Assembly (NCBI RefSeq): GCF_002761295.1
Contig: NZ_CP017881.1
Span: 1,673,750 to 1,737,749, forward strand
Direction: 5' to 3'
Source: Methanohalophilus portucalensis
Lineage (GTDB): Archaea; Halobacteriota; Methanosarcinia; Methanosarcinales; Methanosarcinaceae
DNA: 64,000 nucleotides
The notes under the pieces were generated by a model. It was given only the letters and a program-made list of their open reading frames with translations, was not told where the DNA came from and did no database searches. Both the position numbers and the translations under genes were made by a program. Below are positions 1 through 64,000 of the stretch, piece by piece. Every line of letters begins with the position of its first letter. Positions within the stretch are counted from its first letter, which is position 1.

Positions 1-2
1 GG

Positions 3-140
3 GAAGAACTCAGGGCAACAAAATACAGAAATCAGGTCAAAGAGGTCAAGTTCAAATTATTAATCCATAATATAGACAGGTCTGTCTCTGTTTCAGTAAT
101 TATTCAAATGGGGATTTCTACAGAGCCAATATTATATTGA
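3..140 (+). CDS. Possible 3' end of an upstream gene (partial)
   Basis: Frame 3 is open from the window edge to a TGA at 138-140. Its first 20 or so codons read as a charged stretch ([18 protein letters not shown]) that looks like ordinary protein; the rest is less convincing. No family can be recognised from so short a tail, and the start lies outside the window. It may be non-coding. Confidence 0.2.
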
Positions 141-164
141 TATCTAAAAATCAAGAGAGATTAT

Positions 165-173
165 GTTATATAG
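165..173 (+). promoter_or_regulatory. Possible TATA box for the SMR leader transcript
   Basis: The sequence GTTATATAG lies in an AT-rich stretch. Initiation about 25 bases downstream would begin a transcript near 195-200, giving a leader of roughly 170 bases before the SMR start at 373. This is inferred from archaeal promoter geometry only. Confidence 0.35.
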
Positions 174-224
174 ATAAACATCCTATTAGATTATGTGGTG
201 ATTGGGAGTAAACTTCTCTCAACA

Positions 225-307
225 TAACCTGACGGGGTGGGACCCGAGCGGGTTTATAATCGGTGGGGTACGATAATGGAGGCATAGGAAAGAATACCTA
301 TGCCTTC
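225..307 (+). promoter_or_regulatory. GC-rich structured leader with 3' hairpin, upstream of SMR gene
   Basis: Positions 225-280 are much richer in G and C than the flanking AT-rich DNA and can form local stems such as GGGT-GGG-ACCC at 237-247. They are followed by a strong hairpin: GGCATAGG (281-288) pairs with CCTATGCC (297-304) around an 8-base loop, extendable by A280-U305, G279-U306 and G278-C307, and trailed by a pyrimidine-rich run. The layout resembles a cis-acting leader with an expression platform. I compared it by eye with the guanidine-I, -II and -III and fluoride riboswitch consensus and found no match, so the class is unassigned. Confidence 0.4.
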
Positions 308-372
308 TCTATTAATCCTTATGTACTTAGAGAAATGAATCTATTTATAAGGTATAACTCCAAAATAGAATT

Positions 373-696
373 ATGAGTTATATCTATCTGATCGGAGCCA
401 TAATTTTTGAAGTCTTTGGCACCACCTGCATGAAATTATCTGATGGTTTTTCCAATATATTGCCTTCTATCGGTATATTCCTGTTTTACGGAATCAGCTT
501 TGCCCTGTTTACTATTGCCCTGAAAGGAATAGACGTAAGCATAGCTTATGCAATCTGGGCCGGAATGGGGACCGCAATGATCACAGCTATTGGAATCTTC
601 TGGTTCAAAGAGCCTGCCACAGCAGTAAAAATGGTATCCATAATGTTTGTAGTAATTGGAGTGGTAGGCCTCAATCTAAATTTGGGAGGACATTAA
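373..696 (+). CDS. Small multidrug resistance (SMR) family transporter
   Basis: 107 residues, the usual SMR length, with four predicted membrane helices. The TM1 signature with the membrane-embedded Glu is present (FEVFGTTCMKLSDGF, Glu13), as is the TM3 signature AYAIWAGMGT. The family includes proton-coupled exporters of quaternary cations (EmrE, QacC) and guanidinium exporters (Gdx/SugE). The EVFGTT-MK pattern is closer to EmrE-type than to SugE-type sequences, but substrate cannot be decided. It is a single gene, convergent with argG, and follows the long structured leader at 225-307. No clear Shine-Dalgarno sequence precedes the ATG. Confidence 0.85.
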   Translation: MSYIYLIGAIIFEVFGTTCMKLSDGFSNILPSIGIFLFYGISFALFTIALKGIDVSIAYAIWAGMGTAMITAIGIFWFKEPATAVKMVSIMFVVIGVVGLNLNLGGH

Positions 697-710
697 GCCC
701 TCCACTAAAA

Positions 711-1895
711 TTATTTATTGGCAACAAACCTGCGATATAGGCGTGCCTGGAAGCCATGATATTTGGAAAAACCTTCAGCATCCTGCTGGTCTATGACCTT
801 GCTGTCAAAGGATACAAGGTCCTCGGAATACAAACCATTGGGTGAAGTCCTGGCCATAATGTAGACATTGCCTTTGTACAACTTCACGGTCACAGTGCCT
901 GTAACACGCTGCTGTGTGGAGTCTATGAAGGCATTCAGGTCTTCGTACAGGGGTTCATCTACAAGACCCAGGTAGGCAAGTTCGGACCATTCAGCATCCA
1001 CCATAGCCTTGAACTTGAGTTCAGAGCGGGTAAGCACGAGTTTTTCCAGATCCCTGTGGGCAGTCAGTAAAACTGTTGCTGCAGGGTGCTCATAATTCTC
1101 CCTGGCTTTCAATCCCAGCACACGATCCTCTATCATATCGGTCCTTCCGACACCATGGGATCCGGCAATCCTGTTCATCTCCTCGATAAGAGTTACACCC
1201 TCCATGGTTTTACCATCAAGGGATACTGGAACACCTGCCTCAAAACCGATTTCTATAGTCTGTGCATCCGGTGCCTGGGCCGGGTCGACAGTCCAGTTGT
1301 AGATATCTTCCGGCGGAATGTAACCCGGATCTTCCAGTTTGCCGCCCTCAATACTGCGACTCCAGATATTCTCATCGATACTCCAGGGTTTGGAAGATGT
1401 TACAGAGACAGGAATGCCATGGTTCTTTGCATACTCTATCTCCCATTCACGTGTTAGGTTCATATCACGCATAGGAGCCACTACGTCCATATCGGTAAGT
1501 CTGAATACAGCCTCAAATCTCAGCTGATCGTTACCTTTACCGGTACATCCATGGGCAAGCATTGTAGCCCCTTCCTTTTCTGCGATTTCCACGACCTTTT
1601 TAGCAATAAGGGGACGGGCAATGGATGTTCCCATTACATACCCTTCATAATCCCCGTTTGCCTTTATGAGAGGGAAAATATAATCATTTACAAATTCTTC
1701 CCTGACATCAAGGGTAAAATGCAGATCACTTATATTCTGGGCTTTTTCAGTAGCCTCTTTTACATCTTCCCGCGGCTGGCCTACATCCACTGCTACGGTT
1801 ATTACTTCATCGCAATCGTATTTTTCCTTAAGTAACGGAACACATATTGAAGTGTCCAGACCACCTGAATAAGCCAGTACTGCCTTTTTGACCAT
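711..1895 (-). CDS. argG: Argininosuccinate synthase
   Basis: 394 residues, full length for the family. It joins citrulline and aspartate using ATP to form argininosuccinate in arginine synthesis. The N-terminal PP-loop AYSGGLDTS (residues 8-16) binds ATP; further family motifs include [13 protein letters not shown] and the [19 protein letters not shown] region. It is the last gene of a minus-strand run carA-carB-argG, separated from carB by about 50 bases, so carbamoyl phosphate supply and its use towards arginine appear to be transcribed together. Nothing in the protein looks unusual. Confidence 0.97.
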
Positions 1896-1946
1896 TATTA
1901 ATACCTCAACCTAAACAATAAAAAAGGAATAAAATCAACCGTCAAC

Positions 1947-4900
1947 TTAATTGTTACGGCGGATCTCTTCATGATATTCGTTAATTGATTTAATCGTGCT
2001 GCTGCCCTCAGCCATCGCTTTAATGGCTTCAACTGAAGCACGTGCAGCCTGTATAGTTGTAATATATGGAACCTTGAAATCCACTGCTGCCCTGCGTATA
2101 TGGTAACCATCTTTCCTGGATTGGCGGGATGTCGGGGTATTTATGATAAAGGCAACATCGCCTCTCCTGAGCATATCAATGACATTGGGACTGCCTTCAT
2201 GCACTTTCATGACAGCCTCCATACTGATACCTTTATCGGAAAGATAGCGTGCAGTACCTTTTGTACCCATGAGTTCAAGTCCCATTTCCTGCAACCTGCG
2301 GGCAATTTCTACAATTGCTTCCTTATCTCGCTCCCTGATGGACAGGAAAACTTTTCCATTCAGCGGAAGGAGGTTATCAGCACTTAGCTGGGCCTTGAAA
2401 AATGCTCTCCCAAAGTCATAATCAATACCCATTACTTCACCGGTACTCTTCATTTCAGGGCCAAGCACAGGATCTGCACCGGGCAATTTGTCAAACGGAA
2501 GGAGGACTTCCTTGACAGAATAATGATTCAGTACGGGCTCTCTGTCCTGCAGGTAGCCAAGGTCACTGAGGCTGTGGCCGATGATAACCTGTGCAGCGAT
2601 CTTTGCCAGGGGAATCCCGGAAGACTTTGATACAAAGGGGATAGTACGGCTGGACCTTGGATTTGCTTCCAGTACATAAACCTCGCCATCTTTTGTCGCC
2701 ATCTGGATGTTTATAAGGCCCTTTACCTCAAGCGCCATAGCAATCTTTCTGGTATAATCCCGAACCGTTTCAAGGATTTTCTCAGAGAGATCATAAGGAG
2801 GGATCACACAGGCAGAATCACCGGAATGTACTCCTGCTTCTTCGATGTGTTCCATGATTGCACCGATCAGGACATCCTTTCCGTCACTCACAGCGTCCAC
2901 ATCGATTTCAACCGCACCCTCAAGGAAATCATCAATAAGGATGGGATGTTCGGGTGATACCCTGACAGCTTCTTTCATGTACCGCTCCAGATCTGCGGAA
3001 TCATAAACGATTTCCATTGCCCTTCCCCCAAGTACATAGGAGGGACGTACAAGTACCGGATAACCAATATCAGTTGCAACCTTAAGAGCTTCTTTTTCGG
3101 ATATCGCATAACCTGCATCCGGCTGATTGATTTTCATTTTTGCAAGACGCTGATTGAATTTTTCCCTGTCTTCTGCCACATCCATATTTTCAGGGGAAGT
3201 TCCCATTATCTTCGTCTTCAGGTCTGTGCGCCTGGCAAGTTCCTTTTGCAGGGGGATTGCAAGGTTAACCGAAGTCTGCCCACCAAATTGTACGAGCACA
3301 CCGTCCGGATTTTCCCTTTCAATGACATTCATTACATCTTCAAGTGTCAGGGGTTCGAAGAACAACTTATCCGAAGTATCATAGTCAGTAGAAACCGTTT
3401 CAGGATTGTTATTGATTATATGGGCTTCTATATCTTCCTCACGTATGGCCTGGACTGCATGCACCGTACAGTAATCAAACTCTATTCCCTGGCCGATACG
3501 TATGGGACCGGCACCCAGAATCAGGATCTTCTTCCTGTCTGTGGGCTTACATTCACACATCGTTTCATAACATGAATAATAATAAGGAGTCTCTGCAGCA
3601 AATTCTGCCGCACATGTATCCACCATCTTGTAAGTGGAAGTGATGGCCCCGTCCCTGCGTATATTATTTATTTCTTCCCGGGTCTTTGAACAACATTTAG
3701 CTATCCTGCTGTCAGTAAATCCCATTCTCTTGGCTTTTAGAAGGAGATCGATATTTGCGTTTCCGTTTTGGAAAAGTTGTTCTGCAACCTGTGACTCCAT
3801 ATCTACAATATTTGCCATTTTTTGCAGGAAGAAATGATCAATACCCGTATACTCAGAAATTTGTTCAATGGAGTAACCTTTCTTCAGGGCTTCATAGATA
3901 ACAAAAAGGCGTTCGCTTGTCGGTGTTTTAAGTAGTGTGATAATCTCCGGGTCATCCCTGCCTTTAATATCAAAGTCCATATCGTTATCCAGGGAACGGA
4001 TGGCCTTTAGCATGGACTCTTCAATCGTCCTTCCGATAGCCATGACCTCACCGGTACTCTTCATGGCTGTGGTAAGTGTCTTGTCTGCAGTTACGAACTT
4101 GTCAAAAGGCCACCTGGGTATCTTTGTAACCACATAATCAATGGTTGGCTCAAAGGATGCAGGGGTTTTCTTTGTGACATCATTGAGGATTTCATCAAGT
4201 GTCATTCCCACAACAATCTTGGCGGTTACACGGGCAATCGGATAACCGGTCGCCTTGGAGGCAAGAGCCGAGGAACGGGACACACGGGGATTGACCTCCA
4301 CTACACGATATTCGCCGTCCTTTGTTGCAAACTGGATATTACATCCACCTTCAATACCCAATTCCCGGATTATCTTGATAGCTGCGGTCCTGAGCATCTG
4401 GTGCTCTTCATCATTAAGTGTCTGGGAAGGGGTAACTACTATTGATTCACCTGTATGGACACCCATGGGATCAATGTTTTCCATATTACAGATAACAATG
4501 CAGGTATCATTAGAATCACGCATTACTTCATACTCAAATTCTTTCCAGCCCAGGACACTTTCCTCCACGAGTACCTGATTAATGCGGCTCAGCCGGATTC
4601 CCCTATCCACGATCTGCAATAGTTCTTCCTTTGTATGGGCAATTCCTCCGCCTGCACCTCCCAGGGTATAGGCCGGGCGGACAATAATGGGAAGACCAAG
4701 TTCATCTATCACTTCTTCTGCTTCCTGCAAAGAGGAAATAGCCTTGCTGCGGGGAACTTTTTCCCCGATGTTTTCCATGGTCTGCTTGAAAAGTTCCCGG
4801 TCCTCAGTATTTGTGATTGCATCAAGAGGCGTACCCAGCATCTCTACGCCGTATTTTTCAAGAATACCCAGCTCTGCAAGTTCACTTGTAACATTAAGAC

Positions 4901-5186
4901 CCGTCTGTCCACCCAATCCGGCAATTATACCGTCGGGCCGCTCTTTTTCAATGATTTCACCGATTAGCGGGGCTTCCAGAGGTTCAATGTAAACAGAATC
5001 CGCCATCTCCGGATCTGTCATAATAGTTGCCGGATTGGAGTTTACAAGTACGACTTCAAATCCTTCTTCACGCAGGGAGCGGCAGGCCTGACTTCCCGAG
5101 AAATCAAATTCTGCAGCCTGTCCTATCATAATTGGACCGGAACCTATGAGCATTATCTTTTTTATGTCAGTCCTTATTGGCATCAT
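1947..5186 (-). CDS. carB: Carbamoyl-phosphate synthase, large subunit
   Basis: 1,079 residues, the normal CarB length. It makes carbamoyl phosphate from bicarbonate, ATP and the ammonia released by CarA. Two homologous ATP-grasp halves are visible, each opening with a GxGPIxIGQ motif (near residues 15-23 and 560-570), followed by a C-terminal MGS-like regulatory domain (about 940-1079). Its ATG overlaps the carA stop codon (ATG at 5186-5184, TGA at 5185-5183) and a second in-frame ATG follows directly. The overlap implies translational coupling of the two subunits. Confidence 0.97.
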   Translation of the reverse strand: MMPIRTDIKKIMLIGSGPIMIGQAAEFDFSGSQACRSLREEGFEVVLVNSNPATIMTDPEMADSVYIEPLEAPLIGEIIEKERPDGIIAGLGGQTGLNVTSELAELGILEKYGVEMLGTPLDAITNTEDRELFKQTMENIGEKVPRSKAISSLQEAEEVIDELGLPIIVRPAYTLGGAGGGIAHTKEELLQIVDRGIRLSRINQVLVEESVLGWKEFEYEVMRDSNDTCIVICNMENIDPMGVHTGESIVVTPSQTLNDEEHQMLRTAAIKIIRELGIEGGCNIQFATKDGEYRVVEVNPRVSRSSALASKATGYPIARVTAKIVVGMTLDEILNDVTKKTPASFEPTIDYVVTKIPRWPFDKFVTADKTLTTAMKSTGEVMAIGRTIEESMLKAIRSLDNDMDFDIKGRDDPEIITLLKTPTSERLFVIYEALKKGYSIEQISEYTGIDHFFLQKMANIVDMESQVAEQLFQNGNANIDLLLKAKRMGFTDSRIAKCCSKTREEINNIRRDGAITSTYKMVDTCAAEFAAETPYYYSCYETMCECKPTDRKKILILGAGPIRIGQGIEFDYCTVHAVQAIREEDIEAHIINNNPETVSTDYDTSDKLFFEPLTLEDVMNVIERENPDGVLVQFGGQTSVNLAIPLQKELARRTDLKTKIMGTSPENMDVAEDREKFNQRLAKMKINQPDAGYAISEKEALKVATDIGYPVLVRPSYVLGGRAMEIVYDSADLERYMKEAVRVSPEHPILIDDFLEGAVEIDVDAVSDGKDVLIGAIMEHIEEAGVHSGDSACVIPPYDLSEKILETVRDYTRKIAMALEVKGLINIQMATKDGEVYVLEANPRSSRTIPFVSKSSGIPLAKIAAQVIIGHSLSDLGYLQDREPVLNHYSVKEVLLPFDKLPGADPVLGPEMKSTGEVMGIDYDFGRAFFKAQLSADNLLPLNGKVFLSIRERDKEAIVEIARRLQEMGLELMGTKGTARYLSDKGISMEAVMKVHEGSPNVIDMLRRGDVAFIINTPTSRQSRKDGYHIRRAAVDFKVPYITTIQAARASVEAIKAMAEGSSTIKSINEYHEEIRRNN

Positions 5187-6280
5187 TTATCGCCCCCTGC
5201 CATTTTGTAAATTTTGTCAAAGAATTGTTTTTCAGTATCCATTGGTCCCGGATGCGCATCCGGATGATATTGTACACTCAGGATATCAAGGTCCCGGTGT
5301 GCCACACCTTCGATCGTGTTGTCATTGGTATTGAGCTCGGTAGTGTATAGCTCGGTTGCCTCAAGAGAATCATTATCAACAGCAAATCCATGGTTCTGGG
5401 AAGTAATATGTACAATTGAGCTTGAAAGATCCTTTACCGGCTGGTTGGCTCCCCTGTGTCCGAATTTGAGTTTGTATGTATCTGCTCCCATAGCCCTTGA
5501 AATAACCTGATGGCCCAGACATATACCTGCAATGGGTAATTCCGATGCAAAATAGTTCACAGCCTTTGTGGCTTCTATCGCATTCTGTGGATCTCCCGGA
5601 CCATTGGAAAGGAAAAGAAGATCAGGTTCATAATCACTTATTGCTGAAGCAGGTGTTGATGCAGGGACTACTGTTACATCCATACCTCTTGCAAGCAGGC
5701 TATCCATAATATGGGCTTTCATACCCAGATCAATAAGTACAATATGTTTTTTATCAGAGGTATCAATCTTGCTTTTTACACTATATGCTTCATTACATGT
5801 TACTTTGGAAATTAAGTCAATATCTGATATTTTGGGTTGCTCCCTTGCAAGCTGCACGGCTGCTTCGCCGTCATCACTTCCATTAATAAGGGCAGCTCTC
5901 ATTGTACCATGCTCCCTGTTATTCAGGGTGAGCATCCGGGTGTCAACCCCGGCAATACCCGGTTTTCCCTCATCTTCCATGAGTTTGTAAATGGTGCGTT
6001 TTGAACTGTGATGAAAAGGGTCAGGACATGCTTGTCTGACTACAAGGCCTTCGGCCTTTACACCATCTGATTCAAAACATTCATCGCTGACACCATAATT
6101 ACCAATAAGGGGATAAGTGAACATAAGGATCTGACCCTTATAGGAAGGATCACTTAGCGCCTCCTCATAACCGGTATATTGAGTAGTAAAAACGAGTTCT
6201 CCGCAAACTGTACCTTCGGCACCAAAACCGGTGCCTGTGACAATTGTCCCATCTTCCAAACCAATTACTGCACTCATCAT
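5183..6280 (-). CDS. carA: Carbamoyl-phosphate synthase, small (glutaminase) subunit
   Basis: About 365 residues. It hydrolyses glutamine and channels ammonia to CarB. The C-terminal class I amidotransferase domain has the nucleophile motif GICLGHQ and the histidine motif QYHPDAHPGP. The residue two places after the catalytic His is Asp, where most CarA proteins have Glu. An in-frame ATG exists at 6298, but the protein proper begins MSAVIGLEDGT, and a GGCAGG sequence stands just before the ATG at 6280, so I place the start there (or 6277). First gene of carA-carB-argG. Confidence 0.95.
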   Translation of the reverse strand: MMSAVIGLEDGTIVTGTGFGAEGTVCGELVFTTQYTGYEEALSDPSYKGQILMFTYPLIGNYGVSDECFESDGVKAEGLVVRQACPDPFHHSSKRTIYKLMEDEGKPGIAGVDTRMLTLNNREHGTMRAALINGSDDGEAAVQLAREQPKISDIDLISKVTCNEAYSVKSKIDTSDKKHIVLIDLGMKAHIMDSLLARGMDVTVVPASTPASAISDYEPDLLFLSNGPGDPQNAIEATKAVNYFASELPIAGICLGHQVISRAMGADTYKLKFGHRGANQPVKDLSSSIVHITSQNHGFAVDNDSLEATELYTTELNTNDNTIEGVAHRDLDILSVQYHPDAHPGPMDTEKQFFDKIYKMAGGDK

Positions 6281-6374
6281 CGGAACCTGCCTATACATGT
6301 AAAAAGTAGGCTATAAGTATTTCGATAGGAAAAAGAAAAGATTCATTCAAAGTGCAATTAGATATAAATATCAA

Positions 6375-7475
6375 TTACATTTTTCTGAAAATTAATCTGG
6401 CCACCAGAAATAATATTATGCCAAGTACAAGCCCTCCGGCAAACAAAGCAAGATTATCATTCACCTTTCCCAACAATCCACCGGCGCCTTCATCCATGTT
6501 CTGATTGTTTTCGGAGGTTAATGCAACATCCTCATTCCCCGTTACGTCTACATTAGTGTCTTCTACATCAATACCGGAAACCTCATCTATGCCTTCAGGA
6601 TTTGTCATTTCCAGCATCCAGAGATCAAAGGTTTCATTTGCTTTGGCTCCAAAGACTATTTTTTTACCGTAAGGGCTTACTACAGGAGAAAATTCAACTT
6701 TCCTGTCATCGGTAAGTAATTGTCTCTCATCATCTTCAGTATCAATCAACCAGAGATTGGTTTCCCCTCCACGATCAGAAATAAACACTATCATTTCACC
6801 TGATGGCAGGAAAAAAGGATCGACATCATTTGAAGTACCATGAGTAAGTTGCCAAGATGTATCAAGTTCTACGTCTGTCAACCATAAATTACCCTTAAAA
6901 GAGTAAATTACTTCGCTCCCATCAGGAGACCAAGAAGGCTTACCTTCATCTTCTGAAGTAAAAGTCAACTGCCTATGTGATTTGTTTGTTATATCCATTA
7001 CCCAGACGTCATAATTACCCGCAATATTGGACCGATATGCAAGCATTGAACCATCCGGGCTGATTGAAGGTGAGCGGCGGTCTGCACCATCTGTTAATTG
7101 TGTAATATTGGACCCGTCAACATCCATCTTAAAAAGATTGATATAGGTAGAAGAATACGGTTTTCGGGATTCGGATGCAAAGTAAATTTCCTTACCATCT
7201 GCAGAAAAACAGGGATCTCCGTCCCATTTCATTCCATCATAAATAATATGTGGATCACTACCATCTGCATCCATTATCCAGATTGCCTGATCATTCATGT
7301 AAGTAATCTGCTTTCCATCAGGACTCCATGCGGGATAATGATAGTCACTGCTAAAGTCATCAGTGAGAGGATATATATCCGCAACCTCTATTCCGGCAAA
7401 TACCGGTGTTGCGGAACAAATGATAAGGACCAGGCAAAAAAAAGCCATATGTCCCGTTTTCAGTATTTTCATCAC
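6375..7475 (-). CDS. Secreted, membrane-anchored TolB-like beta-propeller protein
   Basis: 366 residues. An N-terminal signal peptide (about 1-28) is followed by six repeats of the WD40-like/PD40 type, each with a core such as AWSPDGKQITYMN, SISPDGSMLAYRS or SWSPDGSEVIYSF, which together should make a six-bladed propeller. An acidic linker (about 305-335) leads to a single C-terminal membrane helix and a basic tail (LIFRKM), so the propeller should face outside the cell. It starts 5 bases after the gatE stop and probably shares its transcript. In bacteria TolB-like propellers bind other proteins or peptides; here the partner is unknown. Confidence 0.8.
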   Translation of the reverse strand: MMKILKTGHMAFFCLVLIICSATPVFAGIEVADIYPLTDDFSSDYHYPAWSPDGKQITYMNDQAIWIMDADGSDPHIIYDGMKWDGDPCFSADGKEIYFASESRKPYSSTYINLFKMDVDGSNITQLTDGADRRSPSISPDGSMLAYRSNIAGNYDVWVMDITNKSHRQLTFTSEDEGKPSWSPDGSEVIYSFKGNLWLTDVELDTSWQLTHGTSNDVDPFFLPSGEMIVFISDRGGETNLWLIDTEDDERQLLTDDRKVEFSPVVSPYGKKIVFGAKANETFDLWMLEMTNPEGIDEVSGIDVEDTNVDVTGNEDVALTSENNQNMDEGAGGLLGKVNDNLALFAGGLVLGIILFLVARLIFRKM

Positions 7476-7480
7476 TCTTA

Positions 7481-9382
7481 TTAACTATTTATGTGTTCTT
7501 CAATCTTTTGCTTCAGGATGTCACTTACAACCTTTCCATCAACTTTTCCACGGAACTGGCCCATTACAATCCCCATAAGGGGACCAACAGCTCCCAATCC
7601 CTTTTCATTGACAAAATCAGCCCTTTCCCTGACAAGATTGGCTGCAAAGGATTCTATTTCAGAAGTATCTATACCTGAAAACCCAAGCTTCTCTAGGGCT
7701 TCATTTATACTTAAATCCGGTTTTTCAGCAAGCAGGCGTAGTAATTCATCAATACCTTCCTTGGCAATTTTGCCTTCTCCTATAGCATCAAACAAGGCAA
7801 TAAAGTGATCATCCTGTAGTTTTTCGACATCAATCCCGTCTCTGCGAAGTTCAGGCAACCTGCCTGTAAAAGTACGTGCAACCAGAGTAGCACCTATTGA
7901 ATCATTTAAAGCAAATCTATCCATAATTTTTTCAAAAAGGATCAGATACTTTGAGTAAACAATTTTTTCAGCAAGTTCATCGTTTAAATTGTATTCTTCT
8001 GTGAACCGTTTACTTTTATCAATAAGAAGTTCAGGGGTTTCAACGGATTCAAAGTAAGAAGAGGATATATCAATTACGGGAACATCCGTCTCGGGATACA
8101 TACGTGAAGCACCCGGCAGTGGTCTCATGTATGCAGTATTTCCATCAGGCAGAGCCCGTCTGGTTTCCTCGGGTACAAATTCCAGGGCTTCCTGTGCTCT
8201 TATAAGTACACTTTCCATCGCACCGTGTGCCTTTTTGTAAGAATCGGCAACCAGTACAACTGCATCCCCATCAACAGCTCCGACAGCTGTTTTCAGGGAT
8301 TCCACTTCATCTGCAGTGATGCCATATTTCGGGAGTTCGTCGGTATGGAAAATTCCACCCACACCAGAAGGTTTTGCCCTGTCTGAAAACTCCGTGCCAA
8401 GCCTTCTTCCCGGCTGCACTTCTTCTCCTATGATACCATCAAAACCGATTAACCTGATTGCAAGGACTTTTCCTTTTTTAAGCGCACGTTTGATAACCTT
8501 GGATTCGGTATCCCTGAACACATCAGTTACATCAAATATTTCATTATGTACGCCCGCACCCCTCTGTTGCAACATTTCACGGATACGTAACAGGTTAACC
8601 TGTCTTTCAACTTCAAGTTCTACAATGGTTTCGATCATATCCAGGGCCTGTACACCCTTAACCTCTACCCTTGCACCTTCAGCAATAGAGATATTCACAT
8701 CCTGGCGGATGGTACCCAATCCCCTTTTGACCTTCCCGGTAGAGCGCAACAACATACCTATTACCTGGGCTGTTTCCCTGGCATGAGCAGGAGTTATTAT
8801 ATCGGGAGCAGTCCCAATTTCCACAAGAGGAATACCCAACCTGTCAAGGGAATAAACAATACTATCCTTTTTATCCTCTATCTTCTGGGCTGCTTCCTCT
8901 TCGATACACAGTACATCAACACCCACCTCATTCAGACTTGTGGGTATCGTTCCGTCATTTGCAAGAAAAGCAGTACGCTGAAAACCGGTTGTGTTGGAAC
9001 CATCAACAACTATTTTACGCATTACATGAAGTTGCTCTACTGGTCGCATGTTCATTAGTTTTGCAACCACAAGGGCAATGTCCAGAGCCTCGGAATTCAG
9101 TTTGCGGGGTGGTTCCTCATCATATTCTACAAGACAGGTAGTATCATAGCCTTTGTAAATATACTTACGATTGACCCTGGTCTGTTCTACAGCCGCACGG
9201 TCTTTTTCGCCCATTTCACTTTCAGTGGCCCTTAAATACCTGTAAAATTCCACATTGGATTCTTCAGTTTCACGCAATGTAGTCGGGCACCTGCAAAACA
9301 GTTTTTCTTTTGAATCAAGCTGCTGGTGTATCTCCAGTCCGCACTTTAGGCCAAGTTCCCTGTAATAATCATCGTTGTTCAT
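7481..9382 (-). CDS. gatE: Glutamyl-tRNA(Gln) amidotransferase subunit E
   Basis: 633 residues, the size of archaeal GatE. With GatD it converts Glu-tRNA(Gln) to Gln-tRNA(Gln); the archaeal GatDE enzyme is specific for this reaction. The N-terminal GatB-like kinase domain opens [23 protein letters not shown]; an AspRS-type insertion domain follows in the middle (around 280-410) and a YqeY-like helical tail at the C-terminus. gatD is not in this window. The downstream gene is the TolB-like protein, 5 bases away. Confidence 0.95.
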
Positions 9383-9433
9383 ATGGATATCACCAAGATC
9401 TGCTAAACAAGAACATGTAAAGATATAAAATAG

Positions 9434-10747
9434 TTATTTTTCGATATCTGAGATTTGCTCTGTACCTTCTTTTCTTTTTTCCCATTTACGCCTTAATTTC
9501 ACATCTTTAAGAGCAGGGCGCAGCTTTTCCATTTTCTCCTTTACTTTTTCCTGCAATTTTTCATCAATTTCCGGGAATTCGATATCAATGCGCTCCTTTG
9601 CCTTTTCTTCAGGCATTTCCAGAACTCTTGAATTATCTGGCCTTTTACGTTTGCCACTTACAAGCGCATCAATAGCATCTTCCCATTGTTTTGACCAGGG
9701 GGAATCAGGTATCGGGGAATGGCGTACACTATCTCTTCTCACTTCCATTACATTATCAGGACAGGCGTTTTCACAGGCACCACAGTAAGTGCAGAGATCA
9801 TCCCTGGCGGCTATTTTCTGTCCGCTTTCGGGAATATACCAGAGATGGGAAGGGCAGACATTAAAGCAGGCATGACAACCTGTAGGATCACATTTGTTTA
9901 TGTTTGCATCGATAAGCTTTAACTCACCCTCAAAAGGTTTGGTAATATCCACTGCATCATAGGGACAAACAATATCGCACCAACCGCATACCGTGCATTT
10001 CTCCTGATCGATCCGGGCACTACCCTCTATTACGGGTGCTTCCTCGCGTCTTGTCCCTTTCACCTCAATAGCATCTTCCGGACAGATATCTGCACACAAT
10101 ACACAGTAATCACACTGGTCCTCATCTACAAGTAGTTGCTCAAAAGGCATGGGATCCACCGGACCCGGTTCCTTTTCAAGTAACATGAAAGCATCACAAA
10201 AACGTGCACAAAGACCACAAAGTGTACACTTATTCTCATCAATGATGATCTCGCCCTCTTCACCCTCCTTGAAGGGGGCAATTTCCTCCTTGGTCTGCAT
10301 TTCAATTTCGAGATCAATTGCATCCTCGGGACAGGTTGCTTCACAAAGCAGACATGGAAGACATTTTTCATTTATCGTTGCCTTTCCTTCCAATACAGGG
10401 AACAAGCCATCTTCCGGGAAATCACCTTCTGCAGACATCCGAAATGCATTTACGGGACAGAAGTTGGCACACATGGAGCAGAATGTGCATTTATCAAGAT
10501 CCAGCATTACAGGAGGGGCATCCATTCCAGTGGCGATCTCATGTATAGGGCCTGCTTCAAGGGCCTCAGTGGGACATATCCTGACACAAAGGCCACAACC
10601 AACACACTTTTTGTAATCATAATCAAGTGTTCTGGTACCCTTATCGGTTTTTTGCCGATACAATATGTGACTGCCTTCAACATCCATTTCCTTTTCCACA
10701 GAAAGGGACTGCTCTACAGCACATTCTTCTTCCAGCTCCTCACTCAT
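9434..10747 (-). CDS. Polyferredoxin with eight [4Fe-4S] motifs, HdrA partner
   Basis: 437 residues with eight cysteine clusters: seven of CxxCxxCxxxC type (for example CVGCGLCVRICP, CTFCSMCANFCP, CDYCVLCADICP, CTYCGACENACP) and one with an altered spacing (CDPTGCHACFNVCP). The fourth has Asp instead of Pro after the last Cys. Domains are arranged in tandem between residues 45 and 340, followed by a basic, proline-rich tail with coiled-coil tendency. It starts 4 bases inside the 3' end of hdrA. In Methanosarcina a polyferredoxin gene adjoins hdrA1, so it is probably the electron conduit of that HdrA. Confidence 0.92.
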   Translation of the reverse strand: MSEELEEECAVEQSLSVEKEMDVEGSHILYRQKTDKGTRTLDYDYKKCVGCGLCVRICPTEALEAGPIHEIATGMDAPPVMLDLDKCTFCSMCANFCPVNAFRMSAEGDFPEDGLFPVLEGKATINEKCLPCLLCEATCPEDAIDLEIEMQTKEEIAPFKEGEEGEIIIDENKCTLCGLCARFCDAFMLLEKEPGPVDPMPFEQLLVDEDQCDYCVLCADICPEDAIEVKGTRREEAPVIEGSARIDQEKCTVCGWCDIVCPYDAVDITKPFEGELKLIDANINKCDPTGCHACFNVCPSHLWYIPESGQKIAARDDLCTYCGACENACPDNVMEVRRDSVRHSPIPDSPWSKQWEDAIDALVSGKRKRPDNSRVLEMPEEKAKERIDIEFPEIDEKLQEKVKEKMEKLRPALKDVKLRRKWEKRKEGTEQISDIEK

Positions 10748-13098
10748 CTGTCAGCCTCCTCAAGTTCAGAGCCTATCGGACCTATTATTTTCAGGTAATC
10801 AACGAAATCTTCAATCGTATTGGCAAATTTTTCCCCTTCTGCAGCTGATATCCATTCAACACGCAACCTACCGGAATCAAAGCCTGCTTCCGTAAGAGCC
10901 TCTCCCAGATTTTCCATACGGCTTTGTGCATGATAGTTACCATGCACATAATGACATTCGCCGAGACGACAGCCGGCAACAAGTATGCCATCTGCACCCA
11001 TTTCGAAGGCCTCCATCACAAAATCAGGATCTACACGGCCCGCACACATTACCTTTATAATTCTTACATTGGTGGGATACTGGATACGGGATGTTCCGGC
11101 AAGGTCCGCTGAAGCATAACTGCACCAGTTGCACAGGAATGCAACAATCAGGGGAAACTCATCTTTTACTTCCAGCGCTGCCTTTATCTGTGCCCTAACC
11201 TGTTCGTCGGTATGGTGATGCATTGAGATAGCATCCACAGGACAGGCTGCACTGCAGGTACCACAACCATGGCAGGAAACCTCATCAACAAATGCCTTGC
11301 CATTTTCGATTTTGATTGTACCGTAATCGCAAACATCAGTACAGACACCACATCCTATACAGGTATCAGAATCCACGTGAGCGCTTAAGGGATCCGTGCG
11401 AAGCTCGCCGGGCTGAAGCAGTCTCATAGCCCGGGATGCAGCCGCGCTGCCCTGTGCAATGGAAACCTGGATTTCTTTGGGCCCTGAGGCACAGCCTGCA
11501 AGGAAAACACCGTTGATATGTGAATCCACAGGTTTCATCTTGGGATGAGACACAGCAAAGAACCTGTCAGGCCGGTTTGCCATTTTCAGCATATTCCCAA
11601 TTGGTTTTGCGGAAGAGTCAGCTTCCATACCGGTGGATAATATGACAAGATCGTACTTTTTTTCTTCTATTCTGGATTCCAGGGTATTCTCATACCGCAG
11701 GGAAAGGGAACCATCGTGTTCCTGCACAATCTCAGCTACTCGCCCCCTTACAAAATCCACCCCCTTTGCCTGGGTTTTGGTGTAATATTCTTCGTACATC
11801 TCTCCCGAGGCACGTATGTCAATATAGTGAATGGTTATTCGGATATCCGGATAGCGCTCTTTTAGCAACTGGGCATTTTTCATTGCTGACATGCAACAAA
11901 CCCGGGAACAATAGGGATTTCCCACAGATTCATCCCGCGAACCCACACATTGTATAAATGCCACTTCCTCTGCAACCTCACCTGTTGAAGGACAGGTAAC
12001 CCTGCCTCTGGTGGGTCCGGAAGCATTCAGTAGCCGCTCAAGTTCCATATTTGTAATGACATCGGGATATATGCCATACCCATACTCCTCTTTCCTGGAT
12101 GCATCAAACAAGCGATATCCTGTGGCGATAATTATTGCTCCCACGTTCAGCTGGAATCGGGTGGTCTGCTGCTCAAATTCCACTGCATCTGCAGGACATG
12201 CCTGCGCACAGAGGCCACAGCCAACACAATAATCACTATCAATATATGCAACCTGTGGAACAGCTTGCGGAATAGGAATATTGATTGCCCGGGTTTTACC
12301 AAGTCCACTATCAAACCGGGAAGGAATTTCCACAGGACATACCCTTGAACATTCATCCACACAACCCTTACATTTTTCTTCAGACACATAGCGAGGCTGA
12401 GTGGTACCGGTAATCTCAAAGTTACCAACCGATCCTTCAATTGCGGTAATTTCGGAAAGAGTGTGAAGTTCGATGTCAGGGTGGTTAACAACTTCAGTCA
12501 TCTTTGGGGCAAGGACACAGATGGAACAGTCATTTGTAGGAAATACTTCATTTAAAAGAGCCATCTTTCCACCAATCGTGGGCTCTTTTTCAATCATATG
12601 GACTTTATAGCCCGTATCGGCAAGATCCAGGGCTGCTTCAATTCCTGCCACGCCCCCACCTATTACAAGTACTTCCTTACTAACAGGTGTACTCTGGATC
12701 TTGAGGGGTTTCAGAAACTTCAGTTTTGCCACACCCATCTTGATAAGATCAAAAGCTTTCTGGGTAGCCATCCTTGGATTATCCATATGCACCCAGGAAC
12801 ACTGTTCCCTGATGTTAACAATCTCAAGAAGGAATGGATTGATACCTGATTTTTCCAGCACTTTGCGGAAAGTAGTTTCATGAAGTTTAGGAGTACAGGC
12901 TGCAACGAGTACACGTTCAACATTATGTTCTTCAATATCCTTTGCAATTTTATCCTGCCCGGAATCCGAACACATGAACTGGATATCGGATGCGACCACA
13001 ACATCATCCAGGGATTCTACCTGTTTTAGAAGAGCTTCAATATCGACTACACCTGCAATATTGAGCCCGCAGTGACAAATGTATACTCCTATTCTCAT
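10744..13098 (-). CDS. hdrA: HdrA with C-terminal MvhD fusion (HdrA1 type)
   Basis: 784 residues, longer than the roughly 650 of stand-alone HdrA. Visible parts: an N-terminal CHCG motif (8-11), an FAD-binding GGGVAGIEAA (147-156), a Cys cluster CKGCVDECSRVCP (about 243), a ferredoxin motif CVGCGLCAQACP (about 293), two more [4Fe-4S] motifs near 582 and 609, and a C-terminal domain (about 640-784) with CNWCSYASADLAG and CAGRVDP of the MvhD family. HdrA carries the flavin that bifurcates electrons in heterodisulfide reductase; MvhD normally links it to a hydrogenase or other donor. The adjacent polyferredoxin gene matches the hdrA1-pfd arrangement. hdrB and hdrC are not adjacent. Confidence 0.95.
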   Translation of the reverse strand: MRIGVYICHCGLNIAGVVDIEALLKQVESLDDVVVASDIQFMCSDSGQDKIAKDIEEHNVERVLVAACTPKLHETTFRKVLEKSGINPFLLEIVNIREQCSWVHMDNPRMATQKAFDLIKMGVAKLKFLKPLKIQSTPVSKEVLVIGGGVAGIEAALDLADTGYKVHMIEKEPTIGGKMALLNEVFPTNDCSICVLAPKMTEVVNHPDIELHTLSEITAIEGSVGNFEITGTTQPRYVSEEKCKGCVDECSRVCPVEIPSRFDSGLGKTRAINIPIPQAVPQVAYIDSDYCVGCGLCAQACPADAVEFEQQTTRFQLNVGAIIIATGYRLFDASRKEEYGYGIYPDVITNMELERLLNASGPTRGRVTCPSTGEVAEEVAFIQCVGSRDESVGNPYCSRVCCMSAMKNAQLLKERYPDIRITIHYIDIRASGEMYEEYYTKTQAKGVDFVRGRVAEIVQEHDGSLSLRYENTLESRIEEKKYDLVILSTGMEADSSAKPIGNMLKMANRPDRFFAVSHPKMKPVDSHINGVFLAGCASGPKEIQVSIAQGSAAASRAMRLLQPGELRTDPLSAHVDSDTCIGCGVCTDVCDYGTIKIENGKAFVDEVSCHGCGTCSAACPVDAISMHHHTDEQVRAQIKAALEVKDEFPLIVAFLCNWCSYASADLAGTSRIQYPTNVRIIKVMCAGRVDPDFVMEAFEMGADGILVAGCRLGECHYVHGNYHAQSRMENLGEALTEAGFDSGRLRVEWISAAEGEKFANTIEDFVDYLKIIGPIGSELEEADR

Positions 13099-13241
13099 AA
13101 AATGCCCCTTCGTGGCTCTCTGATTTCATCTTAGACATGATATACCTTTGGATAGAAAAACGGTCGTGTGGATTGTGTGAACACTGTGCACAAAAGAAAT
13201 AATATAGAAGGAGAATATAACTAAATCATTGAAGGTGATCA

Positions 13242-13667
13242 ATGATGGGACTGGGAAATTTTATCAAAGGACTTTTCGGCAAAGGCGCACCCACAATGTC
13301 AACGTCAGAGCCTGTTACGGAGACCATAAATACAAATCTCTATAAAGTTAATTCTCTGGCTTTTGAACAGGAAGTTGTAAAAGCAGAAACTCCTGTCGTT
13401 GTCGATTGTTTTGCAAAATGGTGTGCACCCTGTAAGAAAATGGCCCCTATGTTCGAAGAGGTAGCTGCCGAATATGAGAACCAGGTCAAATTTGTAATAA
13501 TTGACCTCGATAAATCAAAAGATATTGCCAAACAATACCATGTAGTAGGGATTCCAACACTTTTGCTTTTTGACAAAGGGGAAGTAAAAGAAAAACTGGT
13601 AGGCAATACCACAAAAGATAAACTTAAAGCATCAATCGAAGAGGTATTCAAAATTAAATCTGAATGA
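13242..13667 (+). CDS. trxA: Thioredoxin
   Basis: 141 residues. The thioredoxin fold (about 35-140) has the active site WCAPCKK and the conserved cis-Pro region GIPTLLLF. About 35 residues precede the domain and contain no clear signal peptide, so the protein is probably cytoplasmic. A Shine-Dalgarno-like AAGGTGAT precedes ATGATG; either Met could be used. The FTR-like gene follows 16 bases later, so the pair forms a ferredoxin- or flavin-driven thiol-reduction system. Divergent from hdrA across 143 bases. Confidence 0.95.
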   Translation: MMGLGNFIKGLFGKGAPTMSTSEPVTETINTNLYKVNSLAFEQEVVKAETPVVVDCFAKWCAPCKKMAPMFEEVAAEYENQVKFVIIDLDKSKDIAKQYHVVGIPTLLLFDKGEVKEKLVGNTTKDKLKASIEEVFKIKSE

Positions 13668-13683
13668 TTAAGGTGAAAAAACT

Positions 13684-14004
13684 ATGGTCAGTCAAGAAGA
13701 CAAAGTAAAAACAAAAAACTGGGTTACTAAATATGCTCAAAAGAAAGGGTACAAACTAAACCCCGATCCTGAAATGCTGGATCTGGTAATTGAGGGGCTG
13801 GCGAACAACAAAATAAAGTATGGCAAAGGTTACTGTCCCTGCAGAATACCTTCCGGGGATGAGAAGGAAGACAGGAAAATAATCTGTCCCTGCGTCTACC
13901 ATGAGGATGAAATTGCAGCTGATGGTTCATGCCACTGTGATTTGTTCTTCCAAAACGAAGACAATGGTAAAAAAGAAGAGCAACAAAATGATTCAGAAGA
14001 CTAA
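13684..14004 (+). CDS. Ferredoxin:thioredoxin reductase catalytic-chain-like protein
   Basis: 106-107 residues, like the catalytic beta chain of ferredoxin:thioredoxin reductase. Cys motifs YCPCR, IICPCVYH and CHCDLF fit the family pattern CPC-x(n)-CPC-x(n)-CHC, in which two Cys form the redox-active disulfide next to a [4Fe-4S] cluster. It should pass single electrons from ferredoxin to the thioredoxin encoded directly upstream. No variable (alpha) chain is nearby, as is usual in methanogens. Confidence 0.92.
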   Translation: MVSQEDKVKTKNWVTKYAQKKGYKLNPDPEMLDLVIEGLANNKIKYGKGYCPCRIPSGDEKEDRKIICPCVYHEDEIAADGSCHCDLFFQNEDNGKKEEQQNDSED

Positions 14005-14036
14005 GATTTCCTTTTGTCCGTCAGAGTGGTGAAACA

Positions 14037-14498
14037 ATGGCCAATGCGATGGAAATATACCAGCTTCTCCCAAAGACTAACTGCAAGAAATGTGGTAAAT
14101 CCTCATGTATGGCCTTTGCTGCAGCCTTGCTTTCCAGGGAGAAAAATCTTGACGAATGTACTCCGATGCTGGAAGAGGAAAAATACAGTGAAAATTATAC
14201 AAAACTTAAAGGCCTGGTTTCACCTGCAGAGCAAGCTTCAGAAACCGGTATGATTGTACATGAGGACAGATGCATAGGTTGTGGCAATTGTGTTGTCGCC
14301 TGTCCAGTAAATGTCGCAGAAGACCCTAAAGGTGCAGGTAGTGGAAATGCACCTACTAACGAAAGGGTGATCCTGAAAGTTGAAGACGGTATTGTACGTC
14401 TATCCAACGTGGAGGATTGCCGCAGATTCGGAGAGAACAAAAGACTTTGCAGCGGTTGCATAGTTACCTGCCCTACAAAAGCAATTGAATTTGTCTGA
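14037..14498 (+). CDS. Iron-sulfur protein with CFeSP-type and ferredoxin domains, Fwd-associated
   Basis: 153 residues. The N-terminus (10-50) has CKKCGKSSC followed by a further Cys near 42, the [4Fe-4S] pattern found in the corrinoid/iron-sulfur protein and related subunits. The C-terminal half has a ferredoxin motif CIGCGNCVVACP and a second group CSGCIVTCP. It precedes fwdB with overlap of the 3' end and the fwdB Shine-Dalgarno region, so it probably delivers electrons to formylmethanofuran dehydrogenase. The name FwdG/FmdG is possible but I cannot assign it from sequence alone. Confidence 0.85.
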   Translation: MANAMEIYQLLPKTNCKKCGKSSCMAFAAALLSREKNLDECTPMLEEEKYSENYTKLKGLVSPAEQASETGMIVHEDRCIGCGNCVVACPVNVAEDPKGAGSGNAPTNERVILKVEDGIVRLSNVEDCRRFGENKRLCSGCIVTCPTKAIEFV

Positions 14499-14514
14499 TT
14501 TTAGGAGGGAGCCT

Positions 14515-15756
14515 TTGGAAAGAGAATACCATGTTTGTACAGGATGCGCCCTTTTGTGTGACGATATAGAACTGAGGGAAGTAGAAAACAAGACCATTGT
14601 AGATAGTGCCTGTCGCAAAGGGGTTGCCTGGATAAAAAATTGCCAGCATCCTTTAGAGTGTACTGTGGATGCAAAAGATGCCACAACCCAGGATGCAATT
14701 GAAAAGGCAGCTGAAATTCTGAAAAATGCCAAAAACCCCCTCGTATTCGGTATGGGAAATTCGAGTCTTAACGCCCAGGAAAAAGCTATCGAACTGGCAA
14801 AAAAAACCAATGCCTACATTGATGATACCTCGTCGTTCTGCCAGGGTCCTTTTGTTGAAGCAATTCTCAATGATAAAATCAAAAGTTGTACACTGGATGA
14901 GGTAAGGGACAATGCTGATGTAATTGTATACTGGGGATGTGATCCTTCAAATTCCCACCCCAGACACCTTTCTAAATATTCATATTTCCCCCGGGGAAAA
15001 ATGCGCCAGAGGGGGTGGGAAGAAGACAGGACAGCAATAGCAATTGATGTACGCAAATCAGATACAGCAATAATATGTGAAGATAATTTTTACCGGATTC
15101 CTCCAAAAGCAGACGTCGAATTTGCCCAGGCTTTGACAGAAGCCCTATCCGGAAAGGTGCCAAAGGTAAACTTTGGTATGAAACCAAAAGAAATTCTTGA
15201 ACTTGCAAACGTACTGAAAAAGGCAGAATTCGGTGTAATATTTGCAGGATTGGGGGTGGTCTATTCCATGCCTGACCTGTCATCAATGGAAAATCTTCTG
15301 GAAGCCCTGAACAAGAAGACGGATTTCCATCTGATGCCCATGGTCGGGCAGTATAACATGCGTGGATTTAACCACCTCCTGTTTGAAAAAACAGGCTATA
15401 TTAACAGGGTAAGTTTTGAAGGGAAAAAAACAGATCATGGGCCCCAGTGTTCAGTTGTGGAGGTTTTGAAAGGGAAAAAGGTCGATGCTGCTCTTATCAT
15501 CGGTTCAGACCCCCTTTCAAGCCTGCCCGGAAGTATAGCCGCAAATCTCAAAGAAATTCCAACTGTTGTAATTGACCCCTGCAAAACCTTCACTTCCCAG
15601 ATTGCAAATGTGACAATCCCGGCAGCTGTTACTGGTGTGGAATGCAAAGGGGAAGCAATTCGGATGGATGGCGTCAAAGTAGAACTAACACAAATGAAAG
15701 AATCGGATAAAATGACCGATGCAGATATCATTGAAAAAATAATGGAGGTCATATGA
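14515..15756 (+). CDS. fwdB: Formylmethanofuran dehydrogenase, subunit B
   Basis: 413 residues. Catalytic molybdopterin/tungstopterin subunit of the enzyme that interconverts formylmethanofuran with CO2 and methanofuran. The N-terminal [4Fe-4S] site reads CTGCALLC plus SACRKG; Cys109 in SSFCQGP matches the metal-ligand Cys of the family; it is Cys, not selenocysteine. I chose the TTG at 14515 because an excellent AGGAGGG lies at 14503-14509; an upstream in-frame TTG at 14485 has none. The TGA overlaps the fwdD ATG. Subunits A and C are not in the window. Whether this is the Mo (fmd) or W (fwd) isoenzyme is not decidable. Confidence 0.93.
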   Translation: MEREYHVCTGCALLCDDIELREVENKTIVDSACRKGVAWIKNCQHPLECTVDAKDATTQDAIEKAAEILKNAKNPLVFGMGNSSLNAQEKAIELAKKTNAYIDDTSSFCQGPFVEAILNDKIKSCTLDEVRDNADVIVYWGCDPSNSHPRHLSKYSYFPRGKMRQRGWEEDRTAIAIDVRKSDTAIICEDNFYRIPPKADVEFAQALTEALSGKVPKVNFGMKPKEILELANVLKKAEFGVIFAGLGVVYSMPDLSSMENLLEALNKKTDFHLMPMVGQYNMRGFNHLLFEKTGYINRVSFEGKKTDHGPQCSVVEVLKGKKVDAALIIGSDPLSSLPGSIAANLKEIPTVVIDPCKTFTSQIANVTIPAAVTGVECKGEAIRMDGVKVELTQMKESDKMTDADIIEKIMEVI

Positions 15757-16151
15757 TGGGTTTTGATCAGTTCCTTTCATCTCCTGAAATGGAAATCATC
15801 ATTATCACTCATCGTGATATCTTCCAGAGTGCAGCAAATAGTGATAGCCGTTTTTCAGATGATTATGCAAACCTCACAGCAATAATCCGTCTTGATAAGC
15901 AGGACATGAAAAAAGCTGGACTGAAGGAAGGCAATCTTGTAACTATTGAAAGCAGTGCAGGGAAAGTAGTTGTAAAAGCCCTCCAATCCACCTATGAAGA
16001 ACCACATCCTGGCACCGCTTATATGGTAAATGGACCCTGGGTAAATGCACTTGTATCTGCTGAAACAAGCGGCACAGGAGTACCTTCATTCAAGTATATA
16101 GAAGCAAAAATGATAAAATCAAAGGAAAGTTCAATAACTTCCTTTGAATAA
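15753..16151 (+). CDS. fwdD: Formylmethanofuran dehydrogenase, subunit D
   Basis: 132 residues, of the molybdopterin-dinucleotide-binding family. It completes the pterin pocket of subunit B. The central part (IIRLDKQDMKKAGLKEGN, then VTIESSAGKVVVKA) is the typical double-psi beta-barrel core. The ATG at 15753 overlaps the fwdB stop (ATGA) and a GGAGG stands at 15744-15748, so B and D are translationally coupled. It is the last gene of the thioredoxin-to-fwdD run and converges on the marker-8 gene two bases away. Confidence 0.92.
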   Translation: MMGFDQFLSSPEMEIIIITHRDIFQSAANSDSRFSDDYANLTAIIRLDKQDMKKAGLKEGNLVTIESSAGKVVVKALQSTYEEPHPGTAYMVNGPWVNALVSAETSGTGVPSFKYIEAKMIKSKESSITSFE

Positions 16152-16152
16152 T

Positions 16153-17001
16153 TCAGACAAGTTCCCGGGGCTGTTTATGTTCCGGTAACACTGGCAGGGG
16201 CATTGTATTTATAAGGACAGGGGATTCCACTTCCTTTGCCCTTTCAAGCAGCATTTCCTTACCCTTTTGTGTTAATGCAAAAAGAGGTACTGCCGTACCT
16301 ACCTGTGCAAGGGGTTTTATTAATTCCCGTATCTGGCGGGAAGCACACCCTGTCGTAATGTCCACATGCTGGAAAAGTTCCATTGCTTCCTCTTTTCCCA
16401 GACCGGTAGTATGTGCCGCAATGATTAGCAGGTCCAATTCACCTTCAGCTTCAAGTTGTCTCAGGCGTGCTGCATTTTCGGAATGGACCACAGTGACTGC
16501 AATTCTCTTGTATCCCAGTTTAGCTGCCTTCAATAAGCCTCCCTCCGGGTTTATTTCAGCAGTTGATGGATCCAATACAATTCCACCCTTTTCTGCAATA
16601 CCATTAATTATGACATCAATGGGTTCTGTTTCAATCAGTCCTGAGATACGGGCACCCATTCCCTGTACAAGTTTCGGGTTGTTCGTGATCACAGTACCCG
16701 CTCCGTCGCACACGGTGACAGTAGTATCAAGCATGTCCCGGTTCAGGCCGGTCATCATGACTTCAGAAGCACCGAATCCTACGAAAACATCCTGCTCCAG
16801 TTTCCTTTCGGGTGTGAAAAGACCAAAATCCTTTATCCGAAATTCCATATTTTCTCGCGCAGCTTCTGGAGTAATTTCCTTAATTCCACGCACCTTATCA
16901 AAAATGGGACACCATTTTACGGTAGGCTCCCCAACCTCGATGACTTTGCCATCTCTTACAACAATCCGGGTTTTTCCCAACAATTCCATTACATGCGGCA
17001 T
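16153..17001 (-). CDS. Methanogenesis marker protein 8 (DUF2099)
   Basis: 282 residues, matching the conserved methanogen family known as marker protein 8. Recognisable stretches include VKWCPIFDKVRGIKEIT near the N-terminus, VCDGAGTVITNNPKLVQGMGARISG in the middle split by conserved glycines, and TTGCASRQIREL. The family occurs almost only in organisms with methyl-coenzyme M reductase; its biochemical role has not been established to my knowledge. A GGGAAGTG sequence precedes the ATG. It lies 15 bases downstream of the PaaK-like ligase and is probably co-transcribed with it. Confidence 0.88.
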   Translation of the reverse strand: MPHVMELLGKTRIVVRDGKVIEVGEPTVKWCPIFDKVRGIKEITPEAARENMEFRIKDFGLFTPERKLEQDVFVGFGASEVMMTGLNRDMLDTTVTVCDGAGTVITNNPKLVQGMGARISGLIETEPIDVIINGIAEKGGIVLDPSTAEINPEGGLLKAAKLGYKRIAVTVVHSENAARLRQLEAEGELDLLIIAAHTTGLGKEEAMELFQHVDITTGCASRQIRELIKPLAQVGTAVPLFALTQKGKEMLLERAKEVESPVLINTMPLPVLPEHKQPRELV

Positions 17002-17016
17002 ATTTTACACTTCCCT

Positions 17017-18318
17017 TTAGAGTGCTTCACGATGATCTATTACGCGTTTTGCTTTTCCGCAGGTGCGAGGAATAGTACCTTTTTCCACAAGATCAACATT
17101 GGTGCGTATATTCAGTACACTTTTAAGTTCATTTTCGACATGTTTTTTAACAGCAGCCAGATCTTTCAGTTCCCCTGTAAAAGCATTGTCAGAAAGTTCC
17201 ACCCTGACAGTAATTTCATCCATCTTATGTGCATTACGTTTGAGCAGTATCTGAAACTGATCGGTAATCTCATTGATACCCACAAGCACATCCTCAATCT
17301 GGGATGGGAATACATTAATCCCGCGTACGATTAACATATCGTCTGCCCGGCCCATTATACGGGAAATCCGGGTGCTTGTTCTTCCGCATGCACATTCGGA
17401 TTCAAGCAATCGGGTAATATCACCTGTATGATAGCGTATGACGGGGAAGGCTTCCTTGGTGAGGGAGGTCAGGACAAGTTCACCTTTTTCCCCCTCTGCC
17501 ACCTGTTCACCATTCGAATCCAGTACCTCTACAAGGAAATGATCATCCCATATATGCAACCCATCCTGCTCTTCACACTCAAAAGCAACCCCGGGACCGA
17601 TAAGTTCAGATAGACCATAAGAATCATAAGCTTTCATTCCAAAGACATTCTCAATATCTTTTCGTGTGTTGGATGACCAGGGTTCTCCTCCAAAGGTGCC
17701 TATACGTAATGAAAGTTTATCCAGAATATCCATCTCTTCTGCGGTTTCAGCAAGATAGAGAGCGTAAGAAGGAGTACAATTAATTACAGTTACTCCAAAA
17801 TCCTGCATCATTTCAAGTTGTCTTGCAGTATTGCCGGTGCCCGCAGGAACGGTCATTGCACCAAGCCTTTCAGCACCGTTATGAAAGCCCAGCCCTCCGG
17901 TGAAAAGGCCATAATTCAGGGAATTCTGGAAAACATCATCCGGTCCAACTCCTACCATTTTGAGATCACGGGCCATCATGTCTGCCCATGTACGAATATC
18001 ATTTTCTGTATATCCGACAACCGTAGGTTTTCCACTGGTTCCTGAGGATGCATGAATACGGACTACATCATTGTTAGGAGTTGCGAAAAGTCCGAAAGGA
18101 TAGTTGGCACGTAGATCGGGTTTTTTTGTTATGGGAAGATTTGTGATATCATCAACTGAATTGATATTTTCAGGGGAGACACCAAGTGCTTTAAATTTGT
18201 CATTGTAGAAAGGAACGTTTTCATAGACGCTTGCAGCCGTTTTTTTTAGTCGTTTTAACTGTAATTGGCGCATTTCATCTTTTTTCATGGTTTCATATTC
18301 TGGCTGCCAGTATTTCAT
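17017..18318 (-). CDS. PaaK-like AMP-forming CoA ligase / F390-synthetase-like protein
   Basis: 433 residues. Adenylate-forming enzyme of the phenylacetate-CoA ligase family. The phosphate-binding motif HASSGTSGKPTVVGYT, the GGEPWSSNTR region, DSYGLSE and YHTGDITRLL are present, and the C-terminal domain follows a conserved RGINVFPSQIE. Relatives in methanogens include coenzyme F390 synthetase, which adenylates F420, so a cofactor or aryl acid substrate is possible; the true substrate is unknown. An AAAGGGTG lies before the ATG. Pairing with marker protein 8 is noteworthy. Confidence 0.88.
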   Translation of the reverse strand: MKYWQPEYETMKKDEMRQLQLKRLKKTAASVYENVPFYNDKFKALGVSPENINSVDDITNLPITKKPDLRANYPFGLFATPNNDVVRIHASSGTSGKPTVVGYTENDIRTWADMMARDLKMVGVGPDDVFQNSLNYGLFTGGLGFHNGAERLGAMTVPAGTGNTARQLEMMQDFGVTVINCTPSYALYLAETAEEMDILDKLSLRIGTFGGEPWSSNTRKDIENVFGMKAYDSYGLSELIGPGVAFECEEQDGLHIWDDHFLVEVLDSNGEQVAEGEKGELVLTSLTKEAFPVIRYHTGDITRLLESECACGRTSTRISRIMGRADDMLIVRGINVFPSQIEDVLVGINEITDQFQILLKRNAHKMDEITVRVELSDNAFTGELKDLAAVKKHVENELKSVLNIRTNVDLVEKGTIPRTCGKAKRVIDHREAL

Positions 18319-18539
18319 CGGAGGATCACCCTTTCGTTTTTGATTGGATTCAATATTTATAAAGATTTACCATGTGAAATTTGCAAATTCAATGGCACAA
18401 GTATCATAATATTAACTTAGTAAATGTTCATTATTATTTTTATTAAATACATAAATCATAGAATATCAAGAATTTATGTACATGATTAAATTATATTATG
18501 CCATATAATATACATTAATGTGCATGAAATTTAGATTAT

Positions 18540-19466
18540 ATGGTACAAATGGAAATTGATAGGCAGATAATTCCATATATGAAAATATCACCTACCAATA
18601 TCTGGAAGGAATTTATATTCCAAGGGCATTTGTTTGCTGCAGGTGCTATTGGTGTTGTATATATGTCTTCAATACTTTGCAACATACCAATAGGCCTGGA
18701 TTTCATAGTAGCAATTTATATGATGTTTTATGCAATTTACTTTTATGACTACATACAGGGGGCAAATGAAGACAGGATAACAAACCCCGAAAGGTCTGAC
18801 TACATAAATAATCAGAACAAAAATAACGATTTCATTTTTCCCCTATACGCAGCCATTCTTGCAATGGGTTCAATTTACATTTTGTGGAGCGACATTATGA
18901 ACATGGTTATTGGATTTGCCATTCTCGTTCTGGGAGTGCTCTACCATTCCTATTTCAAAAAACTTACAAAATTTATTCCTGCATTCAAGAATATTTATGT
19001 GGCAACAGTATGGGCATTGCTTGTTTTTGTACTTCTGAATTATTATTCCTATCCAGTTACGAATACTGCAATCCTGATTTCATTTTTTATATTCCTGAAA
19101 GTACTAAGTATACAGATTCTTTTCGATATAAGGGATATTGAAGGGGACAAAAAAAAAGGATTACTGACGTTGCCGATATTCATTGGAGGAAAATACAGTA
19201 TTGTTCTGAATTTACTAAATGTACTGAATTTTTTTACAATAGCAATATTTGCATACGGGATATTTACCAATATCATTCCGGCAATTTCTATAATGATACT
19301 GGTAATTTTCTTTTATGAATTCAGTTATATAAATCAAATAAGAAAGGAGAAAAGTGTTACAGAGCATTACATGATGGCAGCCTGTGAACCTATTCTTTGG
19401 GCACTCCTTATCCAATCAGGTAACCTATGTGTGAATCTCCTGCAGACTTCATCCAATCTGCTTTAA
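18540..19466 (+). CDS. UbiA family prenyltransferase
   Basis: 308 residues with eight or nine membrane helices. UbiA enzymes attach isoprenoid chains to aromatic or other acceptors at the membrane. The first Asp-rich motif is present in altered form (FYDYIQGANEDRITNPER), and the second is DIRDIEGDKKKGLLTLP. Methanogens use such enzymes for ether lipids and methanophenazine, but the diverged first motif prevents assigning a product. It is monocistronic by spacing, with an AT-rich promoter region of 220 bases shared with the divergent PaaK-like gene. Confidence 0.8.
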   Translation: MVQMEIDRQIIPYMKISPTNIWKEFIFQGHLFAAGAIGVVYMSSILCNIPIGLDFIVAIYMMFYAIYFYDYIQGANEDRITNPERSDYINNQNKNNDFIFPLYAAILAMGSIYILWSDIMNMVIGFAILVLGVLYHSYFKKLTKFIPAFKNIYVATVWALLVFVLLNYYSYPVTNTAILISFFIFLKVLSIQILFDIRDIEGDKKKGLLTLPIFIGGKYSIVLNLLNVLNFFTIAIFAYGIFTNIIPAISIMILVIFFYEFSYINQIRKEKSVTEHYMMAACEPILWALLIQSGNLCVNLLQTSSNLL

Positions 19467-19544
19467 AATAACATTTTGTACTCCGGAAATCTATAAAGAT
19501 ATCCTCCCTTTAATGATAACACACAAAGATATCCGGATCATGTC

Positions 19545-20744
19545 ATGAAAGAAAATCAGCACGCCATTGGCAGACAACTCTACATCCTGTCTTTTTCCAA
19601 GCTATTCAAAGATCTGGCAACAGGTATGCTACTGTTTTTTATACCTCTATATGCGGCCAGGCTTGATGCAGGAATAATAGCAGAGATGCCTGCAGTGCTG
19701 AAAGCCGGGATTGCAACTGCAGCTTTTGGAATTGCAAACTCACTATCCCAGCCTTTTATGGGCCGCTTGAGCGACCGACTCAACAGAAGAAAGGATTTTC
19801 TTGTTGTGGGATATGTCATTTACACCCTTCTCTGTATATCCTATCCATATACTTCCTCACTTGAGAGTCTGACAGTGCTGCGTGTTATACAGGGAATTGC
19901 CATTGGAGCTACAGTTCCTGCGATTGTAGCAATGGTCACCCATCTTTCCACCTCATCTGTAAGGGGTCAGGCAATCGGAATATACTCAAGCCTGAGGGGT
20001 TTTGCTTTCGGGATAGGTTCCATCATTGCCGGGGGAATACTGGCGATATCAAATTTTGAAGTTGGATTTTATATATGTGGCTTTTTTGTACTGGCAACTT
20101 TGTTAATGGTGCAATTTTTCGTAAAAGAAACAGCACCTCCGCCACAACCAGACGAGCCTGGAAATATGGACCATGCAAACCAGAAGGAGTACTATGTCCT
20201 TGCAGTTGCAATTTTCATGATGATGGTGGGAATTACCATCGTCCTTTCCCTTCTACCGGCATACCAGCAGAGGCTTCAGACAGGGGAGTTTTTCCTCAGC
20301 TTGGCAGTTTCAGCCTATGTAATATCCCGTATTATTTTCCAGACACCAATGGGAATTCTATCCGATCGCATAGAACGCAAATGGATAATTATCTCAGGTA
20401 TTGCAGTAAATGCCTTGATTGTTGTCGGATTGGGACATGTAATACATATTGAAGAGCTAATAATACTGCGGATAATGCAGGGAATATCAATGGCCGCAGT
20501 CGAAACACCATTGATGGCATTGGCAGCGGATATGACAGGCGGGCATTCAACAGGCAGTCGGATAAGCATAATAACAAGTGCACAGGCAGCAGGTATGGCA
20601 ACCGGCCCCCTGTTTGGGGGGATACTGGCCGGCTATGTCTCCTTCGAAACACCATTCCATATATGTGCGATATTGATATTGGCTTCGGGATTTTTAATAC
20701 TGAAAGGGATTCATACAAAAAACATACGAGAATGGACGACATAA
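19545..20744 (+). CDS. Major facilitator superfamily transporter
   Basis: 399 residues and about twelve membrane helices. The MFS signature between helices 2 and 3 is present (FMGRLSDRLNRRKDFLVVGY) and its half-repeat appears as MGILSDRIERKWIIISG. This is a multidrug-exporter-like (12-helix) protein. Substrate is not predictable. Upstream is the UbiA gene, 78 bases away, in the same direction; co-transcription is possible. Confidence 0.88.
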   Translation: MKENQHAIGRQLYILSFSKLFKDLATGMLLFFIPLYAARLDAGIIAEMPAVLKAGIATAAFGIANSLSQPFMGRLSDRLNRRKDFLVVGYVIYTLLCISYPYTSSLESLTVLRVIQGIAIGATVPAIVAMVTHLSTSSVRGQAIGIYSSLRGFAFGIGSIIAGGILAISNFEVGFYICGFFVLATLLMVQFFVKETAPPPQPDEPGNMDHANQKEYYVLAVAIFMMMVGITIVLSLLPAYQQRLQTGEFFLSLAVSAYVISRIIFQTPMGILSDRIERKWIIISGIAVNALIVVGLGHVIHIEELIILRIMQGISMAAVETPLMALAADMTGGHSTGSRISIITSAQAAGMATGPLFGGILAGYVSFETPFHICAILILASGFLILKGIHTKNIREWTT

Positions 20745-20821
20745 TGAACTATTTTCTACATAGCCTTATATAACCAAACAAACAAAGTTATAGATATATA
20801 TAATATACTGGAGGAGAAGAA

Positions 20822-21001
20822 ATGGTATTAGAACAAATATGGGGAATCGTGACCTTACTGGCTACCATATGGGTAATATACGATGTATTTACCAATAATA
20901 GAAGACTTAGTACCATGATGAAAATCATATGGATAGTAGCTGCATTGTTGTTTGGTGTACTTGGAGCTATAGCTTACTATTTCATTGGCAAAAAGCGATG
21001 A
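20822..21001 (+). CDS. Small membrane protein, phospholipase-D-nuclease N-terminal (PLDc_N) type
   Basis: 59 residues, read from ATG 20822 to TGA 20999-21001, with a strong GGAGGAG Shine-Dalgarno 6 bases upstream. It has two membrane helices separated by a basic loop (NNRRLST), and the second half (MKIIWIVAALLFGVLGAIAYY) fits the PLDc_N pattern of small archaeal and bacterial membrane proteins. It contains no catalytic HKD motif. Function unknown. Confidence 0.85.
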   Translation: MVLEQIWGIVTLLATIWVIYDVFTNNRRLSTMMKIIWIVAALLFGVLGAIAYYFIGKKR

Positions 21002-21107
21002 TTATCAGATTAAGTCGCTTGCTGGCTAAAATGGTATTTTCATTATTAATTATTCTTAAAAAACTATATTTAGTTGAAATAATGTGTACCATTCAGGGTT
21101 CATCAAC

Positions 21108-21428
21108 ATGGTATGGATTAAAGTAAAAGAGGGTAAATACCTGGCTTCTGGCAAGATCAGGACAATATATAAAAAAGTAGAAGGAAGCAATGCACGATTC
21201 CTGAGAATTTATTGCGACCAGACTATAATATACACAAATGATTTGCACAGGGTAGTTAAAAGCAAAAAAATTCCTGAAGATGTCCTTCTGGATCCCGAGT
21301 ATTACAAAAAATGCCAGGATGCAGATAAATTGATACAGCTGTTACTTCAGGAAATAGAAGATGCCAAAAAAAGTGGTGACCTGATAATGGATTTGCAAAC
21401 TATCCTGAAAAAGTATGATTATATCTGA
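21108..21428 (+). CDS. Conserved-looking hypothetical protein
   Basis: 106 residues beginning MVWIKVKEGKY. An in-frame GTG at 21084 would add eight residues, but a TATA-like ACTATATTTAG at 21064-21074 would place transcription start near 21095, favouring the ATG at 21108. The N-terminal half is beta-rich and basic; the C-terminal half is helical and charged (DKLIQLLLQEIEDAKK). No signal peptide, membrane helix or known motif is seen. A clear terminator follows. Confidence 0.65.
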   Translation: MVWIKVKEGKYLASGKIRTIYKKVEGSNARFLRIYCDQTIIYTNDLHRVVKSKKIPEDVLLDPEYYKKCQDADKLIQLLLQEIEDAKKSGDLIMDLQTILKKYDYI

Positions 21429-21434
21429 TTTTCA

Positions 21435-21463
21435 GATAGCAAGCATCTTGCTATCTTTTTTTT
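21435..21463 (+). terminator. Hairpin-plus-T-tract terminator
   Basis: GATAGCAAG (21435-21443) pairs with CTTGCTATC (21447-21455) over a 3-base loop and is followed by eight T residues. It lies directly between the hypothetical gene at 21108-21428 and the convergent YihY family gene, whose stop codon (21462-21464) overlaps the end of the T tract. Confidence 0.8.
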
Positions 21464-22316
21464 AAGCAGATTTGTTACGGTTGGCACTCTTTGAGCGTAC
21501 ATTTATCATTTCAGCTACAAAGGTCACTGCTATGAATGAAAAATATACCCAAAGCAAAAATCCAATAATGGAACCTATGGCTCCATAAACTGTGGTTATA
21601 TTGCCATAAGACAGGTAAAAGGCAAAAAAATACTTGGCTATTGTAATCAGTAATACTGTAAATAGTGAACCTTCCAGTACATATCTCATGCCGATTTTGG
21701 CCTCAGGCAACACTCTGTAAATATATATGAATAAAACTAGGAGGATGAGGAAATTCGAAAACGAACTGGCATATTGTATGATTTTCAGGTTAAAAGGCAC
21801 CAACTCATTCAGTAACCCGTATCCCATCAGGAAAAATGCTTCAACGAATGTGTTCAATACGAGCAAAAAACCAACCACAAATACTCCTATCACAGACGCA
21901 AAACTTTTTTTCAGGAAATGATGCAACCAGTCAGATTCTGGACCGGAGACACCCCACATATTATCAATTATCTTCTTGAACTGCCTGAAAAGGTTACCAC
22001 CAGCCCATACTAGGAGAACGAAACTTATAGCTGCCCCCACAGTAAGGGATGCAATATCGGGTATCTGGTAAAGGAGACCCTCCACCAGATATATCAATGT
22101 ATCTCCTGCTACCAGATCGATGTAGCCGATTATGGCAGACTCCAGATGACGTGCCTTCAAGAAATAACTCCCTACGGACACGGAGAACAAGAGTATAGCA
22201 GGAAGGCTTAGGATAAGATAGAATGAAAGAGCCGCACTGCTGGTTATGCCGTCATCTTCATTCCATTGCATCAGTGTTTCCCTAAAAAGGCCGGATAGTA
22301 CTTTCATTAATACCAA
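21462..22316 (-). CDS. YihY/BrkB (former RNase BN) family inner-membrane protein
   Basis: 284 residues with six predicted membrane helices. The N-terminal ETLMQWNEDDGITSSAALSFY and the later VWAGGNLFRQFKKIIDNMWGV are typical of the YihY/BrkB family. E. coli YihY was once wrongly called RNase BN; the family is now considered membrane proteins of unclear, possibly transport, function. The protein ends in a basic cytoplasmic tail. Single gene. Confidence 0.87.
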   Translation of the reverse strand: MVLMKVLSGLFRETLMQWNEDDGITSSAALSFYLILSLPAILLFSVSVGSYFLKARHLESAIIGYIDLVAGDTLIYLVEGLLYQIPDIASLTVGAAISFVLLVWAGGNLFRQFKKIIDNMWGVSGPESDWLHHFLKKSFASVIGVFVVGFLLVLNTFVEAFFLMGYGLLNELVPFNLKIIQYASSFSNFLILLVLFIYIYRVLPEAKIGMRYVLEGSLFTVLLITIAKYFFAFYLSYGNITTVYGAIGSIIGFLLWVYFSFIAVTFVAEMINVRSKSANRNKSA

Positions 22317-22532
22317 ATTGGTTTACTGACGTATATAGTTCGTTGTCCGGTACCCAAAATATAATCTCAAAAAGAACTATGTGTTATGAAAATTTGTAAA
22401 TATAATTTTATTGTAATCTATATATTTATTTATATCTTGTCAGCTTATATCATTATGGTGCGATATGAGCTGAATCCATTGAGTAATAGGTACCTTTTAC
22501 AGCTCAATAAAAAATAAAGGTGGTAGGAGATT

Positions 22533-23192
22533 ATGAAACTCAAAATTCAATTATTTATTGCATTCATTGCCCTTATGGCAATGTCTGTAGGCGGTGTTCT
22601 TGCTGAAGATGACTGCCAGAAAACGGTTACACTTTATGCAGGACAAGATATAGACGTAGGAATCGTAAACCTGTCAGAAATATGTGTAGATAACCAGCCA
22701 ACCCTCAAAATAATCTATGAAGTGGATGTACCCTGGAGAATAGCAGAGACACATCTGGAAGTAGCCGACGACCCTAATGAACTGCCACAAAAAAATGGGA
22801 ACCCGATACCCGGTCAGTTCACATATAAGGATGAATGGGAAAGTTACCGGGAACAGGTAACATACGAAGTACCCCTGGAATCCTGTAATGAGGTCTTCAT
22901 TGCAGCCCATGCAGTCGTTGTAAACCATTCAAGTGATGATAAGAAAAATGTGTGGGATGTAACTGAAACTGCCTGGGCAGATGGTGAAGACTTCGATGGC
23001 AACAACTGGGCAACTTACTTCAACTATACACCCTGCTGTATCGATTGTGGTGGCGAGCAGAATTTTGAAGAAAATACAGATGTTGACGATGAAAAAGACA
23101 AAAAGGATAAGAAAGACAAGAATCCGGGGAACAATGGCAAAGGAGTCGGACAGAGCATGATCGATCGGATTTTCTCATTCTTCATTCGATGA
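22533..23192 (+). CDS. Secreted hypothetical protein with lysine/aspartate-rich tail
   Basis: 219 residues with a Sec signal peptide (about 1-25, ending VLA-ED). The mature part has six or so cysteines (CQKT, ICVDN, SCNE, TPCCIDCGG), likely as disulfides, and looks beta-rich. A run of alternating Asp and Lys (about 185-200) leads to a short hydrophobic end. No archaeosortase tail or lipobox. A GGTAGGAG sequence precedes the ATG. No family recognised; probably an extracellular binding or envelope protein. Confidence 0.7.
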   Translation: MKLKIQLFIAFIALMAMSVGGVLAEDDCQKTVTLYAGQDIDVGIVNLSEICVDNQPTLKIIYEVDVPWRIAETHLEVADDPNELPQKNGNPIPGQFTYKDEWESYREQVTYEVPLESCNEVFIAAHAVVVNHSSDDKKNVWDVTETAWADGEDFDGNNWATYFNYTPCCIDCGGEQNFEENTDVDDEKDKKDKKDKNPGNNGKGVGQSMIDRIFSFFIR

Positions 23193-23317
23193 TAAGTAAT
23201 AAAAGAGGAAATATTCCCCTTTCATTTTTCCCATACACCAGACTTACTTGAATTTTTTAATGTAATACCTGGCCATAAACCGAGAGCTTCAAAAAAATAT
23301 AAAGCTTAAGGCCCTGC

Positions 23318-24502
23318 TTATTTGCGTTTTCTTCTCATAAACATTACAACTGCTATACCAAGGAAGCCCGCAGTCAATAACGGTTGGGCAGTCGGGATAT
23401 CAAAAGCCGGCTGTGAATCATGCCCAAAATAGTAACTGCGGTCATAGTCCATTACATCCGGACCTAGTGTCGGGGTTCCGGTGGCTGTTGCATGGGTCTT
23501 TTGCAGACCCAGCAATGCAGAAGTCGTCTCTGTGAATTGCACAGTCTCCCCCGGCATAATTATGGGAATGGTACCCACAATACCACATTTATTGTCTTCT
23601 ACCACAACATTTGTCAGGTTGACATTACCAGTATTGCTGATGTAAAAATCCCATCTGACATCATAATTCCACCTGATGTATGGACCGTATCTCTCATCAG
23701 CATCCTCACCATTGGTATGTTTTTCAATATCAATGGCTGGACTGGTCATAAGGGGAAGATGATCAATGTCACTGCCAGTGATGTAAAAAGATAAATCACA
23801 GAAGCCATCATTGTTTGCGTCTGTACAGGTTTCACTATGTCCTGTACCATCAGGATGTGCCCAATAGTTACCACCAATAGAAGGTCCGCCTACAATGTTT
23901 GTACCTACCGCATTTGCTATATTCCAGGAGCTGCCAGCACTATCGGACATCTGAATGTTAATTGTATTGTTGAAATAGTTGTCATAAATAATATTACTAC
24001 CACTATTTACCAATTGAATACCCGATGAACTGCTGTTGGATACGATATTGCGGGTCAGCGTATTGTTGCTGGATTCATTGAGGAAGATGGCATAATAATT
24101 ATTAGATAGTTTATTGTCACTTATTGTGTTGTGCTGGACAGCATCAAGAAAGATTCCAGCCTTAGAAGTACCTGCAGCATTTGTTATCTCAAAGCCACTG
24201 ATTGTCACGTTATCTCTGGTCACATTGAAAGTATGGTCTGCTGAAGAAGCCGCCTGAACTTTAGTATTAGCCGGGTTCCCGGAATGTGAGATAATGATTA
24301 CTGATTTGTTCACATCCACATTTTCATTATATGTACCTGAATAGACAATAATCGTATCAGTGTTATTTGCCGCATTTATAGCATCCTGAATTGTTGTATA
24401 ATTACCACTACCATTGTCATCCACAGTAATTTCAACCGCCATTGCTGCTGATGAAAGTAATGCCAGTGCTATCACGCTGATCATCAAAAGTTTGATATGC
24501 AT
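23318..24502 (-). CDS. Surface beta-helix (NosD/PbH1) protein with VPxxxP-like sorting tail
   Basis: 394 residues. A signal peptide (1-22) precedes a right-handed parallel beta-helix region (about 25-200) with repeats such as NTISDNKLSNNYYAIFL and NTLTRNIVSNSSSSGIQL. A conserved-looking domain (about 245-360) follows. The C-terminus has IPTAQP, a hydrophobic helix and the basic end RRKRK, fitting the VPxxxP type of archaeosortase recognition tail. A GGGGGTAAAGG stands just before the ATG. Its N-terminal beta-helix is related to that of the giant protein at 31737-38006. Likely S-layer-associated; ligand unknown. Confidence 0.82.
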   Translation of the reverse strand: MHIKLLMISVIALALLSSAAMAVEITVDDNGSGNYTTIQDAINAANNTDTIIVYSGTYNENVDVNKSVIIISHSGNPANTKVQAASSADHTFNVTRDNVTISGFEITNAAGTSKAGIFLDAVQHNTISDNKLSNNYYAIFLNESSNNTLTRNIVSNSSSSGIQLVNSGSNIIYDNYFNNTINIQMSDSAGSSWNIANAVGTNIVGGPSIGGNYWAHPDGTGHSETCTDANNDGFCDLSFYITGSDIDHLPLMTSPAIDIEKHTNGEDADERYGPYIRWNYDVRWDFYISNTGNVNLTNVVVEDNKCGIVGTIPIIMPGETVQFTETTSALLGLQKTHATATGTPTLGPDVMDYDRSYYFGHDSQPAFDIPTAQPLLTAGFLGIAVVMFMRRKRK

Positions 24503-24731
24503 ACCTTTACCCCCAATTAAGACTTGTATTCAACATGTTTTATCCTTAATCTATTATACAGTCGTCTATATGTATAAATCTTCAGAACTACAGGTACTAA
24601 CCAATGGTACGCAACAAATAAATTTGAACCTTTGTTTTTTATATTATGAAACATAAAAAACAGTAAAAACATTACTCTAAAAGAGAAAGAAAGATAATAA
24701 ATAATTAAACATAAAATATTATAGGTTATCC

Positions 24732-25217
24732 ATGTTTAGCAGCCAAAAATTAGCGGTTTTTGTAGACGTGCAGAATATGTTCTATTCTGCCAGAAATATC
24801 CATTACGGGAGACTTGATTACGAAAAACTTTTACGTGCTGTCGTAATGGAAAGAAAATTGACAAGGGCAATAGCCTATCTTGTAGAAACCCCGGATATCG
24901 ACCAGTCAGGTTTTAAGAGTTTTATTGGTTCAATTGGTTGGGAAGTAAAAAGCAAGGCCCTGAAGGTAAGACCTGATGGTTCCACCAAAGGAGATTGGGA
25001 CATGGGGATCGCAATTGATGCGATTTCAATTGCACCAAAAGTAGATACTATTGTACTTGTTAGTGGGGATGGAGATTTTGTCGATCTGATAAACCACCTG
25101 AAAGCTATTGGTGTACGGGTTGAAGTTCACTCTTTTAAGGAAAGTACAGCCGAAGAACTTATTAACGCAGCTACAGCCCATTATCCAATTGAAAGAAGGA
25201 TGTTATTGGATAGATAA
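24732..25217 (+). CDS. NYN/LabA-family (DUF88) PIN-like nuclease
   Basis: 161 residues. The NYN fold has its acidic residues in FVDVQNMFYS (Asp near 12), GDWDMGIAIDAI and VSGDGDFVDLI, the expected metal-binding positions. Family members act on RNA or are uncharacterised. It stands alone with AT-rich flanks and no operon partner. The active site residues are complete, so nuclease activity is plausible. Confidence 0.87.
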   Translation: MFSSQKLAVFVDVQNMFYSARNIHYGRLDYEKLLRAVVMERKLTRAIAYLVETPDIDQSGFKSFIGSIGWEVKSKALKVRPDGSTKGDWDMGIAIDAISIAPKVDTIVLVSGDGDFVDLINHLKAIGVRVEVHSFKESTAEELINAATAHYPIERRMLLDR

Positions 25218-25273
25218 ACAAGGTGCTCTATTATTCGCAAAATATGCATTTGAGGATTCCATATAATCCAATT

Positions 25274-25951
25274 TCATTTTCCCTTTACATTAACTCTGTT
25301 TAGGGGATTTTGCTTTATTTTGCGGATAGTTGCAATGAAATACTCTGTTTCTCTCCTTACATCATCACTGCAAACGATTGCTGAAATAGCAACCAAACTA
25401 TCGGCCCCATTTTCAACAACTGAAACACAGTTGTCTTTATTGATACCCCCTATAGCAACAATCGGAATATCAATTATAGTTTTCACCGCCTGAATCCTGT
25501 CAGGTCCAACACCCCTACCCGCATCTTTTTTGGTAGTAGTGTCAAAAACCGGACTGAAACCTACATAATCAGCCCCTTTTCTTTCTGCCTCGATTGCTTC
25601 ATCTGTATTATGGACTGTAAGGCCGATTATCTTATTTTCACCCAGAATATTTCGTGCCAGATCTATCGGCATATCGTCCTGTCCGATATGCACTCCATCA
25701 GCTCCTGCAGCCAAGGCTACATCGATACGGTCATTTACCAGAAAGATGGCATTATCCCCACATATTTTCCTGATCAGGATCGCTTCTTCAATCATCTCTT
25801 TTGTAGTCTTGTCTTTCTCCCGATACTGAACAATCTTACACCCCGCCGATACTGCACATTTCACATCGGACAATGTACCTTTCCTGGATAGGCCGGAATC
25901 TGTCACAAGATAGAAATCGATATCATTAAGCAAAGATTTCCAGAATGGCAT
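25274..25951 (-). CDS. thiE: Thiamine-phosphate synthase
   Basis: 225 residues. It joins hydroxymethylpyrimidine diphosphate and thiazole phosphate to form thiamine phosphate. Motifs: [47 protein letters not shown] split by the conserved His, [21 protein letters not shown]. An ATG at 25966 gives five more residues, but that ATG is part of ATGAGGG, which serves better as the Shine-Dalgarno for ATG 25951. It follows thiM by about 26 bases and is co-transcribed. Confidence 0.93.
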
Positions 25952-25977
25952 AAATGGAGCCCTCATAAATCTATAAT

Positions 25978-26769
25978 TCAGCCATCAATACTCTCAACAT
26001 TAGTCATAGGTTCTGCTTTTTCATCAGTAAGCCCGGATACTTCATCATATAAATGCATCTTGAAACTACCGCTGCCGGTTGACTTAGCCGCCGCAAGTTC
26101 CCCGGCAACCCCGAATAGAGACAAAGCATCTATTGCTGCATCACAGAAATCATCGTTCAGGGCTGCAAATGAACCAATTATTGAAGCAACCATGCAACCG
26201 GTACCCACAATTGAACCCATTTCTGCATGACCATTTTTAATGGAAAATATCCTTGAACCGTCACTGACTATATCTTCTTTGCCGGTCATCACAACAGTAC
26301 ATGATCTTGAGATGGCCAAATTCTTTGCAAGCCAGAAGGGATCAGCATTGATAGAAGTTGCTTCAACTCCTTTTGTACGGGCATTTTCACCTGCCAGTTT
26401 TGCAATCTCAGAATAGTTACCTTTAATGATATCAACATGAGCACTATCAAGGATCTTTGCAGCCATTTGGTTTCTGAATTGGGTTGCCCCTACCCCTACT
26501 ATATCGAGTACCACGGGAATTTTTTTTTCGTTTGCAGCCTTTGCGGAAATTATCATGGATTCAATAAGTTCAGATGTCAGGGTTCCGATGTTAAGTACAA
26601 GGGCAGAGGAAATCTTGGTCATATCAGCACATTCTTCTACAGCATGAGCCATTACAGGAAGTGCACCAAAGGTCCTTATTATATTTGCACAGTCATAAAT
26701 TGTAACCCAGTTGGTGATATGATGGACCAATGGTTTTGCCTCTCTCAATGTTTTTAGTGCATCTTTCAT
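25978..26769 (-). CDS. thiM: Hydroxyethylthiazole kinase
   Basis: 263 residues. It phosphorylates the thiazole moiety for salvage into thiamine. Motifs: [17 protein letters not shown] near the start, [35 protein letters not shown] and the active-site [18 protein letters not shown] 26793 lies upstream, but GGAGGAAGG ends 4 bases before ATG 26769, so the latter is chosen. First gene of thiM-thiE; two inverted repeats lie in the promoter region. Confidence 0.93.
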
Positions 26770-26801
26770 TGCCTTCCTCCGTAATATTCCCATTAATGTG
26801 T

Positions 26802-26834
26802 TTCACAATCGTGAATAGATATTGCATAATATCT
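26802..26834 (-). promoter_or_regulatory. Two adjacent inverted repeats in the thiM promoter region
   Basis: TTCAC-AATC-GTGAA lies at 26802-26815 and AGATATT-GCAT-AATATCT at 26817-26834, both with 4-base spacers. They sit 33-65 bases upstream of the thiM start, where an archaeal promoter and its initiation site would fall. One or both may be an operator for a thiamine-responsive regulator; no TPP-riboswitch consensus was seen. Confidence 0.4.
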
Positions 26835-26915
26835 AATAAACTTTACGTCAGCCATATTAATATGAAAAAATAAGATAGTAAGCCAAGTCCTGCAGGTTTG
26901 TTGCTTTTTTACAAT

Positions 26916-27260
26916 TTATTCACAAACATCATTAGCGGTATAAATCTTGATAATTTTACCAGCCTGTTCCTCTCCCGCCCTTCTGGCAACCATTTCCTGA
27001 AAAGCCATGACATAATCCGGTCTCAAGCAACCAAGGCTTTCCCTACCATCTTTAATCAGGTCCAGCAAATATTCCAGTTCCTTTTCTGAAAGTGCCTCCA
27101 GACGATGGGAAAAATCAGATATATCCTTGGAAAAATGATTTGCGACCGGTGGCAGGATTGACTTGAAATTGACCCCTGAACTGCTGCATTCCAGATCAAT
27201 GCACTCAGGAGCAAGCTTTTTCAGTAGATCTATGTCTTTTTCATCTAGTTTACGTGCCAT
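26916..27260 (-). CDS. Hypothetical helical protein
   Basis: 114 residues, without signal peptide or membrane helix, mostly alpha-helical with alternating charges. Three cysteines lie at CIDLECSSS and GCLRP. No catalytic motif recognised. It is followed by about 120 bases before the thiM promoter and preceded by the rubredoxin-TPP enzyme 106 bases upstream; whether it belongs to that transcript is unclear. Confidence 0.65.
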   Translation of the reverse strand: MARKLDEKDIDLLKKLAPECIDLECSSSGVNFKSILPPVANHFSKDISDFSHRLEALSEKELEYLLDLIKDGRESLGCLRPDYVMAFQEMVARRAGEEQAGKIIKIYTANDVCE

Positions 27261-27366
27261 ATAGTTCCTTTTTGGGAATTATTGGTTAAATAGGTGTGTT
27301 TACAAAAACCAAGGAAATGGATTTTGCCGGCAGGACAACATACAGCCGGCAGAATCACTGTTATAT

Positions 27367-29145
27367 TTAATCCACTCTTTTAGTACTTGCAGCAGTCTTA
27401 TCCGGATCTACAACCACATCGATAATAGAAGGCCTGATGGATTTGAATGCTTCTCCAAGAGCTTCATCCAGTTTTGCCGGGTCCTCTATCCTATAACCTT
27501 CACCTCCGGTAGTGTTTGCATATTCCGCAAAATTGGGATTAGGGAAACTAACACCAAATTCAGGATAACTGGATCTTAGTTCTTCCTTTTTTATGTTCTT
27601 GAGTTTGCCGTCATTAAAGACAATGACATTGATCCCGAGCTCTTCACGTACAGCAGTGGTGAAATCAGCCATAAGCATTCCAAAACCGCCATCTCCTGTA
27701 ACACATATTACCTGCCTGTCAGGATTATCAAGTTTTGCCGACAGGGCTGCAGGCAGTCCGAATCCCATACTGGCAATATTGGCACACATTAATGTTTTCT
27801 GGCCTTCACACATGAATTTCTTGTAGAACCAGTAGGTATGGTCGCCCACATCTACACAAATTATAGCATCAGTGTTTGCATGGCGTTTAATGGCCTGTAC
27901 CACATAACCGGGATTTACAGGGATGGAAAGATCCTGGGCATCGGCTTCCAGTTCCTCATAATGCTCCTGTTTCATCCGATCGATGTGCTCTAAAAACTCA
28001 GTGTTTTCTTCCTTTTCATCGACAAGAGGAAGAAGGTCTTTAAGTACAAGATCCGCATCACCGACAATCGGAGCATCTACATCAAATGTCTTTCCGATTT
28101 TGGTCGGATCGATATCTATCTGGACAATCCTGATTCCTGAAGGAACAAGGTTTGCCTGTCTGAAACCCGAACCTATGATAACTATAAGTTCACTGTTTTG
28201 TACAGCTTTTGCTGCATGTTTTGACCCTATGGAACCAAGTACACCCAGACTATAACGATCGGTTTCGTGCACCACACCCTTGGCCCTGGAAGTAGTGGCA
28301 ATGGGGGCTTTGATTTTTTGTGAGAGTTGTGTTAGCAATTCACCACTGTGGCGACAGCCCCAGCCTGCAAAGAGAGTGACTTTCTTGTGAGTGTTTATCA
28401 ATTCCGCAGCCTTTTCCACATCTTCATGTTTTGGAGAGGTCTGGTTTGAAACCAGCCTCTTTTCAGCGGAATATACATCCCCGCTAAGTTTGCCGGCCAG
28501 GATATCAGTAGGTGTGCTGAGTACTGCAACACCGGGCTTTTTGAAGGCATATTTAGTAGCCCTTGTGACCAGACCGAGCGCCTGGTTCTCCCGGGCAATG
28601 GTTTCTGTGAATTCAGCAAAGGGGGAGAAAAGTTCTATCTGGTCGATCTCCTGGAAGGCTTCACTGCCAAGATAGACCTCTGCCACCTGACCGGCAAAGG
28701 CAAGCACCGGACTCCTGTCGGTGGCAGCATCCATTAAACCGGTGATAAGGTTTGTAGAACCTGGGCCCGCTATGGAGATACAGACGCCCAGCCCGCCGGT
28801 GATTTTTCCATGTGCAGAAGCCATGAAAGCAGCGGTCTCTTCGTGTCTTGTGAGAATGAATTTTATTTTGTCACTCCTGCGGATGGAGTCTATCAGGGGC
28901 AGGTTGGAATCCCCCGGGATCCCATAGACAAACCTGACACCGAAGGCTTCCAGTTGTTCGACGATCTTGTCGGCAACAGTCGTTTCTACCGATTCATCTT
29001 CCTTTTCCCCGCCTTCAGGAACAAAAGCGGATTTCGGAGCCCCGCATACCGGACATGTATAGTCATCAGGCAGTGAATCAAAATCCTGCCCTTCAACCTC
29101 CTCATCATAAACCCAGTTACAAACCGAACATCTGTATTTTGCCAT
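27367..29145 (-). CDS. Rubredoxin fused to a pyruvate oxidase/acetolactate synthase-type TPP enzyme
   Basis: 592 residues. Residues 1-45 are a complete rubredoxin: CSVC at 6-9 and CPVCG at 31-35. After an acidic linker, the rest is a three-domain thiamine-diphosphate enzyme: Pyr domain with the catalytic Glu in LTRHEETAAFM, a central domain, and a PP domain with GDGGFGMLMADF and NDGKLKN. The closest known types are pyruvate oxidase (PoxB) and acetolactate synthase. The rubredoxin suggests electrons from a decarboxylation go to, or come from, an external one-electron carrier. Substrate not known. No partner gene adjacent. Confidence 0.9.
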   Translation of the reverse strand: MAKYRCSVCNWVYDEEVEGQDFDSLPDDYTCPVCGAPKSAFVPEGGEKEDESVETTVADKIVEQLEAFGVRFVYGIPGDSNLPLIDSIRRSDKIKFILTRHEETAAFMASAHGKITGGLGVCISIAGPGSTNLITGLMDAATDRSPVLAFAGQVAEVYLGSEAFQEIDQIELFSPFAEFTETIARENQALGLVTRATKYAFKKPGVAVLSTPTDILAGKLSGDVYSAEKRLVSNQTSPKHEDVEKAAELINTHKKVTLFAGWGCRHSGELLTQLSQKIKAPIATTSRAKGVVHETDRYSLGVLGSIGSKHAAKAVQNSELIVIIGSGFRQANLVPSGIRIVQIDIDPTKIGKTFDVDAPIVGDADLVLKDLLPLVDEKEENTEFLEHIDRMKQEHYEELEADAQDLSIPVNPGYVVQAIKRHANTDAIICVDVGDHTYWFYKKFMCEGQKTLMCANIASMGFGLPAALSAKLDNPDRQVICVTGDGGFGMLMADFTTAVREELGINVIVFNDGKLKNIKKEELRSSYPEFGVSFPNPNFAEYANTTGGEGYRIEDPAKLDEALGEAFKSIRPSIIDVVVDPDKTAASTKRVD

Positions 29146-29409
29146 GCATTTCCTCCAAGATTCCCCTATAATATGTAGTATTCATGTGACAGGATTGTTT
29201 ATCAAATGCTGGGAAATTCAACCAATGAATTTCCCTTGCATAAGAGGCAAACATCTCCCACTAGAATTGTCAATAGCTGCAAGTCTGATAATTATATGCC
29301 GAAACTATGTTGGTACTAGTGAATGATAATTTTTCCTGTGGGTTTACCAAAATGCCTTGAAAAAGAAGAAATATAGCATAAAAACTTTTTATTTATTATC
29401 CTTATTGCT

Positions 29410-29420
29410 ACATATAAAAG
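29410..29420 (+). promoter_or_regulatory. TATA box upstream of the RNA candidate
   Basis: ACATATAAAAG fits the archaeal TATA consensus and would direct initiation near 29440, about ten bases before the structured segment at 29453. There is no open reading frame of note immediately downstream. Confidence 0.5.
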
Positions 29421-29440
29421 ATTCAGCGGTTTTTGATATA

Positions 29441-29527
29441 TTTAGTGGTTTACCGCGTCAGGGGCCGGGAAGTGACGAATGTACTGAAAAAGCCTTCCAT
29501 TCACTCCCTAACTTTGCGGCAGGTTTT
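29441..29527 (+). ncRNA. Candidate structured small RNA
   Basis: The 578-base gap 29146-29724 contains no convincing gene. Within it, a GC-rich block can fold into one long arm: CCGC (29453-29456) with GCGG (29516-29519), GGG (29467-29469) with CCC (29506-29508), AGT (29471-29473) with ACT (29503-29505), and GAATG (29477-29481) with CATTC (29498-29502), leaving a GAC bulge and a 16-base loop. GUGACGA followed by CUGA resembles C and D boxes but the spacing is too short. A TATA box stands at the right distance. The class is unknown. Downstream to 29724 I see only AT-rich leader. Confidence 0.45.
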
Positions 29528-29724
29528 ATAGGATAATTGGGGTTGAAAGTTGGGAGATCATAAGCAAATTCAGGTTAACGGCATCTGCCACGGATGCTTT
29601 CTATACTTATTCAGTCCCATACCTCGATGGAATTGAAGAGAAATATAAGGAAAATAAAAATAAAATTCACAATCAGAATGATTTAAATAGACCAAATTTT
29701 GAATAAAGCATCACGGGGACATCA

Positions 29725-30375
29725 ATGCCAGTCGATGAAAATATCAAGAGGATTCTCGAAAAAATCGGTGACAGGACACTCATCTGTGTCACCAAGACAA
29801 TTGAACCTGAAAGGATCAACGAAGCCATCCGGGCCGGGGCTGCCATAATCGGAGAGAACCGGGTTCAGGAATATGAAGATAAACGCAAGGAAATCCTGCC
29901 CTGTGAGACACATTTGATAGGTCACCTGCAGACAAATAAAGTCAAAAAGGCTGTTGAGTTTTTTGATGTCATCCAGTCAGTCGACTCCATGAAAGTAATA
30001 AATAATATTGATAGCAGAGCCGGGGATATCGATAAGGTACAGAGGGTCTTCCTTCAGGTAAACATAGGCAATGAACCACAGAAACATGGTTTCAGGCTGG
30101 ACAGGATCGAAGAAGTTATAAACGAAATCCGCTCCCTTCAAAATATACGTGTGGAAGGCCTGATGTGCATCCCTCCTTTTGTCCCTGCCGAACAAACCCG
30201 TCCCTATTTCCAAAAGATGAAAGCCCTGTTTGATGAAATGAAACAGGAAAACCGCGGCAACATCGATATTCAGGAATTGTCAATGGGTATGTCCAATGAC
30301 TACATGGTAGCCATAGAAGAAGGGGCTACAATGGTGCGTGTGGGTTCGGCTATATTCGGGGAAAGGGAGTATTAA
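29725..30375 (+). CDS. PLP homeostasis protein, YggS/PROSC family
   Basis: 216 residues. Cytosolic pyridoxal-phosphate-binding protein of the alanine-racemase N-domain fold. Motifs: ICVTKTIEPERINEAI (with the PLP Lys), IIGENRVQEYEDK, HLIGHLQTNKVKKA, SVDS, ELSMGMSNDYMVAIEEGATMVRVGSAIFG split across the phosphate-binding region. It buffers PLP and affects amino-acid pools in other organisms. Full length; single gene. Confidence 0.93.
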   Translation: MPVDENIKRILEKIGDRTLICVTKTIEPERINEAIRAGAAIIGENRVQEYEDKRKEILPCETHLIGHLQTNKVKKAVEFFDVIQSVDSMKVINNIDSRAGDIDKVQRVFLQVNIGNEPQKHGFRLDRIEEVINEIRSLQNIRVEGLMCIPPFVPAEQTRPYFQKMKALFDEMKQENRGNIDIQELSMGMSNDYMVAIEEGATMVRVGSAIFGEREY

Positions 30376-30500
30376 AGATTTATAATTAATTTTATAGTTC
30401 AATTTGAAATGAGTTTGACCAAACAATTTACTGAAATTTATAATGCAAATAGAAAAATGTACCACATTATTCCAAAAAGAGGCAAAAAGGATTGTTGAGT

Positions 30501-31724
30501 TCAATCCTTTCTTCTCAAAAACATAACCATGAGCAGTGCAAATGTACTTAACACAGTACCAAATCCGGGTACTTCATTTGAATCGGTTGTGTTCGAGTAA
30601 CTTATATTTTCATCTTCTGTCACTTCATCAATTGCTTCTTCTGTACCAGAAATTTCATACTGAGAAGAGTCTATGTTCCCCACTGCAGAAATTGCAAACG
30701 GTGAAAAACCAGGAGTCTCGGATTCATAAATGAAGTAATTCTCATTTTCATCTACGGCTTCTGTTGCAAGTGAAGTCCACTCACCATCATGATACCTGCA
30801 AAGTACTATTGAATCTGGTTCTACATCGTTATCAGAAAGCCATTCCTTGCTCACCTTGAATCCAACTACAGGGTCTTCCATATCATCTTCATCAAAGGCG
30901 ACATTACCTACCCAGATATTCATATTCTGATAGACTTTACCTGGAGCAGGCGAATCTACCAAAGCCGACGTATCTTTCAGTACTTCAATTGATGTTTTGG
31001 TCTGCCCTTCATTTGTCAGAGACTTGAATTGTATGGCCATTACGGCGTTATCATCTTCGTTGAATTCATATCGTACATCTTCACCAGCAGCAACCTTGTT
31101 CACCTGTGCATGCTTGGAGGCAATGTTTTCAAACTCTTCGCCAGTGGCTCCACCGCCACCTCCTCCACTGCTTCCGCCAGAGGGGTTAGGTGACGTGGGT
31201 GAAGTTGGTATATCTCCAATATGAACAGTAATTTCATGGGAACCACTGGTAAATTCAATCATCTCGTTAGATTTCATGTCAGTTTTTGAATCATCTACAA
31301 CAACTGTGAAATCTTCATCTTCAGGAATTGAAGTATTGTCCCATCTCATCTGAGTACTTGATTGAGAAGGCACGTAGAGATTTAATTTCCATTCATCCGT
31401 ACCATTGCTTTTTATGTCTGTTGCAAGACGAGTTACAACTTCATGTTCGCATGGAAAATAAACATCCAGTGCGTCACCTTGTGGTTCAGGTGGAGCTGGT
31501 TTGTCGATATATCTGTCGAAGCCATCTGTTGCATCAGAGTTTATTCCAAATATTCGATCATAAGTTGCTGGAGCAGGAGGTGGTGATGTATTATCCGAGG
31601 AACTTGACAGAGATGTGAAATATAATGTCACATCCCATGAATCATTGTTACCTGTTGAAACAGCAGGTGATGTACTAATCACCAACAACAAAACCATAAA
31701 TGCTATAAAAGGTATTTTTTTCAT
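30501..31724 (-). CDS. Secreted PGF-pre-PGF domain protein with PGF-CTERM tail
   Basis: 407 residues. A signal peptide (1-24), a variable N-terminal part with a Pro-rich and Gly-rich segment (about 185-195), then a domain (about 205-360) matching the PGF-pre-PGF family, and the tail EVPGFGTVLSTFALLMVMFLRRKD: the PGF motif, a membrane helix and a basic end. Such tails are recognised by archaeosortase A, cut and replaced by a lipid anchor. It starts 12 bases after the giant surface gene and is probably translated from the same mRNA, so the two may act together at the S-layer. Confidence 0.87.
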   Translation of the reverse strand: MKKIPFIAFMVLLLVISTSPAVSTGNNDSWDVTLYFTSLSSSSDNTSPPPAPATYDRIFGINSDATDGFDRYIDKPAPPEPQGDALDVYFPCEHEVVTRLATDIKSNGTDEWKLNLYVPSQSSTQMRWDNTSIPEDEDFTVVVDDSKTDMKSNEMIEFTSGSHEITVHIGDIPTSPTSPNPSGGSSGGGGGGATGEEFENIASKHAQVNKVAAGEDVRYEFNEDDNAVMAIQFKSLTNEGQTKTSIEVLKDTSALVDSPAPGKVYQNMNIWVGNVAFDEDDMEDPVVGFKVSKEWLSDNDVEPDSIVLCRYHDGEWTSLATEAVDENENYFIYESETPGFSPFAISAVGNIDSSQYEISGTEEAIDEVTEDENISYSNTTDSNEVPGFGTVLSTFALLMVMFLRRKD

Positions 31725-31736
31725 TTTAAAACACCT

Positions 31737-34700
31737 TCATGGGTTATATGTTGTGCCTTCAACATCGACTTCTGTATCATTTAAGGCAAGAATCCAATAT
31801 CCGTTTCCAACTCCAAGATTTTCAACCTCATAGTATTGCTTATTCCAATTATCCCATGTATAAACTGGAAATAGAACTTCATCATTGTTAGCAAATATCG
31901 ATTCTGTAGATGAGTTTGCAGGGATGATGGGAATTGATACAAGGTTCCAGCCTTTTTGGAGTGACATTGTGTATTTTACTGGAGTTGTATTCGAAGATAA
32001 CACTTCGAAATTGCCTTCTGCTGACTCATAATTTGCCTTTTCGGCAGTTACAGTAAATTTACCGACATCATCTGCTCTATATTCAAAATCACCTTTTTCT
32101 GAAGTTGTACCTATCTCTTCATTGTCTATGAGTATTGATGCATTTTTAATAGCAGCTCCACGGGATGTTACCATGAATACAATTTCCTCACCTTCAACAA
32201 TGGTAGATGGTTCAACATCAATGTCCAAAGATTCATCAGGTTTTGTTTCTACTTCAACGAATGGATAATAGCGGATATTGTCATTATCGTCGGCAACCTT
32301 AAACTTGATTTTACCCATTATGTCGATAATTTCTCCTTCATCAAGATCGACATCATCCTCATTTTCAAGAATGACGCTTTCAGCGATACTTTCAACTGTC
32401 ATCACCCCAAAGTTATCGCCGTCTTGAATATTCATATAATCTTCAGATATTTGGAAAATCCCATCAATGAATACTGCATGATTTTCAGTACCGCTATATA
32501 TCTCAGCAAAATGGATTACAATAAGGGGCAAATCATCTGTATCACCAATATCTTTCTCATATACATATTCATCATTTGATGAAATTATAGTCGAGTCAAC
32601 TTCGTTACCGTTATGGGTCAGTTCAATCATTGCCCTTTCACCGTTGACATCAACTTCCTGAATTTCAAGAGAATAACCTTCTTCCAAAATCAATGAAGAA
32701 CCTGTATAAACAGATTTCTCATCGCCATCGTCTATAAGGACTTCTGAAAAATGGCCGTTGGACATTAGATTAAGATCATAGGTTTCACCTCCGAATTCAC
32801 TATCCTCATATCCCGCGAAATATTTCTCGGACATAAAACCGATTACTTCATAATCTCCCCAGTTTGCATATTCAAAAGCAACTGAAATAGGTGTGGCTTC
32901 ATAAGTAAGGTTGCCTTCATCGATAGACCTACCATCGTATCCCACATAGAGGGATTCACTCAACAGTCCTTCATCTATGTCGTAATAGAATCCTTCGAAG
33001 TTCAACGGAGTCCATGTGGAACCTTGATTCTCAGCAATAGTACCCCTTTGTTCATATGCACCAGGTTCGGATATGTCAACAAAGGGAGCAAACCGCAATA
33101 CATCATCGTCTGCTACTATGAATTTGAGTTTGCCCATGATGTCAATAATGTCACCTTCTCCTAAATCGATGTCATCTTCATTTGACATCTCGATCTTGGA
33201 AGATGTTACATCATCTATCTCCATCTCACCGTATTTATCGCCTTCATCGATTTTCACATAGTCTTCAGAAATTTGGAAGATACCATCGATAAAAACAGCG
33301 TTTGTTTCAGTGCCACTGAATATATCATCTACGTGAATAGTAATTATAGGTATATCCACAACTGAACCAAAATCTTTTTTGTAAACAAAAGTATCCTCCG
33401 AAGAAAGACTGGAATTATCAACTTCAACTCCATTTTTTGAAAGGTTAATCCAAACTCGATCTCCGCTAACATTGATCTTTTCAATGTTAATAGAATACCC
33501 TTCTTCAAGAATGAGAGATGATTCAGAATAGACGGATTCATCATCATCCGTATCTATAAGAACCTTGGTAAGGATACCTTCTGATATCAGACTGAGGTCG
33601 TAATCGATAATGGATGTATCTGTATTTTCAAAACCAGCAAAATACTTCTCTGCCATGAAGCCGATGATCTGGTACTCATCCCAGCCATTGAACTCAAATT
33701 CCTTGGTGATCGATTCGGTACGATACAAAAGGTTATCTTCTTCAATCTCGTGACCACCAACATCAATAGTAGTAGTCATTGATTCGGAAGTGTCACCTGT
33801 CTCAAGGTCATAGTAGAATCCAGAAAAACTTCGGCCATCCCAGGTGTAAGTGGTGGATTGATCGGCATTTTCATCCCATACATAATTTCCGAAGTTATAT
33901 GAACTGGCTTTTGTGACAAGTGTACCAATACTTGTATTTGCTACAAGATCAGGAAACGTTCTGTTATATGCATACACACTGTAATAGTAATTTGTATCAA
34001 AATTTAGACCAACCAATGAGACACTTCGAGATGTGGTTGAACTATTATCCCATATCACATTCGGGTTTTCAAGAGTGGGGGATGTACTAAAAACGACTTT
34101 TGTGTTGGAATTGGGTTGATCAACGTTATAGTTGATATTTGCACCTGTCTCCCCAATTTCATTAACATTTACATCTGCAATTGATGGTGCAACTTCAAAT
34201 TCTGCATTTTCATGTCCTCCATCAACAATTCCCTGTGTCCTTACAATATTACTATTATTTATTGCAATGATTAGTTCGGCACGAGGAATAAGAGCATCTA
34301 TTGTATCAATTAATTTTACTTCGACTTCTTCATTTTCAATTTCAAAGGTGAAATTATCATTGACATCTAAACCTTTGCCCAGTATCTCTGAATCTCTTTC
34401 GTATACGTAAAATGATGCATAATCATTTGAAGGAAATACATCGGCTATATCTATAACAAAATTGTTTACCTGGTATCCATCGCCAGAATCAATAGTTCCT
34501 TTATAGATTACTTCTTTATTGGGATCAGTCAAACTAACAGTTTTAAAATTATTGATGGCTGAACTGGTGAAAACACTTGTATTTGTACTATTGTGTGCAT
34601 AAATAGTGTAGTAGTAAGTAGTATTTTCACTCAAACCAGAAATATCAATGCTACGACTGATAGAAGTGCTGTTTTCCCAAGCAGACCAAGTTGCAACTGA

Positions 34701-37700
34701 AAAGTCAGGAGAAGTGCTATAAGCAATACGTGTAGCAGAATCACTTTGATTTACATCAAAACTTATTGAAGCATAATTTGTGTCTACATTACCTACATTA
34801 ATGTCTGTTATCGAAGGTGCTTTACTGGCTAATGTTTCAAAACTACTAATAGATGAATTTGTGAACGCACTTATATTTGTACTATTGTGTGCATAAATAG
34901 TGTAGTAGTAAGTTGTATTTTCATTCAAGCCAGTAATTTCAATATTACGACTGGTAGAAGTACTGTTGTCCCAGATTTCAGAGGAAGATGAAAGATTTGA
35001 ATAAGTATTGTAAACCAATTTGGCCTTTGCATCACTTTGATTTACAGCAAAACTTATTGAAGCGGAATTTGTATCTACATTACTTATACTGATACTTGAA
35101 ATTGATGGTGAAGTGTGATTCATATCTTCAATTGATTCATTGTAAGAAAGCCATTTATCAACTATATCCGAGTTATATCCAACCCATTTTGAAGCAGCAT
35201 CTCCAGGAGACATTCCACTTTCAATGTCACCCATTACATCTTGGATTTCTTCATGGCTCCAGTTGAAATTACTAATAATTGAGTAGAGTTTGGGCTTGTC
35301 TCTTTTAAGTCCTTGTCTTGAAAGAGTCTCTATATGGTCTGCTTCACCATAGGTTTTCTTCGGATCTTCTAAAATCTTTAAATCATATCTCTCGAATGTC
35401 CAGTGTGGTGTCCAGAGGGTAACTACAATTGGTTCCTCCGATCTATATGCTGCATCAAGAGCAGATGACATTCCTGCACTGCTGCTAGCTTCAAGACTAT
35501 AATTCAAATTATATGTTTCAATAGAATTTTGTGTGTCTTGCATAATACTTGCATCAGGTTCAATTCCAGTAATTTTACCGTTGAACAGTTCCCTGTTTGC
35601 ATTTAAATCTTCAATTGAATTTATTCCATTGATATAGGTAGGTACTGCAAGACCATTTTGACTATTTTCGAGATTTACAGCAACACTAATGATTTGGTCA
35701 TTATATACATTCCAATAGTTTTCTTGTTCTTTGGGCAACCTTGCTGATATAGTAAAATCAAAATGGCCGTCTGCTAATCCCTGATACATTGGACCCACGT
35801 CAACAGCGATTATATCTACTTCATAACCAGCTCGTTCAAGAACCTTTTTCATTACGTTGGTGCTTGCAATATGACTTTCTTTCATAAGATAAACAATAGT
35901 TACTGTTGATTCAATATCATTTGATTGGTCTGCTGTTTTAAAAGAATCAATACTTGTATTAGAGAATGAGTTATCATCAGTACCGTTGTATGCATATGCA
36001 CTATAATAATATGTTGTGTTTTCATTCAAGCCTGAAATAGTAATTCTACGATTTGTAGAAGTACTGTTGTTCCAGCTGGACCAGTATACTGAAGAAAGGT
36101 GAGAAGATGTGCTATAAGCAATACGAGTGGAGGCGTCGCTTTGATTCACATCAAATTTTACTGAAGTGGAATTTGTATCAATATCGCTTACACTTGTAAT
36201 TGAGATTGATGGAGCAATTGATTTTTGTGCTTTTTCCAAGTCAGTATTGTTTGCAATTAGAAGTTCGGCTCCATCTTCTGAATATTGGTAGAATGAATCA
36301 TAAAAAGTAATTGAACCCTCATTATCTTGCGATATGTCAGAAACCCTGCCCAATATAATTAATTTGTTATTTCCATCTATGCTTAAAGTAAATGCAAAAT
36401 TGCTATTCAAGTCAACTATAAAATCATCCACGTATTGTCCGTTCTTTTTTATTTCCATCCAGACTTTATTTCCGTCTACGCTTACCTGTTGAGGTACCAA
36501 TGAATAACCTTCATAAAGACTTATTTCTTCACCGCTATGCAAAGAAAATTTTGCTCCTTTAATAGAATCAGTTAATCTTACGAGATTTATAAGTGGGAAA
36601 TCATCCTTTGATTCGCCATTTGGCGGTATGTAATATGTTGTGTCTCCAATACCATCATCATTAGTATCTGCTCCACTATAATCTCCATACCAATTAGAGA
36701 TCCACAGGTTCGAACCAGTTGTTTCATAAGCATTATGATTTAAATTCTTGTAAATATTATTATAAAGAATGATGTTCTCACTACATTCTATAGAATGTAA
36801 GCCAGCGTTGTTATGGGAAATATTATTTGCTTTTAATATATTGTTGTTTGATTTTTCTAAATCGATACCATAATTTGAATTTTCTGAAATTATATTATTT
36901 TGAATATTGCTGAAATCGGAATTATAGAAATAAGTACCATAAAAATTACTTGACACACTGTTATTTGTGATATGATTGTAATATGAATACCTCAAATAAA
37001 TACCAGACTGAGAATTATGTGAAACGGTATTATTTTGAATATTACTGGAATCTGAGTCACTCAAATATATACCACGATATGAATTATATGAAACGGTATT
37101 ATTTTGAATATTACTGGAATCTGAGTCACTCAAATATATACCATTATAATTACCTGAAACGGTATTATTTTGAATAACATTGGAATCTGAGTCACTAAAA
37201 TAAACACCCTTATTTTTTCTTATGATAGTATTGTTTATAATGACACTGTCTGAAGATTCAGCTAGATAAATTCCTTCAGGATTTGTATTTATAATTCTGG
37301 AATCATTAATTCCAATGAGATTATCAAACAGTCTATTTCCTTTAGACTTGAAAATATAGATACTGCTATCCAATGTATTGCTTGATATTGTATTGTTATG
37401 GGAGTTTACAGTATAAACGTCCCGATTACTGTTGTGTAAATAATTGTTTTCAATTAAGTTGTCATCTGAATAAAATAGATAAACTCCATTTTCATTATCA
37501 GAGATTGTGTTGTTTTTTATTGAGTTGTTTCCCACTTCAAATGTGTAGATTGCATAATTATTTGAATAAACTGAATTATTGACAATGTTATTATTTTCTG
37601 ATTTGATCTTAATTCCACTATCTGCGTCTCCACCATTCCAATCATCACCACTTCCAGTAACATTGAAATTCTGGATAGAACAGTTGTCTGCGGTAATTGT

Positions 37701-38006
37701 AATTGCAGAGCCATTTCCACTCGCATTTATTAGTGGTAATGTATTTTCTGTATCCCCAATTAATGTTAAAGTCTTATTGACAACCACATTTTCAAAATAA
37801 GTTCCATTTTTCACTTCAATTGTGTCATTATCAATTGCATTATTTATCGCAACCTGAATAGAGTTATAATCGGCAGCTCCATCATCATCTACAACATGAG
37901 TTGTTGCAGATCCGATTCCTGAAAATATGAACAAGAGAATTGAAATGATGATTATGCTTTTTACTGAATAAGATAATAAGTTTTTATTTTCATATATTGG
38001 TTTTAT
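31737..38006 (-). CDS. Giant surface protein: beta-helix, FN3, OpuAC and two S-layer domains
   Basis: About 2,090 residues. Signal peptide; NosD/PbH1 beta-helix (numbering from the TTG at 38087: about 65-500); FN3 domain (626-716); a glycine-betaine ABC-type binding domain, OpuAC (725-985), with TISARLPKEQENYWNVY and TLWTPHWTFERYDLKILEDP; FN3 domains (993-1081, 1085-1182, 1299-1394); two S-layer (DUF1608-type) repeats (1399-1672, 1676-1949); an Ig-like domain (1951-2031) and a C-terminal KGWNLVSIPI domain. There is no C-terminal anchor. The start is uncertain: TTG 38087 gives 27 residues before a GGGGGT; the codon six bases after that sequence is ATA (38006). Confidence 0.85.
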   Translation of the reverse strand: MKPIYENKNLLSYSVKSIIIISILLFIFSGIGSATTHVVDDDGAADYNSIQVAINNAIDNDTIEVKNGTYFENVVVNKTLTLIGDTENTLPLINASGNGSAITITADNCSIQNFNVTGSGDDWNGGDADSGIKIKSENNNIVNNSVYSNNYAIYTFEVGNNSIKNNTISDNENGVYLFYSDDNLIENNYLHNSNRDVYTVNSHNNTISSNTLDSSIYIFKSKGNRLFDNLIGINDSRIINTNPEGIYLAESSDSVIINNTIIRKNKGVYFSDSDSNVIQNNTVSGNYNGIYLSDSDSSNIQNNTVSYNSYRGIYLSDSDSSNIQNNTVSHNSQSGIYLRYSYYNHITNNSVSSNFYGTYFYNSDFSNIQNNIISENSNYGIDLEKSNNNILKANNISHNNAGLHSIECSENIILYNNIYKNLNHNAYETTGSNLWISNWYGDYSGADTNDDGIGDTTYYIPPNGESKDDFPLINLVRLTDSIKGAKFSLHSGEEISLYEGYSLVPQQVSVDGNKVWMEIKKNGQYVDDFIVDLNSNFAFTLSIDGNNKLIILGRVSDISQDNEGSITFYDSFYQYSEDGAELLIANNTDLEKAQKSIAPSISITSVSDIDTNSTSVKFDVNQSDASTRIAYSTSSHLSSVYWSSWNNSTSTNRRITISGLNENTTYYYSAYAYNGTDDNSFSNTSIDSFKTADQSNDIESTVTIVYLMKESHIASTNVMKKVLERAGYEVDIIAVDVGPMYQGLADGHFDFTISARLPKEQENYWNVYNDQIISVAVNLENSQNGLAVPTYINGINSIEDLNANRELFNGKITGIEPDASIMQDTQNSIETYNLNYSLEASSSAGMSSALDAAYRSEEPIVVTLWTPHWTFERYDLKILEDPKKTYGEADHIETLSRQGLKRDKPKLYSIISNFNWSHEEIQDVMGDIESGMSPGDAASKWVGYNSDIVDKWLSYNESIEDMNHTSPSISSISISNVDTNSASISFAVNQSDAKAKLVYNTYSNLSSSSEIWDNSTSTSRNIEITGLNENTTYYYTIYAHNSTNISAFTNSSISSFETLASKAPSITDINVGNVDTNYASISFDVNQSDSATRIAYSTSPDFSVATWSAWENSTSISRSIDISGLSENTTYYYTIYAHNSTNTSVFTSSAINNFKTVSLTDPNKEVIYKGTIDSGDGYQVNNFVIDIADVFPSNDYASFYVYERDSEILGKGLDVNDNFTFEIENEEVEVKLIDTIDALIPRAELIIAINNSNIVRTQGIVDGGHENAEFEVAPSIADVNVNEIGETGANINYNVDQPNSNTKVVFSTSPTLENPNVIWDNSSTTSRSVSLVGLNFDTNYYYSVYAYNRTFPDLVANTSIGTLVTKASSYNFGNYVWDENADQSTTYTWDGRSFSGFYYDLETGDTSESMTTTIDVGGHEIEEDNLLYRTESITKEFEFNGWDEYQIIGFMAEKYFAGFENTDTSIIDYDLSLISEGILTKVLIDTDDDESVYSESSLILEEGYSINIEKINVSGDRVWINLSKNGVEVDNSSLSSEDTFVYKKDFGSVVDIPIITIHVDDIFSGTETNAVFIDGIFQISEDYVKIDEGDKYGEMEIDDVTSSKIEMSNEDDIDLGEGDIIDIMGKLKFIVADDDVLRFAPFVDISEPGAYEQRGTIAENQGSTWTPLNFEGFYYDIDEGLLSESLYVGYDGRSIDEGNLTYEATPISVAFEYANWGDYEVIGFMSEKYFAGYEDSEFGGETYDLNLMSNGHFSEVLIDDGDEKSVYTGSSLILEEGYSLEIQEVDVNGERAMIELTHNGNEVDSTIISSNDEYVYEKDIGDTDDLPLIVIHFAEIYSGTENHAVFIDGIFQISEDYMNIQDGDNFGVMTVESIAESVILENEDDVDLDEGEIIDIMGKIKFKVADDNDNIRYYPFVEVETKPDESLDIDVEPSTIVEGEEIVFMVTSRGAAIKNASILIDNEEIGTTSEKGDFEYRADDVGKFTVTAEKANYESAEGNFEVLSSNTTPVKYTMSLQKGWNLVSIPIIPANSSTESIFANNDEVLFPVYTWDNWNKQYYEVENLGVGNGYWILALNDTEVDVEGTTYNP
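34581..34913. repeat. Perfect 39-bp direct repeat across adjacent FN3 domains
   Basis: The same 39 bases occur at 34581-34619 and 34875-34913, 294 bases (98 codons) apart, within two consecutive FN3 modules of the giant protein. Recombination between them would remove or add exactly one module in frame. Confidence 0.85.
37016..37200. repeat. Tandem PbH1 coding repeats, 69/66-bp period
   Basis: A block of about 53 bases recurs almost unchanged starting at 37022, 37091 and 37157. Each encodes one 22-23 residue beta-helix turn (core SDSSNIQNNTVS). The near identity at the DNA level, compared with diverged neighbouring turns, points to recent duplication. Confidence 0.85.
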
Positions 38007-38316
38007 GTTGATACCCCCATTTAAAGAGATACTTAATGAATTGTTTGAATTGGTAATATTTAGACTATGGATTAAGCAATTGTACAAAGTATATTTTGAG
38101 CGTAATATTTGAATCCATAAATAACTTTGGATTTTATTTTTATATGAATTGGATTATTATTCATATGAATCTGCTATCGAATTCAATACATCTTCATAAT
38201 AAGTGGTTATTATCCATTATTTAGATTTCACTTCTTTTAGATATGAAATCAAAAAGTTCAGAAAATCAACTCGAATCACTACAAAAATCCCTATCAGAAA
38301 CCAACAAAGAGTACAG

Positions 38317-38390
38317 TGGGCCCGCTGGAATTCGAATCCAGGATCTCCGCCGTGTGAAGGCGACGTCATAACCGGCTAGACTACGGGCCC
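38317..38390 (-). tRNA. tRNA-Val (anticodon CAC)
   Basis: 74 bases fold into a complete cloverleaf: acceptor GGGCCCG with CGGGCCC, anticodon stem UCGCC with GGCGG around the loop UUCACAC (anticodon CAC, U33 present), and a T arm CUGGA-UUCGAAU-UCCAG. The discriminator is A; CCA is not encoded. No intron. It reads GUG codons. Confidence 0.95.
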
Positions 38391-38420
38391 ATGAAAGATA
38401 TTCACCTAAGTGAACCACAA

Positions 38421-38430
38421 TAAAATATAA
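38421..38430 (-). promoter_or_regulatory. TATA box for tRNA-Val
   Basis: On the minus strand TTATATTTTA ends 31 bases before the first tRNA base, placing initiation a few bases upstream of the mature 5' end, as is common for archaeal tRNA genes. Confidence 0.6.
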
Positions 38431-38510
38431 GGTTTTCGACAAATTAGAAAATGGGAGAAGACAATTTATAGAAATGTAAAAAAGAAAATGTGTGGTGAGA
38501 GACACCACTT

Positions 38511-39746
38511 TTATTCAACATACATCAATTTACCTTCTTCTCCGGGGTCTACCTGATACCTGGCATCACGTTTCCATTCGTAATTTCCATCGTTTTCACT
38601 GATTGCCCAGATATCGTAATCCCAGTGTACCCTGTCACCATTTTCATCCAGCTTTGTCCAGCCGGTGACACCAAAGTAAGTATCGGAAAGGGTATTCATT
38701 GCCAGTTTTGTGCTTTCATCATTCTCAGGCACTGCATCGAGATCCACGAATGTAGCCAGCCAGAGAGCATCATATGCAGCCAGTCCATATGTTTCAGGAG
38801 CCCGGCCAAGTTCTTCCTCAATTCTGGATTCGATCACCTGATAGCGGTCGTTTTCTTCCTCATAACCATAGATTGGTGCCCTTAGGTTGGTTGTTACAGC
38901 AAAACCGGCAACTTTCTCTTCAAGCAACTTTTCGTTAAGGGCTACACCATCACTGCCATACCACTTGACATTTGATAAAGCAGGATATTCTCCGGCAAGT
39001 GAGAAGATTTCCGTTACCTCTTCATAAGAACACAGTAGAACTGCCACTGAATCTTCATCGGAATCTGATGTTGCCGAAATTACCTTTTCATTCAAGGCTT
39101 CAACTTCTGCGGAAAAATCTTCAGTTGCAGAGTCGTAGATGATTCCTTCCATTACTGTTCCATCAAAGTGCTTTGCAGTTTCTTCACTCAGACCATTACC
39201 CCATGTATCGTTCCTGTAAATTGGAATTACAGTATCGACTTTTTCTTCTTTCATCATTGTAGCGAGAACCATTCCCTGATTACTGTCATCAGGCACAAGC
39301 CTGAAGAGGTTATCATCAGCTACAGCCAGGGAAGGAGCTGTGGAGGCAGTACTCAAGAGAACTATACCATTGTTTTCAGCATACTCCAAAACTGCTTCTG
39401 CATTATTACTTGACTGTGGACCGATAACGATCTTTATACCCATCTCATCAAGTGCTTTGAGTTGTTCCAGCGCTTTAGCCGGATTGTCTTCAGTATCTCT
39501 GATTATCACTTCGACTTGCTTATCTGAACCAAGTCCTGAGAAATAATTATTAATGTCCTTATTTGATATCTCAAGAGCGGTCTGGCTTGCTACTCCGATA
39601 GAACCAATATTACCTGTTACTGGTAAAAGTGCACCTATGGTGATATCTGCCGATTCAGTGGTAGATTCTTCTGTCGATTCGGTACAACCCATTCCCAGGG
39701 TTGACAAAATTAAAATAGCTATTAAAAAACCTGTAATTTTTTTCAT
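38511..39746 (-). CDS. ABC transporter substrate-binding lipoprotein, branched-chain amino acid type
   Basis: 411 residues. The N-terminal signal ends in a lipobox, LGMGC-TES. The mature part is a two-lobed periplasmic-binding-protein-like domain of the LivK/amide-receptor family: ITIGALLPVTGNIGSIGVA, VIIRDTEDNPAKALEQLKAL, IVIGPQSSNNAEAV, LVPDDSNQGMVLA. The permease and ATPase genes are not in the window, so it may work with a distant transporter or as a sensor. Ligand likely an amino acid or amide; not determinable. Confidence 0.9.
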   Translation of the reverse strand: MKKITGFLIAILILSTLGMGCTESTEESTTESADITIGALLPVTGNIGSIGVASQTALEISNKDINNYFSGLGSDKQVEVIIRDTEDNPAKALEQLKALDEMGIKIVIGPQSSNNAEAVLEYAENNGIVLLSTASTAPSLAVADDNLFRLVPDDSNQGMVLATMMKEEKVDTVIPIYRNDTWGNGLSEETAKHFDGTVMEGIIYDSATEDFSAEVEALNEKVISATSDSDEDSVAVLLCSYEEVTEIFSLAGEYPALSNVKWYGSDGVALNEKLLEEKVAGFAVTTNLRAPIYGYEEENDRYQVIESRIEEELGRAPETYGLAAYDALWLATFVDLDAVPENDESTKLAMNTLSDTYFGVTGWTKLDENGDRVHWDYDIWAISENDGNYEWKRDARYQVDPGEEGKLMYVE

Positions 39747-39945
39747 TAAAAATCGCCAGATAGCATATGCATAAAACTTGTTTATATATTTATTTAGTTA
39801 TTCAATGTACAAATATATTAAAATACAGAAATATTACTTGCGACAATCAAATATACAATCAGGAAAAATGATAATAGTCAGATTTGCGCTTTCTGAAAAA
39901 ATAATCATATAACAGGCATCATTATTACTAAGGGAGAAATGGATT

Positions 39946-40359
39946 ATGTTCGATAAAATATTACCACAACAAAAAAGCATGTCCACAAAATTAGGCGGAT
40001 TACTTGTACTTGTAGGAGAAACAATGTTTCTATTCTCCTTGATGAACTTCCTGATGATCACCAGATTGCAATATTACAGCGAAGGGGATTCTTTCATACG
40101 CACTCTCTTTCCTCACTATTTGTTCTTTGTAATAGCCCTGTTCCTCGTGGCTTTCACAGGTATGTGGTTTGCCTATGTGTATATAATTCCCAGTAAACAA
40201 AAATTCTCCCAGGAGCAGGCAGTAAAGGATGCACGCAGTCCGATGTACAACCGTCTGATAGAAGTACATGAAGACCTCAAAGGTATTGACAATAAATTGC
40301 AGGACCTATCGGACAGACTTGATGAACTTGAAAAAAACCAGCGCCCGGGAAAAGAATAA
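39946..40359 (+). CDS. Two-helix membrane protein with C-terminal coiled coil
   Basis: 137 residues. Two membrane helices (about 17-40 and 57-80) are joined by an extracellular or lumenal loop, followed by a cytoplasmic tail with heptad spacing (LIEVHEDLKGIDNKLQDLSDRLDELE). A GGGAG precedes the ATG. Its stop is directly followed by the ATG of the phosphoesterase gene, so it belongs to the operon with that protein and Lhr. No family recognised; the coiled coil suggests a docking or scaffold role. Confidence 0.75.
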   Translation: MFDKILPQQKSMSTKLGGLLVLVGETMFLFSLMNFLMITRLQYYSEGDSFIRTLFPHYLFFVIALFLVAFTGMWFAYVYIIPSKQKFSQEQAVKDARSPMYNRLIEVHEDLKGIDNKLQDLSDRLDELEKNQRPGKE

Positions 40360-44021
<3,662 letters not shown>

Positions 44022-44082
44022 TGAAGTCTGCATTTTGTTTCCTTCCAAAAACTAAAATACATTACAAACTGTTATTCTTATC

Positions 44083-45507
44083 ATGAGCTCAACTATTGAA
44101 GATTTAGTCCAGTCATTAAATCCCAAACAGCAAGGTTATGTAAATCTCGAATTGCCCGACCCGACCAACGGTGAATACCTGCTTACGGTTTTCAGGCTAG
44201 TTCCCGGTGGGGAGATGAATATGCTACAGGCAGCAGCTGAAATCGCAGCGGAATCATCAACGGGTACGAATTTCAGGGTAAATACCGAGACGAAGTTCTC
44301 AAAGGTCATGAATGCCCTGGTCTACCAGATGGACCTGGAAAGGGAACTTGTGTGGATAGCCTATCCCTGGAGACTTTTTGACCGGGGAGGCAATGTACAG
44401 AACATCCTGACCTACATCGTGGGAAACGTCCTTGGAATGAAAGAGATATCTGCCCTTAAACTGCTGGATGTCTGGTTTCCTCCCTCAATGCTTGAACAAT
44501 ATGACGGGCCCGGTTTCACAGTCGATGATATGCGCAGTTACCTTGGAGTTTACGACAGGCCAATTCTTGGTACCATCGTGAAACCCAAAATGGGATTGAC
44601 CTCTGCCGAATATGCCGAAGTCTGTTATGACTTCTGGGCAGGCGGCGGGGATTTTGTCAAGAATGACGAACCACAGGCAAATCAGGACTTCTGTCCCTAC
44701 GACAAGATGGTAAAGCATGTAAAAGAAGCCATGGACAAGGCAGTAAAGGAAACGGGGAAGAAAAAAGTCCATTCATTCAACGTCTCGGCACCGGACTTTG
44801 ACACCATGATTGAGCGCTGCGAAATGATCAGGAATGCAGGATTTGAGCCCGGAAGTTATGCTTTCCTCATCGACGGTATTACCGCCGGGTGGATGGCTAT
44901 CCAGACAATCAGAAGGCGTTATCCAGATGTTTTCCTGCATTTCCACAGAGCCGCTCACGGTGCCTTCACACGTCCGGAAAATCCCATAGGTTTTTCCGTG
45001 CTGGTACTGTCTAAATTCGCACGTCTGGCAGGCGCCTCCGGCATCCATACGGGTACCGCAGGAGTTGGAAAAATGAAAGGAACTCCTGAGGAAGATGTAG
45101 TTGCAGCCCACGGTATTCAGTACCTGAGTTCACATGGTCATTTCTTCGACCAGAGCTGGGCCAAGATCATGGAAACGGATAAGGATGCCATAGAACTTGT
45201 GAATGAAGACATAGCCCATCATGTCATACTGGAAAAAGACAGCTGGAGAGGCATGAAAAAATGTTGTCCCATTGTTTCCGGTGGACTGAACCCCGTCAGG
45301 CTGAAGCCCTTCATTGATGTAATGGGTAATGTTGATTTCATCACGACCATGGGATCAGGAGTACATGCCCATCCTGAAGGAACCCGTTCAGGAGCCAAAG
45401 CACTGGTACAGGCATGTGATGCCTATCTGCAGGAAATTGATGTCAGGGATTATGCCAAAAATCACAGGGAACTTGCCCAGGCTATTGAATTCTTCCCGGA
45501 AAAATGA
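44083..45507 (+). CDS. rbcL: Ribulose-1,5-bisphosphate carboxylase/oxygenase, type III
   Basis: 474 residues. Active-site motifs: GTIVKPKMGLT, the carbamylated-Lys region GGDFVKNDEPQANQ, HFHRAAHGAFTR, and the phosphate-binding residues in SGGLNPVRLKP and TTMGSGVHAHPEG. The KNDEPQ form and the archaeal context identify it as type III, which in archaea acts in nucleotide (AMP) salvage rather than a Calvin cycle. Single gene; a strong hairpin lies just after it. AMP phosphorylase and R15P isomerase genes are not in the window. Confidence 0.95.
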   Translation: MSSTIEDLVQSLNPKQQGYVNLELPDPTNGEYLLTVFRLVPGGEMNMLQAAAEIAAESSTGTNFRVNTETKFSKVMNALVYQMDLERELVWIAYPWRLFDRGGNVQNILTYIVGNVLGMKEISALKLLDVWFPPSMLEQYDGPGFTVDDMRSYLGVYDRPILGTIVKPKMGLTSAEYAEVCYDFWAGGGDFVKNDEPQANQDFCPYDKMVKHVKEAMDKAVKETGKKKVHSFNVSAPDFDTMIERCEMIRNAGFEPGSYAFLIDGITAGWMAIQTIRRRYPDVFLHFHRAAHGAFTRPENPIGFSVLVLSKFARLAGASGIHTGTAGVGKMKGTPEEDVVAAHGIQYLSSHGHFFDQSWAKIMETDKDAIELVNEDIAHHVILEKDSWRGMKKCCPIVSGGLNPVRLKPFIDVMGNVDFITTMGSGVHAHPEGTRSGAKALVQACDAYLQEIDVRDYAKNHRELAQAIEFFPEK

Positions 45508-45540
45508 TATCATATAATTGAAAAGGCCTTCCTGTGCGTG

Positions 45541-45582
45541 CAATTGCTGCGGGCCGATAAATTGCGGCTTCGCAGCAAATTG
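45541..45582. terminator. Long hairpin between convergent genes
   Basis: TTGCTGCG (45544-45551) pairs with CGCAGCAA (45571-45578), and an inner GCCG (45553-45556) with CGGC (45565-45568); outer CAA and TTG extend it with one bulged base. It lies between the ends of rbcL and the GH15-like gene. There is no good U tract, so it may be a transcript-end stabiliser as much as a terminator. Confidence 0.5.
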
Positions 45583-45598
45583 CCAGAAAACAAAAAGA

Positions 45599-46822
45599 TC
45601 AGCCGTACTTATTCATGTAATTTTTGTAGGTCCGGATATATTCAGCATGAGGCCAGATCAGTGGAATCGTGACGTACGCAAGTCCATCATTCCACTTGGG
45701 GTGGGCACGGACGTGTTCTATCATCTTCATCTTGCTGTCCCTGAGAATTTTGGCATTGGTATAATCCTCCAGCCACATCTCAAACCGTTCTATAGTTGAA
45801 ATATGTTCAGGTAACTGGTACTCATGAGCCATATCAACTACCCATCCGAGGTACATTTCTGCCATTTCTTTTTGATCAATATTTATGAAATGGTTTGCAA
45901 GTTCACAGGTAAAATGGCACCATGGACCATAGCCACCATTATTCCGATCCCAGTGCTCAGGGTAACGGTTCAGGCCGCCAATTTCCTTATCCCATAAATT
46001 ATCATGAATTCGTTTTACAGTAGACTTTATTTTAACATCCGAATCCGGGAGAAGACCGAAATAAGCAGGTGCATATTCCACAGCATCCACATCAATAACA
46101 CTGGAGGCAAATGCGTCATAACCTATTGGATTACTGCTCTTATCCTTCACACGGATACATTTTATAAAGGAACGCCTGCGTGGACTGTAGAGACGTGTCA
46201 TGATGGCATTCCTGACCTTTCCTCCTTCTTCCTTCCAATTTGAGACGTCCTTGCCCAGTGCCTCGCCCATCTTCACAGCTTCCAATACACCCGCACAGCA
46301 TGCACAGTTGGCATAAATCTCAAAACCGTGCTCATAAGCCGGATATTCATGAATACTGTTAACCGTATGAATAAGGTCAACTTCTTCATTTTTATTCATC
46401 AGGATAAAACCGACTGCTTTTTCGACAACAGGCCAGTATTCTTCAATGAATTTCTTATCAGCCATCTTATCAAAAAATGAGCCACCTGTAGCCTCGAAAT
46501 ACTTCCCCAGCGCATAAAGGATAAGACCGTTTCCGTCTATCTGCAAATCCTTATAACTTGCATCATTGCCGTCTATATCATAGCGCTGGGAAAACTCACC
46601 CAGAGGCTTTTGCGCATTCAACATAAATTCGAGCCCTTTGCGAGCCTGATCCATAAGGTCAGCATCTATTGCACCAAGGATATCCATCGAATGATCCCTG
46701 GGATAGATGAAAGGATATCTTGTACCGGGAGGACTTGCATAAAATCCACCCTTTTCGTGCTGATTTTCACTGAGAATCTTGACACTGTTTTCATAAAGCC
46801 TGTGGGCTTCCAGATAATTCAA
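45599..46822 (-). CDS. Glycoside hydrolase family 15-like (alpha/alpha-barrel) protein
   Basis: About 407 residues without signal peptide, so cytoplasmic. Stretches TRYPFIYPRDHSMDI, LQIDGNGLILYALGKY, GGLNRYPEHWD and GYGPWCHFTCE match the GH15 glucoamylase catalytic region; the usual N-terminal beta-sandwich is missing. The start is either GTG 46831, which overlaps the upstream stop codon, or TTG 46822, which has GAGGAG at a proper distance; I use the latter. It is the third gene after an MpgP/GpgP-like phosphatase and an unknown protein, which suggests a small glucoside as substrate rather than starch. Confidence 0.8.
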   Translation of the reverse strand: MNYLEAHRLYENSVKILSENQHEKGGFYASPPGTRYPFIYPRDHSMDILGAIDADLMDQARKGLEFMLNAQKPLGEFSQRYDIDGNDASYKDLQIDGNGLILYALGKYFEATGGSFFDKMADKKFIEEYWPVVEKAVGFILMNKNEEVDLIHTVNSIHEYPAYEHGFEIYANCACCAGVLEAVKMGEALGKDVSNWKEEGGKVRNAIMTRLYSPRRRSFIKCIRVKDKSSNPIGYDAFASSVIDVDAVEYAPAYFGLLPDSDVKIKSTVKRIHDNLWDKEIGGLNRYPEHWDRNNGGYGPWCHFTCELANHFINIDQKEMAEMYLGWVVDMAHEYQLPEHISTIERFEMWLEDYTNAKILRDSKMKMIEHVRAHPKWNDGLAYVTIPLIWPHAEYIRTYKNYMNKYG

Positions 46823-46827
46823 TAGGA

Positions 46828-47358
46828 TCACTCCTCTTCAGGATATTCGATTTTAAATACGGAAAACGATTTATCAAGATAGCCGGAAACTTCATCCTTG
46901 GATATACCGGATCTTTCAATAGCCTGCTCATTATATTCTTTTGTTTTACTTACAGGTGATTTGCTACCCAGATTAAGGAGTTTGGCACCTGCCAGCTCGG
47001 CACGTCTTTTACTATAGCTATGATGCAATATACCCACGGCACTGGAAAGTGCAGGATAGTTCCAGCCTTCTTCAGATTGGTGTTTCTGATCCTTGACAAA
47101 ATCGATTAGTTGCTGGTATTCTTCTGGCCTTTCCCCGTATATTTCTATAAACTCTACAAGGTCATTGCCAAATGGGCATACAGGCAAATAGTTTATGTTG
47201 TCGTCCCTTGCACCCTCAAATCCTGGACCTTCAATCTCAGCAAGCCTATAACCAATGGATTCGATCCAGTGGTAAGTCTTCTCCGGCCCTACCATATCCA
47301 CCATTTCTATAATGCCCACAAGAAAAGCCTTGGGAAGCATATTTTCAAGTCGTATCAC
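46828..47358 (-). CDS. Unknown protein in the GH15/GpgP-like operon
   Basis: 176 residues from GTG 47358, chosen because AAGGGGGA lies 6 bases before it; a TTG at 47385 has no such site. Mixed alpha/beta with motifs NYLPVCPFGNDLVEFIEIYG and LSSAVGILHHSYSKRRAELAG. No signal peptide or membrane helix and no family I recognise. It lies between, and overlaps or nearly overlaps, both neighbours, so all three are one translation unit. A role in handling or sensing the same sugar compound is inference. Confidence 0.7.
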   Translation of the reverse strand: MIRLENMLPKAFLVGIIEMVDMVGPEKTYHWIESIGYRLAEIEGPGFEGARDDNINYLPVCPFGNDLVEFIEIYGERPEEYQQLIDFVKDQKHQSEEGWNYPALSSAVGILHHSYSKRRAELAGAKLLNLGSKSPVSKTKEYNEQAIERSGISKDEVSGYLDKSFSVFKIEYPEEE

Positions 47359-47381
47359 AGTAATTCCCCCTTGTTCTAAGA

Positions 47382-48206
47382 TCAAACTGTATCTCTGTTC
47401 TCATTAGATCCGATTAATTTAAGAATTGCACGGTTCCACCCCTCAGGCCCGATACCTTCAACCCTGATTATATCATCATCCTCAATGGAAGGATCATGTT
47501 TACCATCTGGTTTCTGGACAAGGAAAGCCACATCCACCGTCTGTAACATGGGCAGGTCGTTCTGACTATCTCCGAGTCCCACACTGACCACTGAGGGATG
47601 AATTTTCCTGTATAATTCAGTCAATATCGAAACTGCCATTCCTTTATCATTATCCCCCATCAAATGCCAGTATCTTCCGCCTCTGGTGAAATTTAACCCC
47701 TGTGCAAGAATATGCTCTTTGAGCAGTTCTGTTCCTGAATCATCTTCCATTTTAAAGGCTTCATCATATTCCCTTTTTTTGGCAAGTGTTGCAGATTCAA
47801 TGCCAAGACCCGTATCCTCACTTACCTCTTCAGCGTTCAGGTCACCAAAACCAGTAATCGGAAGAGAGGTACGATCTCGAATAATTGAAAGTACTCTGCG
47901 AAGCTCTTCATAGCGAGTTCCAAGTTCAATTATTTCATAATCCTCATTTTCGCTTGTATACTCAAAGTCTACATTGAAATAGCCACGGGGGATAAAGATC
48001 GCCCCTCCGTTTTCAGAAATAAAAGGATGACGAATATTTAGTTCCTTAACATAAACCTCTATTTCAGCGCGGGTCTTACTGGTACAGAAAATCAGGGGAA
48101 TATCCTTTTGATCAAGCAATTTTATTGCATCAAGGGCAGCTTCATATGAATAGGTATCATGATCAATCAACGTACCATCAAGATCAGTAAAAATAATATA
48201 TTTCAT
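47382..48206 (-). CDS. Mannosyl-/glucosyl-3-phosphoglycerate phosphatase (HAD, MpgP family)
   Basis: 274 residues from ATG 48206, which follows GGGAGTG; the longer ATG at 48260 adds 18 unrelated residues. HAD motifs: FTDLDGTLID (nucleophile Asp), FCTSKTR, a Lys in the cap region, and GLGDSQNDLPML. GGRYWHLMG is typical for the MpgP subgroup. Methanosarcinales such as Methanococcoides have a homologue that dephosphorylates glucosyl-3-phosphoglycerate, the last step to the osmolyte glucosylglycerate. The synthase gene is not in the window. Confidence 0.88.
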   Translation of the reverse strand: MKYIIFTDLDGTLIDHDTYSYEAALDAIKLLDQKDIPLIFCTSKTRAEIEVYVKELNIRHPFISENGGAIFIPRGYFNVDFEYTSENEDYEIIELGTRYEELRRVLSIIRDRTSLPITGFGDLNAEEVSEDTGLGIESATLAKKREYDEAFKMEDDSGTELLKEHILAQGLNFTRGGRYWHLMGDNDKGMAVSILTELYRKIHPSVVSVGLGDSQNDLPMLQTVDVAFLVQKPDGKHDPSIEDDDIIRVEGIGPEGWNRAILKLIGSNENRDTV

Positions 48207-48318
48207 TTTTAAACACTCCCACACAGGTATCACATTATAGTACCAAAGCTCTGCAAACATATCTGATTACGATTATTATCTCTGTAGATTTCATTTGTTA
48301 GAAGAAGTATATAAATAA

Positions 48319-50511
48319 TTGGAGAAGAAACTGTTTGGATTTGTAACAAAATGCAAAACTGAAAACACGATAAACAATGAAAATAGTTACAATTTACAGG
48401 GGCAAGAAATAATAAACGAACAGGTATTAATTTACATGATGCAAAAGCTAATTTCAATATTCAACCCCTATATGAGTATTGCAACAAAAAATAACATCAT
48501 TAATAAAATCGGGAAAGGACAAACTGAAATTATAATGCCCACTACAAACCATTTATTAATGAAAATACAAGGAAAATCCAATACAAATGGAAATAAAAAA
48601 TCAGCTATCACTATTGTAGATAGTGGTTTATGTGAAAGGGAATCACATGTTCTTGCAGAGAAACTGGACACTCTCCTGAAAGATGAAAATGGGGATCTGC
48701 AAGATCCAGGACTGTATATCGAAGATTTTAAGAGAGACTTAATTGGTGGCCTTGCCTTCATAGCAAGAAGCAATCATTGGATTACCTGTGCAACTGATGT
48801 GCTAGGAGTGAAATCTCTATGGTATTCTACAGAAGATGGTTTTGCGGTTGCATCTGAAAAGAAATATCTTGAAATGACTGGTTATTATAATATTGAAAAA
48901 GTTGACCCGCGAAGTACCCTTAGTTATGATACAGAAGAGGGGACATTACATATATACAGTAATTATGAACTGAAACCATATGTTGAACCTGCAACAAAAC
49001 AACCTGATGAAATCATAGAACAATTATATCGGCTGCTTGGGGAATCTGTAAGCAGATGTCTTCCTCCTTCCATGATAGGGATTTTGTTTTCCGGAGGGGT
49101 GGATTCCACACTTGTAAGCATGCTTTGCAAAAAATATAGCAAGCAAGATATCTGTTGCTATGTAACAGGACTTGAAAATGAAATCCAGGCACCCGATGTA
49201 CAGCATGCACAAAAAATAGCAAACAAGCTGGAGTTGCCTCTGAAAGTTATTGAAGTATCTCTTGAGGAAACAGAAGAAATCCTGAAAAAAATCGTTCCCT
49301 TGATAGAAACTACAAGTGTACCCATGGTGGGGGTTGCCCTGCCAACTTATATAGCAGCCCGGGCAGCAAAAGAGGATGGGATCAACGTTCTTTTTACGGG
49401 TAGCGGGGCAGATGAAATGTTCGGTGGCTATAACAGGCACAAAAAAGCCACTGACCTGAACAATGAATGTCTGAAGGATACAATAAACATCCATCTGGAA
49501 GATACTTACCGGGACGGATTGATTGCATCCGAACTGAAGCTGGACTTACGCTCCCCTTTCCTGAACAAGCATGTTGCAGAATATGCTCTGGGAATCCCTG
49601 CTGCCCTTAAGCTTAATGAAAATGGCAATAAAATGATACTGCGCCAGGTGGCTGAAAGGGCCGGAATTCCTGCAGAGTTTGCACTCAGGAATAAAAAGGC
49701 TGCCCAGTATGGGAGCAAGTTTGACAGGGCTATCGAAAAACTTGCAAAACGAGCTGGTTATAAAAATAAAACGGATTATCTGAAGAACATGGAAAAAAAC
49801 TACAAACCAAAACTTGGAGTACTGTTCAGTTCGGGAAAGGATTGTCACTTCGCAATGTACAAAATGGAAGAGGCAGGATATCCGATCAAATGCCTAATCA
49901 CAGTAAAAAGCAAAAATCCGGATTCCTATATGTTCCATACACCCAACATCAATATGGCATCCCTTCAATCCGAAGCTATGGGGATACCCCTTATTGAACA
50001 GGAGACAGCAGGGGAAAAAGAAGTTGAGCTTGATGATTTGAAAAAAGCAATCGAGAAGGCAAAGAAAGAATATGGGATCGAAGGAGTTGTAACCGGTGCC
50101 CTGTATTCAACATACCAGAAAGAGCGAATAGAAGGTATCTGTTCAGAACTCGGAATGAATGTGTATTCACCTCTATGGCATATGGACCAGGAAGAAGAAA
50201 TGCACAAATTGCTGGAAGAAAATTTTCATTTTCTATTCAGTAGCATAGCAGCTTATGGTTTAAGCAGCAAGTGGCTGGGCAAGGAAATTACCAAAAAAGA
50301 GATCGATGAACTGGTAAAACTAAACGATAAAATCGGGCTGAATGTCGCCGGAGAAGGAGGAGAATTTGAAAGTTTCGTTCTTGACTGTCCCCTATACTCC
50401 AAAAGAATAGAAATAAAAAAGAGCACTATCATAGATATTGATGAGTATACTGCACGCCTTAATATAGAGGATGCTATACTTGTACAAAAGGACAGGACAC
50501 AAAGGGAGTGA
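48319..50511 (+). CDS. Fusion of AsnB-like synthetase and Dph6-like diphthine-ammonia ligase
   Basis: About 690-730 residues. Residues 40-235 resemble the asparagine synthetase glutaminase domain but there is no N-terminal MCGI, so the nucleophile Cys is missing. An AsnB synthetase domain follows (240-490; PP-loop LFSGGVDSTL, GSGADEMFGGYNRH, LRSPFLNKHVAEYALG). The C-terminal 500-730 is a second PP-loop domain of the Dph6/MJ0570 family (LFSSGKDCHFAMYK, GALYSTYQKERIE, GEGGEFES). Dph6 amidates diphthine on EF2. The start is unclear: the TTG given at 48319 has no Shine-Dalgarno and overlaps a TATA-like box. Confidence 0.85.
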   Translation: MEKKLFGFVTKCKTENTINNENSYNLQGQEIINEQVLIYMMQKLISIFNPYMSIATKNNIINKIGKGQTEIIMPTTNHLLMKIQGKSNTNGNKKSAITIVDSGLCERESHVLAEKLDTLLKDENGDLQDPGLYIEDFKRDLIGGLAFIARSNHWITCATDVLGVKSLWYSTEDGFAVASEKKYLEMTGYYNIEKVDPRSTLSYDTEEGTLHIYSNYELKPYVEPATKQPDEIIEQLYRLLGESVSRCLPPSMIGILFSGGVDSTLVSMLCKKYSKQDICCYVTGLENEIQAPDVQHAQKIANKLELPLKVIEVSLEETEEILKKIVPLIETTSVPMVGVALPTYIAARAAKEDGINVLFTGSGADEMFGGYNRHKKATDLNNECLKDTINIHLEDTYRDGLIASELKLDLRSPFLNKHVAEYALGIPAALKLNENGNKMILRQVAERAGIPAEFALRNKKAAQYGSKFDRAIEKLAKRAGYKNKTDYLKNMEKNYKPKLGVLFSSGKDCHFAMYKMEEAGYPIKCLITVKSKNPDSYMFHTPNINMASLQSEAMGIPLIEQETAGEKEVELDDLKKAIEKAKKEYGIEGVVTGALYSTYQKERIEGICSELGMNVYSPLWHMDQEEEMHKLLEENFHFLFSSIAAYGLSSKWLGKEITKKEIDELVKLNDKIGLNVAGEGGEFESFVLDCPLYSKRIEIKKSTIIDIDEYTARLNIEDAILVQKDRTQRE

Positions 50512-50515
50512 TTAT

Positions 50516-50701
50516 ATGCCTACACCATCAAATGAACCAAAATCGATTAAGAAAAAGGAAGAAGAGCCGGAGGAAACTGCTGAAGAAGAAATAGACGACT
50601 GGTGTGAACTTGTAAGCGGTGATGAAGAGGAAACAACAGAAGCTGACCGCGAGATGAAAGAATGGTGCAAGAGCACGACATCTAAAAAGGAAGAAGAGTA
50701 A
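50516..50701 (+). CDS. Very small acidic protein with two WC motifs
   Basis: 61 residues, starting at ATG 50516 with GGGAG 8 bases upstream and only 4 bases after the AsnB-Dph6 stop. More than a third of the residues are Glu or Asp. Two short elements, DDWCELVSG and KEWCKSTTS, share a (D/E)WC core. Probably disordered apart from these. It is translated with the preceding gene and may bind that enzyme or a metal; no family recognised. Confidence 0.75.
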   Translation: MPTPSNEPKSIKKKEEEPEETAEEEIDDWCELVSGDEEETTEADREMKEWCKSTTSKKEEE

Positions 50702-50735
50702 TTATTGGCTTCCTTACAAACACACGAGTACAAAT

Positions 50736-52169
50736 ATGAAATTACCAGATCACCGTACCAAAATTGTATGCACGATTGGCCCGGCTTCCAGTCCTGAACC
50801 CGTACTCAGGCAATTGATACTTAAGGGGATGAATGTAGCCAGGATTAATTTTTCTCATGGTGATCTGAAAAAACACAGAGAAGTTATTCAAAGGATCCGT
50901 AGTTTATCAACTGAACTGGGAGTAACTGTGGCCATTCTTGCCGACCTGCCCGGCCCCAGAATAAGGGTTGGAGACCTGGAAAACGAACCTTTAACTATTG
51001 AAAAGGGAGATACTGTTTATCTTACCCCTCTGGATATAGAAGGTGGGAAAAACATCATACCGGTAAATTACAAAAGGCTTTATGAGAGTGTAAGCCCGGG
51101 AAGCAATGTATTTCTCAATGATGGTTTTATCCAGCTTAGATGTCTGGGTAATACCGATAAAGGGGTAGAATGCAAGGTTGAGATCGGGGGTTATCTCACA
51201 TCACACAAAGGAGTGAATTTGCCAGGCTCCCGCATCTTTCTGGATGCTGTTACTGATGATGACCTGAGATTCATGAAGTTTGCCCTGGATGAAGAAATAA
51301 ACATATTCAGCCTCTCATTTGTAGAAAGTGCATCTGATATTGAAAAGTTGCGACAATTCGCCCAGCAGCATGGTGAGTCCATTTATGTCGTGGCAAAAAT
51401 AGAAAGGGAAGAAGCGGTAAAAAACATAGATGATATTCTTGAGCATACCGATGCCATAATGCTTGCAAGAGGGGATCTGGGAGTGGAAACCCCAATCCAG
51501 CAAGTACCGGTTTTGCAAAAAGAGATTATACATAAGGCAAATCTGCGGGGTAAACCTGTCATTACTGCAACACATATGCTTGAGTCAATGACAGAAAATA
51601 TTCGTCCGACACGTGCAGAGGCCACTGATGTGTCCAATGCAATACTTGACGGAACCGATGCCCTGATGTTATCCGGGGAAACGGCGGTAGGAAAATACCC
51701 GATTGAAACCGTGCTGATGATGACTGGAATTGCTTCAAGGACTGAAAAATGGAGAAATGAAACTGGCTGGGGAACTGAATTGCTTACAAAGGGCATCGAT
51801 GAACTTACCATGTCAGTTAGTGATGTTATTGCCCTGCAGGTTTACCAGGCAATCAAACGTTTGAAAGTAGACCACACTGTAACACCCACCATTTCCGGCC
51901 AGACTCCGCGCAGGATTTCCCGATTTAAACCCGATTGCTGGATATTCGCTATGAGCAGAAGACAGGAAATATGTGAAACCCTTGCCCTTTCATATGGGGT
52001 TTATCCTATATATTCCCCGAATAAAGGTGGCAGCTGGGAACAAACTGCCTCTACATTGCTGAAAGAAAATCAGATAGCATCGGTTGGCGATCTCATAGTC
52101 TTCACAGAAGGGCAGTCTCCCGGTAAACCGGGAGGGACCAATATGCTGAAAATTTTGCAGATTGAATGA
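50736..52169 (+). CDS. pyk: Pyruvate kinase
   Basis: 477 residues, usual length. Converts phosphoenolpyruvate and ADP to pyruvate and ATP. Motifs: TKIVCTIGPASS, MNVARINFSHG, the active-site VAKIEREEAVKNID, DAIMLARGDLGVETP and LSGETAVGKYP. The C-terminal regulatory domain runs from about 350 to the end. It follows the small acidic gene by 34 bases in the same direction. Confidence 0.95.
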   Translation: MKLPDHRTKIVCTIGPASSPEPVLRQLILKGMNVARINFSHGDLKKHREVIQRIRSLSTELGVTVAILADLPGPRIRVGDLENEPLTIEKGDTVYLTPLDIEGGKNIIPVNYKRLYESVSPGSNVFLNDGFIQLRCLGNTDKGVECKVEIGGYLTSHKGVNLPGSRIFLDAVTDDDLRFMKFALDEEINIFSLSFVESASDIEKLRQFAQQHGESIYVVAKIEREEAVKNIDDILEHTDAIMLARGDLGVETPIQQVPVLQKEIIHKANLRGKPVITATHMLESMTENIRPTRAEATDVSNAILDGTDALMLSGETAVGKYPIETVLMMTGIASRTEKWRNETGWGTELLTKGIDELTMSVSDVIALQVYQAIKRLKVDHTVTPTISGQTPRRISRFKPDCWIFAMSRRQEICETLALSYGVYPIYSPNKGGSWEQTASTLLKENQIASVGDLIVFTEGQSPGKPGGTNMLKILQIE

Positions 52170-52171
52170 TT

Positions 52172-53248
52172 TTAAAGCGTTTGTTCTGCAAGTAACGTAG
52201 AGATATCTTTTATCGCTGGTTTTGGCTCTCCTGAAACACCTTCCAGATGATACTGGCAAAAGGGACAGTAACTTACCAGTGTATTGCCTTCCTGAAGGTT
52301 TTCAAGGGTCAGATTTGCTATTTTACCGGATATTTCCGGGAAATTGGGTTTGACACCTGCCGGTGCACCACAACAAACCGTACCTTCAAACAGTTCTTCT
52401 ATGGAATATCCCATAGCTGAAATCAACTGTCTGGGAACATCATTTTCCTTTCTCATGGGACATGCATCCCTCAGAGAAACCGTACCTGTGGTCTTACGTG
52501 GCTGCAGTCTGCCTTTACTGACAAGATCACTGAAGAGGTCAAGAGAAAATACCACTTCGAATTCCGGTTTTCTGCCTAATTTTGCATACTCTTTCCCGAT
52601 GACCTCATAACATCCCGGACATGAGACTACCAGTTTTTTTATTCCCTGTGATTCGATGTAATCCACATATTTACGTGCATGTTCTGCAGCTTCATCCAAA
52701 TGACCGTTGTCAATCAGGAAAAGGCCACAGCATTTTTCCTCTTCAAGTAACATGGGTCTGATATCTGCAGCATTCAGTAATTGTATCGTTGAACGTGCAA
52801 TCTCCGGCTGAGCAAAGGATACCCAGCAGCCACCCATGTAAGCAATTTCTGATTTTTCAGCAATTTCCAGATCATTGGTCACCCAGTCAAAACGATGAGC
52901 ATCATCCATGTGTCCAGGCACATTATTTACAAGAATGTTCTGACAGATCTTTCCGGTTTTATCTGGTTCCCTGCCCTGCTCTGCGAGCAGTTGTCTTTCC
53001 CTCTGTATAATATCCGTGATTGGAATGTCCACGGGACAGACATCATCACAGGCCCCACAACGTGTCGAAAGATACACATTGTTCATTTCATCTTCTGTAA
53101 GTTCTTTTCCTGCCTCAATACGTTCAAGCAGGGATATTTTTGCTCGGGGCGTAAAAGAGTCATTACACGTAACTTTTGTAACAGGACATACATCAAGACA
53201 TTTGTTACATTCGATACATGAATCTGCAAGTTCCTGTAAATTTATCAT
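52172..53248 (-). CDS. HdrD-like iron-sulfur protein (ferredoxin domain plus two CCG domains)
   Basis: 358 residues. N-terminal two [4Fe-4S] motifs: CIECNKCLDVCP and CGACDDVCP. Two CCG domains follow: KCCGLFLIDNGH with CPGCYEV, then TVCCGAPAGV with CPFCQYHLEG. This is the layout of HdrD, of fused HdrC-HdrB, and of GlpC/TfrB-like proteins; the CCG sites bind the noncubane cluster that reduces disulfides in HdrB. True HdrD is longer (about 400) and paired with HdrE, which is absent here, so this is a paralogue of uncertain substrate. Confidence 0.87.
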   Translation of the reverse strand: MINLQELADSCIECNKCLDVCPVTKVTCNDSFTPRAKISLLERIEAGKELTEDEMNNVYLSTRCGACDDVCPVDIPITDIIQRERQLLAEQGREPDKTGKICQNILVNNVPGHMDDAHRFDWVTNDLEIAEKSEIAYMGGCWVSFAQPEIARSTIQLLNAADIRPMLLEEEKCCGLFLIDNGHLDEAAEHARKYVDYIESQGIKKLVVSCPGCYEVIGKEYAKLGRKPEFEVVFSLDLFSDLVSKGRLQPRKTTGTVSLRDACPMRKENDVPRQLISAMGYSIEELFEGTVCCGAPAGVKPNFPEISGKIANLTLENLQEGNTLVSYCPFCQYHLEGVSGEPKPAIKDISTLLAEQTL

Positions 53249-53347
53249 AAGCTACCTCTGAATATATTCTGTTATAAAATTGTGGTTTCGTATATTAATA
53301 AATAATTAGTGGTACAAAAATAAGAAAAAGATATTAGCTAATATACA

Positions 53348-53857
53348 TCAGCCAATGTCACTGGTGAAAAGATAGTCATTGTCCTTTGCAGAATTGTGAC
53401 AGTTAATGCAACCATCCACCTGTCCTTCCACAAGGACTTCACCTTCAGGTGAATAGGATGCCCAGAACCAATCATTATGTTCCGGATCATAACCTTCTAC
53501 CTTATACATCACAACTATGTTGCTGAGTTGCCTGTCGGATGTGTACCCTTCCTTAACGACAATACTTCCCTCGGGCAGGACACCTTCCCTGTTCTCAATT
53601 GCGATTTTGGCATCCTCTGTTACATAAGTTGTGAGTAATTCCCCATGTGCACCACTACTCTCATAAAATTCCCCGGCACCCGGCCAGAGATCCCATTGCC
53701 TGTAATCAGAGTCTTCTGTAATCATGCTATAAACATCAGCACCAGTTACTGATGCTGTGCCTTCCGGGGCAGTTTCATCACCGTTGCCGTAATCTGTACA
53801 ACCGATAACCAAAAACATGCTCATCAGGATTGTAAGTAAAATCATTGTCTTTTTCAT
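53348..53857 (-). CDS. Cytochrome P460-family lipoprotein with CxxCH
   Basis: 169 residues. Lipobox FLVIGC-TDY, then a P460-like domain with DVYSMITEDSDYRQWDLWPG and VMYKVEGYDPEHNDWFWASY. The haem motif CINCH is at 150-154, near the C-terminus, as in the family. It should be attached outside the cell membrane as a c-type haem protein. Proteins of this family react with hydroxylamine, NO or similar in bacteria; here a redox or NO-defence role is inference. Single gene. Confidence 0.87.
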   Translation of the reverse strand: MKKTMILLTILMSMFLVIGCTDYGNGDETAPEGTASVTGADVYSMITEDSDYRQWDLWPGAGEFYESSGAHGELLTTYVTEDAKIAIENREGVLPEGSIVVKEGYTSDRQLSNIVVMYKVEGYDPEHNDWFWASYSPEGEVLVEGQVDGCINCHNSAKDNDYLFTSDIG

Positions 53858-53941
53858 ATAAAGTCCCCCTTAATATCCATTATAAAATAATGTGTCCTGT
53901 GGAATGATAAATATGCCGCTTAAATTTTGGCATTTGAGGGG

Positions 53942-54550
53942 TCAATATTTATTCCTCAAAGATATCCACAGGTTTCTGATCACAACCTTTCTGGACATGA
54001 AACGTAGTATACCCGGTATAAATCTGTACAGCCTGATACGAAAACTTCCAGAGGCATCTATTTCTAAAATTTCATTATTAAAACAGGGAACAATCTGATA
54101 ATTGCATTGAGGGCAACTGCGCTTAACTATTCCAAGAGCCGCATGTAAAAACCCACACAGAATGCCTGTATATGCGGGATCATCAAAACCATATCTCATA
54201 TCAAGAGAAAAAGAACGAAAATGGATAGCTTTTAAGGTGTCTGATACAAACCTGAAGATGGGATTTTTGATCTCAAAAAAAATAGAAGAGTACGATGAAA
54301 GATCATTTACAATAGTTGGATTGTGTTTTACCGAACGTTCTGTTTTAATTTCATCCTCTTGTTGTTCATTTTTTTTATTGCTGGAAGGTTTGATATTTCT
54401 GGAGATTCCCAACCAGGTTATTTTCAGGTTTGTTTTGTAACTGTTTTTTTCTAATGTAAACCTGAATGTTACATCAAATGCGACAAAAAAGAATAAAATT
54501 GCCACTACCAAAAGCAGCAAAAGTACAGAAAAAATAATCATAGGCCACAT
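53942..54550 (-). CDS. DUF2953 domain protein (YtfI-like)
   Basis: 202 residues. One N-terminal membrane helix (about 1-25), a beta-rich region, a variable Lys/Glu linker (55-75) and the DUF2953 core with FRSFSLDMRYGFDDPAYTG and the Cys-containing RSCPQCNYQIVPCF. It lies about 40 bases after the YtfJ-like gene in the same direction. The same pair (ytfI-ytfJ) occurs in Bacillus, where YtfJ/GerW acts in spore germination; archaea do not sporulate, so the pair must have a more general envelope role. Confidence 0.85.
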   Translation of the reverse strand: MWPMIIFSVLLLLLVVAILFFFVAFDVTFRFTLEKNSYKTNLKITWLGISRNIKPSSNKKNEQQEDEIKTERSVKHNPTIVNDLSSYSSIFFEIKNPIFRFVSDTLKAIHFRSFSLDMRYGFDDPAYTGILCGFLHAALGIVKRSCPQCNYQIVPCFNNEILEIDASGSFRIRLYRFIPGILRFMSRKVVIRNLWISLRNKY

Positions 54551-54592
54551 AGACCCGGATACTTAAATTGCCCGTCTCCTAATGGAAACAGG

Positions 54593-55000
54593 TTAATCTT
54601 TTTCCTCTTTATCTGACTCTTCTTTTACTTCTTCAGGTCGGTCAGAGGCATGCTTTTTCCCTTTCATTCCTTTGAATTTCCCGATTAGTTCCGGAACTGC
54701 TTCAATGACCTTATCAATATCGCCTTTGCCGGATACACGCAACAACTTTACGTCTTCTTCAGATATAACAAGAAATGCAACAGGATCTATTTTTGCACCT
54801 GCACCGCCGCCACCACCAAAGCTCGATTCGGTTGCACTTTTATTATCTTCACCGCCACCGCTACCAAAACCAAAGGACACTTTGCTGATGGGTATGATAG
54901 TTTTTCCACCTGCTTCCATCGCTTCTCCTACAACGGTTTTAGTGCTGACAAGTCTCTCAAGTTCCTCAGAGACCTCTTTCATTACATCTTCTACTCCCAT
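54593..55000 (-). CDS. GerW/YtfJ family protein
   Basis: 135 residues. The family signature GKTIIPISKVSFGFGSGGG and a Gly-rich segment (70-80), then DPVAFLVISEEDVKLLRVSG, are clear. A charged C-terminal tail (KEESDKEEKD) follows. In Bacillus GerW helps degrade spore cortex; the archaeal homologue is of unknown role. It is the first gene of the ytfJ-DUF2953 pair. Confidence 0.9.
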   Translation of the reverse strand: MGVEDVMKEVSEELERLVSTKTVVGEAMEAGGKTIIPISKVSFGFGSGGGEDNKSATESSFGGGGGAGAKIDPVAFLVISEEDVKLLRVSGKGDIDKVIEAVPELIGKFKGMKGKKHASDRPEEVKEESDKEEKD

Positions 55001-55224
55001 ATTGACACTCCCTTATATTCGATAGTTTTATTGATATAATAAGATGGGTACTGTTATTTAAAAAGATAATCCAGCATTTTCTGAAAATAAAAAACTGATA
55101 GTTCATATCAAACAGGATTATGTGCATGAATAAACACTTAAGTATATAAACACATACTTACACACCACATAATGTTTCTAAAAGAAACTGGAAATAATTC
55201 ATAAAGCCAAATGGATGTGGAACA

Positions 55225-55782
55225 GTGAAAGTTGTAGGTTTTGTAGGAAGCCCACGTAAAGATGGGAATACAGATGTACTTGTACAGCAAGTACTTGACG
55301 GTGCCTCCGAGAACGGTGCTGATGTAAGGAAATTCAATATCAATGCGATGGATTTCCAGGGATGTCAGGCATGCGGCTACTGTAAAGCCCATGAAAGATG
55401 CAAACTCGATGATGATATGGAAAAAGCCCTGGATGCGATCATTGATGCAGATGGTATTGTTTTTGGATCTCCGATATATTTCGGTCAGTTCACGGGTCAG
55501 GCACGTTCATTCATAGACAGGTTCTATTCTCTGATAAACCCGGATTTCTCTCCGCGTATCAATGCCGGTAAGAAACTTGTATTGGTGGGTTCCCAAGGGT
55601 TCCCCGAAAAGAGTCAGTACAAATCGGTATTTGAAGAGTTTGGGGGACTGATGAACCAGTTTTTCGGAATGGAAATCAAGAATACATTGCTTGGTGCCGG
55701 CTACTATGAGCCCGGAGCAGTGAAAGAGAACACTGAATTAATGGATGAGGCAAAAATTGCCGGAAACGAAATGCTCGACTGA
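55225..55782 (+). CDS. Iron-sulfur flavoprotein (Isf family)
   Basis: 185 residues. Flavodoxin-like fold: VGFVGSPRKDGNTDVLVQQVL binds FMN phosphate, and GSPIYFGQFTGQARSFIDRF is the second FMN loop. The compact Cys motif CQACGYCKAHERC (CxxCxxCx5C) holds a [4Fe-4S] cluster as in Methanosarcina Isf, which takes electrons from ferredoxin and reduces O2 or peroxide. The start is GTG 55225. Single gene. Confidence 0.92.
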   Translation: MKVVGFVGSPRKDGNTDVLVQQVLDGASENGADVRKFNINAMDFQGCQACGYCKAHERCKLDDDMEKALDAIIDADGIVFGSPIYFGQFTGQARSFIDRFYSLINPDFSPRINAGKKLVLVGSQGFPEKSQYKSVFEEFGGLMNQFFGMEIKNTLLGAGYYEPGAVKENTELMDEAKIAGNEMLD

Positions 55783-55835
55783 TTCCCGAACATTCCTGCC
55801 TGTGTATTTTCGTATCACGGGCATAAATTTACTTT

Positions 55836-56399
55836 TTACTTACGGAAAACACCGGTATAATGTGGCCACCTGAAATACTCCCCATGCCTGCCGGAAAGTT
55901 CTGCAAGACCTGCTTTTTTCATGTGTTCTACTATTTCTACAGGGGACATACCATGATCATGCTTGGTTGGTTCCCTGATGTAGATAAGACCAGTTTCCTT
56001 AAGTTTGCCTGCAAGAGAATTTATTATTTCCTGCCTGTACTTTTCCTCAATATCATGGAGGACAAAATGAATGAAAACGGAATCAAAATAATTATCAGGC
56101 AGATCTGCATCTTCGATCCTTTCGCAGACAAACTCAACGTTGGAAAAGTCCTTCATCCGTTTTTTTGCTTTCTCCAGCCAGAAAGCAGAGGTGTCAATGC
56201 AAACCAGATTGCCACTGTCTGAAAGGGCGTTTGCTATATGCTTTGAAGCCGCGCCTCCTCCGCATCCAAAATCCAGAATATTTTCATCACCTTTCAACTG
56301 CAGACCCTGAATATATTGTTTATAGCGGAAACTTCCCAAACGGTTCCAGAGAACTTCCATTCGCAATTTTTCGAAAAAACCAGGGTTATCAAAGCTCAT
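55836..56399 (-). CDS. Class I SAM-dependent methyltransferase
   Basis: 187 residues. Motif I ILDFGCGGGAASKHIA, acidic residue in LVCIDTS, motif for the second half VEFVCERIEDADLPDNYFDSV split by LP. Ends in a short substrate-binding extension (EYFRWPHYTGVFRK). Methyl acceptor unknown. Divergent from the GNAT gene with a 106-base spacer. Confidence 0.88.
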   Translation of the reverse strand: MSFDNPGFFEKLRMEVLWNRLGSFRYKQYIQGLQLKGDENILDFGCGGGAASKHIANALSDSGNLVCIDTSAFWLEKAKKRMKDFSNVEFVCERIEDADLPDNYFDSVFIHFVLHDIEEKYRQEIINSLAGKLKETGLIYIREPTKHDHGMSPVEIVEHMKKAGLAELSGRHGEYFRWPHYTGVFRK

Positions 56400-56504
56400 G
56401 TGATATAATCAATAATCTATTTCATTAGTTTTTCGCCAAATTCCAAACATTAAAACATAATTTTCTTTGATATCAGCAATGGTAAAACACATAAGTCTTT
56501 GAAC

Positions 56505-56520
56505 CATGGGTATACCCATG
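56505..56520. repeat. 16-bp perfect palindrome at the GNAT start
   Basis: CATGGGTATACCCATG is identical on both strands and contains the proposed start ATG (56506) and a second in-frame ATG (56518). It could be an autoregulatory operator or mRNA hairpin covering the start. Confidence 0.7.
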
Positions 56521-57054
56521 CCAGCAAGAATACATGAAATCATAGAATCCAAAAGGCTTGTCATAAGGCCACTGGAGGAAAAAGATTTTGCTGGTTTTTA
56601 CAGGTTTATTTCAAATGATAAAGCTACAAAATATTTTTTCTTCAGTCAAAAACCGGTATCCTATAAAGATACTCGCAGGTTTTTCCGTAAAACGATGGAA
56701 AACTACGATGAGCCAGACCAGGTCTATGCCTATACTGTTGCAAAAAAGAGCAGTGATGAATTTGTCGGTTCTGTTGGAATGCTTCCTGACCCGGATAAGG
56801 GAGCTTAGCAGGTTTACTGGTCCATATTACCAAAACACTGGAACCGGGGATTTGCAACCGAGGCTATCCAAATCTTCTTGCATCACGCTTGCCGAAAACT
56901 GGATTGTAAGCAGTTCATCGCTTTTTCGCATGAGGACAACATTGCTTCCAGGAAAGTTGCAATAAAAATCGGTATGAAAAATGAAGGACCTACAAATGTA
57001 AAAGGGGTTGACCATAAACCCCTGCGCTATACACTGAACAATTGTGAAAATTGA
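56506..57054 (+). CDS. GNAT N-acetyltransferase with in-frame amber codon (possible pyrrolysine)
   Basis: Reading from ATG 56506, 100 codons precede TAG at 56806-56808; the same frame then stays open for 81 codons to TGA 57052-57054, giving a 182-residue product. The two parts together make a whole RimJ/RimL-type acetyltransferase: SKRLVIRPLEEKDF at the start, GSVGMLPDP before the TAG, and the acetyl-CoA loop HWNRGFATEAI and ASRKVAIKIGMKNEG after it. The only defect is the TAG. In Methanosarcinaceae UAG can be read as pyrrolysine. The alternative is a recent pseudogene. Confidence 0.75.
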
Positions 57055-57116
57055 AAATGGACATTCAATCGACCAATTTCAATTAAAAGAACTGATTAAT
57101 GACCGATTCAGAAAAG

Positions 57117-57401
57117 TTAAGCAGGATTTTGTTCCGTAGACAGGCGATTTAGATCGACGATTAATTTTTTAGTGTCCACATCCTGCTTGTCTGCGATCTG
57201 GCATATTTCATCATATAACAGAGTAAGTTCCAGTTCGTATTCCGATTCTCCCTTGACTCTGGACCAATAATCCAAAAATATATCCCTCTCAAATTCGACA
57301 AAATTACCATCTATTTTTAAGAAAATTGCCAGTGGATTTGTGTTTACAATTTTCCCAACTTTGCCAGTTTCATTATTCTTATAAAACTCCCCATGTTTCA
57401 T
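57117..57401 (-). CDS. Small hypothetical protein
   Basis: 94 residues. The N-terminal 45 look like a small beta domain (GEFYKNNETGKVGKIVNTN), the rest is helical and acidic (ELELTLLYDEICQIADKQD). No signal peptide, membrane helix or family recognised. Convergent with the GNAT gene. Confidence 0.6.
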   Translation of the reverse strand: MKHGEFYKNNETGKVGKIVNTNPLAIFLKIDGNFVEFERDIFLDYWSRVKGESEYELELTLLYDEICQIADKQDVDTKKLIVDLNRLSTEQNPA

Positions 57402-57557
57402 CTTTGTTCATCTCCAATGCCAACCACATATTTGATTTTCTAATTTATTAAGCATAGCGACAGGTTTTGGATTTTTGGGCTTGTATTTTCAACTAATTCA
57501 AGGATTCCAATAAACTGTATTTTAGCATTTGTGTGAGATGAAAACATGACTTCAAAT

Positions 57558-58745
57558 TCACTCCCACTTCTCCCTCAACCCCACTGACAGCACGAACGCC
57601 GCCGTCACAAGCACTGCCAGTACCAGCAACGAGGCACGTGCACCGTACTGATCCAGCATCACTCCTGCAATCACCGGACCCAGCGCTGCACCGAGCCATC
57701 GAATCATATTGAACGTACTCATCGTGGTACCCAGTATGCTTGAATCGGTACGTACAACCTCGTCCACCAAGATGGTTGAGGTAAGTGTTACAACCGGACT
57801 GAAACACAACCCCACCAGTGCGAAATTCAGGGCGATTGCCAGCGGGTCCACTGGCATCCTGCAGAACAGGATTAAAGCGACCGCTGCCACGAATGTGACT
57901 GCGACCATAGGTTTTTTCCGGCCGATTGTATCGGAGCATTTGCCACAACCTGAAGCACTTATTGAACTGACCGCTGCAAACGGTACGAACAACAAACCGG
58001 TAGTTGACGTAGATATACCCTGGTCCTGGGCGAAGAAGGGCAGCACATAGGTGGCACCGATGGAAGCCATGTTGCAGAACATAGCTATAAAGGTCACATA
58101 TACGATGGTGCGGGTCTTGAATAGATTGAGTGACAGGCTCATAAGTTTCAGGAAATGGGTGCTTTCCCGATATTTCGGAGCAGTCTCTTCCAGCAGGAAA
58201 AAGACAGCACATACAAGAAAAACGATCAATGAAAGTGCCTTGAAGACAACCCGCCATCCGTATTCTCCTCCCAGTGTACCCCCGGCTATATATCCGGAAA
58301 TCGTACCCAACCCCACAGCAATGGCTATAATACCCATTGCCCTTCCCCTCTCCTTTAATTCATAAATGTCACCAATCATCGTGAACGAGGTCGAAAAAAA
58401 GATTGCAGCCCCAATTCCTGAAATAGCACGTGCCCCCAGGAGGCTGAGAAAGGAATAAGCAAAGGAAGTCACAAATAATCCGCTTGAAAAAATGAATATA
58501 CCGCCGATTATCATGGGCTTTCTTCCCAACCTGTCTGACATCATGCCAAAGGGAATCTGGAAAAATGCCATACATATCATGAAAATTCCCGCCACCCAAC
58601 CCAGGTTTGAGCGGGAAATGTTGAGTTCTGCAGCTATGGGGGGCAGCAGGGGAATAAAAGATAAAAGGGCCAGGAAAACACAGAAGGTCCCCAGGAATAA
58701 AAGGGTAAGTTGTCTGGATGGGTGCTTTCCTGATAGAATTTTCAT
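57558..58745 (-). CDS. Major facilitator superfamily transporter (DHA1-like)
   Basis: 395 residues and twelve membrane helices. MFS signature FGMMSDRLGRKPMIIGG follows helix 2, and the second-half equivalent is GKCSDTIGRKKPMVAV. The antiporter motif region GTISGYIAGGTLGG is present in helix 5. Drug/metabolite proton antiporter type; substrate unknown. A long shadow frame at 57493-58257 on the same strand is not coding. Confidence 0.88.
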   Translation of the reverse strand: MKILSGKHPSRQLTLLFLGTFCVFLALLSFIPLLPPIAAELNISRSNLGWVAGIFMICMAFFQIPFGMMSDRLGRKPMIIGGIFIFSSGLFVTSFAYSFLSLLGARAISGIGAAIFFSTSFTMIGDIYELKERGRAMGIIAIAVGLGTISGYIAGGTLGGEYGWRVVFKALSLIVFLVCAVFFLLEETAPKYRESTHFLKLMSLSLNLFKTRTIVYVTFIAMFCNMASIGATYVLPFFAQDQGISTSTTGLLFVPFAAVSSISASGCGKCSDTIGRKKPMVAVTFVAAVALILFCRMPVDPLAIALNFALVGLCFSPVVTLTSTILVDEVVRTDSSILGTTMSTFNMIRWLGAALGPVIAGVMLDQYGARASLLVLAVLVTAAFVLSVGLREKWE

Positions 58746-58792
58746 TTTTTCTCTCGTTATTTACCTGAATCTGGAAGCTAAATAAAAGCACT

Positions 58793-59536
58793 TCATGAAT
58801 GGACCACTGCAGAACTTTTTGTATCAAAAGGATTTGTTCGCATTGCCAGAGAGAAAAGATATGGGTGGTTGTGCTTTAAATACTTCATGTAATTCAGCCA
58901 TTCTATAACAAGCCTGCTATAAGCCCTTTCTATATCAAGAGCCAGATGATCAAAATCCGACTCCGGAAGATCTTCCAGATCCGCGCGGCTAACCAGTTCC
59001 TCCATCAGGTGGAAGACGGCACGCAATAGACCCGTAAAGGATTCATGTTCAAGCAGTGAAGGATTTTCAAGTAAACCTGCCATGAAACTGCGGTGATTTC
59101 TCAGGAAATCACGCAGGAAGACAAGATCCACGTTGCCTATATCCACCGAATATTCATAATTGCGCAGGAATGTAGTAATTTCCTCAAAATCTTCGTCGGT
59201 CCAGTCTTTCCTCACGATTAGCCGATTGCGAACATTTTCAAGACCTGGATCGGCGTCTGAAAAGAAAGCGAGCAATTTAGTTCCCACTTCGCTGAAAAAA
59301 ACACCGATAACCATATTCAATTTTTCAAGCCGCTTGCTTTTCTCCATATCACTAAGCAATTTATGTAATATCATCGTGACAAGCAAAACCTCTATTGGAA
59401 CAAATGCTATATCGCTCACGAGGAATATGAATATGTGGTGTGGGTCGTTAAAAATCAGGTAATGGAAGAAGTAAATAATGGTTGATGCAACCACCAGCGT
59501 TATTCCAAATATTTTGTAACTTTTTGAAATGTCCAT
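58793..59536 (-). CDS. Membrane-anchored hypothetical protein
   Basis: 247 residues. Two N-terminal membrane helices (about 9-28 and 35-60) lead to a soluble cytoplasmic helical domain (FFSEVGTKLLAFFSDAD, DIGNVDLVFLRDFLRNHRS) with a regular helical pattern. The region with LENPSLLEHESFTGLLRAVFHLMEEL suggests a helical bundle. Similar proteins occur in various archaea and bacteria without a known role. Confidence 0.75.
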   Translation of the reverse strand: MDISKSYKIFGITLVVASTIIYFFHYLIFNDPHHIFIFLVSDIAFVPIEVLLVTMILHKLLSDMEKSKRLEKLNMVIGVFFSEVGTKLLAFFSDADPGLENVRNRLIVRKDWTDEDFEEITTFLRNYEYSVDIGNVDLVFLRDFLRNHRSFMAGLLENPSLLEHESFTGLLRAVFHLMEELVSRADLEDLPESDFDHLALDIERAYSRLVIEWLNYMKYLKHNHPYLFSLAMRTNPFDTKSSAVVHS

Positions 59537-59646
59537 GAATTGATATCTCCTGTATAACAGATATTCTTAAGCAATCAAATATGTTTGTTCTTCCTATATA
59601 GGATTTCAAGAAATAAAAACTTATAATTATACTACAAAAAGCAACT

Positions 59647-60432
59647 ATGAACAATTTAATCAAAATAATCCTGATATTTGCCATTTTAATTATAGCAGCC
59701 TCGGTCCTATGGGCCAACCACCAGAACCAGATGTACGAGGATACTTTCCAGAGCGAGTATCAATATGATGTCAGCATAGAAACATTGCAATCACTCCACA
59801 ATGTGACCCTGTATTTACCCCTTCCTTCTGATGGGAATGAATCTTTTCTTTCAGAGGCCCTGAAATCAGAGAACAATCTGAATAAGCCAATCGGATGGAA
59901 CTGTACCATTACAGAAACCAAACACGGAAAAATGCTGCAAATCACAGCACATGAAATTGACCCTGAATTCCATTCAACTCAGGTTCCAATAGAAGAAGGC
60001 CAGAGTGAAGGACCGAACCGTACAATAAACGAATCCACTGAATATTCAGAAGATACGCCTGTTCCCTATCCAGAGGGTTTCAGCATCTACCAGAATGCTG
60101 ATCATGAATTGAACACAAAAAATCCTCTGGAAAACGAAACTACATTCATACCAAAATACAACATAAAAAAAGTTACAAACCAATTCCCCAATGAAGACAA
60201 TGAAAATGTCAAGACGTACCAATACGAAAGCCGTCTTTATGCAAAGTACAACACAACTCCAGAAAACACGGTAGATATTTCCATGAGCTTTATGGGAATG
60301 AACAACTGGTGGATCTATGGCTGGAGCGGCAACCAGTATCATGAACATCTATCCATAACCCTGGAAGGAAGTCAGGACGGCTGGGCACCAATAGAAGGAG
60401 AAATCGTTACTGGTGAGGGGAATTACCGGTGA
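59647..60432 (+). CDS. Secreted or membrane-anchored hypothetical protein
   Basis: 261 residues. An uncleaved or cleaved signal helix at 1-23, then a soluble domain with many Asn-X-Thr/Ser sequons. The stretch NVDISMSFMGMNNWWIYGWSGNQY-type (around 208-230) is aromatic-rich. No cysteine pairs of note and no known family. Convergent with the halocin-like operon that ends at 60509. Confidence 0.65.
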   Translation: MNNLIKIILIFAILIIAASVLWANHQNQMYEDTFQSEYQYDVSIETLQSLHNVTLYLPLPSDGNESFLSEALKSENNLNKPIGWNCTITETKHGKMLQITAHEIDPEFHSTQVPIEEGQSEGPNRTINESTEYSEDTPVPYPEGFSIYQNADHELNTKNPLENETTFIPKYNIKKVTNQFPNEDNENVKTYQYESRLYAKYNTTPENTVDISMSFMGMNNWWIYGWSGNQYHEHLSITLEGSQDGWAPIEGEIVTGEGNYR

Positions 60433-60508
60433 AATTGTAGCAATAACTTATTTACAAAAGAAGGGAGTTGCTTGGGAACTCCTCAATCAGTTAAACTTCA
60501 ATTTTATC

Positions 60509-61489
60509 TCAAATCATCACCCAAAAACCCAACAAAATGAGAGATAAACCACTAATTAATTTCAAATATCTCCTGTGTTCACGAATACGTTTGGATAAAG
60601 TATACCCTCCAACCAATCCTATTCCTAGGAAAGGAGTCAATACCCCAAAACTGAAAGTAAACAATAGGACCAGATTGTTAATTGTTCCTTCTGTTAAAGA
60701 CTTGTTCAGTAAAATTAGAAGCGTAGGTACAGTGCAAGGCACCTTTACCAGAGAAAACAGGACTCCCAGAAAAAACAATCCTCCAATTGTCCCTGCGTGT
60801 TTTCTGGCTGTGTTCTGAAAATATTTGTCAAAGGATATCGGAAGGCGAAAAATTCCCATCAAAAAGAGGCCTATTCCAATAACTATGATTCCTGTAATCA
60901 CAGAAAATAATTCCATGTCTGGAAGTGTCTTCCAGAACACAAGCAATCCTACCCCTATGGCGAGGTAAGATGTCATTAATCCGACACCAAAGACTAGTGC
61001 CCGTTCCATACCGCTACGTGCAGACTTACCGGTACCGGCTGTAAAAGTCAAAAGAAATCCGAGTATGGCCATCAAACAGGGGGATAATCCGGCAAAAAGG
61101 CCAAGCGAATAAGCAAACGGAATATTCAGGTCACTGTTTATGTATTGGTTTTCAGGTTTACTGTCTTCAAGATATTTGTCAATCGATATCCTGAGATTTT
61201 TTTCGGTGATTTCTCCTTTTGGGATTTTAGTTTCATTATTTATGACCACACCCGGAACCTCAATAAAGCCGTATTGGTTCCACCGGTTGAATCCATCAGT
61301 TGTATCAACATTCGTTCTTACAATTTCCACATCATCATATTGTTTTTCAGTTTGATCAATAATGGGATCTGTTATCTCGCAGTCATGGCAACCTGTCTGA
61401 TGGAAATATTCGATGTATATAGGCTGTGCTTGAACAGTTGGAATCAGTAAAAAGAGAAGAAGAAAAAGAACTATGCTTTTTTTCATCAT
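60509..61489 (-). CDS. Thioredoxin-like domain fused to a CcdA-type membrane protein
   Basis: 326 residues. A signal peptide (1-21), an extracellular thioredoxin-like domain (22-110) with CHDC at 34-37 and the cis-Pro EVPGVVI, then six membrane helices of the CcdA/DsbD-transmembrane family. CcdA's two redox Cys are present, Cys138 in SPC and Cys252 in VPC. The protein can carry electrons from the cytoplasm to thiols outside. It is the last gene of the four-gene operon starting with the halocin-like precursor, so it is probably needed for thiol/disulfide handling of that Cys-rich product. Confidence 0.9.
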   Translation of the reverse strand: MMKKSIVLFLLLFLLIPTVQAQPIYIEYFHQTGCHDCEITDPIIDQTEKQYDDVEIVRTNVDTTDGFNRWNQYGFIEVPGVVINNETKIPKGEITEKNLRISIDKYLEDSKPENQYINSDLNIPFAYSLGLFAGLSPCLMAILGFLLTFTAGTGKSARSGMERALVFGVGLMTSYLAIGVGLLVFWKTLPDMELFSVITGIIVIGIGLFLMGIFRLPISFDKYFQNTARKHAGTIGGLFFLGVLFSLVKVPCTVPTLLILLNKSLTEGTINNLVLLFTFSFGVLTPFLGIGLVGGYTLSKRIREHRRYLKLISGLSLILLGFWVMI

Positions 61490-61495
61490 ATTTCC

Positions 61496-62341
61496 TTATT
61501 TCCTTTTGATGTCTATTAGCTCACTAGCAGTATATGATTTTTGAGGGGTAGAACGATGGATATTTTCAATGCCAAGGTCCTTATAAAGTTCTGAAAAATC
61601 AGTCATTGTATTTTTATTGACGTTGTATTCTGACTTTGCCAAAAAACCTCTGTCCAAATCAATCCAGTTTTCTCCTTGTACAACACCATTTGTTTTTAAG
61701 AAAATTGATTCATTTTCAGATTTATACTTGGCATCCAAGATATAATCAGTAGTGGTTTCAATTGCTACACAATCAAATTTTCCCGCCTTAACAGATATTT
61801 CGCTTCGCTCAGAGCATTTGTATGTAGTGTTCCCGGATACAGTATACTCGACTAAATTGTTGTCTATAAATAAACTATCATTTTTGCTAAAATATGAACT
61901 CCAGACATCACCTTCCGCAAACTCTTTTTTGGGATATTCTAATATTGATACCAACTCAAGTTGAATTTCTGGTATTATTAAGTCATTAGATTTTATTTTA
62001 ATGATTTCTCCACTAGGAGTCATATTCATATGGTAAATTTGTTCTTCTGATTTGGTATTAGTCACCGTTTTAGTTAGCACTTTCAAATTTATATGATTGT
62101 TTTCTTCGCTTACCACATAGATATCAGTAGTTTCAGAAACTTTTGTACTTGGTTTTTCGATTGCAGTTAGAACTTCGTAGCTATATTGCTCGCCCTGCTT
62201 AAAGTTATACTTCAACTCATATTTCTCTAAATCGTTTTGTTGGGAAGTTACAAGGCACCCAGCAGTTAGCAAAAATAATGTGATTAATGCTATTAATGTT
62301 ATTGATAATTTAAAATTCATATAAATACTCCAAGATGTCAT
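61496..62341 (-). CDS. Lipoprotein in the halocin-like operon
   Basis: 281 residues from ATG 62341, which overlaps the stop of the upstream gene (ATGA), or 274 from ATG 62320, which has GGAG 7 bases before. A signal ends in a lipobox, LTAGC-LV. The mature domain is beta-rich and resembles small periplasmic-like beta-sandwich lipoproteins; two conserved-looking Cys (TYKCSERSE and KFDCVAIE) may form a disulfide. An immunity or carrier function is possible from context; no family assigned. Confidence 0.8.
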   Translation of the reverse strand: MTSWSIYMNFKLSITLIALITLFLLTAGCLVTSQQNDLEKYELKYNFKQGEQYSYEVLTAIEKPSTKVSETTDIYVVSEENNHINLKVLTKTVTNTKSEEQIYHMNMTPSGEIIKIKSNDLIIPEIQLELVSILEYPKKEFAEGDVWSSYFSKNDSLFIDNNLVEYTVSGNTTYKCSERSEISVKAGKFDCVAIETTTDYILDAKYKSENESIFLKTNGVVQGENWIDLDRGFLAKSEYNVNKNTMTDFSELYKDLGIENIHRSTPQKSYTASELIDIKRK

Positions 62342-62649
62342 TTTAATGTTTTTATATAATCTACTACAGCCAGTAAGAGAAATGTAATACCAAGTATTAG
62401 TGCATAGTAATTACCTGAGGTAACATAAGATCCAATAATAACTGCAGAGATAAATAAAACAACCAAGTATTTACAAACCCCGCCATATTCTGTTTTATAC
62501 ATACCAATGGACGAAAACAATGCAGCAAAACTGAGCAAAATCATATCCACATAATACTTTGAAACAACAAAATATCCGTAGAAAATCCACAATACTATGA
62601 AACAAAAAATGATAAAGGGGATGTATCTCCCCATTTTAGTCATTACCAA
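62338..62649 (-). CDS. Small membrane protein in the halocin-like operon
   Basis: 103 residues with three or four membrane helices and almost no soluble part; the C-terminus is KTLK. ATG 62649 follows GGAGGACTTGGTA. It lies nine bases after the precursor gene and overlaps the lipoprotein gene by 4 bases. Small multi-helix proteins next to peptide-antibiotic precursors are often immunity or secretion proteins; that is inference here. Confidence 0.78.
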   Translation of the reverse strand: MVMTKMGRYIPFIIFCFIVLWIFYGYFVVSKYYVDMILLSFAALFSSIGMYKTEYGGVCKYLVVLFISAVIIGSYVTSGNYYALILGITFLLLAVVDYIKTLK

Positions 62650-62658
62650 GTCCTCCTT

Positions 62659-63279
62659 TCAACAATGAGTTTCTGCCATCTCACAAGCGTCTTCAAAGCC
62701 CTCTGAACAACCACATAAATAGCATGGACACAGTGAATCGTATGCTGCAGCTGCAAGACATGCTACACAAAGTGCTCCCATGGTTAGTACTCCTCCACTA
62801 ACACAGACTGCTGAGCAACCAATTCCATAAATTAATATTCTTGTTAGGCATGTTCCACAATCAGTGACTCCGCGCACTGCCAAACTTTCGCCCGTCTGAT
62901 CATTATATGCATAATTCAACCCATCAATATTCCCGTCAGCATCTTCAAATTTAAATGTTGAAACTTTGGCATCAACAACAGATCCATCTTCTGCAGTTAT
63001 TTCTAGGCTGTATGTTTCAACATCCTTTTGTTCAAATCCTTCTTCTTTTAGTTCTTCTTTAAGGCTAATGATTGCCTTATCTGCAAGAGCTTTATCTAGA
63101 AGTTCATCCCTGTCGTTTCCTTTTAATTCAACAGGTTCTCCCATCATTATATTGTCATCACATGTCTTCTCGCCACATGTTCCGCCAGGCACACATGCCA
63201 TAGCAGGCACTACTGAAAACATACTCACAACCAACATTACCATAAGCAATGCTGCAATTCTAATTCCCTTACTTTTCAT
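62659..63279 (-). CDS. Halocin C8-like cysteine-rich bacteriocin precursor
   Basis: 206 residues. Signal peptide (1-28); a charged, helical propeptide-like middle (30-137); and a C-terminal hydrophobic segment (138-206) with 12 Cys (141,144,155,159,171,174,184,186,189,191,199,206). The pattern CGTC-GCSAVC-CVAC-CPCYLCGC and the ending DAC-x6-C resemble halocin C8, an archaeal antimicrobial whose mature 76-residue peptide has ten Cys and whose pro-region acts as immunity protein. GAGGCGAAG and a TATA box precede the ATG. First gene of a tight four-gene operon. Function is inferred from the Cys pattern. Confidence 0.8.
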   Translation of the reverse strand: MKSKGIRIAALLMVMLVVSMFSVVPAMACVPGGTCGEKTCDDNIMMGEPVELKGNDRDELLDKALADKAIISLKEELKEEGFEQKDVETYSLEITAEDGSVVDAKVSTFKFEDADGNIDGLNYAYNDQTGESLAVRGVTDCGTCLTRILIYGIGCSAVCVSGGVLTMGALCVACLAAAAYDSLCPCYLCGCSEGFEDACEMAETHC

Positions 63280-63284
63280 TTCTT

Positions 63285-63330
63285 CGCCTCTTTGATTTTA
63301 TTCCAGAGACAAAGCTATGTTTATATAGTG
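63285..63330 (-). promoter_or_regulatory. Promoter and Shine-Dalgarno of the halocin-like operon
   Basis: On the minus strand, CACTATATAA (63330-63321) is a TATA box; initiation would be near 63300, giving a leader of about 20 bases with the Shine-Dalgarno AGAGGCGAAG just before the ATG at 63279. Confidence 0.6.
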
Positions 63331-63359
63331 TAAACCACAACCTAACCCTGCCTCCGGGC

Positions 63360-63404
63360 CAATGTGGAGTTCTGTTTGATAACGCGCATTCAAGCTCCAC
63401 ATTG
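63360..63404. repeat. 10-bp perfect inverted repeat upstream of the halocin-like promoter
   Basis: CAATGTGGAG (63360-63369) and CTCCACATTG (63395-63404) are exact complements around a 25-base spacer. They lie 30-75 bases upstream of the TATA box, in a small GC-richer patch in AT-rich DNA. They may be an operator or a hairpin. Confidence 0.65.
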
Positions 63405-63655
63405 CAAAATACTATAATGTAATACCATATATAGTTGAGGATTACACATATTAGCTTTCTTGTTAACAAAAATGTCGTTAATATTTATAATAAAAAATAT
63501 GTATGAGAAGCATACAAAGTAATCATCCTCTAAATTTACAGAAATTCTTTTATATAAACTAAAATATATATAAATTATATTATCAAAAATGAATTAAAGA
63601 TGAAAGACTGAATTATTCCTCCCCATTGATTTTTCATTAATATAACAGATGAATA
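63405..63655. other. AT-rich intergenic DNA
   Basis: No open frame, tRNA or stable structure was found here apart from a small inverted repeat GTATG-AGAAG-CATAC near 63497-63511. It is very AT-rich. Confidence 0.6.
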
Positions 63656-63895
63656 TTAATTACTCCGTTTTTGAGGGTTATCTTTTTGATTCCTATTAAA
63701 CATAATTTTATCCCAAGCTTGACAGTATCCGCTCCTTGATGAAGATATCTTTTCCTCTTTCAACCTAAAATTTCCGCTTTTTTTGCCAGGAAACCCGTTT
63801 GACAATATGGTCTATTTTACGACAATTTCTACGAGTTTATCCTTTTTTGTCTTAAAGACAGTGTTCTAAAATACACTATTTATTTGGTTTCTCAT
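63656..63895 (-). pseudogene. Possible short ORF interrupted only by two amber codons
   Basis: From ATG 63895 to TAA 63658-63656 the frame is open for 79 codons except for TAG at codons 10 (63868-63866) and 28 (63814-63812). The rest (for example FKTKKDKLVEIVVK and GKKSGNFRLKEEKISSSRSG) has a protein-like composition but no family I recognise. It may be a remnant of a mobile gene, a coding sequence with readthrough, or chance in AT-rich DNA. Confidence 0.2.
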
Positions 63896-63917
63896 GTAAT
63901 CGACCGTAAGTGCCAGA

Positions 63918-63998
63918 TTACTGAGTGAACATTATGTAAAGCATGCCACCTATTAAAAAACCAACTGGATAAAAAATAGCTCTGGTGGGTGTTTTGGT
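63918..63998 (-). CDS. C-terminal end of a gene running off the window (partial)
   Basis: The minus frame from 63998 to TAA 63920-63918 encodes 26 residues ending in a hydrophobic helix (AIFYPVGFLIGGMLYIMF) and TQ. It looks like the last membrane segment of a larger protein. Family cannot be decided. Confidence 0.35.
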   Translation of the reverse strand, partial: TKTPTRAIFYPVGFLIGGMLYIMFTQ

Positions 63999-64000
63999 TG

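Follow-up and report, generated by a model that had tools for sequence, protein, structure and literature searches.

The window analysed here is the whole 64-kb DNA stretch from Methanohalophilus portucalensis, a halophilic methanogenic archaeon, and it contains a forward-strand open reading frame (ORF) that runs from an ATG to a TGA with a TAG at codon 101 as its sole interruption (Table 1). Read through this TAG, the gene is predicted to encode a GNAT acetyltransferase of the RimJ/RimL/SpeG-like type, which by homology would act on a small amine or on the N-terminus of a protein, ribosomal or otherwise. The full-length PF13302 (Acetyltransf_3) profile (positions 1-138) matches residues 17-158, spanning the TAG, with an E-value of 7.8e-28 and a score of 98.3 bits against a curated cut-off of 25.4, which bears out the initial annotation, according to which the frame and the family motifs continue past the TAG without an indel. 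Translation may start at ATG 56506 or at ATG 56518, and with the latter start the TAG residue would be number 97. Two neighbouring ORFs, at 58793-59536 (247 aa) and 59647-60432 (261 aa), had no Pfam match at an E-value of 1e-5.

Table 1. Features of the GNAT locus (window coordinates).
Feature	Position	Strand	Remarks
GNAT acetyltransferase ORF	56506..57054	+	182 residues with TAG as an amino acid; ends in TGA; PF13302
In-frame TAG, codon 101	56806..56808	+	Most likely pyrrolysine; same codon in 6 syntenic orthologues
Codon 102 (CAG, Gln)	56809..56811	+	Invariant in 25/25 aligned homologues; aligns with Glu102 of PA3944
Presumed acetyl-CoA P-loop region, residues 113-119 (NRGFATE)	56842..56862	+	Downstream of the TAG; assigned from sequence
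TGA stop of the read-through ORF	57052..57054	+	TGA in 6/6 syntenic Methanohalophilus copies
Class I methyltransferase gene	55836..56399	-	Flanks the GNAT gene; common to sister species, synteny marker
Hypothetical gene, 94 aa	57117..57401	-	Flanks the GNAT gene; common to sister species, synteny marker

Elsewhere in the window, TAG is shunned as a stop codon. Among 55 non-overlapping ORFs of at least 80 aa, chosen mechanically by length and including one spurious frame (56588-56965) that overlies the GNAT gene, 29 end in TGA, 26 in TAA and none in TAG, in agreement with the earlier observation that the other protein genes checked in the window end in TAA or TGA. With both strands of the window counted, 1048 of 5939 stop trinucleotides are TAG, and by this crude yardstick about one in six ORFs would be expected to end in TAG by chance. 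This pattern suggests that UAG is routinely read as a sense codon. The GNAT gene is the sole ORF of the window with a TAG deep within a plausible gene; the four other TAG-containing frames comprise two 5' extensions of ordinary ORFs and two small unsupported frames.

The host genome, a single contig of 2,084,875 bases, harbors the complete set of genes expected of an organism with pyrrolysine-containing proteins. A tRNA-Pyl gene (anticodon CUA) adjoins pylS, and both are clustered with pylB, pylC and pylD in one stretch; the encoded proteins score 692 (PylS), 512 (PylB), 454 (PylC) and 352 (PylD) bits, all above their NCBIfam cut-offs. The presence of pylT and pylSBCD, on which the initial annotation had made its pyrrolysine proposal depend, is thereby confirmed. 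Furthermore, pylS was found in all eight Methanohalophilus genomes, with tRNA-Pyl adjoining it at 7/7 sister loci. As positive controls, the methylamine methyltransferases behaved as expected: each of nine MttB matches across the eight genomes contains exactly one TAG, and an in-frame TAG is present in two of the three MtmB matches of the host genome. The third MtmB match (L045, G000) is a relative without TAG in the matched part, possibly a non-pyrrolysine homologue with another substrate. Near the pyl cluster, an IS5-like transposase frame (L042:800-2338) has a TAG at residue 6, although its real start may lie downstream. No PYLIS-like element was seen after the GNAT TAG: the 100 nt downstream of the codon form no unusually stable RNA structure (z -0.82), and no Rfam family reached its gathering score in L005 or L042, the Rfam result being a weak negative in that the tRNA-Pyl of L042 was missed as well. 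In the accessible text of PMC8211752, no special RNA element is regarded as necessary for UAG decoding.

A relative of the GNAT protein was detected in seven of the eight Methanohalophilus genomes searched, with no match in G007. Six of these relatives are the syntenic gene, flanked by the class I methyltransferase gene and the gene for the 94-aa hypothetical protein, and each of the six has its TAG at the corresponding codon, whereas the seventh (G003) is a non-syntenic homologue of 43% identity. Five of the six syntenic copies are otherwise intact; the intact copies are close, at 92-95% protein identity to the window GNAT, and silent variation occurs right beside the TAG (GCT/GCC/GCA in the codon before it, GTT/GTA two codons after). 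Since the TAG recurs at the same codon in M. profundi and in all five intact orthologues, which were assembled separately, it is not a sequencing error. In the draft genome of M. profundi (L003), a T run that precedes the TAG in the GNAT gene is one T short, which shifts the frame; this deletion is likely a draft indel error, since the adjacent methyltransferase gene is one A short in an A run. Thus, the possibility that sister strains carry copies broken in other ways, which had been named as evidence against pyrrolysine, applies to one of six syntenic copies, and there probably through a draft error, while the other five are intact. The frameshift in M. profundi and the missing match in G007 do, however, indicate that the gene is dispensable.

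Both sides of the TAG are under purifying selection. When all 10 pairwise comparisons of the five intact copies are added up, pN/pS is 0.196 upstream of the TAG and 0.258 downstream of it, an estimate that rests on few changes because these copies diverge little. Downstream of the TAG in the six species, third positions make up 21 of the 35 variable sites (one-sided binomial P 0.0011), and 19 of 38 changes, counted against a single sequence without placement on a tree, are nonsynonymous, compared with 29.0 expected at random (P 2e-4; a fraction of 0.0002 of 20,000 random placements gave so few). None of the changed bases after the TAG creates a stop, an outcome shared by 16% of the random placements. 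The first in-frame starts past the TAG are TTG 125 and ATG 157, and since both follow the P-loop, the constrained C-terminal half, including codons 102-124, which are nearly invariant among the five intact copies, can be reached only via the TAG. The combination found here, namely an in-frame TAG (not TAA or TGA) beyond which the family match continues in frame, conserved among relatives and followed by codons under purifying selection, is that of pyrrolysine-containing proteins.

Across 27 aligned family genes, the position of codon 101 varies: Thr is found in 12 genes, Tyr in 6, TAG in 5, Ala in 2, and Ile and Met in 1 each. Of the homologues that lack TAG here, the six with Tyr are the closest; they come from G003 (TAC) and from five genomes of genus g7, another genus of the family (TAT), and both Tyr codons are a single base from TAG. 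In the proposed comparison with orthologues, the orthologues keep TAG and the nearest homologues without it have Tyr. In the phylogenetic tree, the TAG rows form one long branch with support of 100/100. Tyr is likely the direct ancestor of UAG 101, an assignment that stops short of proof because the Tyr homologues in G003 and G024, whose surroundings were examined, are non-syntenic, the Tyr rows are only 34-42% identical, and the branch leading to the TAG clade is long.

An AlphaFold model built on a 13-row alignment with Lys in place of residue 101 reached a pLDDT of 86.6 and supersedes an earlier, poor single-sequence prediction (pLDDT 46.1). Compared with solved structures, the model adopts a GNAT fold, with 3fbu nearest (TM 0.76/0.83), followed by PA3944 and RimL. 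In the model, residue 101 opens a strand, which we take to be beta-4. The residue after it, Gln102, aligns with the Glu of PA3944 that is changed to Ala in the E102A structure (PDB 7kpp) and that is probably catalytic. Because Gln102, not residue 101, occupies this place, pyrrolysine 101 would sit beside rather than at the catalytic position, and the idea, derived from P-loop spacing, that it serves as a general base was rejected. Further downstream, G115 and E119 of the motif NRGFATE, presumably the acetyl-CoA-binding P-loop, are invariant in 25/25 aligned homologues. Of the earlier proposal of pyrrolysine at residue 101 next to the acetyl-CoA site, the residue itself is supported by the pyl genes, the conservation of the TAG and the lack of TAG stops, while its location is better described as the opening of this strand, adjoining catalytic position 102.

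The GNAT homologue in G024 (genus g7; L025) harbors an in-frame TAG of its own as codon 95; in the alignment it lies two codons before the Methanohalophilus TAG, at a site where four g7 sisters have Ser (TCA). The dN/dS of this homologue is 0.18-0.20 after its TAG, which indicates purifying selection there, and 0.34-0.41 before it, and pylS is present in the G024 genome. Since it occurs in a single genome, this second TAG is suggestive only.

Taken together, these data make it probable, as suggested from the sequence, that the gene is a functional GNAT acetyltransferase in which UAG 101 is translated as pyrrolysine, the uncommon 22nd amino acid. In this mechanism, tRNA-Pyl(CUA), charged by PylS, would decode UAG 101 and the ribosome would insert pyrrolysine at this position, yielding the full-length enzyme. 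A Tyr codon (TAT/TAC) probably changed to TAG once, in an ancestor common to those Methanohalophilus species that have the TAG, and the TAG was probably retained owing to efficient reading of UAG and to a site that accepts a large side chain. Pyrrolysine would thus be a tolerated substitute for Tyr without a catalytic role of its own, gained by near-neutral drift, the course reported for Thg1 of Methanosarcina acetivorans.

The most obvious alternative, also raised by the initial annotation, is that the TAG is a nonsense mutation in a decaying pseudogene. The one-base deletion in M. profundi and the absence of the gene from G007 would fit such decay, and decaying amber genes do exist in the genus, as the citrate synthase relics in four of the seven genomes with a match demonstrate. 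However, the TAG is fixed in all six syntenic copies, five of which have no other lesion, and the M. profundi deletion, together with that in its neighbour, fits draft indel errors. Moreover, a pseudogene should show relaxed selection and further lesions in relatives, whereas pN/pS after the TAG is 0.26, a lesion is seen in one of six copies, and the downstream codons have the third-position excess and nonsynonymous deficit described above. Because these codons are under purifying selection and can be reached only via the TAG, and given that decay in citrate synthase takes another form (truncation, mixed stops), the pseudogene reading is improbable and did not hold up. The same reachability argues against two separate proteins with an independently started C-terminal half, an explanation that has nothing in its favour except the TAG itself and is extremely unlikely: the available starts lie past the P-loop while codons 102-124 are nearly unchanged, and the homologues without TAG are single ORFs.

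Two further alternatives accept pyrrolysine but assign it a purpose. Pyrrolysine might be functionally important for chemistry or substrate binding near the active site, in line with the unchanged TAG in all six species copies although single changes would give other sense codons, with the position of residue 101 next to the Glu mutated in PA3944, and with the acquisition of a TAG two codons away in a second lineage. This is nevertheless unlikely, as a catalytic pyrrolysine should be conserved across the family, whereas this position is taken by Tyr, Thr, Ala, Ile or Met in 22 of the 27 aligned genes; the aligned position adjoins the catalytic residue without being identical to it, and the species are so close that the missing reversions are weak evidence. 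Alternatively, UAG could act as a switch, in which termination versus pyrrolysine insertion ties the acetyltransferase level to methylamine supply and pylTSBCD activity. Termination at codon 101 would remove the acetyl-CoA loop and should leave an inactive 100-residue fragment, and the accessible text of PMC8211752 describes how release factor and tRNA-Pyl compete. Yet the ORFs of the window shun TAG as a stop, which suggests that UAG is routinely read as sense, the RNA after the TAG has no special structure, and the argument would apply equally to any UAG-containing gene; there is little chance that a switch of this kind operates here. Considered jointly, a pyrrolysine that is useful and selected near the catalytic position, or that couples enzyme synthesis to pyrrolysine supply, is rather unlikely; if it were true, the TAG two codons off in G024 would be a parallel gain and not a coincidence.

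Citrate synthase provides an instructive contrast within the same genus. The gene is intact without TAG in the host genome (G000, L062) and in G003, has one TAG in M. mahii (G004, L063), persists as C-terminal relics in G001, G002, G005 and G006, some with other stops or frame breaks, and has no match in G007. The accessible text of the M. mahii genome paper (PMC3017947) suggests pyrrolysine for the citrate synthase amber. However, the M. mahii protein has also changed elsewhere (e.g., HRVYK to HCVYK), and its gene looks more like a case of ongoing gene loss than like a pyrrolysine enzyme. We therefore rejected this amber as a supporting precedent, the gene being in decay in sister species. 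Because such an amber can sit in a decaying gene, little weight attaches in Methanohalophilus to an in-frame amber taken by itself; the pattern of the GNAT gene is the opposite one, and the two cases show how a read amber can be separated from a decaying gene.

Few pyrrolysine proteins beyond the methylamine methyltransferases are supported by more than an amber codon in one genome. In the GNAT gene, a genus-wide TAG is flanked on either side by codons under purifying selection, is a single base away from the Tyr codons and has a close-by counterpart gained independently in another genus; the gene offers a testable case for UAG as an ordinary sense codon in Methanohalophilus. A 2025 paper has reportedly described archaea that read all TAG codons as pyrrolysine. 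Genes of this kind are at risk of being called pseudogenes or of being split during annotation.

With 3fbu (Bacillus), PA3944, RimL and SpeG, the protein shares the GNAT Acetyltransf_3 fold and motifs, but it has Gln102 where 3fbu and PA3944 have Glu. We know of no enzyme among these Acetyltransf_3 members that uses pyrrolysine. Outside this family, the original report of pyrrolysine in Thg1 (tRNA-His guanylyltransferase) is said to be that of Heinemann et al. in 2009. In Thg1 of Methanosarcina acetivorans, the amber is read as pyrrolysine, is dispensable for activity and is put down to neutral evolution, according to the accessible text of PMC2933860. The GNAT gene resembles Thg1 in having an amber in a non-methyltransferase gene with amber-less homologues; unlike the Thg1 amber, which is physically verified and confined to one species, the GNAT amber is fixed in the syntenic copies of six Methanohalophilus species and its decoding is predicted from sequence. 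Like MtmB, MtbB and MttB, it would be decoded by the same machinery in the same genome, and it shares the single internal TAG observed in MtmB and MttB. However, the pyrrolysine of these methyltransferases is conserved in the family and catalytic, as stated in the accessible parts of PMC2933860 and PMC3017947, whereas GNAT homologues have other residues at this position.

In a literature search with supplements and most subscription papers outside its scope, no report of the GNAT amber in Methanohalophilus was found. A screen of M. mahii for genes with ambers was published by Have et al. (2013; PMC3639795), and its ranked list, placed in the supplement, may include the GNAT gene. The closest counterpart by description is from 'Ca. 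Methanomethylophilus alvus', whose predicted Pyl proteins include a 162-aa 'putative acetyltransferase' (AGI85596.1; PMC4153887, Table 7), and half of the Pyl list of this species has amber-less homologues in two related genomes according to the accessible text of that paper. Likened by description only, AGI85596.1 and the GNAT protein are both small acetyltransferases with a predicted pyrrolysine in an archaeon that avoids TAG stops, but the host of AGI85596.1 belongs to another order.
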